From Arabidopsis thaliana (lineage: Eukaryota; Streptophyta; Magnoliopsida; Brassicales; Brassicaceae): a stretch of DNA of 64,000 nt. Every line of letters begins with the position of its first letter. Within the stretch, counting starts at the first letter, position 1. The position numbers and the translations under genes are program-made. This document shows, piece after piece, positions 1 to 64,000 of this stretch. The notes beneath the pieces are model-generated. The model saw only the letters and a program-made list of their open reading frames with translations. It was not told the origin of the DNA and ran no database searches. The stretch covers positions 6,441,151 to 6,505,150 of the forward strand of contig NC_003071.7 in the NCBI RefSeq assembly GCF_000001735.4, in the 5' to 3' direction.

Positions 1-430
1 TGGCACCCATGGGTTAATAAACACTTGGTAGATGAGTTCATTTGGCACTAAGGGTGTGAATGGTTGCGGTGGTTGAGGTGGACAAATTCGTCTGCGAATT
101 AGACCGCTTTTGATTTACCATTCATCAATTAGAGTCTGTAGTAGTACGAATCAAGAAAAATAAAAGAAAATCGATGCCGACCAACTACAAACCGCTTTTA
201 CATACAAATAGAGCTTGTACGTGGTGGTTTATTATCCGCCCTAAAAATAGAGCCGACTAAACAGCCGACGGATTTGTCCACCCTGACCACGGTAACCATT
301 CAAACCCTAAATAAAAGTTGAATAAAATTATATGAGAATTCCAATCTTTATATTTTTATTTAATTAGGTAGATAATTAAGTCCTCAAAATTATAATAAAA
401 CTATATATGTTTTAATATATTTGGCATAAG
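1..430. other. Intergenic, no gene seen
   Basis: AT-rich sequence with no convincing coding region, splice-framed exon or terminal repeat on either strand. The window starts inside it, so an element running in from the left cannot be excluded. Confidence 0.5.
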
Positions 431-1900
431 TACCTTTCACATTCCAAAACATTATGCATTGCTTTATGATGTAGCATTTCTTTTCAATTATTTATCGAAC
501 CACAATTTGCAATTAATCAACTCACCAAGAATACACACAATTGCTTAATCTAAGCTAATAAGGTGATTTTGAGTGTTCTAAATCTTAGTAACAATGCAAT
601 ACAAAGGTAAAAGAAAGCAAGGGACAAAAGACTAACAAGTTTCGAAAGTAAATAAAGCGGAAACTAACAAATTACTAAGTGATAATTAAAGACAAATTCT
701 CGGGTTAAGGCAATCGATTAGAAATGATAAAGAGATGGATTATGGAGCATCAAACAACTTCTAAAAAGCAATGATCCTTAAGCCATAGAACACTAAGCAA
801 GACTAACACATTTCCATGATATTAATCTCTTTACTAATCAATCAATCATCAACAATTTCCAAAGGCAATCAAATGATCAATAAGCATAAATAACAAGTCT
901 ATCTAGCCACTAATCACCCTAATCAACAATTTCCAAAGGTAATGTATGAAAAGCACTTAAAGATTTTGGTTCGGGAATTTCATCGAACACCTTCCGGGCA
1001 TGAAATTCCTAGTGTCTAAATCAACATGATCAATGTTGATCTAGCCTTAATAGCAACCAATAAGTAAGGATCTTAAGTAACCTAGCCCTAAACTCCATAA
1101 CCCAACATTTAAACCATCCTAATCTTCCCTAACCAAAGAACTTTAAAAGACTATTCACTCATGATTATGAAAGCACAAAGCAATGGGTTTGTTCTTTGTG
1201 TAATGATAATTAGAGAAGGTAGATGAGAGATTTATAAGAAGTAATTGATATAGAAACTTAAGAACGCAATATTCATACAAAAACTTAAGATAAAGAACCC
1301 TAAGAAAAGTTTTGATCTCTCAAACAAAAGCTTTTTTTCTAAAACTAGGTTAAGAGTATTTACAGTAATGAGAAAATAAACCAGATCAACCAGAAAAAAC
1401 CCGGGTTTTAACCCGGTTTAGAAAAGCAATCGACCAAGCAATAGATCACTTGGTAGATTCGAATATCGTCCACAACATTAATCCTTGACCAATCGACCAC
1501 GCAATCGACCACTTTGGTAGATTCAGATTTCCTCTATAGCTCTAGTCATGACCAATCGACCACACAATCGACCACTTTGCTAGATTCAAATTTCCTCCGT
1601 AACTCTGGTCCTGACCAATAGACCAAGCAATCGGCCGCTTGGTCTATTGTCCTGCACTTTTCTTCTTTGGTCACTTTACATTCTCTTAACTCCTTTGTTT
1701 TCTCCAAAACTCTAAACTCCATTCATGTACCTAAGAAAACCAAATGCAAATGCAACACTATATGCCAAAATATGAATGCAAAGCAACAAAAACTAAGAGA
1801 AAAGGGGTTTTAAAACAACCAAAAACACTAGATATCACTTTACCGATAAAGCGGATAAGTTGGCCCTAGCCAAGCTAGCTAGCTACTTTGATGCCTACGT
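430..1900. repeat. Decayed dispersed repeat, copy A
   Basis: No gene is seen. The order of landmarks (an aaagcggaaac-like block, a 'ccctaaacctaac'-like block, 'atgattatgaaagcacaaa', then a block of repeated 'gaccaatcgacc' words) is partly matched at 3430-4530, where 'atgatcatgaaagcacaaa' and 'gtcgaccaac' words occur in the same order. This suggests two old copies of one repeat family. I saw no terminal repeats or target duplication, so the class is unknown. Confidence 0.35.
1425..1660. repeat. 63-bp minisatellite, about 3.7 units
   Basis: Units begin near 1425, 1488, 1551 and 1614, exactly 63 bp apart. Each has the words 'accaatcgaccac', 'caatcgaccactttg' and 'tagattc' in the same order. The first unit is the most diverged and the last is incomplete. 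It lies inside repeat copy A. Confidence 0.85.
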
Positions 1901-3430
1901 GCATTCCTCCTCAAGAAATAGATAGCAGTTTGGGAACACATACAAATACAGATAAAATCAAGTTGAGGATGATTGGCTATAAGATAAGATGTGTGATTCT
2001 GTCCAACTAATTTGGAGTAGTAGCATATCCAAGAAAGGCTTCCACTAAAGACGTAACTATAATATTACGGTGTAAGTTCCGTCTCTAGGAGACGTAAAGT
2101 CTGCGAGTTTAAATTTTTAGATATTAAAAAAAAACGTAACTATAATATCTCTAACATTTGAAATTATGAACTTGTATTATTTTCAAAAAGGTAGTTCAAT
2201 GTGTGCTATTAACATCCATTCTATTGCGAGAACCAAAGTTCTTAATTATAGGTTCAATTTATTTATGTAATTTTCACAAATTTATTGATTTAAATTTATT
2301 TATATTCTTTGATATAACATCATTTAAGAGGAAATTTTTGAATATTGTAAACTAAAATAATATCTTCTACGAATTACTATATATTCTTTTATCGATTAAT
2401 TAATATTTCTATAATTAATAATATTTAAACCCCAAAATGTTATTATCTTATATAAAATTTTACTATATTTAGATGTTTGGTGGTGTAGGACGCATGGGCC
2501 TCTGAGCTACTGTCCACACTACAAAAGCATCCACATTGTATATTTAGTTTAAATGTTTTCTCACATAAATTTAATTAATAAAATAAATAAAAAGTTTTTA
2601 AATGAAAGACATCCTTCCAAAAATGTTTCAAAGAAGACATTGTGAAACTTATTGAGAAATGGATCTTCCATTTAAAATACTATTTATATTTATTTATAAT
2701 ATTTATATGGGAAGACACACAAAAAATGTGGATAGTATCATGTACTAAACCATAAACATGTACTTCATTTATAGCATTTTATTATATAGATATATATCGT
2801 ATGTTTTTTTTAAGAAAAGACAAAAACAAGTTGTATCTATTTCGTCAGTGGGCCAAACATGGAAACAATAAGGTGGCTGTGACCAAATTGTTGGTGTTTA
2901 TAAGGGTTTGTGGGTTCGTCAAGAAGTACATGTTCTATGAAACAATTAGTGTTATGCTTTTTTTCTTTAGCATATTTACAACAAAGAAACATAATTAGTA
3001 TGAACACTGTTGGGTTTGTACCAAAGCAAACTGACATTTCTAGAACATGTTCTCTATCTAAATTATTATATGTCTTCAACATTATGTAACACGACAGGCA
3101 AATTAACCTCTATCGATGTGCATTTTCTTAATATTCTAATCAAATCGTATTGTGATAAAATTCTTGTGGATTTTGATATGAGTAGCCCTACTTGACTCTT
3201 TTGACTTTAAATTATAAATGAAATAATATTCACGTAGATTTATTCTATCCATACTAATGCATGTAGCAACTTTGTATATTTTTTTCATTAGCTAGGCTAA
3301 GGTGTGTATATATATGAGTTAAATCTATTTAACACGTCGGCTCTGGACCATTGTAAACCATAATCAGTACGGATCAATGCTAAGTCACAAATTCATCTTT
3401 GGCTTTTGAGCCATAAAAATTATATTTAGC
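1900..3430. other. AT-rich spacer, no gene seen
   Basis: About 1.5 kb of AT-rich DNA. The short open frames near 2800-3195 have no recognisable domain, overlap one another on both strands and show no splice support, so I treat them as chance. Confidence 0.5.
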
Positions 3431-4530
3431 TGATATGAGTTAAATTACCTCAAGTTTACCGCTACAAATAAAGAGATTGTCATTTATAATTAAAAATAGG
3501 ATTTACAAAGTTATTTTATTCACACATAAATCTAACAGTTTCGAAATTAAGCTAAACAGATTAATTGTGAATTAAAACAAGAAGACGATTAAAGTTTTTG
3601 TCAATTCAGATGGATAAAGAGTTAGGTTTAAAAAATTTCTAAAACAATACCAGAATCATAGAAATAGCAACATTGTTAGGAATTCTATTTTAACTGTTCT
3701 AAAACTCCATTCACAAAACAATATTTAATCAATCTCATCTGTACTGATTATCTATGCTTAATAATCGGAATCCCAACTTACGTATGTAAATTTCTAATAC
3801 TAAACAAGCATTAATGTTCAAGTTTGATATATTCACAAAAGTATCTAAACAAAACCTATTTGAGAATAGCTACTTTTTCCTACTTAAGATAGTTCAAGTA
3901 CTAATAAGCACACTCTCGTGTCAAACTTATTATCGTAAGATCAAATATTAGTTAGCTACACTAGAATTAGTATTAAGAAAAATCAAAAGTGAAGAACTCT
4001 ATGTATTTTATCATAACAGGTTATCGATCTATAAATTCATCTAAATCTCTATCGAGAATCCCTAAACCTAACAAGAAAACGACTCAGACATGATCATGAA
4101 AGCACAAAAAGGATTTGAATAGAATCGCATAAAGAACATAAGAAATAATAGATTTTAAACAGTTTTTTTCTATATTGAAGGTTTTGAAGTCTCTGAAAAG
4201 ATTCTTCAAAACTCTTAGAGAATTGCAAAGTAGAAGAAAACTTGATAAAAAAAAAGTGATATTTGTAAACAATGACCTGAAAAATCTATTTATAAGCAAT
4301 AAAACGTTCAGGGACTAAGTGGCAAATAAGGATATTTTCTTGGAGCAAATTTGTTAATCTTCAAAACTTGTGCTTTACGTGTGGCGGTCTATGGTTGCAA
4401 AGAGTGTCGACCAACATTAATGAGTGTCGATCAACACGGATGTCATGGTATGACTCCAAATTCATTTTTTTACCTAAACTTCTTTGGTTTCACTCTAAAA
4501 TGCTCCATAATCTCCAATCTATTCCAGATC
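3430..4530. repeat. Decayed dispersed repeat, copy B
   Basis: Shares landmark order with 430-1900, including 'atgatcatgaaagcacaaa' near 4090 and 'tgtcgaccaac' words near 4405. No ends or coding capacity are visible. Confidence 0.3.
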
Positions 4531-5619
4531 GTGTAAACATCTGAAAAGACTAAAAATTAACTCTAGAAATAATTAAAAAAAAAAACTCTAAAAATAATAT
4601 ATATACCATGGTTAAAAACTGTAAAAACCATAATATATTACCTTTCTACCCTATTACCTTGATCATTCTACCAAATCCATATTCCTAGCAAATCACATCA
4701 AATCCCAACTACCATATAATTCTCTCTAAGTATTCACAACATTCCAAATTCCAAACCAAATTCCACAACTATATCCAATCAGCATTAATTGTTGGATCTT
4801 ATCAATAAAGCTAATATCCAAGAACCTTCTACATTCATTCTTGTAATGTACTTTAATACTTTAATACTCTTTTTTTCCCGAGACTTTTTTTTCAAATCAT
4901 TCTTTCTTTTAATCAAAGGATTACTTATATCATCAGAAAAGATCATCGACATCCTTCCAACCTCTGTGTGATCAATCCACTTTTACGTTTAGGGTAGACC
5001 ATAACTCTCACGTTGAGGGTAGACCATTACAAATAGTGTGTGTGTTGTATTTTTGTTGCTTTATTTCAATTTCTTACAGCCGGGCCAGATTTTTGATATA
5101 ATTTGGGAGTTAGTTCTTATATCTCGTGCTCAATAACTCTTTATCTCTGATAATGAACCGAAGCATCTACAGAAATATATAAGGGTTTTCTGCAAAATAA
5201 CCTTCCAAGTCGATCTCGTTGCAAGTTTACCCTCCAAGTCCGAATTATATAAGTCAATCCCACCATCTCTACAGTCACCCGCAATACAACCCTCCGGTAT
5301 ATCGATGACGTGGCACTCGATAACTCCGTTGAAAAACATAATGATTTTGTGCAAAAAAAACCTCAATATAATTTTTTTTTGCAAAATAAACCTTCATGTC
5401 AAATAAATACAAACCACAATCTGAAAAATCTCCTGCAACATAGCCCTTCCATGTATCGATGACGTGACAGTCGATAACTCATTTAGAGCATGTGCAATGG
5501 ATAGAGATTTTATGAGTCATTTATTTAAGGTGCAATGTGCAATGGGTAAACACTAAAACTTAAATAAATGATAACCGTAATTTTAAATAAAAAAACAAAA
5601 TTAAATTTTTGAATCAATA

Positions 5620-8600
5620 ACTGTAATTAGGCCTGGGCATAATAACCGGACCCGATACCCAAACCGATACCCAAACTGAAAAAGCTGGGTTGGGGCGGGT
5701 TAGGGTAAAAGGATATTACCTCATTGGGTTTGGTTTTGGTTAACCCGTGGGTTCGGGTTCGGGTAGGGTATTACTCATTACCCATTCCGGGTACCCATAC
5801 ACCCGATTCTTGTGCTTATATAGATATCCCTATATATCATATATAACCTATACACCTATACACCACTACTTACTTTTTGTCGATTCAGTTTTCTTCACGA
5901 ATCCCTTGAATATCGGCTTCTCTTGTTAAATTCTCTTTGAACCATATTCTATCAAACTGGAAACCCTTGTCGAAACACTCTCGGCGACCTCACCGTCACC
6001 GACGATCCTGTTAAACCCACCACAGACAGCTCAATCGCGAAATCATTCTAAGGTAAGTACGTTCATGCAATTTCAATTCTAGGTTTCGATTATTGATCTC
6101 AATCTCTGATTAGTTTCAAACTTTCAAGTTTCAATTCTCGATTTCTCAGTTCCTAGTTTCGATTGTTGTTTGCTTGTTTCAATTCAATTCTCGATTTCTC
6201 AGTTCCTAGCTCCGATTGTTGTTTATGTAGATGGCGTCAAATGAAACTCTACCTCCAAATGATTTTGATGATGTTGAATTAAGTGGAAATGACGATGATG
6301 ATGTTGTTCAACATACTCCTACTTCTGGAAATAAGAGGAAGCGTAAAGAGAAGGAAACAGGAGATGAAGGTGATGGAGGTAATAGTTCAAAGAAAAAGAA
6401 GACAAGTAGTCGATCCTATGTTTGGGATCACTTCAGTAGAAAGAAAGGTAATCCAAACAAGTGCAATTGTCATTACTGTGGGAAAGAGTTGGCTTGTCCT
6501 TCCAAGTCTGGCACCTCTACTTTGAAAAAACATTTAGAATTGTCCTGCAAAGCATTCAAGGCATGGAAAAGTACTAATACAGACCAAACTCAAACTGTTA
6601 TTGGTCGTGATGGTGGTGATGGTAGTCTTACCATGTACAAGGTCTCTGAATTAGTCATTAGAGAAGCTTCTATTGAGATGCTGATTTTAGGCGAATTACC
6701 ATTATCTTTCATAGAGAGTGTGGCTTGGAGACATTTCTGTTCTAAAGCTAAATCGTATAAGCCTGTTTCTCGGAGAACAACTACAAGAGAAATTGTGATG
6801 CTTTATGTCAAGAAGAAAGTGGCTATGAAGAAGATTCTAGGGAAGAGCCAGGAGAGGATGTCACTGACTACAGACATTTGGGTTTCAAACAATACTGGAG
6901 AGAGTTATATGGTAATAACAGCTCATTTTGTTGATGTTGATTGGAAGTTAAAGAAGATGATAATCGGATTCAAGCATGTTACTGATCATAATTGTGGAAC
7001 TATTTGCAAGGTTCTTCTGGAATGTTTGGCTGAGTGGGATATAAGGAGAATCTTTTGTATCACAGTGGATAATGCTACAGCTAACAACACTGCATTGACT
7101 AAATTCAAGAAAACGATGAAGCTGATTGGGGATGATGCATTGGTACTGAAAGGGGAATATATGCACATGCGGTGTGATGCTCACATCCTGAATTTAGTTG
7201 TAAAGGAAGGCTTGACTGAAGTGGATGCAAGTGTGACTAGTATTCGCAATGGGATTCAGTTTGTGAGGTCTTCAACAAATAGACTCAAATCATTTGATTT
7301 GCGTTGTGATGCTGGAACGATTAGTAGAGGTAGCTTCCCTTTAGATGTGAAGACGAGATGAAACTCTACTTATCTCATGCTTGAACAAGCTGTGAAGTTT
7401 AGGATTGCTTTTGAGAAAATGGAGGCTGAAGATAAACTATATAATGACTATTATCTGGAAAAGGTGGATGGAGAAAAAAAGATTGGACCGCCTATGTCAA
7501 GTGATTGGGATGCAGCTGAGAGGTTAATTCAAATCCTTGCTATATTTTACAAGTCGACATTGGTGCTTTCAGGTTCAACTTATGTTACTTCTCATAAGAT
7601 GTACAATGAGATAATCAACATGGCTAGAAACCTAACTACCTTAAACACAGACACTTTTTTTGATGAGCAACTAAAGAAGAAAGCGATAGCAATGTTAGGA
7701 AAGCTGAAGAAATATTGGGATCCGTTTGGTGAAGGAGTAGAAATGAATAGGTTGGTGATGGTTGCTACTGTTTTTGACCCAAGAAAGAAGATGAAATTTG
7801 TTGAGCTTTGCTTTGGAAAGATGTATGGTTTAGGTAGTGTGGAGGTTGTTCTTCTTTCTGATTCAGTGATTCAAATCTTGAAGGATTTGTATGATGAGTA
7901 TAGCAGGGCAAATTTGTTGAGAATAAATGGAGGCAGCGATTCAATGCCATCTTCTCAGTCACAAGGATCATGGTCTCAGTCTCAAGAGCAAGATAGAAGT
8001 GGAGCTTATGAGAGAACAATCAACAAAACTGGTATTCAATTAGAAGATATGGAGAACTTATTTGATGAGATTGTGAAAGAAACATGTATTCATAAATCAT
8101 CTAATGAGTTGGATTTGTATTTGAATGAGGCTGTCGAGACTCCACATCTTCTAATGGGAATAGAATCTGATGTGTTAGATTGGTGGAAGCTCAATAGTGG
8201 GAAGTTTCTAGTTCTGTCGCTAATAGCTAAGGATATATTTGCTATGCAAGTATCGTCGGTGGCATCAGAATCTGCATTTAGCACTAGTGGTAGAGTGTTA
8301 GATCCATTTAGAAGCTGCTTAACACATTACATGATAGAAGTCTTGATGTGCACAGAGCAATGGTTAAAGTCTGAGATCAGTATCAATGAAAAAGGATTGT
8401 CAACCATTCATGAATTGCTTGCAGATCAAGTGGACGAAGATGAGCTTATGAGAGGTAATCTATTCCCTTTAAACTCTCTTTAAATTCTGGTTTACCAATT
8501 ATAGCTTACAAGTTTGCTTATAGTCCGTGTTTCTTAAATTGTTCATGTGATGTAGAGTTTAAACCTGAATTCCACATCCATGGTTTTGAGTAGGCCGAGT

Positions 8601-9135
8601 TATCGTTTCAGCCTTCAGGAGACAAAAATGCAAAACAAAGTCATCACCTCATGTCCTCATCAACTATCGTTTAAACTTTAAACTTCTACTTCTATGTTTT
8701 TCATTTTCGGATTGTTGTTTTGCTTTTCAATTACTCTTGTTTGAGATTTGAGAACGTTCTATTTGTCATATTTGTGTTCTTGTTTGTGGTTTGCCAATTA
8801 GGCTTGGATTTGGATGCTAGTTTTGTTGCTTTTTCATTCTGTTTTTTTTTCTCCTCATTTGTTACACATGATTAGAATATCGGTTTTTCGGGTTTATGGG
8901 TAACTTTTACCCAATAATACCCGAACCGAAGGAAACCCGTTTTTTTCCGGGTATTTACCGGTTCTTATATTGATTACCCAAACCGACCCGAACCCGGGTG
9001 TACCCGAACCGGACCAAACCCAAAAATTTCAGTTTACCCTATTGGGTAATAATTTCATTACCCATTCAACCCGAACCCGAACGGGTTCTACCCGAACCCG
9101 AACGGATTACCCATATGCCCAGGCCCAACTGTAAC
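5620..9135 (+). mobile_element. hAT transposon, full length, nested in the Mutator-like element
   Basis: Terminal inverted repeats are 'taggcctgggcat' at 5628-5640 and its reverse complement with one mismatch at 9115-9127. They are flanked by an 8-bp duplication, actgtaat at 5620-5627 and actgtaac at 9128-9135, which is the hAT size. Subterminal regions at 5640-5810 and 8895-9110 are packed with 'acccgaaccc'/'gggttcggg' words in both orientations, likely transposase-binding sites. The interior holds one transposase gene. The near-perfect duplication and single coding lesion point to a fairly young insertion. Confidence 0.92.
6231..8593 (+). pseudogene. hAT transposase, one in-frame stop
   Basis: The gene would encode a nuclear cut-and-paste transposase. 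From ATG 6231 the frame reads an acidic and Lys-rich N-terminus, a BED zinc finger near residues 60-105 (CNCHYC then an H/C pair), an RNase H-like core and a C-terminal dimerisation region (ASESAFSTSGRVLDPFRS). A TGA at 7359-7361 interrupts the frame between VKTR and NSTYLM. Family members have Trp there, so this is probably TGG to TGA. The frame is otherwise open to 8483. A GT at 8455 and AG at 8555 would join a short last exon ending at 8593, giving about 753 codons. A 5'UTR intron is likely at 6053-6230 (AG|GTAAGT, then TAG just before the ATG). Presumably inactive unless the stop is read through. Confidence 0.88.
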
Positions 9136-9864
9136 TAACCAAATTTTTATCAGATTCGTTCTGGTTCGTTTTTTTCTTTCAAAATAACTAAAATTAACCT
9201 AATTTAACCGAAATTAACAAAAAAAAATACAAAGAAGAAAAATATTAGAAAGAAACTTAAAATTTTGTTTTATTTTGTAAAAGAGTATTTAATTTTGAAA
9301 AATATAACTAACAATATTTGGATATTTTGATTATTTAAAGAATTTGATTGTTTTTCTAAAAGTAATTAATATTTTGAGTTTATAATTATAGTTATGGGTA
9401 TTAATTTGGATATTTTCTAAGTTTCTGGATATTTTGGTTAACCGTTTGGTTATCGGTTTGGTTTTATTTTATTTAAAACTCAAATCAATAACTCAATTAA
9501 ATGATATGCATTAAAGTAATATATTCGATAGACTTATAAAATCTCTAAATGAGTTATCGACTGTCACGTCATCGATACACTGAAGGGATATGTTGGAGGA
9601 GATTTTTCAGATTGTGGTTTGACCTGTATTTATTTGATATGGAGGTTTATCTTGCAAAAAAAAAAATACATTGAGGTCTTTTTTGCACAAAATTCTTATA
9701 TTTTCAAACGGAGTTATCGAGTGCCACATCATCGATATACGGGAGGGTTGTATTGCGGGTGACTTCAAAGATGGTGGAGTTAACTTGCATAATTGGGATT
9801 TGAAGGATAAACTTGCAAACGAGATCGACTTGGAGGGTTATTTTGCAGAAAACCCAATATATAA

Positions 9865-10508
9865 ATATATTAGATAAAACTTTAGAACAATCAATTATAT
9901 GTCTAAAATTTCTTTAACCTAACCCTTTTTTTCTTGTTTTTTTCTTCTGATTTCGAACTTTGTGAGCATTATTGTTTACTAGGAATTATTTTTTCTTCTA
10001 CTTCAGTATGAATGACCGTTCAGTTTTTAGTCTGAAAAATTAGTATCAAGATTTGGCTCCACAACTCAAAATTTACTTCTTAAGTTTTCGAAAACAAAAT
10101 GTAAGATATGATTAATTCTTTTCTAAAATGAAGTTCCACTAATGTTTTGTCATATCTCTCGGTCATGAAAATTAATTAGCTGCTAAATAAGTACATTGTA
10201 AATAAATAACGAAACTTTTCTAACAAATTTACTAATCGAATGGCATTGATTTCCATCAAAGTAGACATGGTCCCTGGGAATAAAAAACGTCTCTAATCAG
10301 GATATGTTGTCCCAAGTAGAGAAAAAAACAACCAAATTACACACAGAGATCCCACAGTGAAAAAAAACGAGTAAAAAGACACATTAAAAGCGAGAAGAAA
10401 AACTAAAGCACCAGCAAGGAATCTAATTATATTACAAGACCAAACCGCTAATTAATTTTAAAGCCTTTGACTTCACGAGAACTCCAAGGAAAAAACATGG
10501 GCCTGTCC
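9865..10508. other. GH3.1 3' flank
   Basis: No gene seen. Sequence just left of 10508 is downstream of the GH3.1 stop on the minus strand and must contain its 3'UTR and polyadenylation site; I could not pick a single site. Confidence 0.5.
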
Positions 10509-12520
10509 TTATCTTCTCCTTCTCTCCGGCGTCCAATGCGGTAAGGATGGGCTAAAATGCGCCGACACAACCCTAGAATCTAGTAACTCCACGATAGGTG
10601 TAAAGTTCACGCACCTTGGTACCTTGTACTGGTTAATTGATGCACCTCTTGAGATTGCGTAATCCATCAGCTCCTCGAACGTTCCGTTTCTCACCACTCT
10701 AATCTCCAATGGTCCAACCGAGTTGTCCGCGACTCGGCTTTGCCGGTAAACCGAGTTTAATGACTCTTCCATCCCAAGGCAGCAACGAGTCAGAGTCTCA
10801 TGACTTGGCTGCCTCGCCCCATCCCTCACTAACAACTCCCAGTATAAGACATAGTGGCCCGGGATCGTGCTTGTGTCTGCGTAGCTAGTGTACTCGGCTA
10901 CGCGGCTCCCACACTCTTCATGAAGAATACTTGATGCATTCTCCACCGCCTTTTGAAGCTCTGACTCGTCGGTCTTGTCAGAGTCGATGCTGAGGAGGAC
11001 GTTCTTCCTCCTCACGAAGTGGAACTGAGGTGCGGAGTTATGGAAACCTGTGACTCGAAGGATGTCACCAACTCGGTATCGACAGAGACCAGCATAGGTC
11101 GTGACAACGAGTTCATACTCTTTACCGATATTTACATCAACGAGTTCAACGGCCTTGGTGCCACCGAGAGGGATGAACTCGAAGTAGGCCATGTTGGGCA
11201 TGATGGTGTAAGAGACTTCTGATGGTTTGCTCATTGGGTTAAGGTTCAAACCAAAGTAACACTCGGAGGAGGCGTACATGGTGCAAGCCATCGGAAGACC
11301 ACCACTATAGTATTCCAACGTTGGGATATACTGAGCCATGGCTCCAGTTACGATGACGTCAAGGTACTTAGTGTTTGGCCAAATTCGGGTAATGATTTTT
11401 TCCCAATTGTCCGACTTGCACTCCCGGCGGATGAACTCTGCCAGGACAGGATCTGGTTTGAGAATACCGGACATGCATTGTCTTATAGACGGGTCAGTTA
11501 TCTCGGAGTCAAGACATCCTAACTCGATGTCATGGGCGAAGCGAGACCAATGGAGCTGGAGGAAGCGGATGGCACGGAGGAGACCAGAGGCAAAGACGGC
11601 GCCCACTCGGAGGACAGAAAGGCGGTCAAGGAGGCCGCATAGCATCTGAGTGTACATACTTTGAAATGAATCGGGACAGAGAATGGCTTCGTTGGGACTT
11701 GTGTAGACGTTGTAGGGGTCGTACGGCCGTGACCGAAAGTGTTCACTCTTGTAATAACTGGTCAAAACCGGTCGAGCTGGTAGCCCACCCGGTGTCTTTG
11801 TTTCGGACTTAACGAACAAAAAGTACATTCCCTTTCCTTTATCTAGACCCGGCACATACCTGTTCGCGAAAGAGACAATATTGTCAACGCTTGAACAAAT
11901 AATAAAGACTTTATTTAACAAACTGATCATACGTCACTATATTGTCGTCTAGCTACGTAATATTTTTATGGTTAAAAAAGTTTTATTCATGTGAATGACG
12001 TACAAATTCATTACGGGCATGAGGAGACTGTAAAGAAGCTGGCGACGATCGAGCTCTTCTTTAATGGTCGGCATAAGTTTCCTCTCTCCGGCTGATGTTC
12101 CAGAGCTGGAAAAATGTTTTTAGGAGTTATTGGTTTATGGATTTTGATTGATTTAGTAATCGGTAAAGTAAAGATAGAGAACAAAGTATGGTGAACAAAC
12201 CTAGTGAGGAACTCAGAGATGGGATGGGCAGATAAGATGGGAGAGCGGTCTCCATCAGCAATGCGTTGAATCTCTGGCTGGAGATCTTCGTATGTAATGA
12301 CTGGAATCTTCGTTTTAAAGGTATCACGGTCGGTGGCGCCGCATAGGTTGAAGCGGCGGAGGTACTCGGTGTCAGCGTTGCGAGCGAGAATCTCCGCCAA
12401 AAGGTTTTCTTGAACGGTGTCGGCGTTTCGGGTCATTTCCTCGATGAAACGAAGGGCTTTTGCGTCCTTCTCACACGCCGGAGGTCCCAAGGGCGAAGAG
12501 AGGTTGGAGTCTACCGCCAT
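10509..12520 (-). CDS. GH3.1: Indole-3-acetic acid-amido synthetase GH3.1
   Basis: Group II GH3 enzymes adenylate indole-3-acetic acid and conjugate it to amino acids in the cytosol, lowering active auxin. Three exons join cleanly: 12520-12201, 12105-12004 and 11859-10509, with GT-AG introns. The product is 590 residues, the usual GH3 size. Visible motifs are the ATP/AMP-binding [10 protein letters not shown] at residue 107, YASSE near 336 and YRVGD near 402; the C-terminus [16 protein letters not shown] is typical of the GH3.1-GH3.6 group. The assignment to GH3.1 rests on the N-terminus as I remember it and on the neighbours matching At2g15000-At2g15020. No lesion is seen. Upstream auxin-type motifs fit the known rapid auxin induction of the family. 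GH3.2, 3.3 and 3.4 are the alternatives. Confidence 0.93.
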
Positions 12521-12610
12521 ATGTTTTAGCTATTTGTTTTTCTTTGTTATCTCTTTTTTTTGGTGGAAAAAAAAACAAATCAGGAGAATTAAATTGAGGT
12601 AGAGAGGAGA

Positions 12611-12729
12611 GAGACAGAAGGAGTTTATGTTTTGTACTTTGGTAATGGAATGGATGTGTTTTGGGATTGAAGAGCTTGTTGGTATTTATATAGAGGAAGC
12701 TTTTAAGTTGGTTTTTACGTGCCACGTCA
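12611..12729 (-). promoter_or_regulatory. GH3.1 core promoter: TATA box, ACGT pair, TGTCTC
   Basis: Read on the minus strand, a TATA box 'ctatataaata' lies at about 12683-12694. About 25-35 bp further upstream is 'TGACGTGGCACGT' (12717-12729), two ACGT cores of the bZIP/G-box-related type. A TGTCTC auxin-response hexamer lies at 12611-12616, downstream of the TATA box in the likely 5'UTR. Another TGTCTC is at 13448-13453. Function is inferred from motif identity only. Confidence 0.6.
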
Positions 12730-15700
12730 GACGGCCAAACAAAGATTAGCTTCGGACAATAACATCAACTGATCTAAGTTTATTACCTCCCAGTCTTAAC
12801 TACGATATTGCATGCGCTCTTTAAGACACTAAATATGAGCTAGTAAAAATTCAACGCAGTTAATACACCTTCATGAACAATTGATGTTTTATCATTTTGT
12901 TATGATTTTGTAGTAGTACATATTATCTTAATTCTTAAATGATAACTTTACATTGCACAGAAGATTTGAACAAAACAATAGTAGTCACAAATAAGTTACA
13001 AGGAAAACTTGACGCGAAGAAAATTTGACTGAAGTAAATGACTTGTATAAAAATAAAAGTTTAACTTTGCTTTCACATTTTAATCGTGATTGTAATAATT
13101 TAAGAATAAAGTTTGAAAGTGTTGAAACTTCAAAAAGAGACCACGGACCGTGGTAAATAAAATTTTAATTATTTTTTTTTTTGGTAAGGAAATTGCAAAG
13201 AATTTATGGGTAATTTGCTGGGTGAATAATTTATATGAAATGTTAGCTTGGACGTGAAACTCAAATATTACATAATTGTTTTTTTGTAAAATTACGAATT
13301 AAAGTCGGGCTTTTGACAGGAAGGAGACTGGAAAGACACTTGCTGGAGAATTTTGTTGTGGGGAAATAAAAAACTAAACAAATAGTGATAAGAAAATGGA
13401 GAAACACAAGAAATGAGGCAAGAAAGGAGGGGATGTTGAAGATGAAGGAGACATGTAGGACCAAGAGAGAACGTCAACATGGCACGATAGGAGGAGGTCG
13501 CATGTGGGGTTAGGTCATAGCCATGTAAAGCTTATACCACCTCACCATCTTTGGTCTACGCGTTTCCCATCTCTCCCAACTTCTTCTTTATTTATTTATT
13601 TATTTGTTTTAATAGCATCTTAGCTGAATTACCATAGAGAGAAACTAAATTCGGAGAGTGGTAGTAGCGACTATTTTACTCTTGAGTTAATGTGGTTCGT
13701 GGAAGAGCTTATTATACGCTTTGTTCTTCGTGACTAATAAGATTACAAAACACTTTTTATGATATCAAACACAGAACACACACCTCTGCATTAATCCGGC
13801 TTACAAAATAGTCCGATCATCTCCACTAATTGATGGTCTAGAAAATAAAACAAAATTATCAAAATAGCTAAAAGAACATTATTTGGAGAGTGTAATGAAT
13901 TCTTTCAAGATTAATGGTTAGAAAATCCACTATCTCGATGAAGATTTTGGAGAAGAATTTTATATCAAAAAGATGATAAAGGATTTAAATAGTATATAAG
14001 GGACATGGATCAATCTACTCATTGTCAATTGATTATGAGTTAGGTTCTCATGAACTTAATCAAAATCTTATAAAATTCTTTAGTATTGTTTCTATGTTTA
14101 CTCCAAACAATTAAGGGTAGATTCTCTGATTAGTAATTGGCTAAGCATAATGCTGAGTTAAATGGTGGCAAAAGTTTCTTGGTTAAGGTTATTTGATCAA
14201 GAAAACCTTTTCGTAACAATTTTGAAATTGCACCAAAAACATTTGATGATTTTCTGAAAAATAGCAAAGTTTTCTGAAAATAGCACAATTTTCTTCACTC
14301 TTCCACATTTGTTTTTCAAACAACTTTAAATATTTTAAGTTTAGTAATAAATATAGCATGAAAACATGTGTTGGATAGTGTACGCCAATTTTTGCTATCT
14401 GAATTCTACAATGTGCAATGGAAAAAAATTATAAGTCTACTTCGTATATTTGAAATTCTAATAATTATATACTATTCTATGACTATATATAGATAGAATT
14501 AAGGTTATGTTTTATTTATTTAATGATGCACGATAGTCACTATTTATGTGAGCTATATTCTGTTCTAGAATATATAGAATAGAGTTCTTAGTAATTTTCT
14601 CTATATATATATATATAATTTGATAAAATCTATTCATCAGTATGCCCTAGAGGTTACTTAATCTGTTCACACTACGTCAATTGTAAATTTCACACAATAA
14701 TATATTAATATCCTATACTTTTAGTTTGCTATGGTTTAAGTAATTATTCTTATTACAGGGACAAAAGGACATTAAATTAAAAAGATTGGAGAGGAACGAG
14801 AAACGCGGGGCCTGACAAAAGGGAAGTCTGTTGCCGTGTTGGTGGTCGAAAGCAATGGTCTAATGGGCACGTGAGACAAATGCCTAAATTCCATGTATGC
14901 ATGTTTTTTTTTTATATCAATGTTAAGTATTTATATGGTTTTCAAATTTTAAATTTTTTTTTATAGAATTATACTAATAGCGGAAAAGACCGAAAAACTA
15001 AATAAGGAAAAAAATAAAATAAAAAAATAGAGCAACCACAATTACTACTAGCAGGTAAAAACAACCGTCTATTGAAATGGATTTAACGGGGAATAGATCT
15101 TCTTAAAGGACATGCACGCTTTCTTGCCTCGCCATTTCCACTAGTAAAGATAGATTAGTTCTCTATTTGGTATAGTTTGGAGGAATATGTCTCGCTTCAC
15201 AAAACTCAATAGTTCCTGCTTCCAAGAAGTGCTTCACAACATAACCACCTTATTTTGGAAAATTAACAAGTAAATCTATATATTTTAAATTCTAAGAACT
15301 CATAAGACCCATATATATGTTCAAGTGTTATTTAGTTGTTACATTATTTAATGTTATTTTCCTTAAAAATATATAAATATTTTTCTTTTATAAAGTGAAC
15401 AAAAGATATAATAATTGGTGAAAGCATTTTTAATCTTGCCGTCCTGACCTTGGGTCTCAGCCACAGCATAAATAGGGTAATCATTCGTTTGGTCAGTGGT
15501 TGCAAGTCGTTAATTTTTAGACGTCCGTAAAACAAATCTTCTGTTCTCAGGATCACCTCATTTTAAGTTTAAAATTTTGCATTTTGAACAAAACCATGTA
15601 GAATGATACACTTTTTCGTTAAAATTAATACATATATCTACTAGGTAGCTCACAAGTAAAATAACGGAAAGATATCATAAACCTGTGCATATATTATCTA

Positions 15701-16172
15701 AATACTGATGCGTTTAATAGGAAACGTAACGAAGTTCATGATACGGTTGAAAGGTATTTCATTTAATATGAATTTAACTTTATTTTTAATCTACATTTTT
15801 GATTTGGCTATGGACAATTCGAAAAACCCTTGCCGAGTTGGACACATAAATCGGATTCCTTATGTTGTAAACATTTAATATTACAAATCTTGCTGTCAAA
15901 AGTGACATGACTCTTTGCATATGAATCATATGATATGACTAAGTATATGTTAGCGTTAGTTTAGTGTTTTTGTTTGTGTATATATACTATAGGTTTTTGT
16001 TTTACAACATATGGAAGCCGATTTGTGTGTTAAACTAAACGATAACATAATATTAGCTAGCTTAATAACTTAAGAAAGTTAGCTCTCCAATTACTAGAAA
16101 TAACCTGCTAGCTATAGCTTTCTTTTCTGTTTTCTTGCCACAAATGTTAATTATTTAGTTATGACTTAAAAT
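12730..16172. other. GH3.1 upstream region, gene-free
   Basis: About 3.4 kb of AT-rich sequence without a believable gene. It holds a TGTCTC (minus strand) at 13448-13453, a G-box overlapping an auxin element at 14868-14878, and a short TA repeat near 14605. Small open frames near 13261-13480 and 15344-15556 lack domains and are probably chance. Confidence 0.5.
14868..14878 (-). promoter_or_regulatory. Composite TGTCTC/G-box element upstream of GH3.1
   Basis: On the minus strand the 11 bases read TGTCTCACGTG: a canonical auxin-response element sharing one base with a perfect G-box CACGTG. It lies about 2.35 kb upstream of the GH3.1 ATG. Coupling of ARF and bZIP sites is known for GH3 promoters; activity of this copy is inference. 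Confidence 0.45.
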
Positions 16173-16976
16173 TTACACTACAAAAAAAGTCTTCATCGTT
16201 AGCGCAAACCATCTGCTATCGTATGTAATATACAGCGAATTCACAAATGCTATATTTGCGGCAGGTATAGTAGGTGTCACCCCTATGACAGCATCGTTTT
16301 GTACGCTATGGTATATTTTGCTACGATAGCAACGATATAACGCCATTATAGAGTTTTGATATAGCACTTTAATTTCTTGTTATAAATTACTAATCTTTCT
16401 AATTTCGTATCATAATACCCTCACCTAACAGGACAACTAATTATTGCTCTCTAATATAAGTTTTGTAGCTTTGTGTTTTATGCTATCATATATAATTTTT
16501 TGACAATGACATCGAAGAATTGCTATAGTAAACAGAATTAGTGCGTTTAATTATGCTGTAATATAATCTACTATAGTTGAAAACAACAACCAATTTTTGC
16601 TATAATATCCAATCTCAAAGAACTATCTTTTGTGATTAATTCTAAACTTGTTTTGCATAACATAAACATACAATATAACAATAGTTGTTATATTATAAAT
16701 AAGTCTGATTCCAATCCAAGAGACACCATTCAAAAGTTAAACATAATCATCCAAAATAAGTTTAAGCTAAGCCAAATACATAACAACACAAATCTGATTC
16801 CAAATTTCATAACAGAAGTAGATTAGTCTAGTCTTAACCTAATCAGAAAACTAGCTAATCTGGACCATAGATTCTTCACTCCCTGCAATAATCAACAATG
16901 TTTCATATCAGTTCCTACATAAAACCAAAGCACAAGCATCACAACAATTTCAAAACTTACCCTAGATTCTGCAAAG

Positions 16977-19900
16977 TCAGTAGGTCACCAACTTATCCTT
17001 TGGCCATGCAATTGATGAACCAAGTGAATCTCTCATATACTCGATTTCATCTGATGGCCTCCAGACTGCTGTATCATCTACATTCACTACATCTACCCAA
17101 ACTCTAGCTGCATTCTCTCCCAAACGAACATGGTGTACCTTTTGATCTGGGTCTATTGAATGCACTCGTCCTGCACCAACCACCCGCTTCTTTCCACTTA
17201 TATCCATTAACTTGCACTTCTGATTAGCCTTCAAACCTTCAGATGTTTTTTGGCGCTGACATGTTACATTATAAACCAGGATTAAACGCATGTAGAAATT
17301 TTATTAGTCAATATGTCAAACCAAATACAAACTTACCGGAGATCTCCGTAGAGCGGTTTGTGATGCTAGCTGAGTTTTCTTCACATGAGACTTTGGAACT
17401 ACTGTTGGTTGCTTCTCACCAAGAGATTTTGCAATTGTTCCTGCAGATTCTGAACCCTTGGCTGCAGATACCTGAATAGAAGAATTATGACCTGACTTTC
17501 CTTTTGTTGCTCCATTTTGTTGCTTCTCACCAAGAGATTTCTCTGTTGCTCCATTTTGTTGACTTGCTGCTGCTGACTTTCCTTTTGAGGCTGATGTTGT
17601 TGGATAAGTTGATTGAGAACTCTGAAGAGGAGCTTTCTGAACTGCTGAATCTGTGGTGTTTTCATAGGAAACTTTGTGGGCAGGCCATGCTACAAAAGAC
17701 TGTAAACAGTCCTCAAGGTATGTCACATCCATCGTTGGCCTCCATATGAACGTCTCAGGTTGAAGTATTACATCCACAAATACTTTCACTGCAGCAGGTC
17801 CGAAGGAAGCCCATTAACTAATGCAGATTGGTCTTCTGTCTGCCAACGTCCTTCTGCAACAATAACGTCATTGGAAGACAAATCCAGTAGTTTGCACTTG
17901 TTTCCATAAGTGGGTCTTGGTCCCTGTCAAACACATTAAACCAATGTCTTAGTATGACTCTGAATATATTAGTATGACTCTGAATATATAACATTTTACC
18001 TGTGCAATGTCTTCTGGATTGAGCTTCTCCTCTAGGCTAACACACATAGCAACAGGCCAAGCTATCATCTGACCAACAGCTTTCTCCATAATTTCCATGT
18101 TAATTGCGGGTCTCCAAAGGTATGCTTCTGGTACAATCGCAGTGTCAATCAATACTTTAACATCTGTAGGACCTAAGCGACTTCCATTGACTATCTCATC
18201 CGGATCAGAAGATATAATACAACCCTCAACAACGGTTGCATCAGTACCAGCCCAATCCATCAAGATACACTTAGGTTGTGATCCTTGGTTCACACTCTGT
18301 ATAAGGAATCAATAGGCTATTATCATCTAATTATGTACCAAAAGATCAAAAGTATCAAATAAAAGTGACTTACTCTTGCAGCTGAGGTTTCACCAACTTC
18401 AGCTGATTGTCTCTGTACCAAAAAAAAAAACAAAGTCAAATATATGTACTAACCGATTGATTAGCTTTATGCATAAGTAGACAAGTGTTTACATGGTTCT
18501 TTATCTTGTCAATTACTTCTTGTAACTCATTGACCTTCTGCTGGAGCTGGTCCTGTTTCTGTTGCATTTCAGCCATACATTTGCTTTTTACTTGGAAACA
18601 AGCTAGTTTGGTCTTGTTCATATTTCTTCCCATCGCCCTTAATCTACTAGGATTGTCAGGCCCTAAGAGTTGGCTAAGTGAATCTTGTGCTTCATTCGTC
18701 CCATTTGATTGAGGACCACTGCTAACAATCTCAGCTGCCTTTTTCTGCAAACCATCACACACAATCACAAACCAGTCCACACAATCACTGGCTAAGTTCT
18801 GGATTTATTGCCTATCACATTCATTTCAAAACCATCACAAACCAGTCCAATTTCTGTTCCATCACTAACCTATCCAATTTAACAAACCATCACTAACCTA
18901 ACAATCATCACAAACCAAACTGTCACAACTTCCAAACTATAACATACTCATAATTTTTTCAGCCGCATTTGTATTCACTGGTGTTCCATATTTCTTGGTC
19001 CGTGACTTAACCCAAACCTTTAGCCTCGTCACTTCAGTTGGGTCTGCACTACCAATTTTCTGAAAAACACAACATGCCAATATTAGTAGCAAGCTAAGTG
19101 TTTTAAGAATTTCAAAGCAATAAAAAACATAACCTAACAGACACATAAGATTACCATATCTTCTGCAAGTCTAACCATCCCTCTGCGACTACAAGTGTGA
19201 GGAATCTGGTTGCGCCTTCTCTCCTTGTAGCTATCGCTTATAACCTAACAATGATTGTTAATTAGTAACTTTCTACATAGTAAATATACTTAGTTTAATC
19301 TTCTCCCTCAACATACCTTAAATTCAGGGCTAGTTTTGCTCTTCACAAATTTTCTCCACTCAAATGGAGAAACATTTTTAGGTCTCAGATTCATCCTCTG
19401 CTGGTTTGTCTTTGCTTCTCTAAACTTAGTTACTTGCCTTGATTTCCAGGATCTCCACAAACATCCCATTTGCTTAAGCACTGCAACCTTTTGATACTCC
19501 TCATCTAGTTCAAACTTTGCCTTCAATCAATTACAGAAAAAGTGATTATTGCTGTGATAAGGAAAGATAGTCAAATATTACAAAAAAATAAAAAGTGAAG
19601 TGTTACCTGGACAGATTTCCAGAGAAGTGTCCTGATTTCTTCACCTATTTTTGTCCACCGATTAATTGTGATAGGGACGTGTTCACGGACCAATGCGCCT
19701 GCATATGATGCTAACTTAACTGAGCCTTTACCAATAGGCTCTCCCATCATGGTGTACTCCACTCTCACTCTGGCATTTGGATCCTTAGCAATATCTTTCA
19801 TCCTAGTTGGTCCACGTTGCCTCTTGGTCTTAGGTTGAACAACATCTTCATCTCCAGATAATTCAAGCTCGCCTTCAGGTTCTTCTGCTGCTTGCAATTC

Positions 19901-20212
19901 AGCTTCGTTTTCTGTCTCTCCATTAATGTCTTCAGCTTCGTTTTCTGTCTCTCCATTGATATCTTCATCAGCTTCTTTTTCTGTCTCTCCATTGATGTCT
20001 TCAGCTTCTTTTTCTGTCTCTCCATTGATGTCTTCAGCTTCTTTTTCTGTCTCTCCATCGATGTCTTCAACTTCCTCAATGTTTTCTACTGGAACAACAG
20101 TTTGTTCTACAGCTGTTGGCTCAATTGTACCCACATACTCCACCTCATCATTGCATTTCGTAGCAGCAGCTTTTTTAGGTTGTCTTCCACGCTTTTTCTT
20201 CTATTGTCCCAT
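16977..20212 (-). pseudogene. CACTA second gene: Transposase_24-like plus three tandem modules
   Basis: Multi-exon reading on the minus strand. A start at 20212 is followed by TAG as codon 4 (20203-20201). Then come KKRGRQPKK, an AT-hook-like patch, and an acidic region with five 11-12-residue repeats of the EDINGETEKEA type (about 19910-20075). Next is a Ptta/En/Spm-type segment in exons 20212-19607 and from 19520 down, ending in a Gln-rich coiled-coil stretch at 18436-18780. The C-terminal half has three related modules (about 18000-18290, 17680-17890, 16980-17250), each with a Cys-(I/K)-L-(M/L)-D start, a V..G core, LWRP or IWRP or VWRP and a closing AWP; they resemble DUF8039. Module 2 has a one-base deletion frameshift near 17800-17806. 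Likely the TNPA-like accessory DNA-binding partner, now broken. Confidence 0.75.
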
Positions 20213-20380
20213 TGTAAATCACCTCAGAAAAAATGATAAAATTAAATCAGCACTCAAAGCAGACACACAATTAACACTAAAAACAGACAGACAATCAACA
20301 AATTAAACACAAAAGACAGACAATCAACAAACACAACAGACAGACAATCAACACTCAAAGTTAAAACAAAGTTCTACATT

Positions 20381-23300
20381 TCAAACATAAATCCCTTCAC
20401 AATCACTTCTCTCATTCTCTGCTACTTCCAAGTCAACATCGATGTCAACTGTTGTTGGCAATGGCCCAATGTCAAGAGTAACATCGTCATTCTCTTTCTC
20501 TCTAAATCTTCTCGACGGACCTCTCATTGCAACATGCCAAGATGATGAGTCATCTTCACGCAGGAAAAACACTTGTTTTGCTTGAGAAGCCATAATATAC
20601 GGATCCCTTAAAAAGGAGACTTGACTATGATTCAAATTAACTAGTGTAAACCCTTCTTCTTCCTTAGCTCCATTGCCCTTTACTGCCCAGTTGCAACGAA
20701 ATAAAGGAACATAGAAGACATTATAGTCCAACAGTATAATGTCTGTTATGCAGCCATAATACTGCACCAAATCCACCACTTGTTCCTTATCCTTTGCACT
20801 AGACCTACAAACTGATGTGGCTTCATAGAAAACACCACTATTCTGTGTTTTCCTGTCAACTGTTCTTGTGTGAAATCGTTGCCCATTCACTATGTAACCA
20901 GTAAATGATCTTGCGCAACAACGCGGACCATAAGCCAGCCATTTCAGTGTTTCACCATGAGTACTTGAATCAAGATGTATCTATCAAAGAAAAATAGAAA
21001 AAGTCAGGCTCTTATATCTATTGCTAGCCTGTTCTTTAAGCTAAACTACTAAGTGAAAGACAAATACTAGCCTGTTCTTTAAGCCAAGATGCAAAATTTT
21101 GAGTGTGCATACTCCATAACAGAGACGTATCACGTCTGCATCTCCCATTAGTGTTTAGTAGAAGCTGCAGGTGCTCACTAGTAAACAGAGAAAACAAAAT
21201 TCAGAATCAGCATTCATAGAAGCAGAAAGTGAAAAGCAATATAGAAAAGCAATAGAAAGAGAGATAGATTGTAACTTACTCTACATAAGGTTCGACGACA
21301 GCCATATTCTGGATCACAGCCAAATGAGCTATTTTTCTCTCCATTTCTGTAAGACTAATAAAGGTGCCTGCAGAGATAGGACGCCCTCCAAGGATAGAGT
21401 TGTTCTCATACTCAGTATTTCTATCTGCCTTTTCCTGAACTTTTGTTGTCTTCTTCAAAAATTCACTACAGAATTGGATGCACTCTTCAGCTAAGTAACA
21501 TTCAGCAATACACCCTTCAGGTCTTGCTGTGTTTCTCACAAAATCTTTGAGGACTTTCATATATCTCTCAAAAGGGTACATCCATCTGAAATGAACTGGT
21601 CCCCCTAACAGAGCTTCTCTCCCTAAATGAACTGTCAAGTGCACCATGATGTCAAAGAAACTGGGAGGAAAAAAACTTTCAAACAGACAAAGGGTTTCAA
21701 CAATCTCAGCTTCTATTTCCAAAAGCTGCTCCATATCAATCACTCTCTGACATAAGTGATTGAAAAATTTGCATAAGCGTCTAATTCCTACCCTAGGACA
21801 TTTAGGTAACAACCCTCTCAAAGCTATTGGAAGAAGCTACTGCATTAAGACGTGATAATCATGTGATTTCAATCCTGTTACCTTACAGTCTTCTAAAGAT
21901 ACACCTCTTGCTATGTCTGAACAGTAGCCATCTGGTCCTTTAAAATCAAATAGACGTTTGCAGAATAGCTTCTTCTCTGACTTGGAGAGAGACCAAAGTG
22001 CTGCAGGAAGATATGTCCTTTTCCCTTTGGTTTGCGGATGCAAGTCCTTCCTTATACCAAGCACCTCGAGATCTTTGCGAGCATTGACACCATCCTTTGA
22101 CTTCCCACAATGCATCAATGTTGATACAATAGATGCAACCACATTTCTCTCCACATGCATGACGTCTAAGTTATGCCTTACTGGTAGGTCCTGCAAAACA
22201 GACAAACAAAATGCATTGGACATTTTCCCTTTGTTTCAATTTAAACAATAAAACATATTTCAAGAAAAGAGAACAGATCTGCCAAATAAGATAGCCTGAA
22301 AAAGATTGACCTTTTCTTCCATCTTGATAACTCTTCCTCATCTACTTCTGCCTCTTTTTCCTCATCCTCCTCCGAGTCACTAGATAGATCATCACTATCT
22401 GATCCTGATTTAACAGACTCCGGTTGTTTCCTCTTCCTTGTAGATTGTTTGAAATTCCCAAAATTATTTTGGAAATTTTTCAAGTTATGAGAAATTTCCA
22501 AACCACTTAGTATTCTACTCTTTCTTCGATGTTCAGCTTTACCATCAAACCAAGACTTCTTATTTCTAAACCTATGTGATGGTGGCAGACCCATTCTATG
22601 TCCCATATAGACATGTTTTCTGCTGAATTTCAACCACATGCTTTCTGTATGTTTACCACATAAAAGACACGCCATTTTTCCCTTCACTTTACAACCCGCA
22701 AGATTCCCATAAGCAGGAAAATCACTAATCGTCCAAAGCAGCATAGCTTTGAGAGTAAATGATGATTTACTGAAAGCATCATATGTCCATTCCCCATTGT
22801 CCCACAGATGGCATAAATCATCTATAAGTGGTTCTAAGTATACATCAATACTATTTCCAGGCTGTTGTGAACCCGGAATCAACAATGTCAGCATGATGTT
22901 CTCCTTCTTCATGCATAAGTCAGGAGGCAGATTGTAGTTTACAAGCAAAACAGGCCAGCAGCTATACCTTGTGTTTTTCATGTTGAATGGATTAAACCCA
23001 TTTGTGGAAAGACCAAGCCTCAAGTTCCTTTCCTCTGATGCAAATAAAGGGTATTTTGCATTCATCTGATCCCATGTTACTGAATCAACAGGGTGGCAGA
23101 GCTTTCCATCTGTGCTTTTGTTGTGAAAATGCCACCTTAAATCCCTAGCCATTTCCTCAGATCTGAACATTCTTTTGAGGCGTGGGACTATTGAAAAGTA
23201 CCGCAACACTTTCTGTGGAACACCTTTCTTTACTTCACCAGTATGCATGTTTGTCTTCCATCGTGAAGCATTGCATTTAAGACAATTCTGGAGCTTCTTG

Positions 23301-24072
23301 TATTTTTTTCTGAATAGGCAGCAGTCATTAACACATGCATGAATTTTCTGATAGCCCATATCAAAGGATTTCAAAAACTTTTTCACCTCATACAGTGATG
23401 TGTGTAGCACATTATCCTCTGGTAGCATCTCCGGCAATGTCTCTAGAAGATCGTTGAAACTCTTGTCAGACCAGCCATTTTTGGTCTTCAGTCTAAACAG
23501 AGACACAATCGCGGACAGCTTGCTATGGTTAACACAGCTTGGATATAGAGGTGTCTCAGCATCTACAAGCTTTGCAAGCAACTCGTCTTCTTTCTTGTCG
23601 TCACGTTCTGCAATCTCGCCCAATTGAACCATAACATCAAACTCTTCGTCCAAATACTATGCAGCCTGATACAACTCAACTACTTCATCATTCCACTGAC
23701 TGACTTTGCTTTCACTTTCACCACCAGACACCAATTCTCCATGATGATACCAGTCACACCGCCTCTTATAAGCCTTATCCATTCCTCTTGTCACAAGATG
23801 ATCAACAACTACACAACCTGAGTGACGATCTATGTTACGACAATCATTGCAAGGACATACAATCATATCATCTCTTAAAGCCGCAGCCACATCCCGTACA
23901 AACTTGATAGCCCCTCTCTCATAAGTAGGATCAGCTCTTTGTTGCAGAAGTAGAAAGAGAGAAAAAAAGAAGAAGTAAACTCCCCAAAACCCTTACTGAA
24001 ACCTAAGGAATATAATTATAATTATAATTATATTCCTTACCTGCCAAGATGCACCCAATCCTTGGCCACCAT
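20381..24072 (-). pseudogene. CACTA TNP2-type transposase, two in-frame TAG stops
   Basis: This would be the catalytic transposase of the CACTA element. Exon 1 is 24072-24041 (MVAKDWVHLG). Its GT-AG intron contains an AT palindrome and joins at 23936 to give GRADPTYERGA, the usual TNP2 start. The frame runs through a Cys-rich N-terminal domain (IVCPCNDCRN), the large transposase core (22320-23653), HNLDVMHVERN near 22150, and a further part at 21276-21836. The last exons (about 20381-20990) hold a DUF4216-like domain. TAG codons interrupt at 23659-23657 and 21839-21837. The second sits in VLMQ-stop-LLPIALRGL, where relatives have Gln, so CAG to TAG is likely. The junction near 22275-22195 is unclear and may use a non-GT donor. 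Confidence 0.85.
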
Positions 24073-25360
24073 TCTATGTGCTAACCGTAATATAAACCTT
24101 TAGTAACCTAAGCAACATACCATATTGTGTAAAGAAAAGAATCTCCTGAATAAGCAATCACACAATAAGTAGACAACATTCACAAATAAATTCAAACTTA
24201 TAAACGTAATCAATCAAAGCAATTCAGGTTTTAAGTACATGCTACTCGATTATAGTAGCAGGTTTTAAACAAATGTAACTCAAAAGAATCTTCAATATAA
24301 ACAAACACAGAATACAACATTTACAAATCACTCTATCAAAACAATTCAGTAGATAAGTACAGTTACTAGATTATATTAGTATGTTTTAAAATAAATAAAA
24401 CTGAAAAGAATTCTTCTAAGTAAACAATCACAGAACAAGCAGACAACATTCACAAATAACTCAAACTTATATACTAACTATGACAAGAGAAAACAATTCA
24501 CAAAAGGGAGACAATGATACTAACCTTTCCTGTGAAAAGAGAGAATTGATAAGCTTCCAAATGTCCATTGATTCGCTCAGCAACGCTTACAAATTAAACA
24601 AAATATATAGAATGAGCAAAATGTTTTATATTCAAGAAAGTGAATCAATGATAGTATGACATAACAAAATAACTAAATCGATGTGACAATAACAACACGA
24701 TTCAGACAACAGACGAAGCTTAATCAATCTCACAATGAAATTCTCAAGTTTTACCACTCAATAAAAATTTAAACATTACAGAGCCAAAATCCAAAATTTG
24801 CAACTCTAATGCCCAAATAAATACACAATTTCGAATGCAAAATTGTTCACAAGCACCTAAAGCAGTTCAGGTTAACATTACTAAGACGAAATTCATATGA
24901 ATTCGCAATAAACAAAGGCATGCAAAGTAGACAAAATTTTAAGAATCGATAAAGAAAACAGATCTAGGGTAACGAATTCTAAAATCACACAAACATCGGT
25001 TATTGAGTCTCAGAGATTGATGAAAACAGATCTAGGGTAACGAATTGAGTGTCAAAAGAGAAAAAAAAAACATAGAAAATGACTTGCCTTCGATTCGATC
25101 TCGAAGTGGACAGATATAGAGCGGATTGAGTGCCGGCAGAGGTTCCAGTTGCACGAAGAGCATTCACGACGGCGACGGAGAGGCAACGGAAGGTTTAATC
25201 GGTGGCCGGAATAATGAGTTCGTCGGACTGACGGCTGAGGACTGAGAGAGTTTTCTTTTTTAGGGTTTTCGAAAAGTTGTTTTGTGTTTGAGTTTTTTTC
25301 TCGAAAATGACTAAGTGTTATTTGGCGGAATAAGTATTTTGTGTTCCCGCTCATTAAAAC
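24073..25360. other. CACTA 5' noncoding region
   Basis: Lies upstream of the TNP2 start within the element. It probably contains the promoter and 5'UTR. A minus-strand open frame at 25052-25354 is Arg-rich with no domain and is more likely leader than protein. Confidence 0.45.
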
Positions 25361-25515
25361 TTTATATCAGCGTTTATAAAATGCTGTAATATTAAAATTA
25401 TATCTTAGCGTTTATCAACTATTGTAATATAATAACGAAAATTACATGACATCTTCAATAGCAATTGAGTAATCCGTGCTATAATGGTATGCTGAAAACT
25501 TTTTTTGTAGTGTTA

Positions 25516-26072
25516 GCAATCTATCTAAGTAATTCGAATTCAAGGTACCATAACGGTATTTACGTTAATCCATGCAAAATTATACTCCCAAGTAGAACTA
25601 CAATTGTGCAAGGCCGATTAGTCACCCGAGACCAAAATTGTTAACTCTTGGAAATTTTCTTAATATTACATGTACACATAATCACATATAAGTCATAACA
25701 AGATTAAATACATGTGTGTTTTAAACTACCTGTCAACTATCTAGTTTTTTAAATGTATTATTTTCATATTAATATTAGCAGTCCATATATTTCAGATGAG
25801 GTCAACGTTTAGTTATAGAGCCGGAGGTTTCCTGTTGCATTACAAGCATGTTGCCGTTATAAAAAAACCAACAATACGTTACCATATGATTAATCTTGTA
25901 GATAGAAAGATTAAGAACATAATAATGATCATATATATATGCAATAAAAATAATATTGGTGCAGACAGAGAAAATAAAGAAAGGAACCGTCACACCGGCC
26001 ATAAGATCTTCGGAAGATTTGAAGTTCGTGGACTTCGGTGACTCCTTCACGTGCGCTTCCCTTTCCTCTCCC
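25516..26072. other. AT-rich spacer, no gene seen
   Basis: Short overlapping open frames on both strands at 25796-26177 show no domain or splice support. Confidence 0.45.
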
Positions 26073-26499
26073 TTTCCTCATCATTTTCTTCACTCTAATT
26101 TTCATTTCCTTAAATATAATGCTTTTCTTTTTTAACACGGAATTGATTTCATTAATTAAGAATGGAAAGACATACAAGAAAAATGTAAAGCCTCTTTTGC
26201 TAGAGAATCAACATACCGATTTTACGGCCAGAGATGATATTAAAAACAACATTACTGAAAAAGGAGGATAGATGAAAGATATCGTGAAGAATTTCATGAA
26301 ACTTCATCTCGAAAAGGTCCGATCTTAGAGGTTTGACTGGTATCAATGAGTCAGTAGCGAAAGAGACACTGAAAAAGTTCGATTCTATTGCAACTTTAAC
26401 CGCAGCTAGAGTTGTCAAGGCTTCAGCCATCAACGGGGACGCAATAGAATTTCCTCATCGTTTTCTTCACTCTAATTTTGATTTCCTTAAATATAATGC
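26073..26499 (-). mobile_element. 5'-truncated LINE tail with RNase H-like remnant
   Basis: The 327-bp insert at 26123-26449 reads on the minus strand as the end of a plant LINE ORF2. SPLMAEALTTLAAVKVAI, FATDSL and FSNVVFNIISG match the RVT_3/RNase H-like layout (acidic EA, D in FATD, hydrophobic end strand). A short A-rich tail ends near 26123. It is flanked by a 50-bp direct duplication (26073-26122 and 26450-26499, two mismatches), longer than usual for LINE target duplications. Confidence 0.7.
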
Positions 26500-27945
26500 A
26501 GTAAAATATTTATCTTATTTCCATTCTCTAAGAAATTAAAAACTTTGCTTGATCTTAGTCAGTACTCATTTAGGTACAACGAAAATGTATTGGATTCTAG
26601 GGTAATTACTTCTAATCTAGCATTAAATGCATCTAATATTCCTATGAAGAAAATCACAAATTATTATGCAAAACATTACATTTCAATCATCAAACCATTT
26701 CAAATAAATTACTATTATAATTACAAAAATTTACTAATTTAAACTTGGATGGATTAGCGTATGTCGAGGTTCATCATTTCAGTTCCATATCTTGGCCATT
26801 TTTCCTAAAAAAAAGTACAAATATTAGTTATGCGTTTGCCAAAAAAAACAAAACAAAGTATTTTATTTTCAACAAAGAATATTTGTTATGCGCGTAAAGA
26901 ATTCATTTGGACTCAACTCTTGAGATTCAGCGTAATGATTTATAAATAGGAGTGAAATTGTAGGAAACGGTTCAGTATTAATATGATATTTGAGAATATT
27001 TTCATATTAACGACGAAACAATGACTATGAAAAATACAAGATCCATTGTTAAGAACTTAAGATGACGGGAACAAAACTAAAAACTATATTCAAATACAAA
27101 TAAAATAAAGTATTGGAAAGGAATAAAACAATGTGGTAGAAGAGAATAGAGGTGGCGTGTGGTGTGGGCCGTGTGGCAGAACTTGTTTCCAGTTAAAGTC
27201 GTTGCTGCTTGTTTCGTAGCAAGAGCTTCCCACAAATCCAATCCCTTCATATTAATTTATATTTTGCTATGGTATATGAACATGTATAATGATGATCAAA
27301 TCAATCTCCTTTTTCGTCACGTATTATTATGTAACGATTTAAATAATAGGTTGAAAACTAAAACCAGCTTATGCCCATAATCCTAGAAACCTAAACGGAT
27401 CGTATGTTCATCGTTTTTTTAATAAATTTTTTTTAATTATAAATTTTATCGATTGATCCGGTCAATTTCTATAAAACAGAGTGGATTTCTCCCTTAAGGA
27501 CTACCATACTGTCTGTTCCGAATTTGAAATGCCACATGTATTTCTGACTACCAGGTAATCTAATTGGGGCAAAACCCAACTAATAGACTTTTCAAACAAA
27601 TGTGATAAAAAAAAAAAAAAATCATCAAATGAGGAGAGACTCAATATGAGTTTTCATATTACATTTTATCAAATGAATTTTAATGTATTGTCATCTCTTA
27701 TTATCTACCATTATCTTTTAATTCTATTGTTGTTGTTGTTTTTAATTTGATATCCAAGAGATTTTGTCAGTCTCTTTTGAAATGGTACCACTCAGAAGAT
27801 TTTGTCAATTCCTCTCTACTAACATTACATTTTTCCAAAATGTAAAAATTTGATTAATAATTTGAATGGTAAAAAATAGCGATCGTTTTCAAAACCTGAA
27901 CAAGTAATATACATTCATTCCTATATAAATGAAAAACAGATGGAA
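26500..27945. other. AT-rich spacer, no gene seen
   Basis: No coding region is supported. A slightly less AT-rich patch at 27130-27260 is open for a few dozen codons but has no recognisable protein. Confidence 0.45.
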
Positions 27946-28641
27946 TCTATACTATTAATTGGGAAGCATTGTGTGAACTACAACATTGTAAGGGTAGTTT
28001 AAAACTAACTAAATGAATTTTTGCATGGGTAATTTAGTAAATTAACAACTACTACTACTACTAAATAAATATCTTATATTTAGTTTTTTTTTTTTAAATC
28101 CAATTAAATCAATAAATTAATAACTACCCAATATTTTCAGAAATTATTTAAAAACGTTTTCATAACATATCAGGCTATTTTAATTCGAATTCTATATATG
28201 TAAACTTATTTATGTTGGTAATATGTTATTAGATAATTCAGAAACTTCAATCTAATTTAATAACAAATTAATAATTTTAACACAATTATACAATCTTAAA
28301 CACTAAATAAGAAAAAACAATATTTGCATATAATTGATCAAATTTCTGACAAAAACAATTAATTTGTATATACATCAAACTAACAAAAATACACAGATTT
28401 TCCAAATATCTCTATATTATTCCGCAATTCGAAACAAATCTAACATTCGATTTACTATGCAAAATACAAATAAAATATAAATAATATAAACTAATTAAAA
28501 ATTTAATTATTGTATCATAAATAACACTATACAATTTTCTATGCACATTATAATTTATACATTACAATATCTTTCACTAAAAATGTATTATATATTTTTT
28601 AAAATATGAAATCCCGCACGTATGTGCAGGTCAGAATCTAG
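27946..28641 (+). mobile_element. Non-autonomous Helitron (ATREP-like)
   Basis: Starts TCTATACTATTAATTGGGAA at 27946 and ends CTAG at 28638-28641. A hairpin precedes the end (cccgcacgtatgtgcagg, 28613-28630). The flanks are A on the left (27945) and T on the right (28642), the AT insertion site used by Helitrons. It is 696 bp, AT-rich, without Rep/helicase coding. Confidence 0.88.
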
Positions 28642-29120
28642 TTCTATTTAAATTCCGTCGCCTCGTTAACAAATAATCAATTATTTGATATTGTTTCTTT
28701 AGTTGACCTTATTGGATTAATGCAGACTTTGATTATAGGCAACCAAACTGAAAGAAACATTAAAACTGAATCTGAGGGAAGTTTCTGTTATATTTCGTTT
28801 GCATGTGCAATATATAAAAAAATAATTAAATGTTTTAAGTACAACGTAAAAGATTATTGAATGTTCAGAAAATATGACCAATGACGCGAAAAGAATTTTG
28901 TACGAAGGAGTTTCCGTACTCTTCTAAGTTTACGTACAACCAGGCATCGTAATATTTAAGAAAAAGAATACTATATGATTCAATTAAATATTTTTACGAA
29001 ATTATTGGGTTGATTAGTTATTACACCTCCCCTAATCATTCAAAGCTGTTTTATGTTCTTTGACCAATTGCAACTAGATTGGAATTTTTTTTATTTGTTT
29101 TCGTTACAATCAAAATATAT
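28642..29120. other. AT-rich spacer, no gene seen
   Basis: Nothing recognisable on either strand. Confidence 0.4.
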
Positions 29121-29383
29121 GTTCCCTCCATTATTTTTTATTTGATGTTTTATGATAATGCACACATATTAAAAAAAAAACATTTAATTTTTGTTTATTT
29201 TTAACCTAAAACATCATTTTTTATGTACTTAGATATAATTCAACCAATAAAAAAATAATATGCAGAATATAAAAATCATCGAACCGATTAAAAAATTAAT
29301 TAATTTTGATTGAAAGTTGAAAATATTATCTAATTTTGACAAAATTTCTTCCTAAAATATCAAATGAAAAAGAACAGAAAGAG
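29121..29383. mobile_element. MITE with ~33-bp terminal inverted repeats
   Basis: The left end 'ccctccattattttttattt' continuing 'gatgtttta' is mirrored at 29350-29383 by 'taaaatatcaaatgaaaaag' plus 'aacagaaagag'. The element is about 263 bp and noncoding. The start 'ccctcc' recalls Stowaway elements, but I could not confirm the TA duplication. Confidence 0.55.
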
Positions 29384-31160
29384 TTGTTTCAAATTCAAAT
29401 ATATTAAACAAAATATTTTTTTTCATGTAAGCAATACTCTAAAATTTAAATGCAAAATATATTAGTTTTGATAAAAAAAAATATAGCAGACTGATGATAT
29501 AGGTATTTTGTAACTTTTCTTAATTTGTGAGTAGTATGTCTAGATATCATTTAAAATGAAGAGATGAAGTATAAATTTTGATTTCCTTTAGTTATGTGAA
29601 GAAAATATTATTGCTTTTATCTTCTCAATATATTGTCGGAAAAAACTTGATACAATAAACCATATAACTTTACTTGTATTCAAAATTATAAATGCTGATT
29701 TTCGTTCTTGATTTGTTTTTGTTTTTTTTAACAAGATGATTATAATAGTACGAGCCACGGTCATGCACTCATGCTTGGAGTAAAAAAAAAAAAAAAAAGG
29801 AGGAATATTAAGATAATGATCTAGAAAGATAAAACATTTCTTAAGAGCTAATGAAAGTCATCCAAATTTGTAAAGAAGACTAGTTATTCAAAAGACGATG
29901 ATGCCATCTACAGTTTGTAGATTTTCGATCATATCAAAACTTTCACTCAGAGTCTGGGAATAAGCCAATGTGGCTTCAAAAACTCCTTTGTACAGATTCA
30001 AGTTCATTAATATAATTCAGTTTGCAGAAAAAAAAAAATTCATCCTCTAAAATGAGGAAGAAAAAGAGTCTTGTGGAGATTTGTAAGACCACCTCGAACG
30101 GCGGGACTATGAGAGTTCCTAAAAAACCAAAAAATAATATTCCTAATGTTTCTTATATTTTAGAAACACAAATTCTTTCAAAAATTCAAAAAACTTAATT
30201 TTTTAGGTTTTTTATACACTATTTATTAGTTATTATTGATGAATTTTAAATTTCAAGAAAAATAATTGAATATTATTGGTTTAGAATTATAGAAAAATCT
30301 AAATCACAAAAACTAATACATTTATGATAAGTTTTAATATGTTTTTAATTTGTGTATTTTTTTCTAGAAAATCAATTAAAAATGAACATATGGAGTAATA
30401 GTTTAATCTTATAATTATATTCTAATTTTTTTTAATATAGATTGACTACTAAACTTTGCTAAAAAAAAAAAACAAAAAAACAAAAAAAAGATGGACTACT
30501 AATAAAAGTTTTTGAGACCGTCTCTTAAATAAGAGTTTTTACACCTGGGGCGAGTTTGATCTCCTTCAAGATTAACTGTCTTATGATCTCCTGTGAATTC
30601 ATCTTGTTTCCTTCGCTTGGCTGGTCCATTTAGAGCATTATAGACGCACCACTTCTGATCAAACCTAACCTCCCTTTAAGCATGCTCAAGAGTGAACTTA
30701 CTCTTGTAAGTGGTGGTTATATGTTAAGTCAAAGCATTGATTACATAGAGCAATCAATGACTAGCATTAGACTTTAACCTAATGGTAAACCAACCAAACA
30801 TTCAATAAAAAGAGACTTAAGTATGATGTAGACATCATATTTTTTTTACATAATCTAAACAAGTTGAAATAGTTCTACTTAACATGCATTTATCACACTT
30901 CTTGTTTATAGTTAGCATTCAATAAAAATACTAACTATTTACCTAATGTACTTCAAAACTTGTGGTGTCTTCTTGTACAAGTGATGTCTCAAATCTTCTA
31001 GATTCTATAACTCAAAACTCATTTCATAAAACCAAACACAAGTTAGAAAACTTAAACACAAGAACACAACATAATACTTAAAGCATAAAACACAACTTAA
31101 ACACTTAAATTATATAAAACACAAACTCATTAATTAGCCTAAAAACAACTGAAACACAAC
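29384..31160. other. AT-rich spacer with a dispersed repeat
   Basis: No gene seen. The stretch 30140-30400 (around 'attattggtttagaattata') is similar to 44200-44420 (around 'atcattggtttagagttata'), so both carry a diverged copy of one repeat family. Confidence 0.45.
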
Positions 31161-31430
31161 TTATCATAAAAACCAAACTCTTTTCATAAAGACCAAACTC
31201 ATTAGCTCAACACACAAAGTAATAACTAAAGTACAAACTCATTAGCCAAAACACAAAGAAATAACTAAAGTCTAGACTCATTTCAGAAAGGCCAAACTCA
31301 TGAGCCGAAACACAAAGTAATTACTAAAGTCCAAACTTATTTCATAAAGACCAAACTAATTAGCCGATCCACAAAGTAATAAGTAAAGTCCAAACTCATT
31401 TCATAAAACCATACTCATTTCATTCAAGAA
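31160..31430. repeat. ~60-bp tandem repeat, about 4 units
   Basis: The phrases 'catttcataaagaccaaact', 'attagccgaaacacaaagta' and 'ataactaaagtccaaact' recur about every 60 bp with substitutions. Low-complexity A- and C-rich strand; no coding potential. Confidence 0.7.
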
Positions 31431-32543
31431 CACAACTGAAATAGTTAAATCCAAGTATTGCACTAATCCCAGCCTAAGCTAATCGAATGAATCATATCTT
31501 TAGAAGAGATTGGAGATGAGTATCAATAAATTCTCCGATTTCGAACTTCAAACTCTCCGATTTGGATCGATGATGGATCGACACACTATCGCCGTCGATG
31601 GATACGGATCGCCACACAATCGCCGTCTTGTTCTCTTCAAGCTGACAATCGACACAGATCTATGTCGGAGAGAGAAACAATCGCCGTCGGACTCTCCGAT
31701 GAAGAGAGAAACCAAATACGCGAATGCCAAAAATAATAAACCACAAACGTGTAAGAATTTAGGTTTGTCGACAAAATTTTAAGGGCCAATCATATTTGGC
31801 CACGTATGCGTCCCTGAAGTGTCACAAAATCTCTTCGATTGGAAGCGGCCCTAATCTATTTTCACATTTTGTATTTAATTTTGGACCTTCTAAAGGGCCT
31901 ATTACACTAAGAAACCCATAAGGGACATCTATTAGACGTGCTCTTAGAGCATCATTATCGTGGATATATAATGAAAATCTCTTAAGAGATAAAAATACTA
32001 ATATTTTAATTCTACAGTTAAATAAACCAATAACTAAACTATAAAGTGTCTCTTAGTTTGTTATTATGTCTCTTAGCTAAGAGATTTTTTCGTTTCTCTC
32101 TCTTCTTTCTCTTAAGTTTTAATTATTTTTCTTTTTTTTTTTAATTGGTAAGAATCAATTAAGAAATTACTGATAAGGTTGGTTTTAGAACCTCTCTTTC
32201 CTCTTACTCTTACCTTTTAATTATTTTAATTATTTTTTATTTTATTGTTAGAGACTCTGATTATTTTTTATTTTATTTTGATTAAGTGACCACAACAAGG
32301 ATGCCATTTCATTATTCCATAAGAGTATCTCCATCGATTGGGGGGGTCTCTTAACAATCAATATTGTTATTTCAGTATTAATTAATTAAATAACATTGAA
32401 ATTTTATTTTAAAAATAAATAAGCCAATGAAAAGATGGTATACGGCAGGAGGGTATTTAGTGAGTATACTAGTTTTATTCTCTCTCCTCCTTTTTAATTT
32501 TTAATTTTTAATTTTTATTTGTTTAGATATCTACTAAATAGTC
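31430..32543. other. Unassigned stretch with a GC-richer island
   Basis: 31500-31790 is richer in GC and repeats the word 'atcgccgtc' three times; it is open on both strands but matches nothing I know. It may be the first exon or leader of a degraded element. 31930-32345 contains 'ctcttaagagat' palindromes and 'gagcatc' words typical of MITE remnants, but no clean ends. Confidence 0.4.
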
Positions 32544-33117
32544 ACCGATGACTAATATTTTTTTTATAAAAAACTTACTTTATTCATTTTTCTGATGCCT
32601 TAAAAACAAGTTACCATTTAAAAATTATAATTTTGATCCGGAAAATGAAAAAGGTCAAAGAAATCGAAAAACAAGACAACAAACTAAAGCAAAGCAATAG
32701 ATGAAGATCAATGACGCAAAGATAGGACTCGTTATCGCTGAAAGGAGCGAAACCATGAAGCAAGATAGGTCTTAAATGAATTAGCAGGTTGAAGACGGAC
32801 TAATTCTGTTCTGGATAAACTGACGGTCTAGGCCTGCAAGCTTTGCTCGAAATAGGAGTTGAATTTCCTTAACAAGTAACCGAGCCAGTTTTGATACAAC
32901 AATGTGAAGCCTTGAATTTCTTTCTCTCCACAATTTGTAAAGAAATGCTTGAAAAATGATCTTACGAATGGACCGAGTCTTCTTGTTTCGGGAAGAAAAA
33001 CGAACCCAAGCAACAATGTCCTCAAAAAAAGCAGGAGGAGTTAAACCAGAATTCGTGAAAAAAGAAAGCCATACCTCAGAAGAATAGGAACAAGCGAAGA
33101 ACCGATGACTAATATTT
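32544..33117 (-). mobile_element. 5'-truncated LINE with perfect 17-bp target duplication
   Basis: The 540-bp insert (32561-33100) reads on the minus strand as the end of a LINE ORF2, with IIFQAFLYKLWRERNSR near the C-terminus, the zf-RVT-type tail of plant LINEs. A 3'UTR with an aataaa word and a short A-rich tail at 32561-32572 follows. Both sides carry 'accgatgactaatattt' (32544-32560 and 33101-33117) without mismatch. The perfect duplication indicates recent retrotransposition. Confidence 0.9.
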
Positions 33118-33736
33118 ATATTTAACCAAATATCGACATGATTTCATATAATGTTAACCAAAAATGTTCTCTCTAAAACCAAGGTATTGACTGATTAAGA
33201 TTCATTGGAGGATATCCACATGACCACATCTTTCAGACTCCCAAAATTTCTAATTTTCAATTCCCTATCCAATATTAGTTCTACATATTTAATTCTTAAT
33301 ATCTACTTAACAATTAATATATGAAAAATACTTGGGTTCACCCCTAGGGGTGAATTCTTATATTCACCCCCTTTATTTTAGCCAATTAAAATCTAACACT
33401 TAATAATAATAATAAAATTAATTTAATTAAAAAAACCATAAATTTTTTGAAAAAGGAATGCCTCTCTCGAAAGGCGACTCTCTGGGCCATTTTCGCCGTT
33501 CTGTTTTTCTCCATCGGAGATCTTTTTTGACCAGGATAGATCACGGATTTGATGTCGGGATCTTCATTGGCGGTTTTAATCTGTCAAAAATCAATGACAG
33601 TTACTCTCTTCCCTCTTTTTTGGGAAGTAACCACCAACTAAAACCGCCATAGCCTCTCCTATATAACCACTGTGTTCATCCGATTCTGTTCTCTCTTTCT
33701 TTGTTCTATCAATTCGAGTTTAAACCACTATCGATC

Positions 33737-34924
33737 ATGAGTGATTTCCTCTGAAAATCTATTCAAGACCTTGATTTGGGTGTTGATGATGTCCCAATTG
33801 TTCTATCGCCGGAGTTTGTTTCCCAAGCGGCGTCAGTGAACCGGTTCTCTTTGATTGTTACAACGGTGAATCCGAGGAAGCAAAATCTGCGTGCTTTAAT
33901 TGGCCAAATGCCAAGGGTTTGGGGTCTTGTTGATTCATGTGTTGAACGGATCGTTGGGAACGCAAAGGTTCAATTCAAGTTTCGTAATGAAGAGTCGATG
34001 AATATGGTTCTTCAACGCGGTCCTTGGTCCTTCAATGACTGGATGCTGTCTGTTCACCGCTGGTTTCCAAACATCACGGAGAGTGAAATGAAGATAATAC
34101 CATTTTGGGTTCAAATACAAGGTATCCCAATTCTTTACTTGACTAATGCAATGGCTAGGGTAGTTGGAAGCAGACTAGGCCATGTTACGGATGTGGATTT
34201 TGATGAAAATGCAAATCAAATGGGTTTTGTGACGGTCAAATTGGCATGGAACTTTGATGATCCTCTCCGTTTCCAGAGGAACTTTCAATTCCAGGAAAAT
34301 GAGAACACCATCATCAAGTTTCGATTTGAAAGGCTTCGAAATTTATGTACAAAGTGTGGGTCTCTCAAACATGATGTGAAGGAATGCGATTTGTCCTTCG
34401 AAGAGTATGTCCCTGTAAACGTGAATGATGACAACGATGATGACAATCATGATCAAGGACATGATGAAGATGATATGGCTGCAGAGGATTCTTTGCCTAG
34501 CATTGATCCTGCCACTTTGATTCCGGGTTTACAAGGACACAACGCCGGTGCCACAAGTGTGAAGCAGGAGGGATCCTCAAGTTCTGTTCCATCTGACTTG
34601 GCGAGCGCTTTTGAGGACACAGAGTTGACTGCAGAGAGACTGAGATACCTCCATGCCAAACACGTTCGGGAAACATTGATGGATCAAAGGGAGGCTGGAC
34701 TTCTAGAGGAAGTATCTGACAATGCCACAACAGGTTTTCCATTTGTTAAGAGGAAGCGAGTCAGTTTCGAAGTGCTCTACAACCAGGCTGAAGCAGCAGA
34801 AGAGTCGGCTGTCCTAGGACATATTCGCAAGAAAGATAAGAAAGTGAGTCTTGGAACATCTGTCTCTTCACCACTTTCAATGGACGGAGGCGCGGGGGGC
34901 CTGATACCCCCACAGCCCCCATGA
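33737..34924 (+). pseudogene. LINE ORF1, DUF4283 and CCHC zinc knuckle, early stop
   Basis: ORF1 proteins bind the LINE RNA and act as chaperones. The natural start is probably ATG 33737 (MSDFL), followed by TGA at 33752-33754 and then KSIQDLDLGVDDV in the same frame. A CGA to TGA change is the simplest reading. The rest is open to 34924. A DUF4283 domain spans about residues 30-190 and a CCHC knuckle (CTKCGSLKHDVKEC) follows near 210. The C-terminal part is acidic and low in complexity. Its stop TGA overlaps the ORF2 ATG as ATGA. Confidence 0.85.
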
Positions 34925-37900
34925 GGATCGAATCTTGGAACTGTCAGGGCATTGGGGTGCCGCTGACTCAATCGCGACTTAGTAATTTATGTAAAGTATT
35001 TAAGTTTGATGTTTTATTTCTGATTGAAACTTTAAACAAGTGTGAAGTTATTAGTAATTTAGCAAGTGTGTTAGGGTTTCCCAATGTAATAAATCAACCC
35101 CCACAAGGTCATAGTGGTGGCTTGGCCTTGTTGTGGAAGGATAGTGTGCGTTTGTCCAATCTTTATCAAGATGATCGCCATATCGATGTACATATCTTTA
35201 TCAATAATATCAGCTTCTATTTGTCTTGTGTGTATGGTCATCCATGTCAAAGTGAAAGACATAGCTTATGGACTCACTTTGAAAATTTAACGCAATCACG
35301 CAATGATCCATGGATTTTGATAGGAGATTTTAATGAGATATTATCCAACAATGAAAAGATTGGGGGACCGCAGAGAGATGAGTGGACTTTTAGAGGTTTC
35401 AGAAATATGATTAGCACTTGTGATTTAGAGGATATTCGTTCAATAGGAGACTGTTTCTCATGGGTGGGGGAGCGGCACTCTCATACGGTGAAGTGTTGCT
35501 TAGGTAGAGCGTTCATCAACTCTGAAGGAGCAGCCTTATTCCCCTTTGCTGAATTGGAATTTCTTGAGTTCACAGGATCTGATCACAAACCATTATTCCT
35601 ATCTCTCGAAAAAACTGAAACAAGAAAGATGCGACCATTTCGTTTTGACAAACGACTTCTTGAGGTGCCACACTTCAAAACATATGTCAAAGCTGGATGG
35701 AATAAGGCGATCAATGGTCAGAGAAAACAACTTCCGGATCAAGTAAGGACCTGCAGACAGGCGATGGCACAATTGAAACATAAGTCTAATTTGAATTCCC
35801 GAATCCGGATAAACCAACTCCAAGCGGCTCTAGATAAAGCTATGTCAAGTGTTAATAGAACGGAGAGACGAACTATATCACATATACAGAGAGAGCTCAC
35901 CGTTGCTTACCGTGATGAAGAGAGATATTGGCAACAAAAAAGTAGAAACCAATGGATGAAAGAAGGAGATTGCAACACAGAATTTTTTCATGCTTGTACC
36001 AAAACAAGATTTTCTGTGAATCGTTTACTGACAATTAAGGATGAGGAGGGAATGATTTATCGGGGTGACAAAGAGATAGGGGTTCATGCTCAGGAGTTCT
36101 TTACAAAGGTTTATGAGAGCAATGGTCGTCCTGTTTCAATCATTGATTTTGCGGATTTCAAACCTACAGTGACAGAGCAAATAAATGACGATCTCACAAA
36201 GGACTTCAGTGATTTGGAAATTTATAACACCATTTGTCATATAGGAGATGACAAAGCACCGGGTCCTGATGGTCTAACAGCTCGTTTCTATAAGTCTTGT
36301 TGGGAGATTGTTGGTCCGGATGTGATAAAAGAGGTTAAAAAAAATTTCAGGACTTCATACATGAAACAATCAATAAATCACACAAATATATGTATGATAC
36401 CTAAAATTACAAACCCTGAAACACTTTCTGACTATCGCCCCATTGCATTATGTAATGTTCTCTACAAGATTATTTCTAAATGTCTTGTAGAACGACTAAA
36501 AGGCCATCTAGATGCAATTGTTTCAGACTCTCAGGCTGCCTTTATCCCGAGAAGGTTAGTTAATGATAACGTCATGATCGCACACGAAATGATGCACTCT
36601 CTTAAAACAAGGAAACGAGTCTCTCAATCCTATATAGCGGTTAAGACAGATGTGAGCAAGGCGTATGATAGAGTGGAGTGGAATTTTTTGGAAACAACGA
36701 TGAGACTATTTGGTTTCAGCGAGACATGGATCAAATGGATAATGGGAGCAGTGAAATCAGTCAACTACTCAGTTTTAGTGAATGGCATACCTCATGGCAC
36801 AATTGAACCACAACGTGGAATAAGACAAGGAGATCCCTTATCTCCAGATCTCTTCATTCTATGTGCTGATATACTAAGCCATCTTATTAAAAACAGAGTA
36901 GCGGAAGGGGATATTCGAGGTATCCGAATTGGTAATGGTGTTCCTGGTGTTACTCATCTACAATTTGCGGATGACTCTTTTTTTTTCTGCCAATCTAATG
37001 TCCGAAACTGCCAAGCTTTAAAGGATGTCTTTGATGTTTATGAGTACTATTCGGGCCAAAAACTTAATATGTCCAAATCAATGATAACGTTTGGTTCACG
37101 AGTACATGGCACCACTCAAAATCGTCTCAAAAACATTCTTGGTATTCAAAGTCATGGTGGAGGTGGAAAATATCTTGGGCTCTCGGAGCAATTTGGGCGG
37201 AAAAAACGAGACATGTTCAACTATATCATTGAAAGAGTAAAGAAACGAACATCCAGTTGGAGTGCGAAATATTTATCACCGGCAGGAAAAGAAATTATGG
37301 TAAAATCACTGGCGATGTCGATGCCGGTGTATGCAATGTCTTGCTTCAAATTACCATTGAATATCGTTTCGGAGATTGAAGCTCTCTTAATGAATTTCTG
37401 GTGGGAAAAGAATGCAAAGAAAAAGGGAATACCATGGATAGCTTGGAAGAGATTACAATACTCGAAAAAGGAAGGTGGTTTAGGGTTTAGAGATTTGGCT
37501 AAATTCAATGATGCTTTACTTGCAAAACAAGTATGGCGGATCATTAACAACCCAAATTCTTTATTTGCCCCAATAATAAAAGCAAGATACTTTAGAGAAG
37601 ACTCTATTCTTGACGCTAAAAGGCAGAGATATCAATCTTACGGATGGACTTCTATGCTTGCGGGTTTGGATGTAATTAAAAAAGGAAGCAGATTCATTGT
37701 CGGAGATGGCAAAACCATTCGAATCAGTCAAGATAATTTTGTTGCGTCGCACCCTCCACGACCTCTCAACGTCGTCACTCCTACATTGGATACCACGGTG
37801 GATACGTTAATCTCAACTCATGGTTCGCATAGGTATTGGAACGTACATCTCATTTCTCAGCTTGTTAGTCCCGACGACCACCGTTTTGTTATGAACCATC

Positions 37901-39033
37901 ATCTTTCCAGGACAGTGCATCAAGATAAGATAGTTTGGAACTACTCTCCTTCTGGGGATTATACAGTTAAGTCCGGGTATTGGTTTCTCTTTAATGACCC
38001 AACGAATACTCAACTTAGACCAGCGATGCCTTATGGTTCAGTGAAAATTAAGAACAAGCTCTGGAAACTCCCTATTATTCCAAAAATCAAGTACATGCTT
38101 TGGCGTACAATTTGAAAAGCATTACCAACACGCTCGCGACTTCTCACTCGAGGAATGGACATCGATCCACACTGCCCCAGATGCCCAACTGAAGAAGAGA
38201 CGATAAACCATGTATTATTTACGTGTCCTTATGCTGCGTCAATTTGGAGTCTATCAAACTTCCCTTGGTTACCGGGTCATACTTTCTCTCAAGACACAGA
38301 GGAGAATATTTCTTTCCTTATCAACTCGTTTTCAAGCAATACTCTTAATACAGAGCAAAGGTTAGCCCCATTTTGGCTCATATGGAGGTTATGGAAAGCA
38401 CGCAATAATCTTGTGTTTAATAAGTTCAATGAAAGTTGCTCAAGGGTTGTGACACAAACTGAAGCAGAAGTCAATGAATGGTTACAAGATGTGAACCGAA
38501 GAGAGGAAGCTTCCGATTTAAAACGATCATCACAGAGGGCAAACGTGCGGTGGAAGAAACCGGTGTTTCCTTTAGTAAAGTGCAATTTCGATGCGGGTTT
38601 CACGGGTAATAATACTCATAGTACAGGAGGGTGGATCATACGTGATCATGCGGGATTAGCGAAGGCTTGGGGATCATCAATAGTCCAAAACGTTACCACT
38701 GCTTTGGAAGCGGAGACAAAAGCGTTATTAATCGCAATGCAACAAGCATGGGTACGAGGGTATAAGTGTGTTAAGTTCGAAGGTGATTGTGAGATCCTTA
38801 TCAAGGCAATCAATGGTGCAAATTCTAGATGTGAAATAACCAGTCTTCTCCGAGATGTGGATTTTTGGGCATCAAGATTTTCTAATGTGGTTTTCACATT
38901 CACCAATAGACTTTGTAATAATACTGCTCACCTCTTAGCTTCTCCACTTTATTCGTGTTACAGGTTTCAATCGAATTCTGGTTATCAGCCACTTTGGCTC
39001 AAGAACTCTCTTCGTAAAGATTTACTCATATAA
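34921..39033 (+). pseudogene. LINE ORF2: endonuclease, reverse transcriptase, RNase H; one stop
   Basis: This would be the enzyme that nicks target DNA and reverse-transcribes the LINE RNA. Order of domains: APE-type endonuclease (MRIESWNCQGIG, LIGDFNEIL, GSDHKPL), reverse transcriptase (KTDVSKAYDRVEW, RQGDPLSPDLF, QFADDSFFF), zf-RVT (DPHCPRCPTEEETINHVLF) and an RVT_3 RNase H (CNFDAGF, EAETKALL, FEGDCEIL). A TGA at 38113-38115, codon 1065, cuts off zf-RVT and RNase H; without it the protein would be 1,370 residues. In the endonuclease the usual RLDRAF reads CLGRAF, which may weaken it. The start is fixed by the ATGA overlap. Confidence 0.93.
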
Positions 39034-39617
39034 ATAAATTCTGTTTGTTGGAAAAAAAAAAAATATATAAAATCTAATTTACCACAAAAACGAAATTATG
39101 TATCGGTTTGGGCTTATTTGAAAAGGTCAGAGTTTAGATTTTATGATTAAACGAGGTTAAATATCTGTTTGGGTTTAGAAAGTACGATGAGAGTTTAGAT
39201 TTTATGATTAAACGAGGTTAAATATCGGTTTGGGTTTAGAAAGTACGATTAGGGTTTAGATTTTATGATTAAACGGGTTAAATATTGGTTTAGGTTTATT
39301 AACAGATTTAGATTTTACAATTAAACGAGATTTAATGTCAGTTTGGGTTTAAAAAATACGATTAGGGTTTAGTTTTTTTTACGATTAAAATGAGTTTAAA
39401 TGGCGGTTTGGGTTTATAAAGAAGAATTAGGGTTTAGATTTTGTAATTAAACGAGATTATATATCGGTTTGGATTATAATTATAAATTTAATTTTTTTAC
39501 GTATTTAAGTAGGATTTGACATGGCATATTTTTATTGGTTAATGCAAAAAGAGGTGAACAAATGGATTCACCCCTAGGGGTGAACAAATGGATTCACCCC
39601 TAGGGGTGAACCCAAGT

Positions 39618-40688
39618 CTTGTTCTTAATATATAGATCAAAATCTTTTCCAATTAGAGTTTAGATTTGCAAAACATTATCCTATTTTACAGAACAATGTG
39701 CGTGAACATTGTTAGAATTGATCTCTAGTGTATTTTGCAGCAAGATTATGGTACGAGAAGAAAACAGAGAATGAATCGGTAACAACATTGTTTCAGTTCT
39801 GATCCAATACACTTATTAATGCTGCTATGCATTTCTCCAAAACAAAAAAAGGTTCTCTGAGAAAAAACCATTGTGCCAAGCATACGAAAAGCTCTACAAC
39901 TAATAAATCCACACATTGTGAAACTAAAACTTCTAAAAAAGGCAACACAATAAGCAAGTTTTTGCTGAGGTAATCCCACAATTTCGATCTCACATCCCTT
40001 CAAAGTACTGATTCACGCATGCGCAGTGAAATTACACTCTTTTGCCTCTTCAAGTACCTGTGCCAAGTTACAACCAAAATTACAAATCCAAACAAGACCC
40101 TGAGAGAAGAAGATTCATTCTTCTTCGCCATCATTGTGTATCATTTTACGACTTATTCTCTCGTTATCGATTTCACGGAACCTAACATTCTTTTCATGAT
40201 AACCAAAGACAACTCAAAGGCAGTACAATGAAACAAAACCAAAGTTGTCGTATAAACCATATTCTATACGAATCAAAAGCAACAAATGTGCATCATTATG
40301 CCAAATCAAAGTATCAAACAGACTGTTTAAATGAACAAAATGTTTGTTATTCAGTGCTAAGAAAAGCTTTGCTTTGTCTAATCCGCCAACACAATGCAAA
40401 AGGAAACAGAGTCTAATCTTCATATACTGATAAGAAACCTACAATGCAGCACCATTCTCTTGCCAGCGACGTAAAATCCGAGTGCATCACCCATCTTTTC
40501 CAATTCCTATCAATCCCAAACCCAAACCATTCACAAAAACAACTTAATCCAACTCAAACAAAGAACGGTAACGACCAACATCAATGCACAAGAAGCTCCA
40601 TAGTGTTAAACAAGAAACTTAGCAGACTAATCTCCCAAATAATCCTATAAGAAACCTAAGTAAAGTAAAACACTCACAAAGAGGACTA
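39618..40688. other. 3' flank of the NFD6-like gene
   Basis: No separate gene is seen. The part near 40,000-40,688 lies downstream of the NFD6-like stop on the minus strand and probably holds its 3'UTR, perhaps with introns, as the Arabidopsis locus has several transcript forms (from memory). Confidence 0.45.
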
Positions 40689-41166
40689 CTAGCGATCTTG
40701 ACAAGTGCGTTGGAAGGTACCGTTAGACAGCTCGCAGAAAGCTCGCAAGTTAACGTTAAGGTGAGATGTGAGTTGAGAAGTAGCCACAACACTGTACAGA
40801 GGCAAGAACGACTGTGTGCAACCAAGTGCTCCTAGATTCCTGAAGAAGATATTCACAAATCAACATCAGATTCTTTCCAATTAGAGATCTAAGGAAGCTA
40901 CGAATCTCAAAATTTTCAAAATCGAGATACGAAGATTTTTAATTCTCACTGAATTGATTGGATTTTGTTGAAATTTGATAAAGAGACTGTGAAGGAGTTA
41001 GGTTCACGAACCTGGAAGGTGATGAGAAGGTGAAGCGACGGCTAGGTAAGGAGGATTGAGGAGGACGGAGGCGAGGAAGCGCCGTGGTGGGAGAACGGAG
41101 AGATGGTGATCTTGCGGTGGCGGAGACGAAAGAACGAGCGGCAGATCCTGCGTTGCGCCAAGCCAT
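40689..41166 (-). CDS. NFD6-like small protein, At2g15000 type
   Basis: Two exons, 41166-41012 and 40839-40689, joined by a GT-AG intron (AG|GTTCGTG to TTCAG|G), give 101 residues. The N-terminus is rich in Arg, Ser and Ala with almost no acidic residues (MAWRNAGSAARSFVSATARS), a typical mitochondrial presequence. The second exon encodes a conserved hydrophobic segment (SFLPLYSVVATSQLTSHL) and ends in QRTCQDR. It matches my memory of At2g15000, related to NUCLEAR FUSION DEFECTIVE 6. Function is unknown beyond that; mitochondrial location is inferred. If exon 1 ran on unspliced it would end at 40939 with no family likeness, so splicing is preferred. Confidence 0.88.
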
Positions 41167-41401
41167 TGAAGGAGGAGAAGTGAATTGAGAGAGAGAGAGA
41201 GGTTTTTGCTAGGGTTTAGGGAAATGAATAGAGAGAAGCTCTCGATGTGTTTGGTTGTACGGAAGTTCAGTATGGTGCATCGTAGTGGATGATTATATTT
41301 ATTGGGCTGAAGCCCATATCTATAATCGCCATTCTAGGCACAATATAGTCCTGATCGATGTATAGTGTTATTTCATAAAATATTTTTATTTTTGTGGTAA
41401 G
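41167..41401. promoter_or_regulatory. 5' flank of the NFD6-like gene
   Basis: Immediately upstream on the minus strand. A 'gagagagagagag' tract at 41191-41203 (CT-rich on the coding strand) and 'ttagggttt'-like words (41210-41219, telo-box-like) sit in the likely 5'UTR or promoter. Telo-boxes are common in plant housekeeping and organelle-related genes. Confidence 0.45.
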
Positions 41402-42020
41402 TAAGAGTGTCAAAATGGTACAAGATTCATGTATCAACTCAATTCAACTTCATCTATAAAATTTACAATTTTTCCGCCAAAAAACAAAAATTCGTAATTT
41501 TCTCGTCAAAAACTTAAATTCGCAATTAATCCGTCAAAAAAATTCACAAATTTAAACCAAAAACGAAATCTACAATTTTTCGCTAAAAACGTAAATCCGT
41601 AATTTCCCGGCCAGAAATGTAAATTCGCAAATTCCACCAAATAATAGTAATGATGATCATATTATTATGAATTATTGTTTTATTTATTATATTAATGGAT
41701 CAACCCATTCAACAATTTAACCCATTAAATTAAATGAGTTCATGGGTTGTCTGAACTCATTTCTTAGATAAATTGAGTCAACTTATAATGACCATCTCCA
41801 GTGGTTGTCTCTACTTTTTTTCTAAATATAAAAAAAAAATATATAAATATCTATTTTTACTCCACTGGTTCCTCAAAAATAGAGATATCTATTTGTTAAA
41901 AGAAGAAATAGATACAAAAATAGAGTATAAAGATAAAAACTAGAGATGAGTTGAAGATGCCACTGTAAACTCATTTGGTAATGAGTAGAGTTGGGTTGGG
42001 TAACCATTTTGACACCCATA
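41402..42020. mobile_element. Non-autonomous hAT-like element
   Basis: Left end 'taagagtgtcaaaatggt' at 41402 and right end 'accattttgacacccata' ending 42020 form an 18-bp inverted repeat with two mismatches, of the gtgtcaaaatgg type frequent in plant hAT elements. Flanking 8-mers (gtggtaag, ggtgtaac) agree only partly. Inside are a ~36-bp 'cgtaattttc...gccaaaaac' minisatellite (41466-41640) and a possible nested MITE at 41788-41965. Confidence 0.6.
41466..41640. repeat. ~36-bp minisatellite
   Basis: About five diverged units combining 'aattttccgc', 'aaaaac' and 'aaattcg' words. Noncoding. Confidence 0.65.
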
Positions 42021-43271
42021 GGTGTAACTTTTAAAACAGAAGTGGTGTTTTGGGAATTTTAGACTTTCTCTCATGCATCTCTTGCCAAGAACATCGATGG
42101 AAACGTTAAGGTTTTGTTTTGCTCCACGACGACGAATCAACTATGTCTTCTTCGGCTTCTCTCGTATGTAAGGGTTTGATGTTACTTGTGTTTCATTTCT
42201 CCTCGTATGGCTTCCTTTCTCTTCCTTTTTATTCCATTTGGAAATCTGGACATCGACCTGAAATTTGTGCATGAATGGTATGAGTGGATGAAATTTGTTC
42301 ATTATTAGTATATAGAGGATGTATATTTTTGAAGTTGTAACCAACGGATACATATTTCCAATTTCTTCCGAATTTTGTAAAACTAAACGTAGCCACAAAA
42401 ACCATGTTACTAAATTTAGAATAATGAAACGAACAACAACCTGCGGTAACGTTTGCCGCAACTGCAAGAGGCGAACAAACGAACAGATTAGTTGTCTAAA
42501 TTTAAACTTTCTTTTACATCAAGTTTAATTATTGGGACAATAATCCAAATTCTAGAGTTTTCTCTAAAATATCAACATCTCCGGCTCCTTAAAAAGTCTA
42601 CAAATTCTCTAAAACCATTTTCCACCTCTTTAAACATAAAAAAAAATCTAAAGTATTTTTATAGAATTAGTTGATTATAATATTGTAACCTAGATATTAT
42701 GTAAGAACTCTCAAAACATATAATTAAAATATTTTATATATTTGTAGTGATGTAGTGAAGTTGTCTTCAAGTTAAAATCAAAGTAATAAAAATTATATAT
42801 GCTCTAGAAAAACCATTTTTTTTTGTTTGCTCTATAAAATTGACATGATAATAAAGTTAATTTGGTCTAGTTAAACAAATTAAGGAGTTGGAGATTCAGT
42901 TTCCGATTAGGGAAGCTCGGTGTAGTCGAAAATAATAACATCCATTTCCTTTTCATCGAGTGAGAGATCGGCAAATTAGACACTCGAACTAAGCTTCAAC
43001 TAAATTTTCCAAAAAAAAAAAGATACTAGAGAAACGCCATTAAATTAAAAAAATGGGTAGGTGCATAGTAAATTGGTCAGCCATGCATGTGACAGTTATC
43101 GTGTAGACTCTATAGAGAGCCCTACATAAATGAAGCTTGTCGTGGCAAATTCTAGAAGTAGTATTTTAAGTCAGTCTAGTTTTGACCAATACATAGCTTA
43201 TAACTAAAAGACTAAAAGTGTTTTCTCTAAATATACACTTTGTTATCAAATTACAAGTAATCAATCAAAAG
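42021..43271. other. Spacer and thionin 5' flank
   Basis: No gene is seen. The last few hundred bases are upstream of the thionin start. A 'ctacataaatgaag' stretch near 43122 could serve as a TATA-like element, but this is weak. Confidence 0.4.
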
Positions 43272-43851
43272 ATGGAAGGCAAAACTGTGATATTCAGTGT
43301 ACTCGTAATGGGTCTGGTCATCTCGCAAATTCAAGTAGAAGCACAAAAAACTTGCTGCCCGAGCCAGTCAACTAGGAAGGAGTTTGAAGATTGCATTTCA
43401 GAAGGAAATTTGCAGATACTTTGTTCAGCTGAAAGTGGATGCCGAGACACTTACGTGGGTTATTGCCCTTCGGGTTTTCCTTACGGGAGTCTCACAAACT
43501 CTGGTAAAAACTGAACTCACTTGGTTATATGCTTTATTAAGTTACATTTGTTAGAGGATGGATCAAGATTTCATTTTTGATGCAAGGTGATGTTGTCAAT
43601 GTATATTGTAAGTTGGGGTGTGTATCCTCTCTGTGTGGTGCCTTAACGAGTCTCCAAAAACTTGGTAAAGCAAGCTCTCCAAATGCATAGTTGCTACTAC
43701 TATTATTACTATTATTACTAAAGAAATCATTCTAGTTTTGTTTCGGTGATCAGACACAAGTGGAAAAGTGAATGTCGCGGTTGAACGATGTACCAAGGCA
43801 TGTTCTACTATATGCACTAAAGGATCTAAAACCGCAGTTGAAACTGTGTAA
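43272..43851 (+). CDS. Thionin-like secreted cysteine-rich peptide, At2g15010 type
   Basis: Thionins are small defence peptides made as secreted precursors. Three exons, 43272-43503, 43587-43664 and 43754-43851, with GT-AG introns in phase 1, give 135 residues. The two-intron layout is that of thionin genes. A signal peptide covers about residues 1-24. The mature-like part follows with the thionin start KTCCP and six Cys; exons 2-3 form a C-terminal domain with six more. By my count the mature-like part is net negative and the C-terminal part net positive, the reverse of classical thionins. ATG 43272 is preferred because it starts the signal peptide and the upstream open frame has no earlier ATG. 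Position next to the NFD6-like gene matches At2g15010. Potency cannot be judged. Confidence 0.88.
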
Positions 43852-44448
43852 AAAAGCAGTCAAGCATAAACAAGTAAAGGGGTGGTCATGATCACTAAAA
43901 GTGTAAAAGTGTTGTTTTCATACAATAATTGTCGTGTATGTGTCAAACGTGCTAGACTATGGTGCTAGTACTGTTTAATAAATTGTTTCCGGTTTTTTTA
44001 CGTATCGTAGAGAGTTATCGATATCTAAATTATATCTCTCTTCTACTTGTTATTACCTAAGCGGTATTCAATTCATGTGTACGTGGAGAAGTATCTTTTT
44101 GGAGTAAGACTAGTAAATCCCTAGTTTAAAAGGGTCAGCAAAAAAGATACTCTTCTAAAAGATATTCCCAAAAGATACCTTTATTCCCTTTTTGTTTGAT
44201 TGTTTAGAAAAAAAAATTGTTTTTAAAAGATTGATTTTTTAAATTTTCCATGTAATATTTATTGGTTAGTATTGGTGAATTGTAATTTTTATGAAAAATA
44301 GTTAATTATCATTGGTTTAGAGTTATAAAAAATTGTAAAATATTAAAAATAATACATTTATAATCGACATTTAATATGTTTTCTTAATATGTGTTTTTTT
44401 TTTCTAAACAATTAAACAAAAAAGAAATACTCATTTGTGGAATATATG
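43852..44448. other. Spacer with dispersed repeat
   Basis: Contains the 3' flank of the thionin gene. 44200-44420 resembles 30140-30400, a diverged dispersed repeat. No gene is seen. Confidence 0.45.
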
Positions 44449-44570
44449 GATGCAGATGTAGTCCACACGTGCATTCACTTTTATGTAGTTCTCGTGGGCC
44501 CTAATGGAGTATTCGAACGCACGAGTATTTGGGCTTGTTTGTGCGACAAAGCGTAACATATGACCATCTC
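44449..44570 (-). pseudogene. Fragment of the At2g15020-type gene
   Basis: On the minus strand the fragment encodes ENYIKVNARVDYICIH and CYALSHKQAQILV, corresponding to ENYIKVNARVDNIRIH and RYALSHQQAEILV of the full gene 6.7 kb away (51186-51300). Roughly 115 bp align with substitutions and small indels. It is flanked by unrelated repeat sequence, so it is a detached, non-functional piece. Confidence 0.75.
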
Positions 44571-45070
44571 TCTTTTTGTTGAATGCTGATGAATGTTTTC
44601 TTGAAAGAAAATTACGAGAAGCATACAAAAAGTGTTCGATAAGGGGAAAGCGCTAGCAAATATAACTAAAAAGAAAATTACAAAGCCTCTCAAAATGTAA
44701 GATTGCTCTACGAATGAAATTTTTTTTGGAAAAATGAGTTCTTTGGTCAAACGTCATTAATAATACACAATGTTTTTTCTAACTTTGCATGACATTTAGC
44801 ATCATATAATTTCAACACCTGCCCTCGTCTCCCAATTACTTCTCAATTAATATATTTAATCAATTTTTATGAATCTAATATTTTGTCAATTACTTCTCAA
44901 TTAATATATTCAATCAATTTTCATGGATCAAATCTCTTCTGTAACGTTTTTGTATTAGTACTTGATTAGATACAACTTATATGATTTAAATCCAACTTAA
45001 ATGCTATTGCAATAAAGACTTTGCTCTAACATACGAGTTTATTGAGTGAAACAAACATCTTAAAAGAAAA
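44571..45070. other. Spacer with a ~52-bp direct duplication
   Basis: The phrase 'caattacttctcaattaata' followed by 'atcaattttcatgga'-like sequence occurs twice (from 44833 and from 44886). No gene is seen. Confidence 0.5.
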
Positions 45071-47940
45071 TAATTAGTCCCTCTTCATTTTAACCAAAAA
45101 GCCAAACCAGAAAAAAAACCTCTTTTCATCTCCCTCAAAACTTAAAATATAGTGAAGATGACTATTCAAGATACATCCTATATAAGGTATCGACAATGTT
45201 TTATTTTTATCATTGCATGAAGATTAGTTTGTTAGAATCTTAAACTCTGTTTGACCTCATGTGTATAGCGAAAATCAACGACATCGTTAATTGACTCATA
45301 CGATGCACAATGTTGTAAGTGTCTCAAAGTGAGATCTATAGAGTTACAAGAAGATTACAAAGAGATTCGAAATAAAAAAACCGAAAAAGTCTTTTGAATG
45401 CAAGAGATGTGTAGAACTTGGAGATATGGTTATAAACTTTTATTCTCCTACTATTCGTTGGTTCCAATGTACTGTCATTTTAGAGAATTTTTATTTTTTA
45501 TGGATCTAATTTAATTAACACAAATCTTTATTGAGAATTTGTTGGTATTCACGAAATCCAAAGGAGGTAATTACTCCCTCTTCACTTCAACCAAAAAGCC
45601 AAACCACAAAAAAAACTCTCTTCATCTCCCTCAAAATTTGAAATATGATGAAGACGACTACTCAAGCTACATCTCACAAGGTATCGACAATGTTTTATTT
45701 TTATCATTGCATGAAAATTCGTTTGTCAGAATCTTAATCTTTGTTTGATCTCATGTGTGTAGTGAAAACCAACGACATCATTAATTGACTCATACTCTGC
45801 ACAATATTGTAAGTGTCTCAAAGTGAGATCTCTAGAGTCAGAAGAAGATTACAAAGAGATTCGAAGTAAAACACCGAAAAAGTCTTTTAAATGCAAGAGA
45901 TGTGTAGAACTTGGAGATATGGTCATGAAGTTTTATTCTCCTACTGTTCGATGGTTCCAATGTACTATTATTTTAGAGAATTTTCATTTTTTATGGATCT
46001 AATTTGATTTACACAAATCATTATTGAGAATTTGTTGGTATTTACAAAATTCAAAGGAGATAATTACTCTCTCTTCACTTCAACCAAAAAGCCAAACCAC
46101 AAAAAAAACTTTCTTCATCTCCCTCAAAACTTGAAATACGGTGAAGACGACTACTCAAGCTACATCCCACAAGGTATCGAGAATGTTTTATTTTTATCAT
46201 TGCATTAAGATTCGTTTGTCAGAATCTTAATCTCTGTTTGATCTCATGAGTGTAGCGAAAACCAACGACATCGTTAATTGACTCATACGCTACAAAATGT
46301 TGTAAGTGTCTCAAAGTGAGATCTATAGAGTCACAAGAAGATTACGAAGAGATTCGAAGTAAAACACCAAAAAAGTCTGTTGAATGCAAGGGATGTGAAG
46401 AACTTGGAGATATGGATATGAACTTTCATTCCCTACTGTGCATTGGTTTCAATATACTATTATTTTAGAGGATTTTCATTTTGTATGGATCTAATTTAAT
46501 TTACACAAATCATTATTGAGAAGTTGTTGGTGTTCACGAAATCCAAAAGAGATAATTAGTCCCTCTTCACTTCAACCAAAAAGTCAAACCACAAAAAAAA
46601 CTCTCTTCATCTCCCTCAAAACTTGAAATATGGTGAAGACGACTACTCAAGCTACATCCCACAAGGTATTGACAATGTTTTATTTTCATCATTGAATGAA
46701 GATTCGTTTGTCATAATCTTAATCTCTGTTTGATCTCATGTGTATAGTGAAAACCAACGACATCATTAATTGACTCATACGCTGCACAATGTTGTAAGTG
46801 TCTCAAAGTGAGATGTATAGAGTCACAAGAAGATTACAAAGAGATTCGAAGTAAAACACCAAAGAAGTCTTTCGAATGCAAGAGATGTGAAGAACTTGGA
46901 TATATGGTTATGAACTTTGATTCCCTACTGTGTATTGGTTCCAATGTATTATTATTTTAGAGAATTTTCATTTTATGGATCTTATTTGATTTACACAAAT
47001 CATTATTTAGAATTTGTTGGTGTTCACGAAATCCAAAGAAAATAATGATTCCCTCTTCACTTCAACCAAAAAGCCAAAACAAAAAAAAAACTCTCTTCAT
47101 CTTCCTCAAAACTTAAAATATGGTGAAGACGACTACTTAAGCTACATCCCACAAGGTATCGAGAATGTTTTATTTTTATCATTGCATTAAGATTCGTTTG
47201 TCAGAATCTTAATCTCTGTTTGATCTCATGTGTGTAGCGAAAACCAACGACATCGTTAATTGACTCATACGCTGCACAATGTTGTAAGTGTCTCAAAGTG
47301 AGATTTATAGAGTCACAAGAAGATTACGAAGAGATTCGAAGTAAAACACCAAAAAAGTCTGTTAAATGTAAGAGATGTAAAGAACATTGAGATATGGGTA
47401 TGAACTTTGATTCCCTACTGTCCGTTGGTTTCAATGTACTATTATTTTAGAGAATTTTTATTTTTTATGTATCTAATTTGATTTACACAAATCATTATTG
47501 AGAATTTGTTGGGGTTCACGAAATCCAAAGGAGATAATTACTCTCTCTTCACTTCAACCAAAAAGCCAAAACCACAAAAAAAAAACACTTTTCATCTCCC
47601 TCAAAACTTGAAATATGGTGAAGACGACTACTCAAGCTACATCCCACAAGGTATCGACAATGTTTTATTTTTATATTTGCATTAAGATTCGTTTGTCAAA
47701 ATCTTAATCTATGTTTGATCTCATGTGTGTACAAAAACCAACGACATCGTTAATTGACTCATACGCTGCACAATGTTGTAAGTGTCTCAAAGTGAGATCT
47801 ATAGAATCACAGAAGATTACGAAGAGATCCGAAGTAAAACACGAGAAAAGTCTTTTGAATGCAAGAGGTGTGAAGAACTTGGAGATATGGTTATGAACTT
47901 TTTTTTCCTACTGTGTGTTGGTTCCAATGTACTATTATTT
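45071..47940 (+). repeat. Six ~490-bp tandem units with a CW zinc finger-like fragment
   Basis: Units start at about 45071, 45568, 46061, 46553, 47043 and 47534 (spacing 490-497 bp). Each has an exon-like start (MVKTTTQATSHK in the best copies) ending AAG|GTAT, an intron-like gap of about 100 bp ending TGTAG, then a frame reading SLIDSYAAQCCKCLKVRS, ESQEDYEEIRSKT and SFECKRCEEL. This resembles the CW-type zinc finger of plant MBD proteins (MBD1/2/4/12 group), with the conserved Trp after the second Cys pair replaced by Val and the C-terminal part missing. Start codons are lost in units 1 and 3, unit 5 has a stop in exon 1, and unit 6 has a lost acceptor and a frameshift. The array is most likely an amplified pseudogene. 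Confidence 0.75.
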
Positions 47941-48520
47941 CCTACGAGATTATCCTGATACTGATGTTAGCGGATAGAAGCTTATCGCGATACGGTTGTT
48001 ATCAGAAAGTGTTATTAGTTTTGATTCTTTTTGTAAAACACAAGGAGACAACCTGTAGCATCGTCAGTATTATTTTTCTTATCTGATAGAAGTTATATCG
48101 ACTAACATTATTACCATTTAAACTCGTAGGCTATTGTTTGAGGATTATTTTTAAAAGGCTACAAACAAATATGCTCGCGTTTAGCGGATAAGAGATTTTT
48201 GTGATTATGTTATTATTAGAATTTGTTACTAGCTTTGATTCTTGTTGTAAAAGGGACAACATGTGGCATTGTAATTATTATCTTAATTATCTGCTAGTAG
48301 TTATATCGACTAACATTGCTACCTTTTAAACTCGTAGTCTATTGATTGTGGACTTTCTTTATAAAGTTAACGGAAATATCATCGTTTTTAGCATATACGA
48401 GATTATCGCGATACTATTTGTTATCAGAATGTTGCTTATAGTCAATGAGTCCACATAATTTCTATTTAAACTTGTGGTTTATTGTTTGAGGATTATTTTT
48501 AAAGGCCATACATATCAATA
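47941..48520. repeat. Three diverged ~220-bp direct repeats
   Basis: Repeats start near 47942, 48180 and 48395. Shared words are 'acgagattatc', 'ttatatcgactaacatt', 'taaactcgtag' and 'ctattgtttgaggattattt'. The third copy is shorter. They directly follow the CW array and may be its original flank. Confidence 0.6.
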
Positions 48521-49675
48521 ATGATTACAATATGTTTATGTTTTTAATGTTGGTGGGAGATATCTTTCAGGATATTTTTAGCATCCAGCATTTATGCTAT
48601 AAACTTTGTTTTGGTTTTATAGGGGCTTTTTCGTGAGAAATTATATTGGGGAAGAGAGAAGATTAATTACTCAATTTTCATGCATAGATACTTAATATTC
48701 TGATCATCTAGGCATAAATATTAATATAGCCCATAAATAATTAAATCATTTTAGCTATATTAAATGTGTTTTAGAGAAGAAAAAAAAAAAAACCTCTCTC
48801 CTCCAACTTTCCTCTCTTCTCTTCTTTCAGAAAGGAAGGATATGGCGTAGTTTCTTTTGGTTCCGGTGTAATCTGGATCGTATATATTCTCGTTTTCGAG
48901 ATCAATAAATTCCGATTTACTGTCGGATCTTTATACCGGTTAAATCCGCTTTTTTCTCTCGCTTTTAGCGGGATTCGATCTCCCTCCATCCTCGCTTTTC
49001 ATCGATTCACCGGTTTCTCTTCAAAGATTTCTCTATTTTCTCCAATTGATCGAGGAGTAACATCTTCATCGCGTCTTTTGCTCTAAACGAGAGATCAACG
49101 TTGGATTCAGATCTACATCAAGATGGGTGTAGTCGGTGGTGGAGCTTCCCCGGAGTTGGTGTTTTACAGAAACTTTTTGAAGTTGTGATTGTCTCTCAAT
49201 CCGAGAGATTCGATGTCCTTTTGGGTTGGATTCGAGGTCGGCAGAAGACAAGCGGATACTCATCGCTGCATGACTCATTGGCGGCGGCTAATCGAAGTTT
49301 CAGCGATGTCCGGCGAGTTTGACGGCGATGCGACAATCCTCGCCACGTAGTTAGGCGAAGACACATCCTATACACGTGTCGTTACTTACTTAATCATAAT
49401 TTGTGTTTAATTATTATTTAATATGGGCCGTTTATTGTCGTTGTATCCACTGGGCTCAAACTTTCTGTACTTGCCTTTGGGCTTTGCTTAATGCAAGATT
49501 TGGTCGACAAAAAACAAAAATGTGTTTAGATATCTCAACTAGCTGTAAAATATCACCTCATTAGTCATTTACTAAACAAAAACTACACTAATAGTAAATT
49601 ACATCATATTTTTATGGACTTAATCGAAAAAATATTATGTTAATAATTTTTTAATTTACGGTAAAGATTAGAAAA
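48521..49675. other. Unassigned stretch with a GC-richer island
   Basis: 48780-49320 is GC-richer, starts with a pyrimidine-rich run and is open on both strands for about 70 codons (49066-49322). I recognise no protein. It could be the leader of a degraded retroelement or a lost gene. 49340-49675 is AT-rich with nothing visible. Confidence 0.4.
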
Positions 49676-50245
49676 ATATTTGGTCTTTATGGATGAATCT
49701 TTTTATTCACGCTCTTTTCTTCCAGCCAATTAAAATTTGTCACCTAATAAATAATAAATAAATTTATTTAATTATATAATCTAACTTGCCACTAATACAA
49801 AATTATATATCATCTTGGATTTATAAGAGAGGGTTAGGGTTTAGATTTTATGATTATATGAGATTAAATATTGTTTTGAGATTATAAAGGGTTTAAATTT
49901 TATAGTTAAACTAGTTTTAATGTAGGTTTAAATTTATAAACAGGTTTAAATGTTACAATTAAACGAGATTGAATCTCGGTTTGAGTTTAGAAAGAACGGT
50001 TAAAGCTTAGATTTTACAATGAAATGAGTTTAGATACCAGTTTGGGTTTACAATGGAAAATTAGAGATTATATTTTGTGACTAAACGAGATTATATACCG
50101 GTTTGAGTTTATAGAAGAATGGTTAAGATTTAAATTTTATAATTAAGTGAATGTTTATTTCTTATTAGGTGTCAATATCCTGATTGGCTGATGAAAGAAA
50201 AAGAGTGAGTAAAAGGATTCACTCCTAGGGGTGAACCTAAGAATT
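49676..50245. mobile_element. Diverged relative of the palindromic-ended element
   Basis: The interior has the same 'agccaattaaaat', 'tttatttaattatataatct' and 'gggtttagattttat' blocks in the same order as 33330-39617. The right end has ttcactcctaggggtgaa (50218-50235), one base off the 18-bp palindrome. The left end is eroded. It shows the empty site of the LINE insertion in the other copy. Confidence 0.65.
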
Positions 50246-50555
50246 ATTCTTCTTGAAGTGATTTAAAAAAAAAAATTGATATTCAAAAAATTAAAGCAAG
50301 TGTTATAAAGAAGATTTGGTCCTTACAAAGCTAATTGACTTTCTAGTGCTGAACAACAATAGATTTTTGCCAAACACATACAAAATGGTTAGCTATTTAT
50401 TTCAGATAAAGCTATAGGTGTGCGTATGCAAATGACAATTATACGAAAACAATATTTGAGATACCTCAAGAGTAAATATTTACAAACACATATACCAATT
50501 TATGACCTATATCCAATTATTTTATGTACCTATATATTTTTTCTTATTTGCGACT
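50246..50555. other. 3' flank of the At2g15020-type gene
   Basis: AT-rich; should contain the 3'UTR of the minus-strand gene at 50556. No separate feature seen. Confidence 0.45.
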
Positions 50556-52136
50556 CTAAGAAGTAGGAAGCAACGGCAAATCAACCTCATCACACCACTC
50601 TACACATCTAGTCTCATAAAACAAAGTGTTCAACTTGTTTGGCCAATAAGTTAGCCAAATTTTGCCACCCAGTCTCCACTTCAACACACTTCCTTCCATC
50701 TCTCTCCCAACTCTCCACCCAACTTCATCTCCATACTCATCCCTTCCAAACACCATCCCCCCACTCTTCGTAAACACATTCTTTAAACCCTCTTGGTTTG
50801 GCTTCGGCTTAACGGTTGTCACTTCTTGACCGCTCTCTCTATCGTACAACACCGCATCAAAAACGGCAGCGTTTCCTTCGCTTTCCTGCTCTATTCTCCA
50901 ATCTTTAACCTTCCTCTTTGTTGCCATTCTTGCTCTTGCCTTGACTCTCGGAGCCACTTTACCTTTTCCGAAATTTCCCTTTAGCACTCTAGTCACCTCG
51001 ATATCTCTCTCCTCGTTCTTCGTTGACCTTCCTAGACTTAGCCCCGATACGTGGCTGGACCCGAGTTCTGGCCCGAGCCAGACCCGTACCCGTGATGGGA
51101 AGTACCTCTCCTCGGAGTAACAATCCGCTATCTGATTCTCCACGCCAACTCCTCCTTTGTGAAACCCTAGCTTCGAGACGTGGATGCGTATGTTGTCTAC
51201 ACGTGCGTTTACTTTTATGTAGTTCTCATAGAACTTAACGGAGTATTCAAACTGTACTAGTATTTCAGCTTGTTGATGCGACAAAGCGTAACGTAGGACA
51301 GCTTCTTTAGGCTCTACGAATGGAAACTTGACGATCTTGTTGTGAACCTCGTTAGAGCTATTATTTGTGACGTTCATTGACAAGATTGGGAAATAACCTT
51401 TCAAGATCCAAAGACCATGAGCTTCTGTGGCATACGAAAACCCCAACGAATGACGTGGCATGAGGCTGCTACTGAACTGTTTCAAACCAAGATTCCCAAG
51501 TCCTATCTCTTTAGAGATCATCCATTTGGATAAGGCATACGAAGCAGCTCGTACAATACAAAGCTCGGCGTCTACACCGAGAGAGACGAGAAACGTCCGT
51601 AAGACAGGTGCATGTTGACATGTAAGCGCGTTCACGTGTGGACCTAGTAAGTGTTGGAAGAAGAAAGAGCCTACTTCGCTTGGCGCGTCAAACACACACA
51701 ACCAGAAGAGGCGTGTGAGGAGGATTAGATTAAAGACTGATGAGAAGGATTCAGGTGAGTGAGAGTCCATGACCCAGCTAACTGGACTTGGTTTGATTTC
51801 AAGTTGTTCAAACTTTGTGCACGCGCCGTCGTGTGTGGTAGGGGAACGGGTGATTAGTTCTTGAAGAAGCTGGAGAACAAGAGGGAGGAACGGTTTCTCC
51901 GACGACAAGGGACATGTGTTGGAGACCCAAATGGTCGACGACTTAAGGAGGTTAAAACCCTCTGCTACAACTGTAAAGGTGAGAGAGTGAGATTCTTGGT
52001 CAGAACCCAAAGTCCGTTCGGCTCTAAGTTTGATCGAACGTGTCAAATCGCCAGCGAGCTGAAACACTGCGTGTGAATCAGACTCGCTGAACTCAGGATC
52101 TTCTGGAAGCTCACATATCCATGACCATGGGTCCAT
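50556..52136 (-). CDS. Uncharacterised plant protein, At2g15020 type
   Basis: A single uninterrupted exon of 526 codons from ATG 52136 (MDPWSWICELPEDPEFSESD). I recognise it as At2g15020; a paralogue in Arabidopsis is At5g64190. No catalytic motif or signal peptide is evident. The first half is leucine-rich and hydrophobic in places (SVFNLILLTRLFWLCVF near 140), suggesting a folded core rather than a clear membrane segment. The second half is basic with GKVAPRVKARARMATKRKVK near 410, which could bind nucleic acid or direct nuclear import (inference), and ends LPLLPTS. No lesion is seen. A TATA box stands about 100 bp upstream of the ATG. A degraded fragment of the same gene lies at 44449-44570. 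Function unknown. Confidence 0.9.
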   Translation of the reverse strand: MDPWSWICELPEDPEFSESDSHAVFQLAGDLTRSIKLRAERTLGSDQESHSLTFTVVAEGFNLLKSSTIWVSNTCPLSSEKPFLPLVLQLLQELITRSPTTHDGACTKFEQLEIKPSPVSWVMDSHSPESFSSVFNLILLTRLFWLCVFDAPSEVGSFFFQHLLGPHVNALTCQHAPVLRTFLVSLGVDAELCIVRAASYALSKWMISKEIGLGNLGLKQFSSSLMPRHSLGFSYATEAHGLWILKGYFPILSMNVTNNSSNEVHNKIVKFPFVEPKEAVLRYALSHQQAEILVQFEYSVKFYENYIKVNARVDNIRIHVSKLGFHKGGVGVENQIADCYSEERYFPSRVRVWLGPELGSSHVSGLSLGRSTKNEERDIEVTRVLKGNFGKGKVAPRVKARARMATKRKVKDWRIEQESEGNAAVFDAVLYDRESGQEVTTVKPKPNQEGLKNVFTKSGGMVFGRDEYGDEVGWRVGREMEGSVLKWRLGGKIWLTYWPNKLNTLFYETRCVEWCDEVDLPLLPTS

Positions 52137-52235
52137 TTTCTTGGACTTGGTTTATTTTTCTAAGGAAAATGTGTGTTTTAGTAGAAGGAAAAAGAGGAAG
52201 ATAAAATTCTTTTTGGCGAGGAATGGAGGTGGAGA

Positions 52236-52246
52236 ATTTTATATAG
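52236..52246 (-). promoter_or_regulatory. TATA box of the At2g15020-type gene
   Basis: On the minus strand 'ctatataaaat' lies about 100 bp upstream of the ATG at 52136, a normal distance for a plant core promoter. Confidence 0.55.
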
Positions 52247-52762
52247 AGATCGTGTGGTGGAGAAGTAGCCATGAAGGAGATTAAACTAATCAAAGATCCT
52301 TCAACCAAGGGATCATCGATTATATGAGGATCGTATCATACTGAAAAATATGTGGCTTTACAATATCTTCATTAATGATTCAGTTTTGTTTTCTTATTTG
52401 GATATTTGGTTTATAAAGAACCACGACCACTCTTTTTTGCATGGAGGAGGTCTCAAGGAAGGGACGTGGAGTTTTAACGTTTTCTCGTTTGTGGTATAAG
52501 CTACGTGTTGCATGGATTGGAATGCGAATACGTACATTCATTTTTCGATCACATAAAAGAGTTAATATAAATAAAGTATAGAACAAACATATTTGATTGA
52601 AAACGACATAATCACATAATTATAAATAAACAATTGATAATATATTTTTCAATTATTTAATTACTTCTATTTGGCCAATTGAAATAATGCAAATGTTTTA
52701 GGTTTATTAATTAGGAAATCCGATGAATAGTCTATTGGCCGATTACATTCATTTTAAAGAGA

Positions 52763-53002
52763 TTAGAGCATCTACAATGCACAAATTTAAGTGGATGTCT
52801 TTAGTTGTGATTAAAATAAAAGAACAAAAGAAGAAACAATGACATATTGCCACATAAGCAAAGATGTCTCTAAAAACATGTCTTTAATGTCTCCCAAAGA
52901 CACAATTTCCTTCCCTGCACTAACTTAAAGACATTTACTTATTATTTTATTCATTTAAAATCTAAAGACACTTATATTATTTGTGCAATGGAGATGGCCT
53001 TA
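52763..53002. mobile_element. Tourist/Harbinger-like MITE
   Basis: A 234-bp element at 52766-52999 with inverted ends 'gagcatctacaatgcacaaa' and 'tttgtgcaatggagatggcc' (three mismatches), flanked by TTA on both sides (52763-52765, 53000-53002), the PIF/Harbinger target duplication. Noncoding. Confidence 0.8.
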
Positions 53003-55034
53003 GTCGGACACTAAAATATCGGATCACTCTTTATATAAAAGCATAGACTCAAATTTGTTGGGTTTTATTTATATTGAAAATTTCTCAGTGTAGTTGCAAC
53101 TTTTATTGATTTTTCAATTTTTATTGTTTGCTGCTAATTCAAAAGTAAAATCTGAAATTTTAAAACACAGATAAGAGACAATGAAATAACCAAACTACAC
53201 ATTCAAAATTATATCAACATGTTTGTAACTTCTATCAAACTTTTTTTTTAATTTTTGTTTGGGCTCTCTATATACTATCTGACTTATGGTTTAGTTATCC
53301 TTAATTAATGAGCGTTTGTAATTAGAAATTGTTTTATGGGAAAAACGATTTAGTTTTCTCATGGGATGGAAGTTGAATCGAGAAAATGCGAGGAAGAAGA
53401 AGATATCATATAGGGCCAAAATTGTCAATCCATCAAAATGAAAAATGCTCATTCTTATAAATCCAATCTAAAATTGTCTATTTTTATAGTTTTTAAGCCA
53501 AAATATGCCAAACTCTGCAAAAAAATCCCAATCATGTATCAATTGTGGCAAAACCACCAAAAATGTGTCTCTTTGTTAAAAACGTTATTTTTGAATGTAC
53601 TCACACATGTAGGTATTTTTCTCTCATTCTTTTTGACTATTATACTCTTCCTTAGGTTTTTAATTAATTTTTGGTTTTCTTTCTCACGCCCAAAATTGTC
53701 TAATATTCGTCTTCTACACGAACTTCATCTTCGCTCACTCTTGACCTCAAGTTGATCAACTTTACCTACACCTCCTTTGTTTGTTGCTAATTCAAAACTA
53801 AAATATGTTATTTCAAAACTCATACAAGAGACAACGAAACAACCAAACTACACATCCAGTTTGTTATTTTCATCAAATTTTTTTTTAGGTTCTTTATATA
53901 CCATCAATCTTAGGGTTTAATTATCCTGAATTAACGAGTGTTTGTAATTAGAGGATATGGGATAATCGATTTAGTGCGGGTGATTATCTAGTATGCCTAA
54001 TTCTGCAAAAAAAAAAAACAATCATGGATCAATTATAGGAAAACCACAATAAAGTATTTCTCTTTATTAAAAACGTCATTTCAAAATGTACTCACACATG
54101 TAGGTATTTCTCTCTCATTCCTTTTGACTATTTTACCCCATCTCAACTTTTCAATTAACTTTTTGGTTTTCCTTCTCACGCCGAAAATAATTCAATATTC
54201 GTCTTCTTCTACACGAGCTTCATCTTCTCTTACTCTTGATCTTAAATTGATCAGATTTATCAACACCTCCTTTGCTTGCTGCTAATTAAAAATTAAGATC
54301 TGTTAATTCATACCCCATATAAGAGACAACGAAACAACCAAAATATACATCCAAAATTACATCAACATATTTTTTATTTTCATCAAATCTTTGTTTAATT
54401 TTTGCTTGGATTCCTTATATATCATTAGTCTTAGGATTTATTTATTCTTAATTAATGAGCGTTTGTAATTAGAAGAGATTTTATGGGATACGCAATTTAG
54501 TTTTTATGGGGATAGAAGTTGGATTGAGGAAAGAAGAAGAAGAAGAAGAAGATATCATACAAGGGAAAAATCGTTAATCTATGAGATGAAAAATGCTCAT
54601 CCTTATAAGCCTAATCCGAAAATGTTTTTATATATATATATATATATATATAATTTTTGGGACAAAATATGCCTAATTCTGCAAAAGCTTCAATCATAGA
54701 TCAATTATAGAAAAACCACAATAAAGTGTGTCCCTTTTTTAAAAGCGTCACTTTTAAATGTACTTACACATTTAAGTATTACTCTTTCAATCCTTGTTAA
54801 CTATTTTACACTTCCTCAATTTTTCAATTAATTTTTGGTTTTCCTTCTCAAACCGAAAATGATCCAATATTCTTCTTCTTTTACACGAACTTCATATTTT
54901 CTCCCTCTTGACCTCTAATGATCACCTTTACGGACATCTCCTCAGCTTGCTGCTAATTCAAAGCCATGATCTGCTATTTCAAAACCCAGACAAGAGACAA
55001 TAAAAGAACCAAACAATACATTCAAAATTACATA

Positions 55035-55318
55035 ACCATATTCAGTGGCGGATCTAGAGAAAAAAATTATATAGGGCACCAGTCATATTTAACTAACCAA
55101 AGTTTCCTTAATTAATAAAAATATGTAGGAAAAGAATAATAAAATGAAAAAGAATGGCAGCTAGATGGAATTGAACCCAATTTCCACAACATTACATGGG
55201 GCACCTCTACCTAATTAGCTAATAGATATTGATAATTACAGGTCATAAAGTAAATAGTTATAAAATGAATATGGGGCACGTCTACCCCTTTGAACGTATA
55301 TCCGCCCCTGACTATATT
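55035..55318. mobile_element. hAT-type MITE in the array
   Basis: 268 bp (55043-55310) with ends 'cagtggcggatcta' and 'tatccgcccctg' in inverted orientation and an 8-bp duplication accatatt/actatatt (one mismatch). It interrupts the 650-bp repeat unit exactly between 'caaaattacataaccatatt' and 'gttatttttatcaaatc'. Confidence 0.85.
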
Positions 55319-55335
55319 GTTATTTTTATCAAATC

Positions 55336-56636
55336 TTTGGCTGGGAATGGAGAGACAGAGGAAAAACATTCCGTACACTTAAAAGGGAAAATTACCTTTA
55401 TATTACAATTCACCATTTTCCTTAAATTACAAAACATGTTTTAAAAAAAAAAAAAAAAATACTGAGCCACTTGTGATTCAAATACATGAACAAAAAACAG
55501 TTGCTGCTAAGTACAATAAAATTTCAACAATTATTATCACCAAGTGAATTACTATTCCTAACTCATGAACCAAGATAACATGTTCAACAAAGCAGCATCT
55601 AAACCGCGAATGACGTGGACCGAAGTTATTCCACCGGTTCAAGCAAAAGAGTTCGGCCAACTCAATAACTATTCCCAAATCATGAACCAAGATAGCATGT
55701 ACAACAAAGCAGCAACCAAACCGCAATTGACGTGGACCTAAGAAATTTAACTGGTTCAATCAGATCTGATTCAAGCCAAAGAGTTCAGCCAAGTGAATGG
55801 ATATTCCCAAATCATGAACCAAGATAGCTTTTACAACAAAGCAGGAAGCAACCCGCGATTGACATGGAACGAAGTAATTCAATCGGTTCAATCAGATCTG
55901 GTTCAAGCCAATGTGTTCAGCCAACTCAATGACTATTCCCAAATCATGAACGAAGATAACATGTTCAACAAAGCAGCAAAGAAACCGCGGATGACATGGA
56001 GTATTTCTTCTGTATTTTTTTAATTTAATTATTTTTATTAAAATGATAGGCCTAATAATTTAATCTGTTGATACTATTTGTTTCTAAATTATTTTAATCA
56101 CTTGAAAGGGTTAGAAAATACTTGAATTGAGAAATAGTATAGGTTAGAAAATAATTTAATCTGTTGATACTTTTTAATAGGTTTCAATCTTTATTTAAGC
56201 AAAAATAGTATCAATCTTTACTTGTTGATCGTTATTATCTTTCGATATATTTGAATTGAGAAATATAGCATTAACTTAATTACATTTATGTTAATATTTT
56301 CTAAACAAATTACATTACATTTAATTAAAGTTCTAGCTTTTTATAGTTTTAAATAAATATAAAATTTAAAAATCATTTGTATAAGTTCCCAATATATGAT
56401 CTTTAATCCTATTATACATATAAAATATTATTATTTAAAATTAACGTTTTTTTAAAATATATATATTTTACCTATACTATGTCATCCGCTTTCACCATTC
56501 AACATATATATAAAGCGTTCTAACCGTTTGATCTATATTTGTTCCGCTAGATCTGCTTGATCCGTATTTTTCTTCTTGATACGCTTTAACCGCTTGATCC
56601 GCTCCGTCCAATACGCTTTCTCTATTCGGAGCCTTT
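55336..56636. mobile_element. 1.3-kb insertion with GGCT-type inverted ends
   Basis: The array unit is broken after 'atcaaatcttt' and resumes with 'tttatttaatttttacttgg'. The insert (55339-56633) begins ggctgggaatggagag and ends ctattcggagcc, whose reverse complement is ggctccgaatagag: an imperfect inverted repeat. TTT flanks both sides, a possible 3-bp duplication of PIF/Harbinger type. The left half contains a tandem peptide-coding repeat; the right half is AT-rich with 'cgcttgatccg' words near the end. Confidence 0.6.
55550..56023 (+). pseudogene. Tandem peptide-coding repeat, gene unknown
   Basis: About four units of 114-132 bp encode variants of FSQLNDYSQIMNQDSMFNKA followed by A.KPRMTW and a spacer such as NEVIQSVQSDLVQAN. 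The last two units are open together (55793-56023); earlier ones contain stops, for example in the segment after QLTWT. I do not recognise the parent gene. It lies entirely inside the GGCT-ended insertion, which suggests captured host coding sequence. Confidence 0.55.
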
Positions 56637-56836
56637 ATTTAATTTTTACTTGGGTTCATAATATACCATTAGTCTTAAGGTTTAGTTATCTTGAATTAAT
56701 GAGCATTTATAGAAGAGATTATATGGGATAAGCAATTTATTTTTTTTTGGGGATGAAAGTTGAATTGAGAAAACGCGAAGAAGAAGATATCAAAAGGGGC
56801 AAAATCGTCAATTCATCAGAAGAAAAATGTACGTCC

Positions 56837-57540
56837 TTAGACTATTTACAATGAGACTGTTTAAAAAAATATTCAACTGCTTAATAAATTTAGTGAAGGT
56901 GTTGAATAATATGAAAAGTATATGTGGATTAAATTGTGTTGAATAAAAAACAAATGGGACCCATGCTACCACATGGTGAACCGTAACTGGAAGAAGTGAT
57001 GAGCGAAGATGTGTGTTTTTGGGTGGTGATAGGTGTTATTTTCTTATTGGTTACTCAGATTTTCGTAATTTTTTATACTATCCCAATTATTTACATTCAA
57101 TTATTTTATAATAATAATTTTTGTTATTTAAAGATTTTTATACTAAAGTTCATCATTTTTTTAGGATCTAGTCTTAGATACTAGTTTTGTTGTATTTGGA
57201 CACAAAAAAAAAACTTCATTTTACATTATAATTTTTATATTATCTTCAAATAAATCCTTTTAGCAATGTTTTTCTTTTTTGTCAAATAAATCTCAATAAT
57301 AATTTTGTTAAATTAATAAATAATATTAATTATCATATAATAGTAAAGATTAGAAAACGACAAAAAGAGTATGAAGTAAAATTAGTAGGGTAAGGTGTTG
57401 AATTTTATTAAACAAAACTATTGTAAAGGTTAAAATTAAAATGAATGTTGAATGATTAGGTGAAAAAGAGATAAGCTGATTTTTAATGTTAAAAAGAGAA
57501 AAACAAGTGTTGAATTTTTGAACAATTGTACATAGCCTTA
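56837..57540. mobile_element. Tourist/Harbinger-like element in the array
   Basis: 698 bp (56840-57537) with inverted ends 'gactatttacaatgagactg' and 'caattgtacatagcc', flanked by TTA (56837-56839, 57538-57540). It lies inside the fourth 650-bp unit. The short open frame at 56996-57184 is hydrophobic and featureless, probably chance. Confidence 0.75.
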
Positions 57541-58699
57541 TAACAAAATCGTCAATTCATGAGATGAAAAATGCCCATCCTTATAAGCCCAATCCAAAAA
57601 TGCTTTTTTATAATTTTTGGACCAAAATATGCCCAATAATATAAAAACTCCAATTATTAATCAATTATGGGAAAACAATAATAAAGTATATCTCCTTGTT
57701 AAAGCATCATTTTTAAATGTATTCACACATTTAGGTATTTGTTTCTCATTCCTATATATTTTTTGACTTTCCTTCTCACGTTTAAAATTGTCCAACATTC
57801 GTCTTCTTCTACATGAGCTTCATCTTCTCTCACTCTTGACCTCAAATTGATCTGCTTTACCTACACCTCCTCTGCTTGCTACTAATTCAAAATCAAGATC
57901 TGCTATTTCAAAACTCATACAAGAGACAACAAAACTACACATCCAAAATTTCATCAACATGTTTGCTATTTTCATCAAATTTTTGCTTCATTTTTGCTTT
58001 GGTTCCTTATTTACCATAATTATTAGGGTTTAGCTATTCTAAATTAACGAGCGTTTGTAATTAGAAGAGATTTTATTTAATAAGCAATTTAGTTTTCTTT
58101 TGAGGATGAAAGTTGAATTGGGAAAAGCAAGGAGGAAGAAGATATTATACATGGACAAAATCGTCAATCCATCAGATGAAAAATACCCATCATTAGAGCC
58201 CAATCCTATCCTTTTTATAGTTTTTAGGCCCAAATCTGCTCATTACTGCAAAAGCCCTAACTATTGATCAATTATGATAAAAAACCGCAATAAATTGTGT
58301 CCCCTTATTCAATTTATTAAAAGCATCGTTTTTAATTATACTCACATATTTAAGTATTTCTCTCTCATTACTTTTGACTATTTCACCATTCGTCAGTTTT
58401 TCTTATTATTAATTTTGAGTTTTTCTTCTCACGCCTCAAATGGTCTAATATTCGTCTTCTTCTACACGAGTTTCATCTTCGCTCCATTTTGACCTCAAAT
58501 TGATACCGACAACTCCTTCGCTTGCTTGTAATTCAAAACCAAGATCTGCTATTACAAAAATCATACAAGAGACAACAAAACAACCAAACTACACATCTAG
58601 AATGACATCAACTTGTTTGTTATTTTTATCGAGTCTTTGTTTAATATTTTTTTGGATTCCTTATACACCATCAGTATTAGGGTTTAGTTATCATAACTT

Positions 58700-59180
58700 T
58701 TTTTAAATCTTTTTTTATCACAATTTTTCATTAAAATTTTGATTGTTTGTTAATTTTTTTTGTTCGTGTTTTTCATCGTAATTTTTCGTTAAAATTACCG
58801 GTTATTTTTCCGTTTGTGTTTTCTTATTGGCAACTTTTTGTAAAAATATTGACGGTTATTTTCCTCGGTTGTATCTCTTCACTGTAACTTTTCGTTATAA
58901 TAATGACGATTATTTTTTTTGGTTGAGTCTTTTCATCGTAACTTTTCGTTAAATATTAATAGTTACTTTTTTTTGTGTCTTTTTATCGTACTTTCTGTTA
59001 ATATTTTGACGATTATTTGTTCCGGTTGTGTTTTTTAGCGCAACTTTCCATTAAAATACTGATGGTTACTTTTTATCGTAACTCTACATTAACATTGGCG
59101 GTTACTTTCCTCGGTTATGTCTTTTTCTCGTAAATTTTCTTAAAAATATTTATGGTTATTTTTTCCGGTTAGTTATATAT
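58700..59180. repeat. ~55-bp minisatellite, eight or nine diverged units
   Basis: The words 'atcgtaacttttcgttaa' and 'gacggttattttcctcggtt' alternate through about 480 bp with substitutions. It begins where the 650-bp array ends. Noncoding. Confidence 0.75.
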
Positions 59181-59954
59181 ACTTTTAAATAACTACTAAA
59201 ATTATTATATGCATCATTTTGAGTTTGATTTATTTTTAAAAATTATTATATAAATAAATTTATAATATTTTTCCCCGCGATATGAGTCCTTGTTATGATA
59301 ATAAACCATTGCTTATCCGTAAATCAGGTGAATGTACATATATATATACTCTAAAGTTTATATATTATTAAGTGCCATAGATGAATATACATATATACGT
59401 CTTCTAAAATTTGAATATAGTTGAGTATTACTAGACAATTTGTCAATTTGTAACTATATTTTCATGTTATCTTTTTGGGATTATAGATAGGACGGTTCAT
59501 AAATGTACTTTTTCTTTACAGTATACATAATCAAACAAACATATCAAAAAACTGAGCTAACAAAAAAATGTGTGTATCAAAATTATCAAGAAAGATAAAT
59601 TAAACTACTATTAAAGATTCTCACGAAAAGGTGATGATTATTTGATATATACACACGGCCTTCATTGAGGACAGCAATATGAAGCAATGATATGTGACTT
59701 CCAATATTTTTACAGCAAAAATATTACTTTAAAAGATGGTTAAAGAAACGCAGAAATTTTATGATTGTTATAAATCCTCAATTTTTATTGATTTTGTATT
59801 TTAATCGCTAACTTTTGTTAATGGAGCCAAATTACTTTTAAATGGCTAGACAAAATAGTTATTTTTTTTGTCAAGACGACACGACTAATTTGACCAAGTT
59901 AAAAAAAAGTTAGCAATTAGATTGAGAAATCAACAAAATTTATGAACAACATGA
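59181..59954. other. AT-rich spacer, no gene seen
   Basis: No coding region, terminal repeat or tandem structure recognised. Confidence 0.45.
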
Positions 59955-60591
59955 AATACTTGTACTTTTTTTTTTGGTCAAACGGCTTGTTTTCATTCAT
60001 CCAATAAAAACAAGGTTACAAGTAGTTAAGGATACAAAGATAACAAGGCTTAAAGCGAAATAGCAACAACAGACAAAGGTTGAAGCAAATGCTACATAAA
60101 GAAAGAAAAGATAGTTCGACAAAGGATCCATGAGAGTTTGGAAGCCAAAGCTATAAAGCGAATTGGTGCAAGTGGTAACACGGTTTGTCGAAAAGTCATC
60201 TACATACGGAACGTTAGACGAAACAATGGCCACGGTCAAAAGACTAAGTGACGTTGAAAACGATTCCATAGTCGAGGTTCTCGCCGGCACGAGAGCGAGC
60301 TGGGTTTGCTCATCGACAAGGAGAGAGGTTAAAGTGTTGTTGGGCGGGTTTGAAGGTAAGGAGTTAAGGAAGCTTTGGTAAGCACCGCTCCATGGAGCAG
60401 GACTCATAATTCCATAGTTCCTCAAACCTTTGATTTCATGAATATCAACCTTAAAATCGTTGGGTAACACATGCTCAGATTCAGTATTCAGCGGAAATGG
60501 AGAAAAATGATTGAAGAAATTTCGGTAATCATCTCCACGTAGAGAGAAAATCATAATGCCTCTATGATCCAAAATGGAGAATACTTGTACT
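59955..60591 (-). mobile_element. Retroposed sequence with A-tail and 12-bp target duplication
   Basis: The insert (59967-60579) reads on the minus strand and ends in a run of A (T-run at 59967-59975). 'aatacttgtact' flanks it at 59955-59966 and 60580-60591 without mismatch. One frame is open across almost the whole insert, from the truncated 5' edge to 59997: Pro- and Ser-rich first, then a hydrophobic end (SNYLFFLYVAFASTFVCCCY). It may be a 5'-truncated LINE tail or a retrocopy of an unknown transcript; the hydrophobic end may be translated 3'UTR. Confidence 0.75.
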
Positions 60592-61001
60592 AAGCATAAG
60601 CATTTGTTTATTCTCTACTTGCATTTTTTAAATGACCTCTAAAAAAAGCACCAACGATTGACATTGAGTTTGGCTTTTGGTTGTCTCTTCCCTTTTCACA
60701 ACCTCTTACAAAACTGACAAAAAAACATATAGTGGAGCTAGCACAAACTTTAGGCTTCTCTACTTGCTTCTTTTTAAATGATCCTCTAATATGTTACCAA
60801 CGATTGATCTTGATAAAAGCGACGATTGTTCCCTGAATAACAAAACCAAAAGTAAAGATTGGCAGTTATTTATATATACAAACACAGAACACATAATGAT
60901 GATACACGAAGAACCATTTTTCACTAAATTTGAATCAAAGTATACCAAACAACATTAGGAAACCAAACACGGTTAAGATATAAAGTAAGAAAACAGCAGA
61001 C
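60592..61001. other. Spacer, possible further pseudogene exon
   Basis: Downstream of the TrpRS-like fragment on the minus strand. A splice-like acceptor near 60837 precedes a short open segment, but it does not look like the next TrpRS exon. Confidence 0.35.
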
Positions 61002-61350
61002 CTGGTCAATTGCACAAGGAATCAAGCAACGAAGCTTGTCCATTCCAGAGAACAAATTAAATGTGAAAATGAGCTAGGAAAAGATGGAGCTTCCTGCAAA
61101 TATATGGAATCCAATTTAGAATTCAGGTACCTGCTCCGCATGGAGAATGATTTTTCCAATATGATCTTCACTGGAAAAGCCAAATATTGCCTTAGCCTAG
61201 CAAGATAAAAGATATAAAAATGAAAACACATGCATTAGCGACATTGTGCAATTGAAGGAGATATATATAGAGAGAGCAAAGTCACCTTATTATATCGAAT
61301 ATTGTTTGAAACCTCGCTCATATTTTCTTATAGAAACCACTACACACAAA
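61002..61350 (-). pseudogene. Tryptophanyl-tRNA synthetase fragment, introns kept
   Basis: Three exon remnants on the minus strand: about 61350-61286 (MSEVSNNIRYNK), 61196-61131 (AKAIFGFSSEDHIGKI) and 61093-61002 (EAPSFPSSFSHL, then in a shifted frame MDKLRCLIPCAIDQ). They match the cytosolic TrpRS region where relatives have YNK..GIFGF..ED.IGK, then APSF..SF and CLIPCAIDQ. Exon edges keep GT and AG, so it arose by DNA duplication rather than retroposition. A two-base frameshift precedes the first remnant's ATG and a one-base shift lies near 61065. Exons on both sides are missing. Confidence 0.82.
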
Positions 61351-61957
61351 GTTAACGTTGGTTGTATATCTTCCCTCTTCAAAACTTTTTACATAAATAA
61401 TACACTCAAAATTTTATAAATTATGTGGAACTTGATGAAATATGATGTTTAGCGAAGAGTATATTTTACTATTTTCTAGAAAATTATATTATTTACTAAG
61501 AGATTATATATTAATTATGTTGTTGTTAAGTAATAATAGAATATTTACGTTTTACTGGTCTTAATGCCATTTATGAATTTGAATGTAAGCTAATATGATC
61601 ATAATTATCGGTTACATTGTAAAGAATTCATTGTTATAATGACATGCAATTTAATGTGGTTTTTTTTGGCTAAAAAGTTCTTATTGGTCTTGATTCTGGT
61701 CAAACAATATGAACTTTGTAAATGTACCAATTTTCTTTTAGAGATAGTTATGTATACTTATATTTAGAACCAATAAATTAAAGAAATTTTTTTGATATGT
61801 AGATAACACATGTCGAATCAATAGAGCGCCACTTGTCAGTTTTTTTAGAGCATAAGTTTGAGGAAATCTTATTTTATTATATAATAAAATATTTTTATTA
61901 TAACTAAAATATATTATCCTCCTTGATGACTTAACCCATCTGGTTTTTTTTTTGTAG
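61351..61957. other. AT-rich spacer between pseudogenes
   Basis: No recognisable feature except that 61940-61957 reads as a poly-pyrimidine tract and 3' splice site for the BRWD-like pseudogene. Confidence 0.45.
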
Positions 61958-64000
61958 TGGCGATTGCCAGATGGCTTACCGGTTTCCGTCCTCGTGGACA
62001 TACTGAAGCTGTTATTGCTATTGCATTTAGTCCTAGACCTGGATCCCCGTACCAGCTTCTCTCGTAAGAATTGTTCTTTTTGGCATCTTATACGCTGTTT
62101 TGTGTCAGTTCTATTCATTGGTTGATATCATGCTATTTATGTGTTTGGAAAAGATGGTTTATTTCAACTGGTAAGCTCCATGAGCCCTTTATAAAATCTT
62201 TGCAGATCGTCAGATGATGACACATGTCTGATATGGGATGCTCGGGGTGTCCAGCTTGCTCCGCGGATATAAGTCCCTAAGCCTCATAGTCCTATTGGTG
62301 ATTGGCTGATTGCTTTATATTCCTGGTTGATTTATATATCGATTTGATCTATTGGAAGCTATAGGACTGACTTCGGAATCATATTCCAGGAGAAAACCGT
62401 GGCGGTTCTTCTAGTAATGGTAATTTTTTTTGTTGTGCATTCAATGCTAATGGATCTATCTTTGTCAATAGCAGCTCTGATAATCGTGCTAGAGTTTACT
62501 CGGTCTTGATAAATGTTTCTTGACTAGATTATATATATAATGATGATTCAGTTAATTAGAGTAGATACTTCCTTGGTTACAGGTTTGGGGTGCTAGTAAG
62601 ACCAATAAGAATGATTTAGACCAGCTAAATCATGAGATGGATGTTCTGGCTGGACATGAGAATGTTGTTAAATTACATTTCTTATCATATATGTTATATT
62701 TGGTACCTGCTCATATTTTTAAATTACATTTCTTATGAGATCCTAATTTTCTTAACTTAGTCATTTTCTGTGGTTCTTTCTAGTGCTTGTGCTGGAAGAT
62801 CTGGACGAAAATGTTCCAAATTTTAAGAATTCTTGGTGTGCTTTCTGCTGCAATTATTCGTAAAAGTTTCCTTATAATGTTTTTGACACTCAATAACATA
62901 TGTATTTGTCTAGGTTCTCTTATGATAACATAGTTACATGCTCTAGTGATGGTAGTGCAATCATTTGGATCCCAAGATCACGGAGTTCGCCTGTAACATC
63001 CGATTTCGATAAGATAACCATGACATTCAATATGTTTTCATAGGAGTAGAAACCATATCTTTATTTATGTCTTTCAGGTAAAATGCTGCCAAGCCTTAGA
63101 AGAAGATCCGAGAGGTTGAAAGATAAAACAAAAGTGAGTATTTTGTAATATTGCTTTGATCTTGTGGCTAAATATGCTACTTATCTGTTTTTTTACGTCT
63201 TTAGCAGGCTAGGATCATGACTTCTTTGAGTAGGCGTTGCGAAAAGAGAAACTTTGATGAGCTTGAGGGAGCTCCAAGCAGTAAAAACACATGTAATGGT
63301 GTTAATGTAGCACATAGTTGTTTGTAATTGAAAACAGATATTGATGGCATGGCAGTTGACACTTTCTCGGTGGTTTTTAATGGGTTTACAAATGGTGAAA
63401 GACAATATCTAGAACTAAATGACGGTGAGTCTAACGGTTCTCAGGATGTAACTAGTCGCCTGAATGATGTAGCAGATAGCTCCATGTGGGTTTCAAGGGC
63501 TCCTGGTGGCACTGATGAATTAAATGATGGTTTTGAAGACATCAAATATGATTTGACATTAGACTGTCAAAAGGATTGTGTGGTTGGAGCAGAGATATCT
63601 CTGAGATATGATTGTGTTGGGATATCAAATCCTCACATCAGTGATTCTCTCTCAAGTGGTAGTGTGTTCCTATGTCATGGAAGCATAAGAAGAAACCAAA
63701 CAGGGTTGCTACTGACTCAAGAACTCAGTTCTTGTAGTCAGGATCAGAGTAGTGGCGCTAAGTCCCATGACGTTGGTCCTTTTGAAATATTGAAGCCTCA
63801 ACAGTTAAAAGAAAAGTTATCTTGGTTGACATTATCGATACATGAAGAGGATTGTCGTTATATTCTACAAAAGGAGGATGAAGTTGCGAATTTGCGACAA
63901 GTAAGTGTTTGTGGTGATCTTATTTGTTGTTTCATTTAGTTCAACCTTTGGTATGAGTATTCTTACATGTAGCTGTTACTCTTTATCTTTCAGGGACATC
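61958..64000 (+). pseudogene. BRWD/PHIP-type WD40 protein, decayed, continues past window
   Basis: Exon remnants keep splice signals. 61958-62063 reads WRLPDGLPVSVL then, after a one-base deletion near 61993, GHTEAVIAIAFSPRPGS. It joins 62206 to give LSSSDDDTCLIWDAR, a WD repeat. RIYVP of relatives reads RI-stop-VP (TAA 62270-62272). Further remnants are WGASKTNKND and LAGHENVV (62580-62665), ENVPNFKNSW (about 62810) and SYDNIVTCSSDGSAIIW (about 62920-62970). 63205-63900 is a long exon with TAA at 63325-63327 and a later part ending EDEVANLRQ; the next exon starts GGACATC at 63994, giving RQGH as in the conserved PHIP/BRWD segment. Plant relatives are At2g47410 and At5g49430. The 5' WD repeats are absent. 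Confidence 0.85.

What the first reader, a model, noticed from the sequence alone, without database searches (positions are those of the whole stretch)
45071..47940. Six-copy tandem array of a CW zinc finger-like, MBD-related mini-gene
Each ~490-bp unit keeps a two-exon layout and a frame reading SLIDSYAAQCCKCLKVRS, close to the CW domain of plant MBD proteins. Exon 2 stays open for about 50 codons in five of six units, although start codons and splice sites are decaying. The array sits beside a thionin gene and may be a source of small RNAs or a rapidly evolving locus. The CW Trp is Val in all units, so the change predates amplification.
Basis: partly seen in the sequence, partly recalled or inferred. 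Interest (0 to 1): 0.75.

Follow-up and report, generated by a model that had tools for sequence, protein, structure and literature searches.

The report
Decaying tandem array of MBD3-like fragments
Six side-by-side copies of the front end of a plant methyl-DNA-binding gene (MBD3-like) are really there, but each has lost its original gene structure and they drift like unused DNA, so this is most likely an ordinary relic; whether it makes small RNAs is untested.

Summary
The array is real: 45063-47940, 5.8 copies of a 493-bp unit, 90% matches. The CW/MBD reading is largely right. The nearest relatives are a CW+MBD gene on contig C4 (L029; very probably AtMBD3, a name partly recalled) and an inverted-repeat pseudogene at C2:8.963 Mb. 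Each unit is the 5' end of such a gene (leader, 12-codon exon 1, 82-bp intron, CW part of exon 2) plus about 90 bp that matched nothing else in one genome search; the MBD part is missing. KWR-to-KVR is also in MBD3 and the inverted repeat, so it predates the array. Upstream of unit 1, 73 bp of MBD3-type 5' flank survive. The original gene model is broken in 6 of 6 units; 4 of 6 have no simple start-plus-intron route into the CW frame, U5 and U6 keep short formal ones. Unit parts diverge alike (8-10%), and exon-2 changes fit neutrality (37 N, 11 S, 3 stop; expected 36.0, 10.4, 4.5). The inverted repeat shares 61 exact 21-mers with the array, 16 with MBD3; siRNAs are possible but untested. Verdict: amplified truncated pseudogene, low interest.

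The parts
44950..45021 (+). remnant of the MBD3-type 5' flank upstream of unit 1
   Evidence: 84.9% identity over 73 columns to L029 upstream of MBD3, E 1.4e-17; next best place in the window E 0.022
45064..45557 (+). unit 1: ATG>ATA, 2-nt insertion in exon 1, exon-2 frameshift (one extra A); the most diverged unit
45558..46050 (+). unit 2: start and splice dinucleotides kept, TGA at the first codon of exon 2, first CW Cys lost
46051..46542 (+). unit 3: start ATG>ACG, exon 2 open
46543..47032 (+). unit 4: start and splice dinucleotides kept, TGA at the first codon of exon 2
47033..47527 (+). unit 5: CAA>TAA in exon 1 and a stop in exon 2 after CKEH; a formal 51-codon model remains if a donor right after the ATG (47123) were used
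47528..47940 (+). unit 6: AG acceptor lost, exon-2 frameshift, tail truncated; an unspliced frame 47711-47896 (61 codons) reads the first half of the CW part, then a shifted frame
46630..46665 (+). exon 1 of unit 4 (MVKTTTQATSHK), taken as example
46751..46957 (+). CW-like exon 2 frame of unit 4, taken as example
   Evidence: zf-CW E 0.0011, below cut-off; match to MBD3 E 1.7e-29 in a small target set
46941..47032 (+). unit tail without homology to MBD3 (example unit 4; left edge approximate, by eye)
   Evidence: a 116-bp query, nearly all from unit 2, matched only the five array copies, itself included, in a search that skips very common words; 45% differences to the inverted-repeat locus against 10.5-19.4% elsewhere in the unit
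47944..48735 (.). dispersed repeat that lies three bases beyond the array and may have truncated unit 6
   Evidence: 86% to C5:14869745-14870588, 85% to C3:17046687-17047390; 23 matches listed, the query itself included

Best explanation
A tandemly amplified, truncated pseudogene of an MBD3-like gene. A DNA-level copy (intron kept) of the gene's 5' end, from its upstream flank to the CW part of exon 2, lies next to unrelated DNA without the MBD part (shown). One 493-bp segment, from the 5' leader to the foreign tail, was then multiplied to about six copies, presumably by unequal crossing-over or replication slippage (inferred). The copies have since mutated in a way that fits no selection for protein, and a dispersed repeat now lies where unit 6 breaks off (adjacency shown, cause inferred). 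It most likely does nothing as protein. Any activity would be as transcribed repeat or small-RNA DNA under the leftover MBD3-type 5' flank, which is inference only.
For: Homology of all six units to L029 and L030. MBD3-type 5' flank kept upstream of unit 1. No MBD domain in the window (0 of the 11 MBD places listed genome-wide; such lists are lower bounds). Original gene model broken in 6 of 6 units; 0 simple models into the CW frame in U1-U4. Even divergence by part: leader 9.6, exon 1 9.3, intron 8.0, exon 2 8.9, tail 10.2%. Variable exon-2 columns by codon position 16/12/11 of 58 each. N/S/stop 37/11/3 against neutral 36.0/10.4/4.5. Pooled dN/dS 0.75, no error bar. The tree puts the units, MBD3 and both inverted-repeat arms in one unresolved group at 100/100 against L014 and L015.
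Against: U5 and U6 keep formal short frames: 51 codons with a donor right after the ATG in U5, and 61 codons unspliced in U6. Pooled dN/dS is a little under 1. With the cut at >=49 codons, 5 or more of 6 open units has a neutral probability of 0.118, 0.045 or 0.022 for indel rates 0, 0.002 and 0.0042 per site; the last is close to the rate counted in the alignment (12 events in 2865 sites). At >=50 codons, 4 or more of 6 has about 0.20, 0.10 or 0.07 for rates 0.002, 0.004 and 0.006. That is borderline; the cuts were set after seeing the data, and U6 counts only through a frameshift. No expression, methylation or small-RNA data were available.
Confidence: 0.86

Rival explanations
1. A small-RNA locus (compatible with pseudogene origin, so the odds overlap): the tandem array, and above all the spacerless inverted repeat at C2:8963189-8963990, feed siRNAs that silence the array and touch MBD3 itself, a feedback on a methylation reader.
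For: Inverted repeat with arms 85% alike that folds at -513.9 kcal/mol as one hairpin; exact 21-mers shared, both strands: array and inverted repeat 61, array and MBD3 57, inverted repeat and MBD3 16; longest exact runs 37, 36 and 34 nt. C>T changes in the units somewhat more frequent at CG+CHG (17 of 166) than at CHH (52 of 824), P 0.09. IR71 and IR2039 are known siRNA inverted repeats of A. thaliana (passage in PMC5910406).
Against: No small-RNA reads could be examined. The context test is not significant. Arms at 85% are old and imperfect. No Rfam family in window, L029 or L030 at gathering scores, though young siRNA loci would hardly be in Rfam. Published work finds MBD3 highly expressed in pollen and, like most MBD genes, in seeds (PMC10384339, section 2.1), so it is not simply silenced.
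Confidence: 0.15
2. A working family of small CW-only proteins.
For: Exon 2 open in 4 of 6 units at >=50 codons; the majority unit reads MVKTTTQATSHK + RKPTTSLIDSYAAQCCKCLKVRS... in frame across a GT-AG intron; formal frames left in U5 and U6.
Confidence: 0.03
3. A satellite or transposon repeat unrelated to MBD genes, the CW likeness being chance.
For: Tandem layout; repeats on both flanks; Pfam zf-CW below cut-off and array absent from the genome-wide zf-CW list.
Against: DNA matches lie at three loci of the genome, the array and two MBD3-like genes or pseudogenes, with 5' flank, exon and intron in the same order.
Confidence: 0.01

Closest known systems
AtMBD3 (AT4G00416; L029, exon 2 at 5033-5511)
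   Same: 5' flank, leader, intron, CW exon, KVR instead of KWR; over the exon-2 side 83-86% DNA identity in 5 of 6 units (229-230 columns) and 77.9% in U2 (a longer alignment of 290 columns)
   Different: MBD3 keeps the MBD domain and an open frame; the array has no MBD part, is tandem, and its units are broken. MBD3 lacks 7 nt at the start of exon 2 that the array and the inverted repeat keep (by eye).
Inverted-repeat MBD3-like pseudogene at C2:8962869-8964009 (L030)
   Same: 82-87% DNA identity over about 400 bp, also decayed, KVR in its left arm
   Different: palindromic instead of tandem, keeps MBD remnants in both arms, lacks the MBD3-type distal 5' flank
CW-containing MBD genes L015 and L014 (MBD4 and MBD1 by recall)
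   Same: CW exon alignable: unit 4 matches L015 at E 7e-13 and L014 at 2e-11 in a small target set
   Different: keep KWR and an MBD domain; outside the array-MBD3 group in the tree (100/100)
siRNA inverted repeats IR71 and IR2039
   Same: inverted repeat, as the L030 relative
   Different: those have shown small RNAs (passage in PMC5910406); none shown here

Membership tests
CW-type zinc finger (PF07496) | profile score over the curated cut-off of 27.5 bits | tested here: not met
   3 of 5 unit frames submitted matched (14.6, 19.3, 15.0 bits), none over the cut-off; U6 not submitted; MBD3 itself only 15.6 bits; array and MBD3 not among the 10 places of the genome-wide search
CW-type zinc finger (PF07496) | four zinc-binding Cys (positions recalled) | tested here: inconclusive
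   alignment of U2-U5 with MBD genes: all four kept in U3, U4, U5, first Cys lost in U2; U1 and U6 shift frame before the third; so 3 of 6 keep all four
CW-type zinc finger (PF07496) | conserved Trp of the K-W-R motif | tested here: not met
   Val in 6 of 6 units, in MBD3 and in the inverted repeat's left arm
MBD gene family | methyl-CpG-binding domain (PF01429) | tested here: not met
   no MBD place in the window among 11 listed genome-wide
Descent from an MBD3-like gene | shared exon, intron and 5' flank DNA | tested here: met
Unprocessed (duplicated) pseudogene | intron retained, disabling lesions, neutral change | tested here: met
   formal short frames remain in U5 and U6
siRNA / RdDM locus | 21-24-nt small RNAs and CHH methylation | not testable with these tools
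   no read data

The most novel reading that the evidence does not exclude
The three MBD3-like loci form a small silencing circuit: siRNAs from the palindromic pseudogene, reinforced by the tandem array under its leftover MBD3-type 5' flank, tune the pollen-expressed methylation reader MBD3.
Probability: 0.06. Interest if true: 0.6.

Novelty: new member of a known kind. Interest (0 to 1): 0.24.

Why it matters
It explains an odd repeat beside a thionin-like gene and gives MBD3 two decayed relatives, one tandem and one palindromic. They help to date MBD3's lost CW Trp and make it possible to ask whether pseudogene repeats of an epigenetic gene act back on it. As a gene in its own right the array is unlikely to matter.

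Tried and rejected
Rejected: a chance CW likeness or a satellite; a selected coding array (with the borderline results given above); MBD remains downstream of the array (none found); an origin of the unit tail elsewhere in the genome (only array copies found); a known RNA family (none at gathering score). The bacterial promoter scan is not meant for plants and is not used.

Papers. AtMBD3 with two other terms: 6 papers; AT4G00416: 2; AT2G15010: 6 (locus number recalled); six guessed locus numbers between AT2G15005 and AT2G15018: 0. Topic searches were seen as listings only (the first 8 to 10 rows) and showed no title on this array. Read in part: PMC10384339 (passages; section 2.1), PMC11592758 (passages; its A. 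lyrata 'AlMBD3', 2184 residues, is clearly not this gene by size, so it was no help), PMC5910406 (passages). The library is limited to open papers, so absence from print is not shown.

Full report
Observation. The six units align over their whole length, U6 lacking about the last 80 bp. Pairwise differences are 7.1 to 11.7% (K2P 0.075 to 0.129), with U1 the most diverged.

Where it lies. The window is C2:6441151-6505150 of a 119.66-Mb genome in 7 contigs. Contig lengths of 19,696,942 and 18,585,056 and the gene positions fit Arabidopsis thaliana; this naming rests on recall, not on a call.

What it is. A whole-genome DNA search with the array finds matches at three loci: itself, C4:178718-179221 and C2:8962886-8963990. 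The C4 locus (L029) holds a frame of 160 residues with an MBD domain (E 1.8e-9) and a weak CW match. I take it as AtMBD3, AT4G00416: the pairing of locus number and name is in PMC10384339 (passages), but that this position is that locus is recalled. Over the exon-2 side the units match it at 83-86% in 5 of 6 cases and at 77.9% in U2, whose alignment is longer; over the leader and exon-1 side at 80-85%. In protein, 4 of 4 unit frames compared (U2-U5) match MBD3 at E 2.9e-21 to 7.4e-29 in a small target set. The genome-wide search with the MBD3 protein lists all six units.

Anatomy of a unit. Leader, exon 1 of 36 nt, intron of 82 bp with GT and AG, then the CW part of exon 2; the majority sequence reads MVKTTTQATSHK and RKPTTSLIDSYAAQCCKCLKVRSIESQEDYKEIRSKTPKKSFECKRCEELGDMVMNFY. 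Homology to MBD3 stops near its GTTGGTTTCAG (by eye), and about 90 bp of tail follow that matched only array copies in a genome search. The intron shows that the copy was made at DNA level. Upstream of unit 1, 44950-45021 is 84.9% identical to the flank of MBD3, E 1.4e-17; the inverted-repeat locus lacks this stretch but shares the next bases from about 45035. So unit 1 seems to keep the original 5' edge, and the other units were added by duplication of the segment from leader to tail; the mechanism is inferred.

CW features. Pfam zf-CW matches 3 of 5 unit frames submitted, best 19.3 bits and E 0.0011, all under the cut-off of 27.5; MBD3 scores only 15.6. The genome-wide zf-CW search lists 10 places, with neither the array nor MBD3 among them. 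The assignment therefore rests on homology to MBD3 and through it to the CW genes L014 and L015. The Trp of KWR is Val in 6 of 6 units, in MBD3 and in the left arm of the inverted repeat, while L011, L012, L014 and L015 keep Trp.

State of the units, judged against the array's own gene model. U1 has ATA for ATG and frameshifts; U2 and U4 have TGA as the first codon of exon 2; U3 has ACG for ATG; U5 has TAA in exon 1 and a stop in exon 2; U6 lost the AG acceptor and has a frameshift. I then asked for any ATG, unspliced or with one GT-AG intron of at least 60 bp inside the unit, that reaches the CW frame: none in U1, U2, U3 and U4; one in U5 (donor right after the ATG at 47120, 51 codons); two unspliced in U6 (starts 47711 and 47723, 61 and 57 codons, leaving the CW frame at the deletion). 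These formal frames count a little against my reading.

Selection. All parts of the unit differ by 8.0-10.2% between units. Exon-2 changes from the majority sequence are 37 nonsynonymous, 11 synonymous, 3 stop; a neutral simulation with the observed spectrum gives 36.0, 10.4 and 4.5. Pooled dN/dS is 0.75, without error bar. Open exon 2 frames: 4 of 6 at >=50 codons, with neutral probability of 4 or more about 0.20, 0.10 and 0.07 for indel rates 0.002, 0.004 and 0.006; 5 of 6 at >=49, with neutral probability 0.118, 0.045 and 0.022 for rates 0, 0.002 and 0.0042, the last being near the counted rate of 12 events in 2865 sites. That is borderline against my reading; the cuts were set after seeing the data, and one of the five, U6, is open only in a shifted frame.

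Age. With a recalled rate near 7e-9 per site and year, the K2P values would put the unit duplications at some 5 to 9 million years, if there was no gene conversion. The tree of the CW part does not resolve the order of units, MBD3 and inverted-repeat arms (6 of 8 inner branches open).

Second relative. C2:8963189-8963990 is an inverted repeat without spacer, arms 85% alike, MFE -513.9 kcal/mol. Exact 21-mers shared: 61 with the array and 16 with MBD3; array and MBD3 share 57. This would let siRNAs from it reach both, but no read data were at hand. C>T changes at CG+CHG against CHH give P 0.09, a hint at most of past methylation.

Verdict. A tandemly amplified, truncated, decayed MBD3-like pseudogene.

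Noticed in passing
L030 5190-5991 (C2:8963189-8963990): Spacerless inverted repeat of an MBD3-like pseudogene, arms 85% alike, folding as one long hairpin; a candidate siRNA source.
   Followed up: partly
L029 4800-5050: The 5' end of MBD3 looks remodelled: a duplicated exon-1/intron stretch, 7 nt missing at the start of exon 2 compared with the array and the inverted repeat (by eye), and TGA if the array's exon 1 were used (by eye). A start at L029 4944 with a 79-bp intron gives 163 residues; that this equals the annotated length is recalled.
   Followed up: partly
window 44187-44426: MITE-like element of about 240 bp with terminal inverted repeats of roughly 31-35 bp; 39 other places at 80-93% among the 40 of 137 candidates scored.
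   Followed up: no
window 47944-48735: Dispersed repeat with internal repeats and copies on several contigs, starting three bases beyond the array.
   Followed up: partly
   Followed up: no
G000:C2:10247407-10247631: Weak match to the MBD3 protein (E 5.9e-4, 35%) with three stops inside, perhaps another MBD relic.
   Followed up: no
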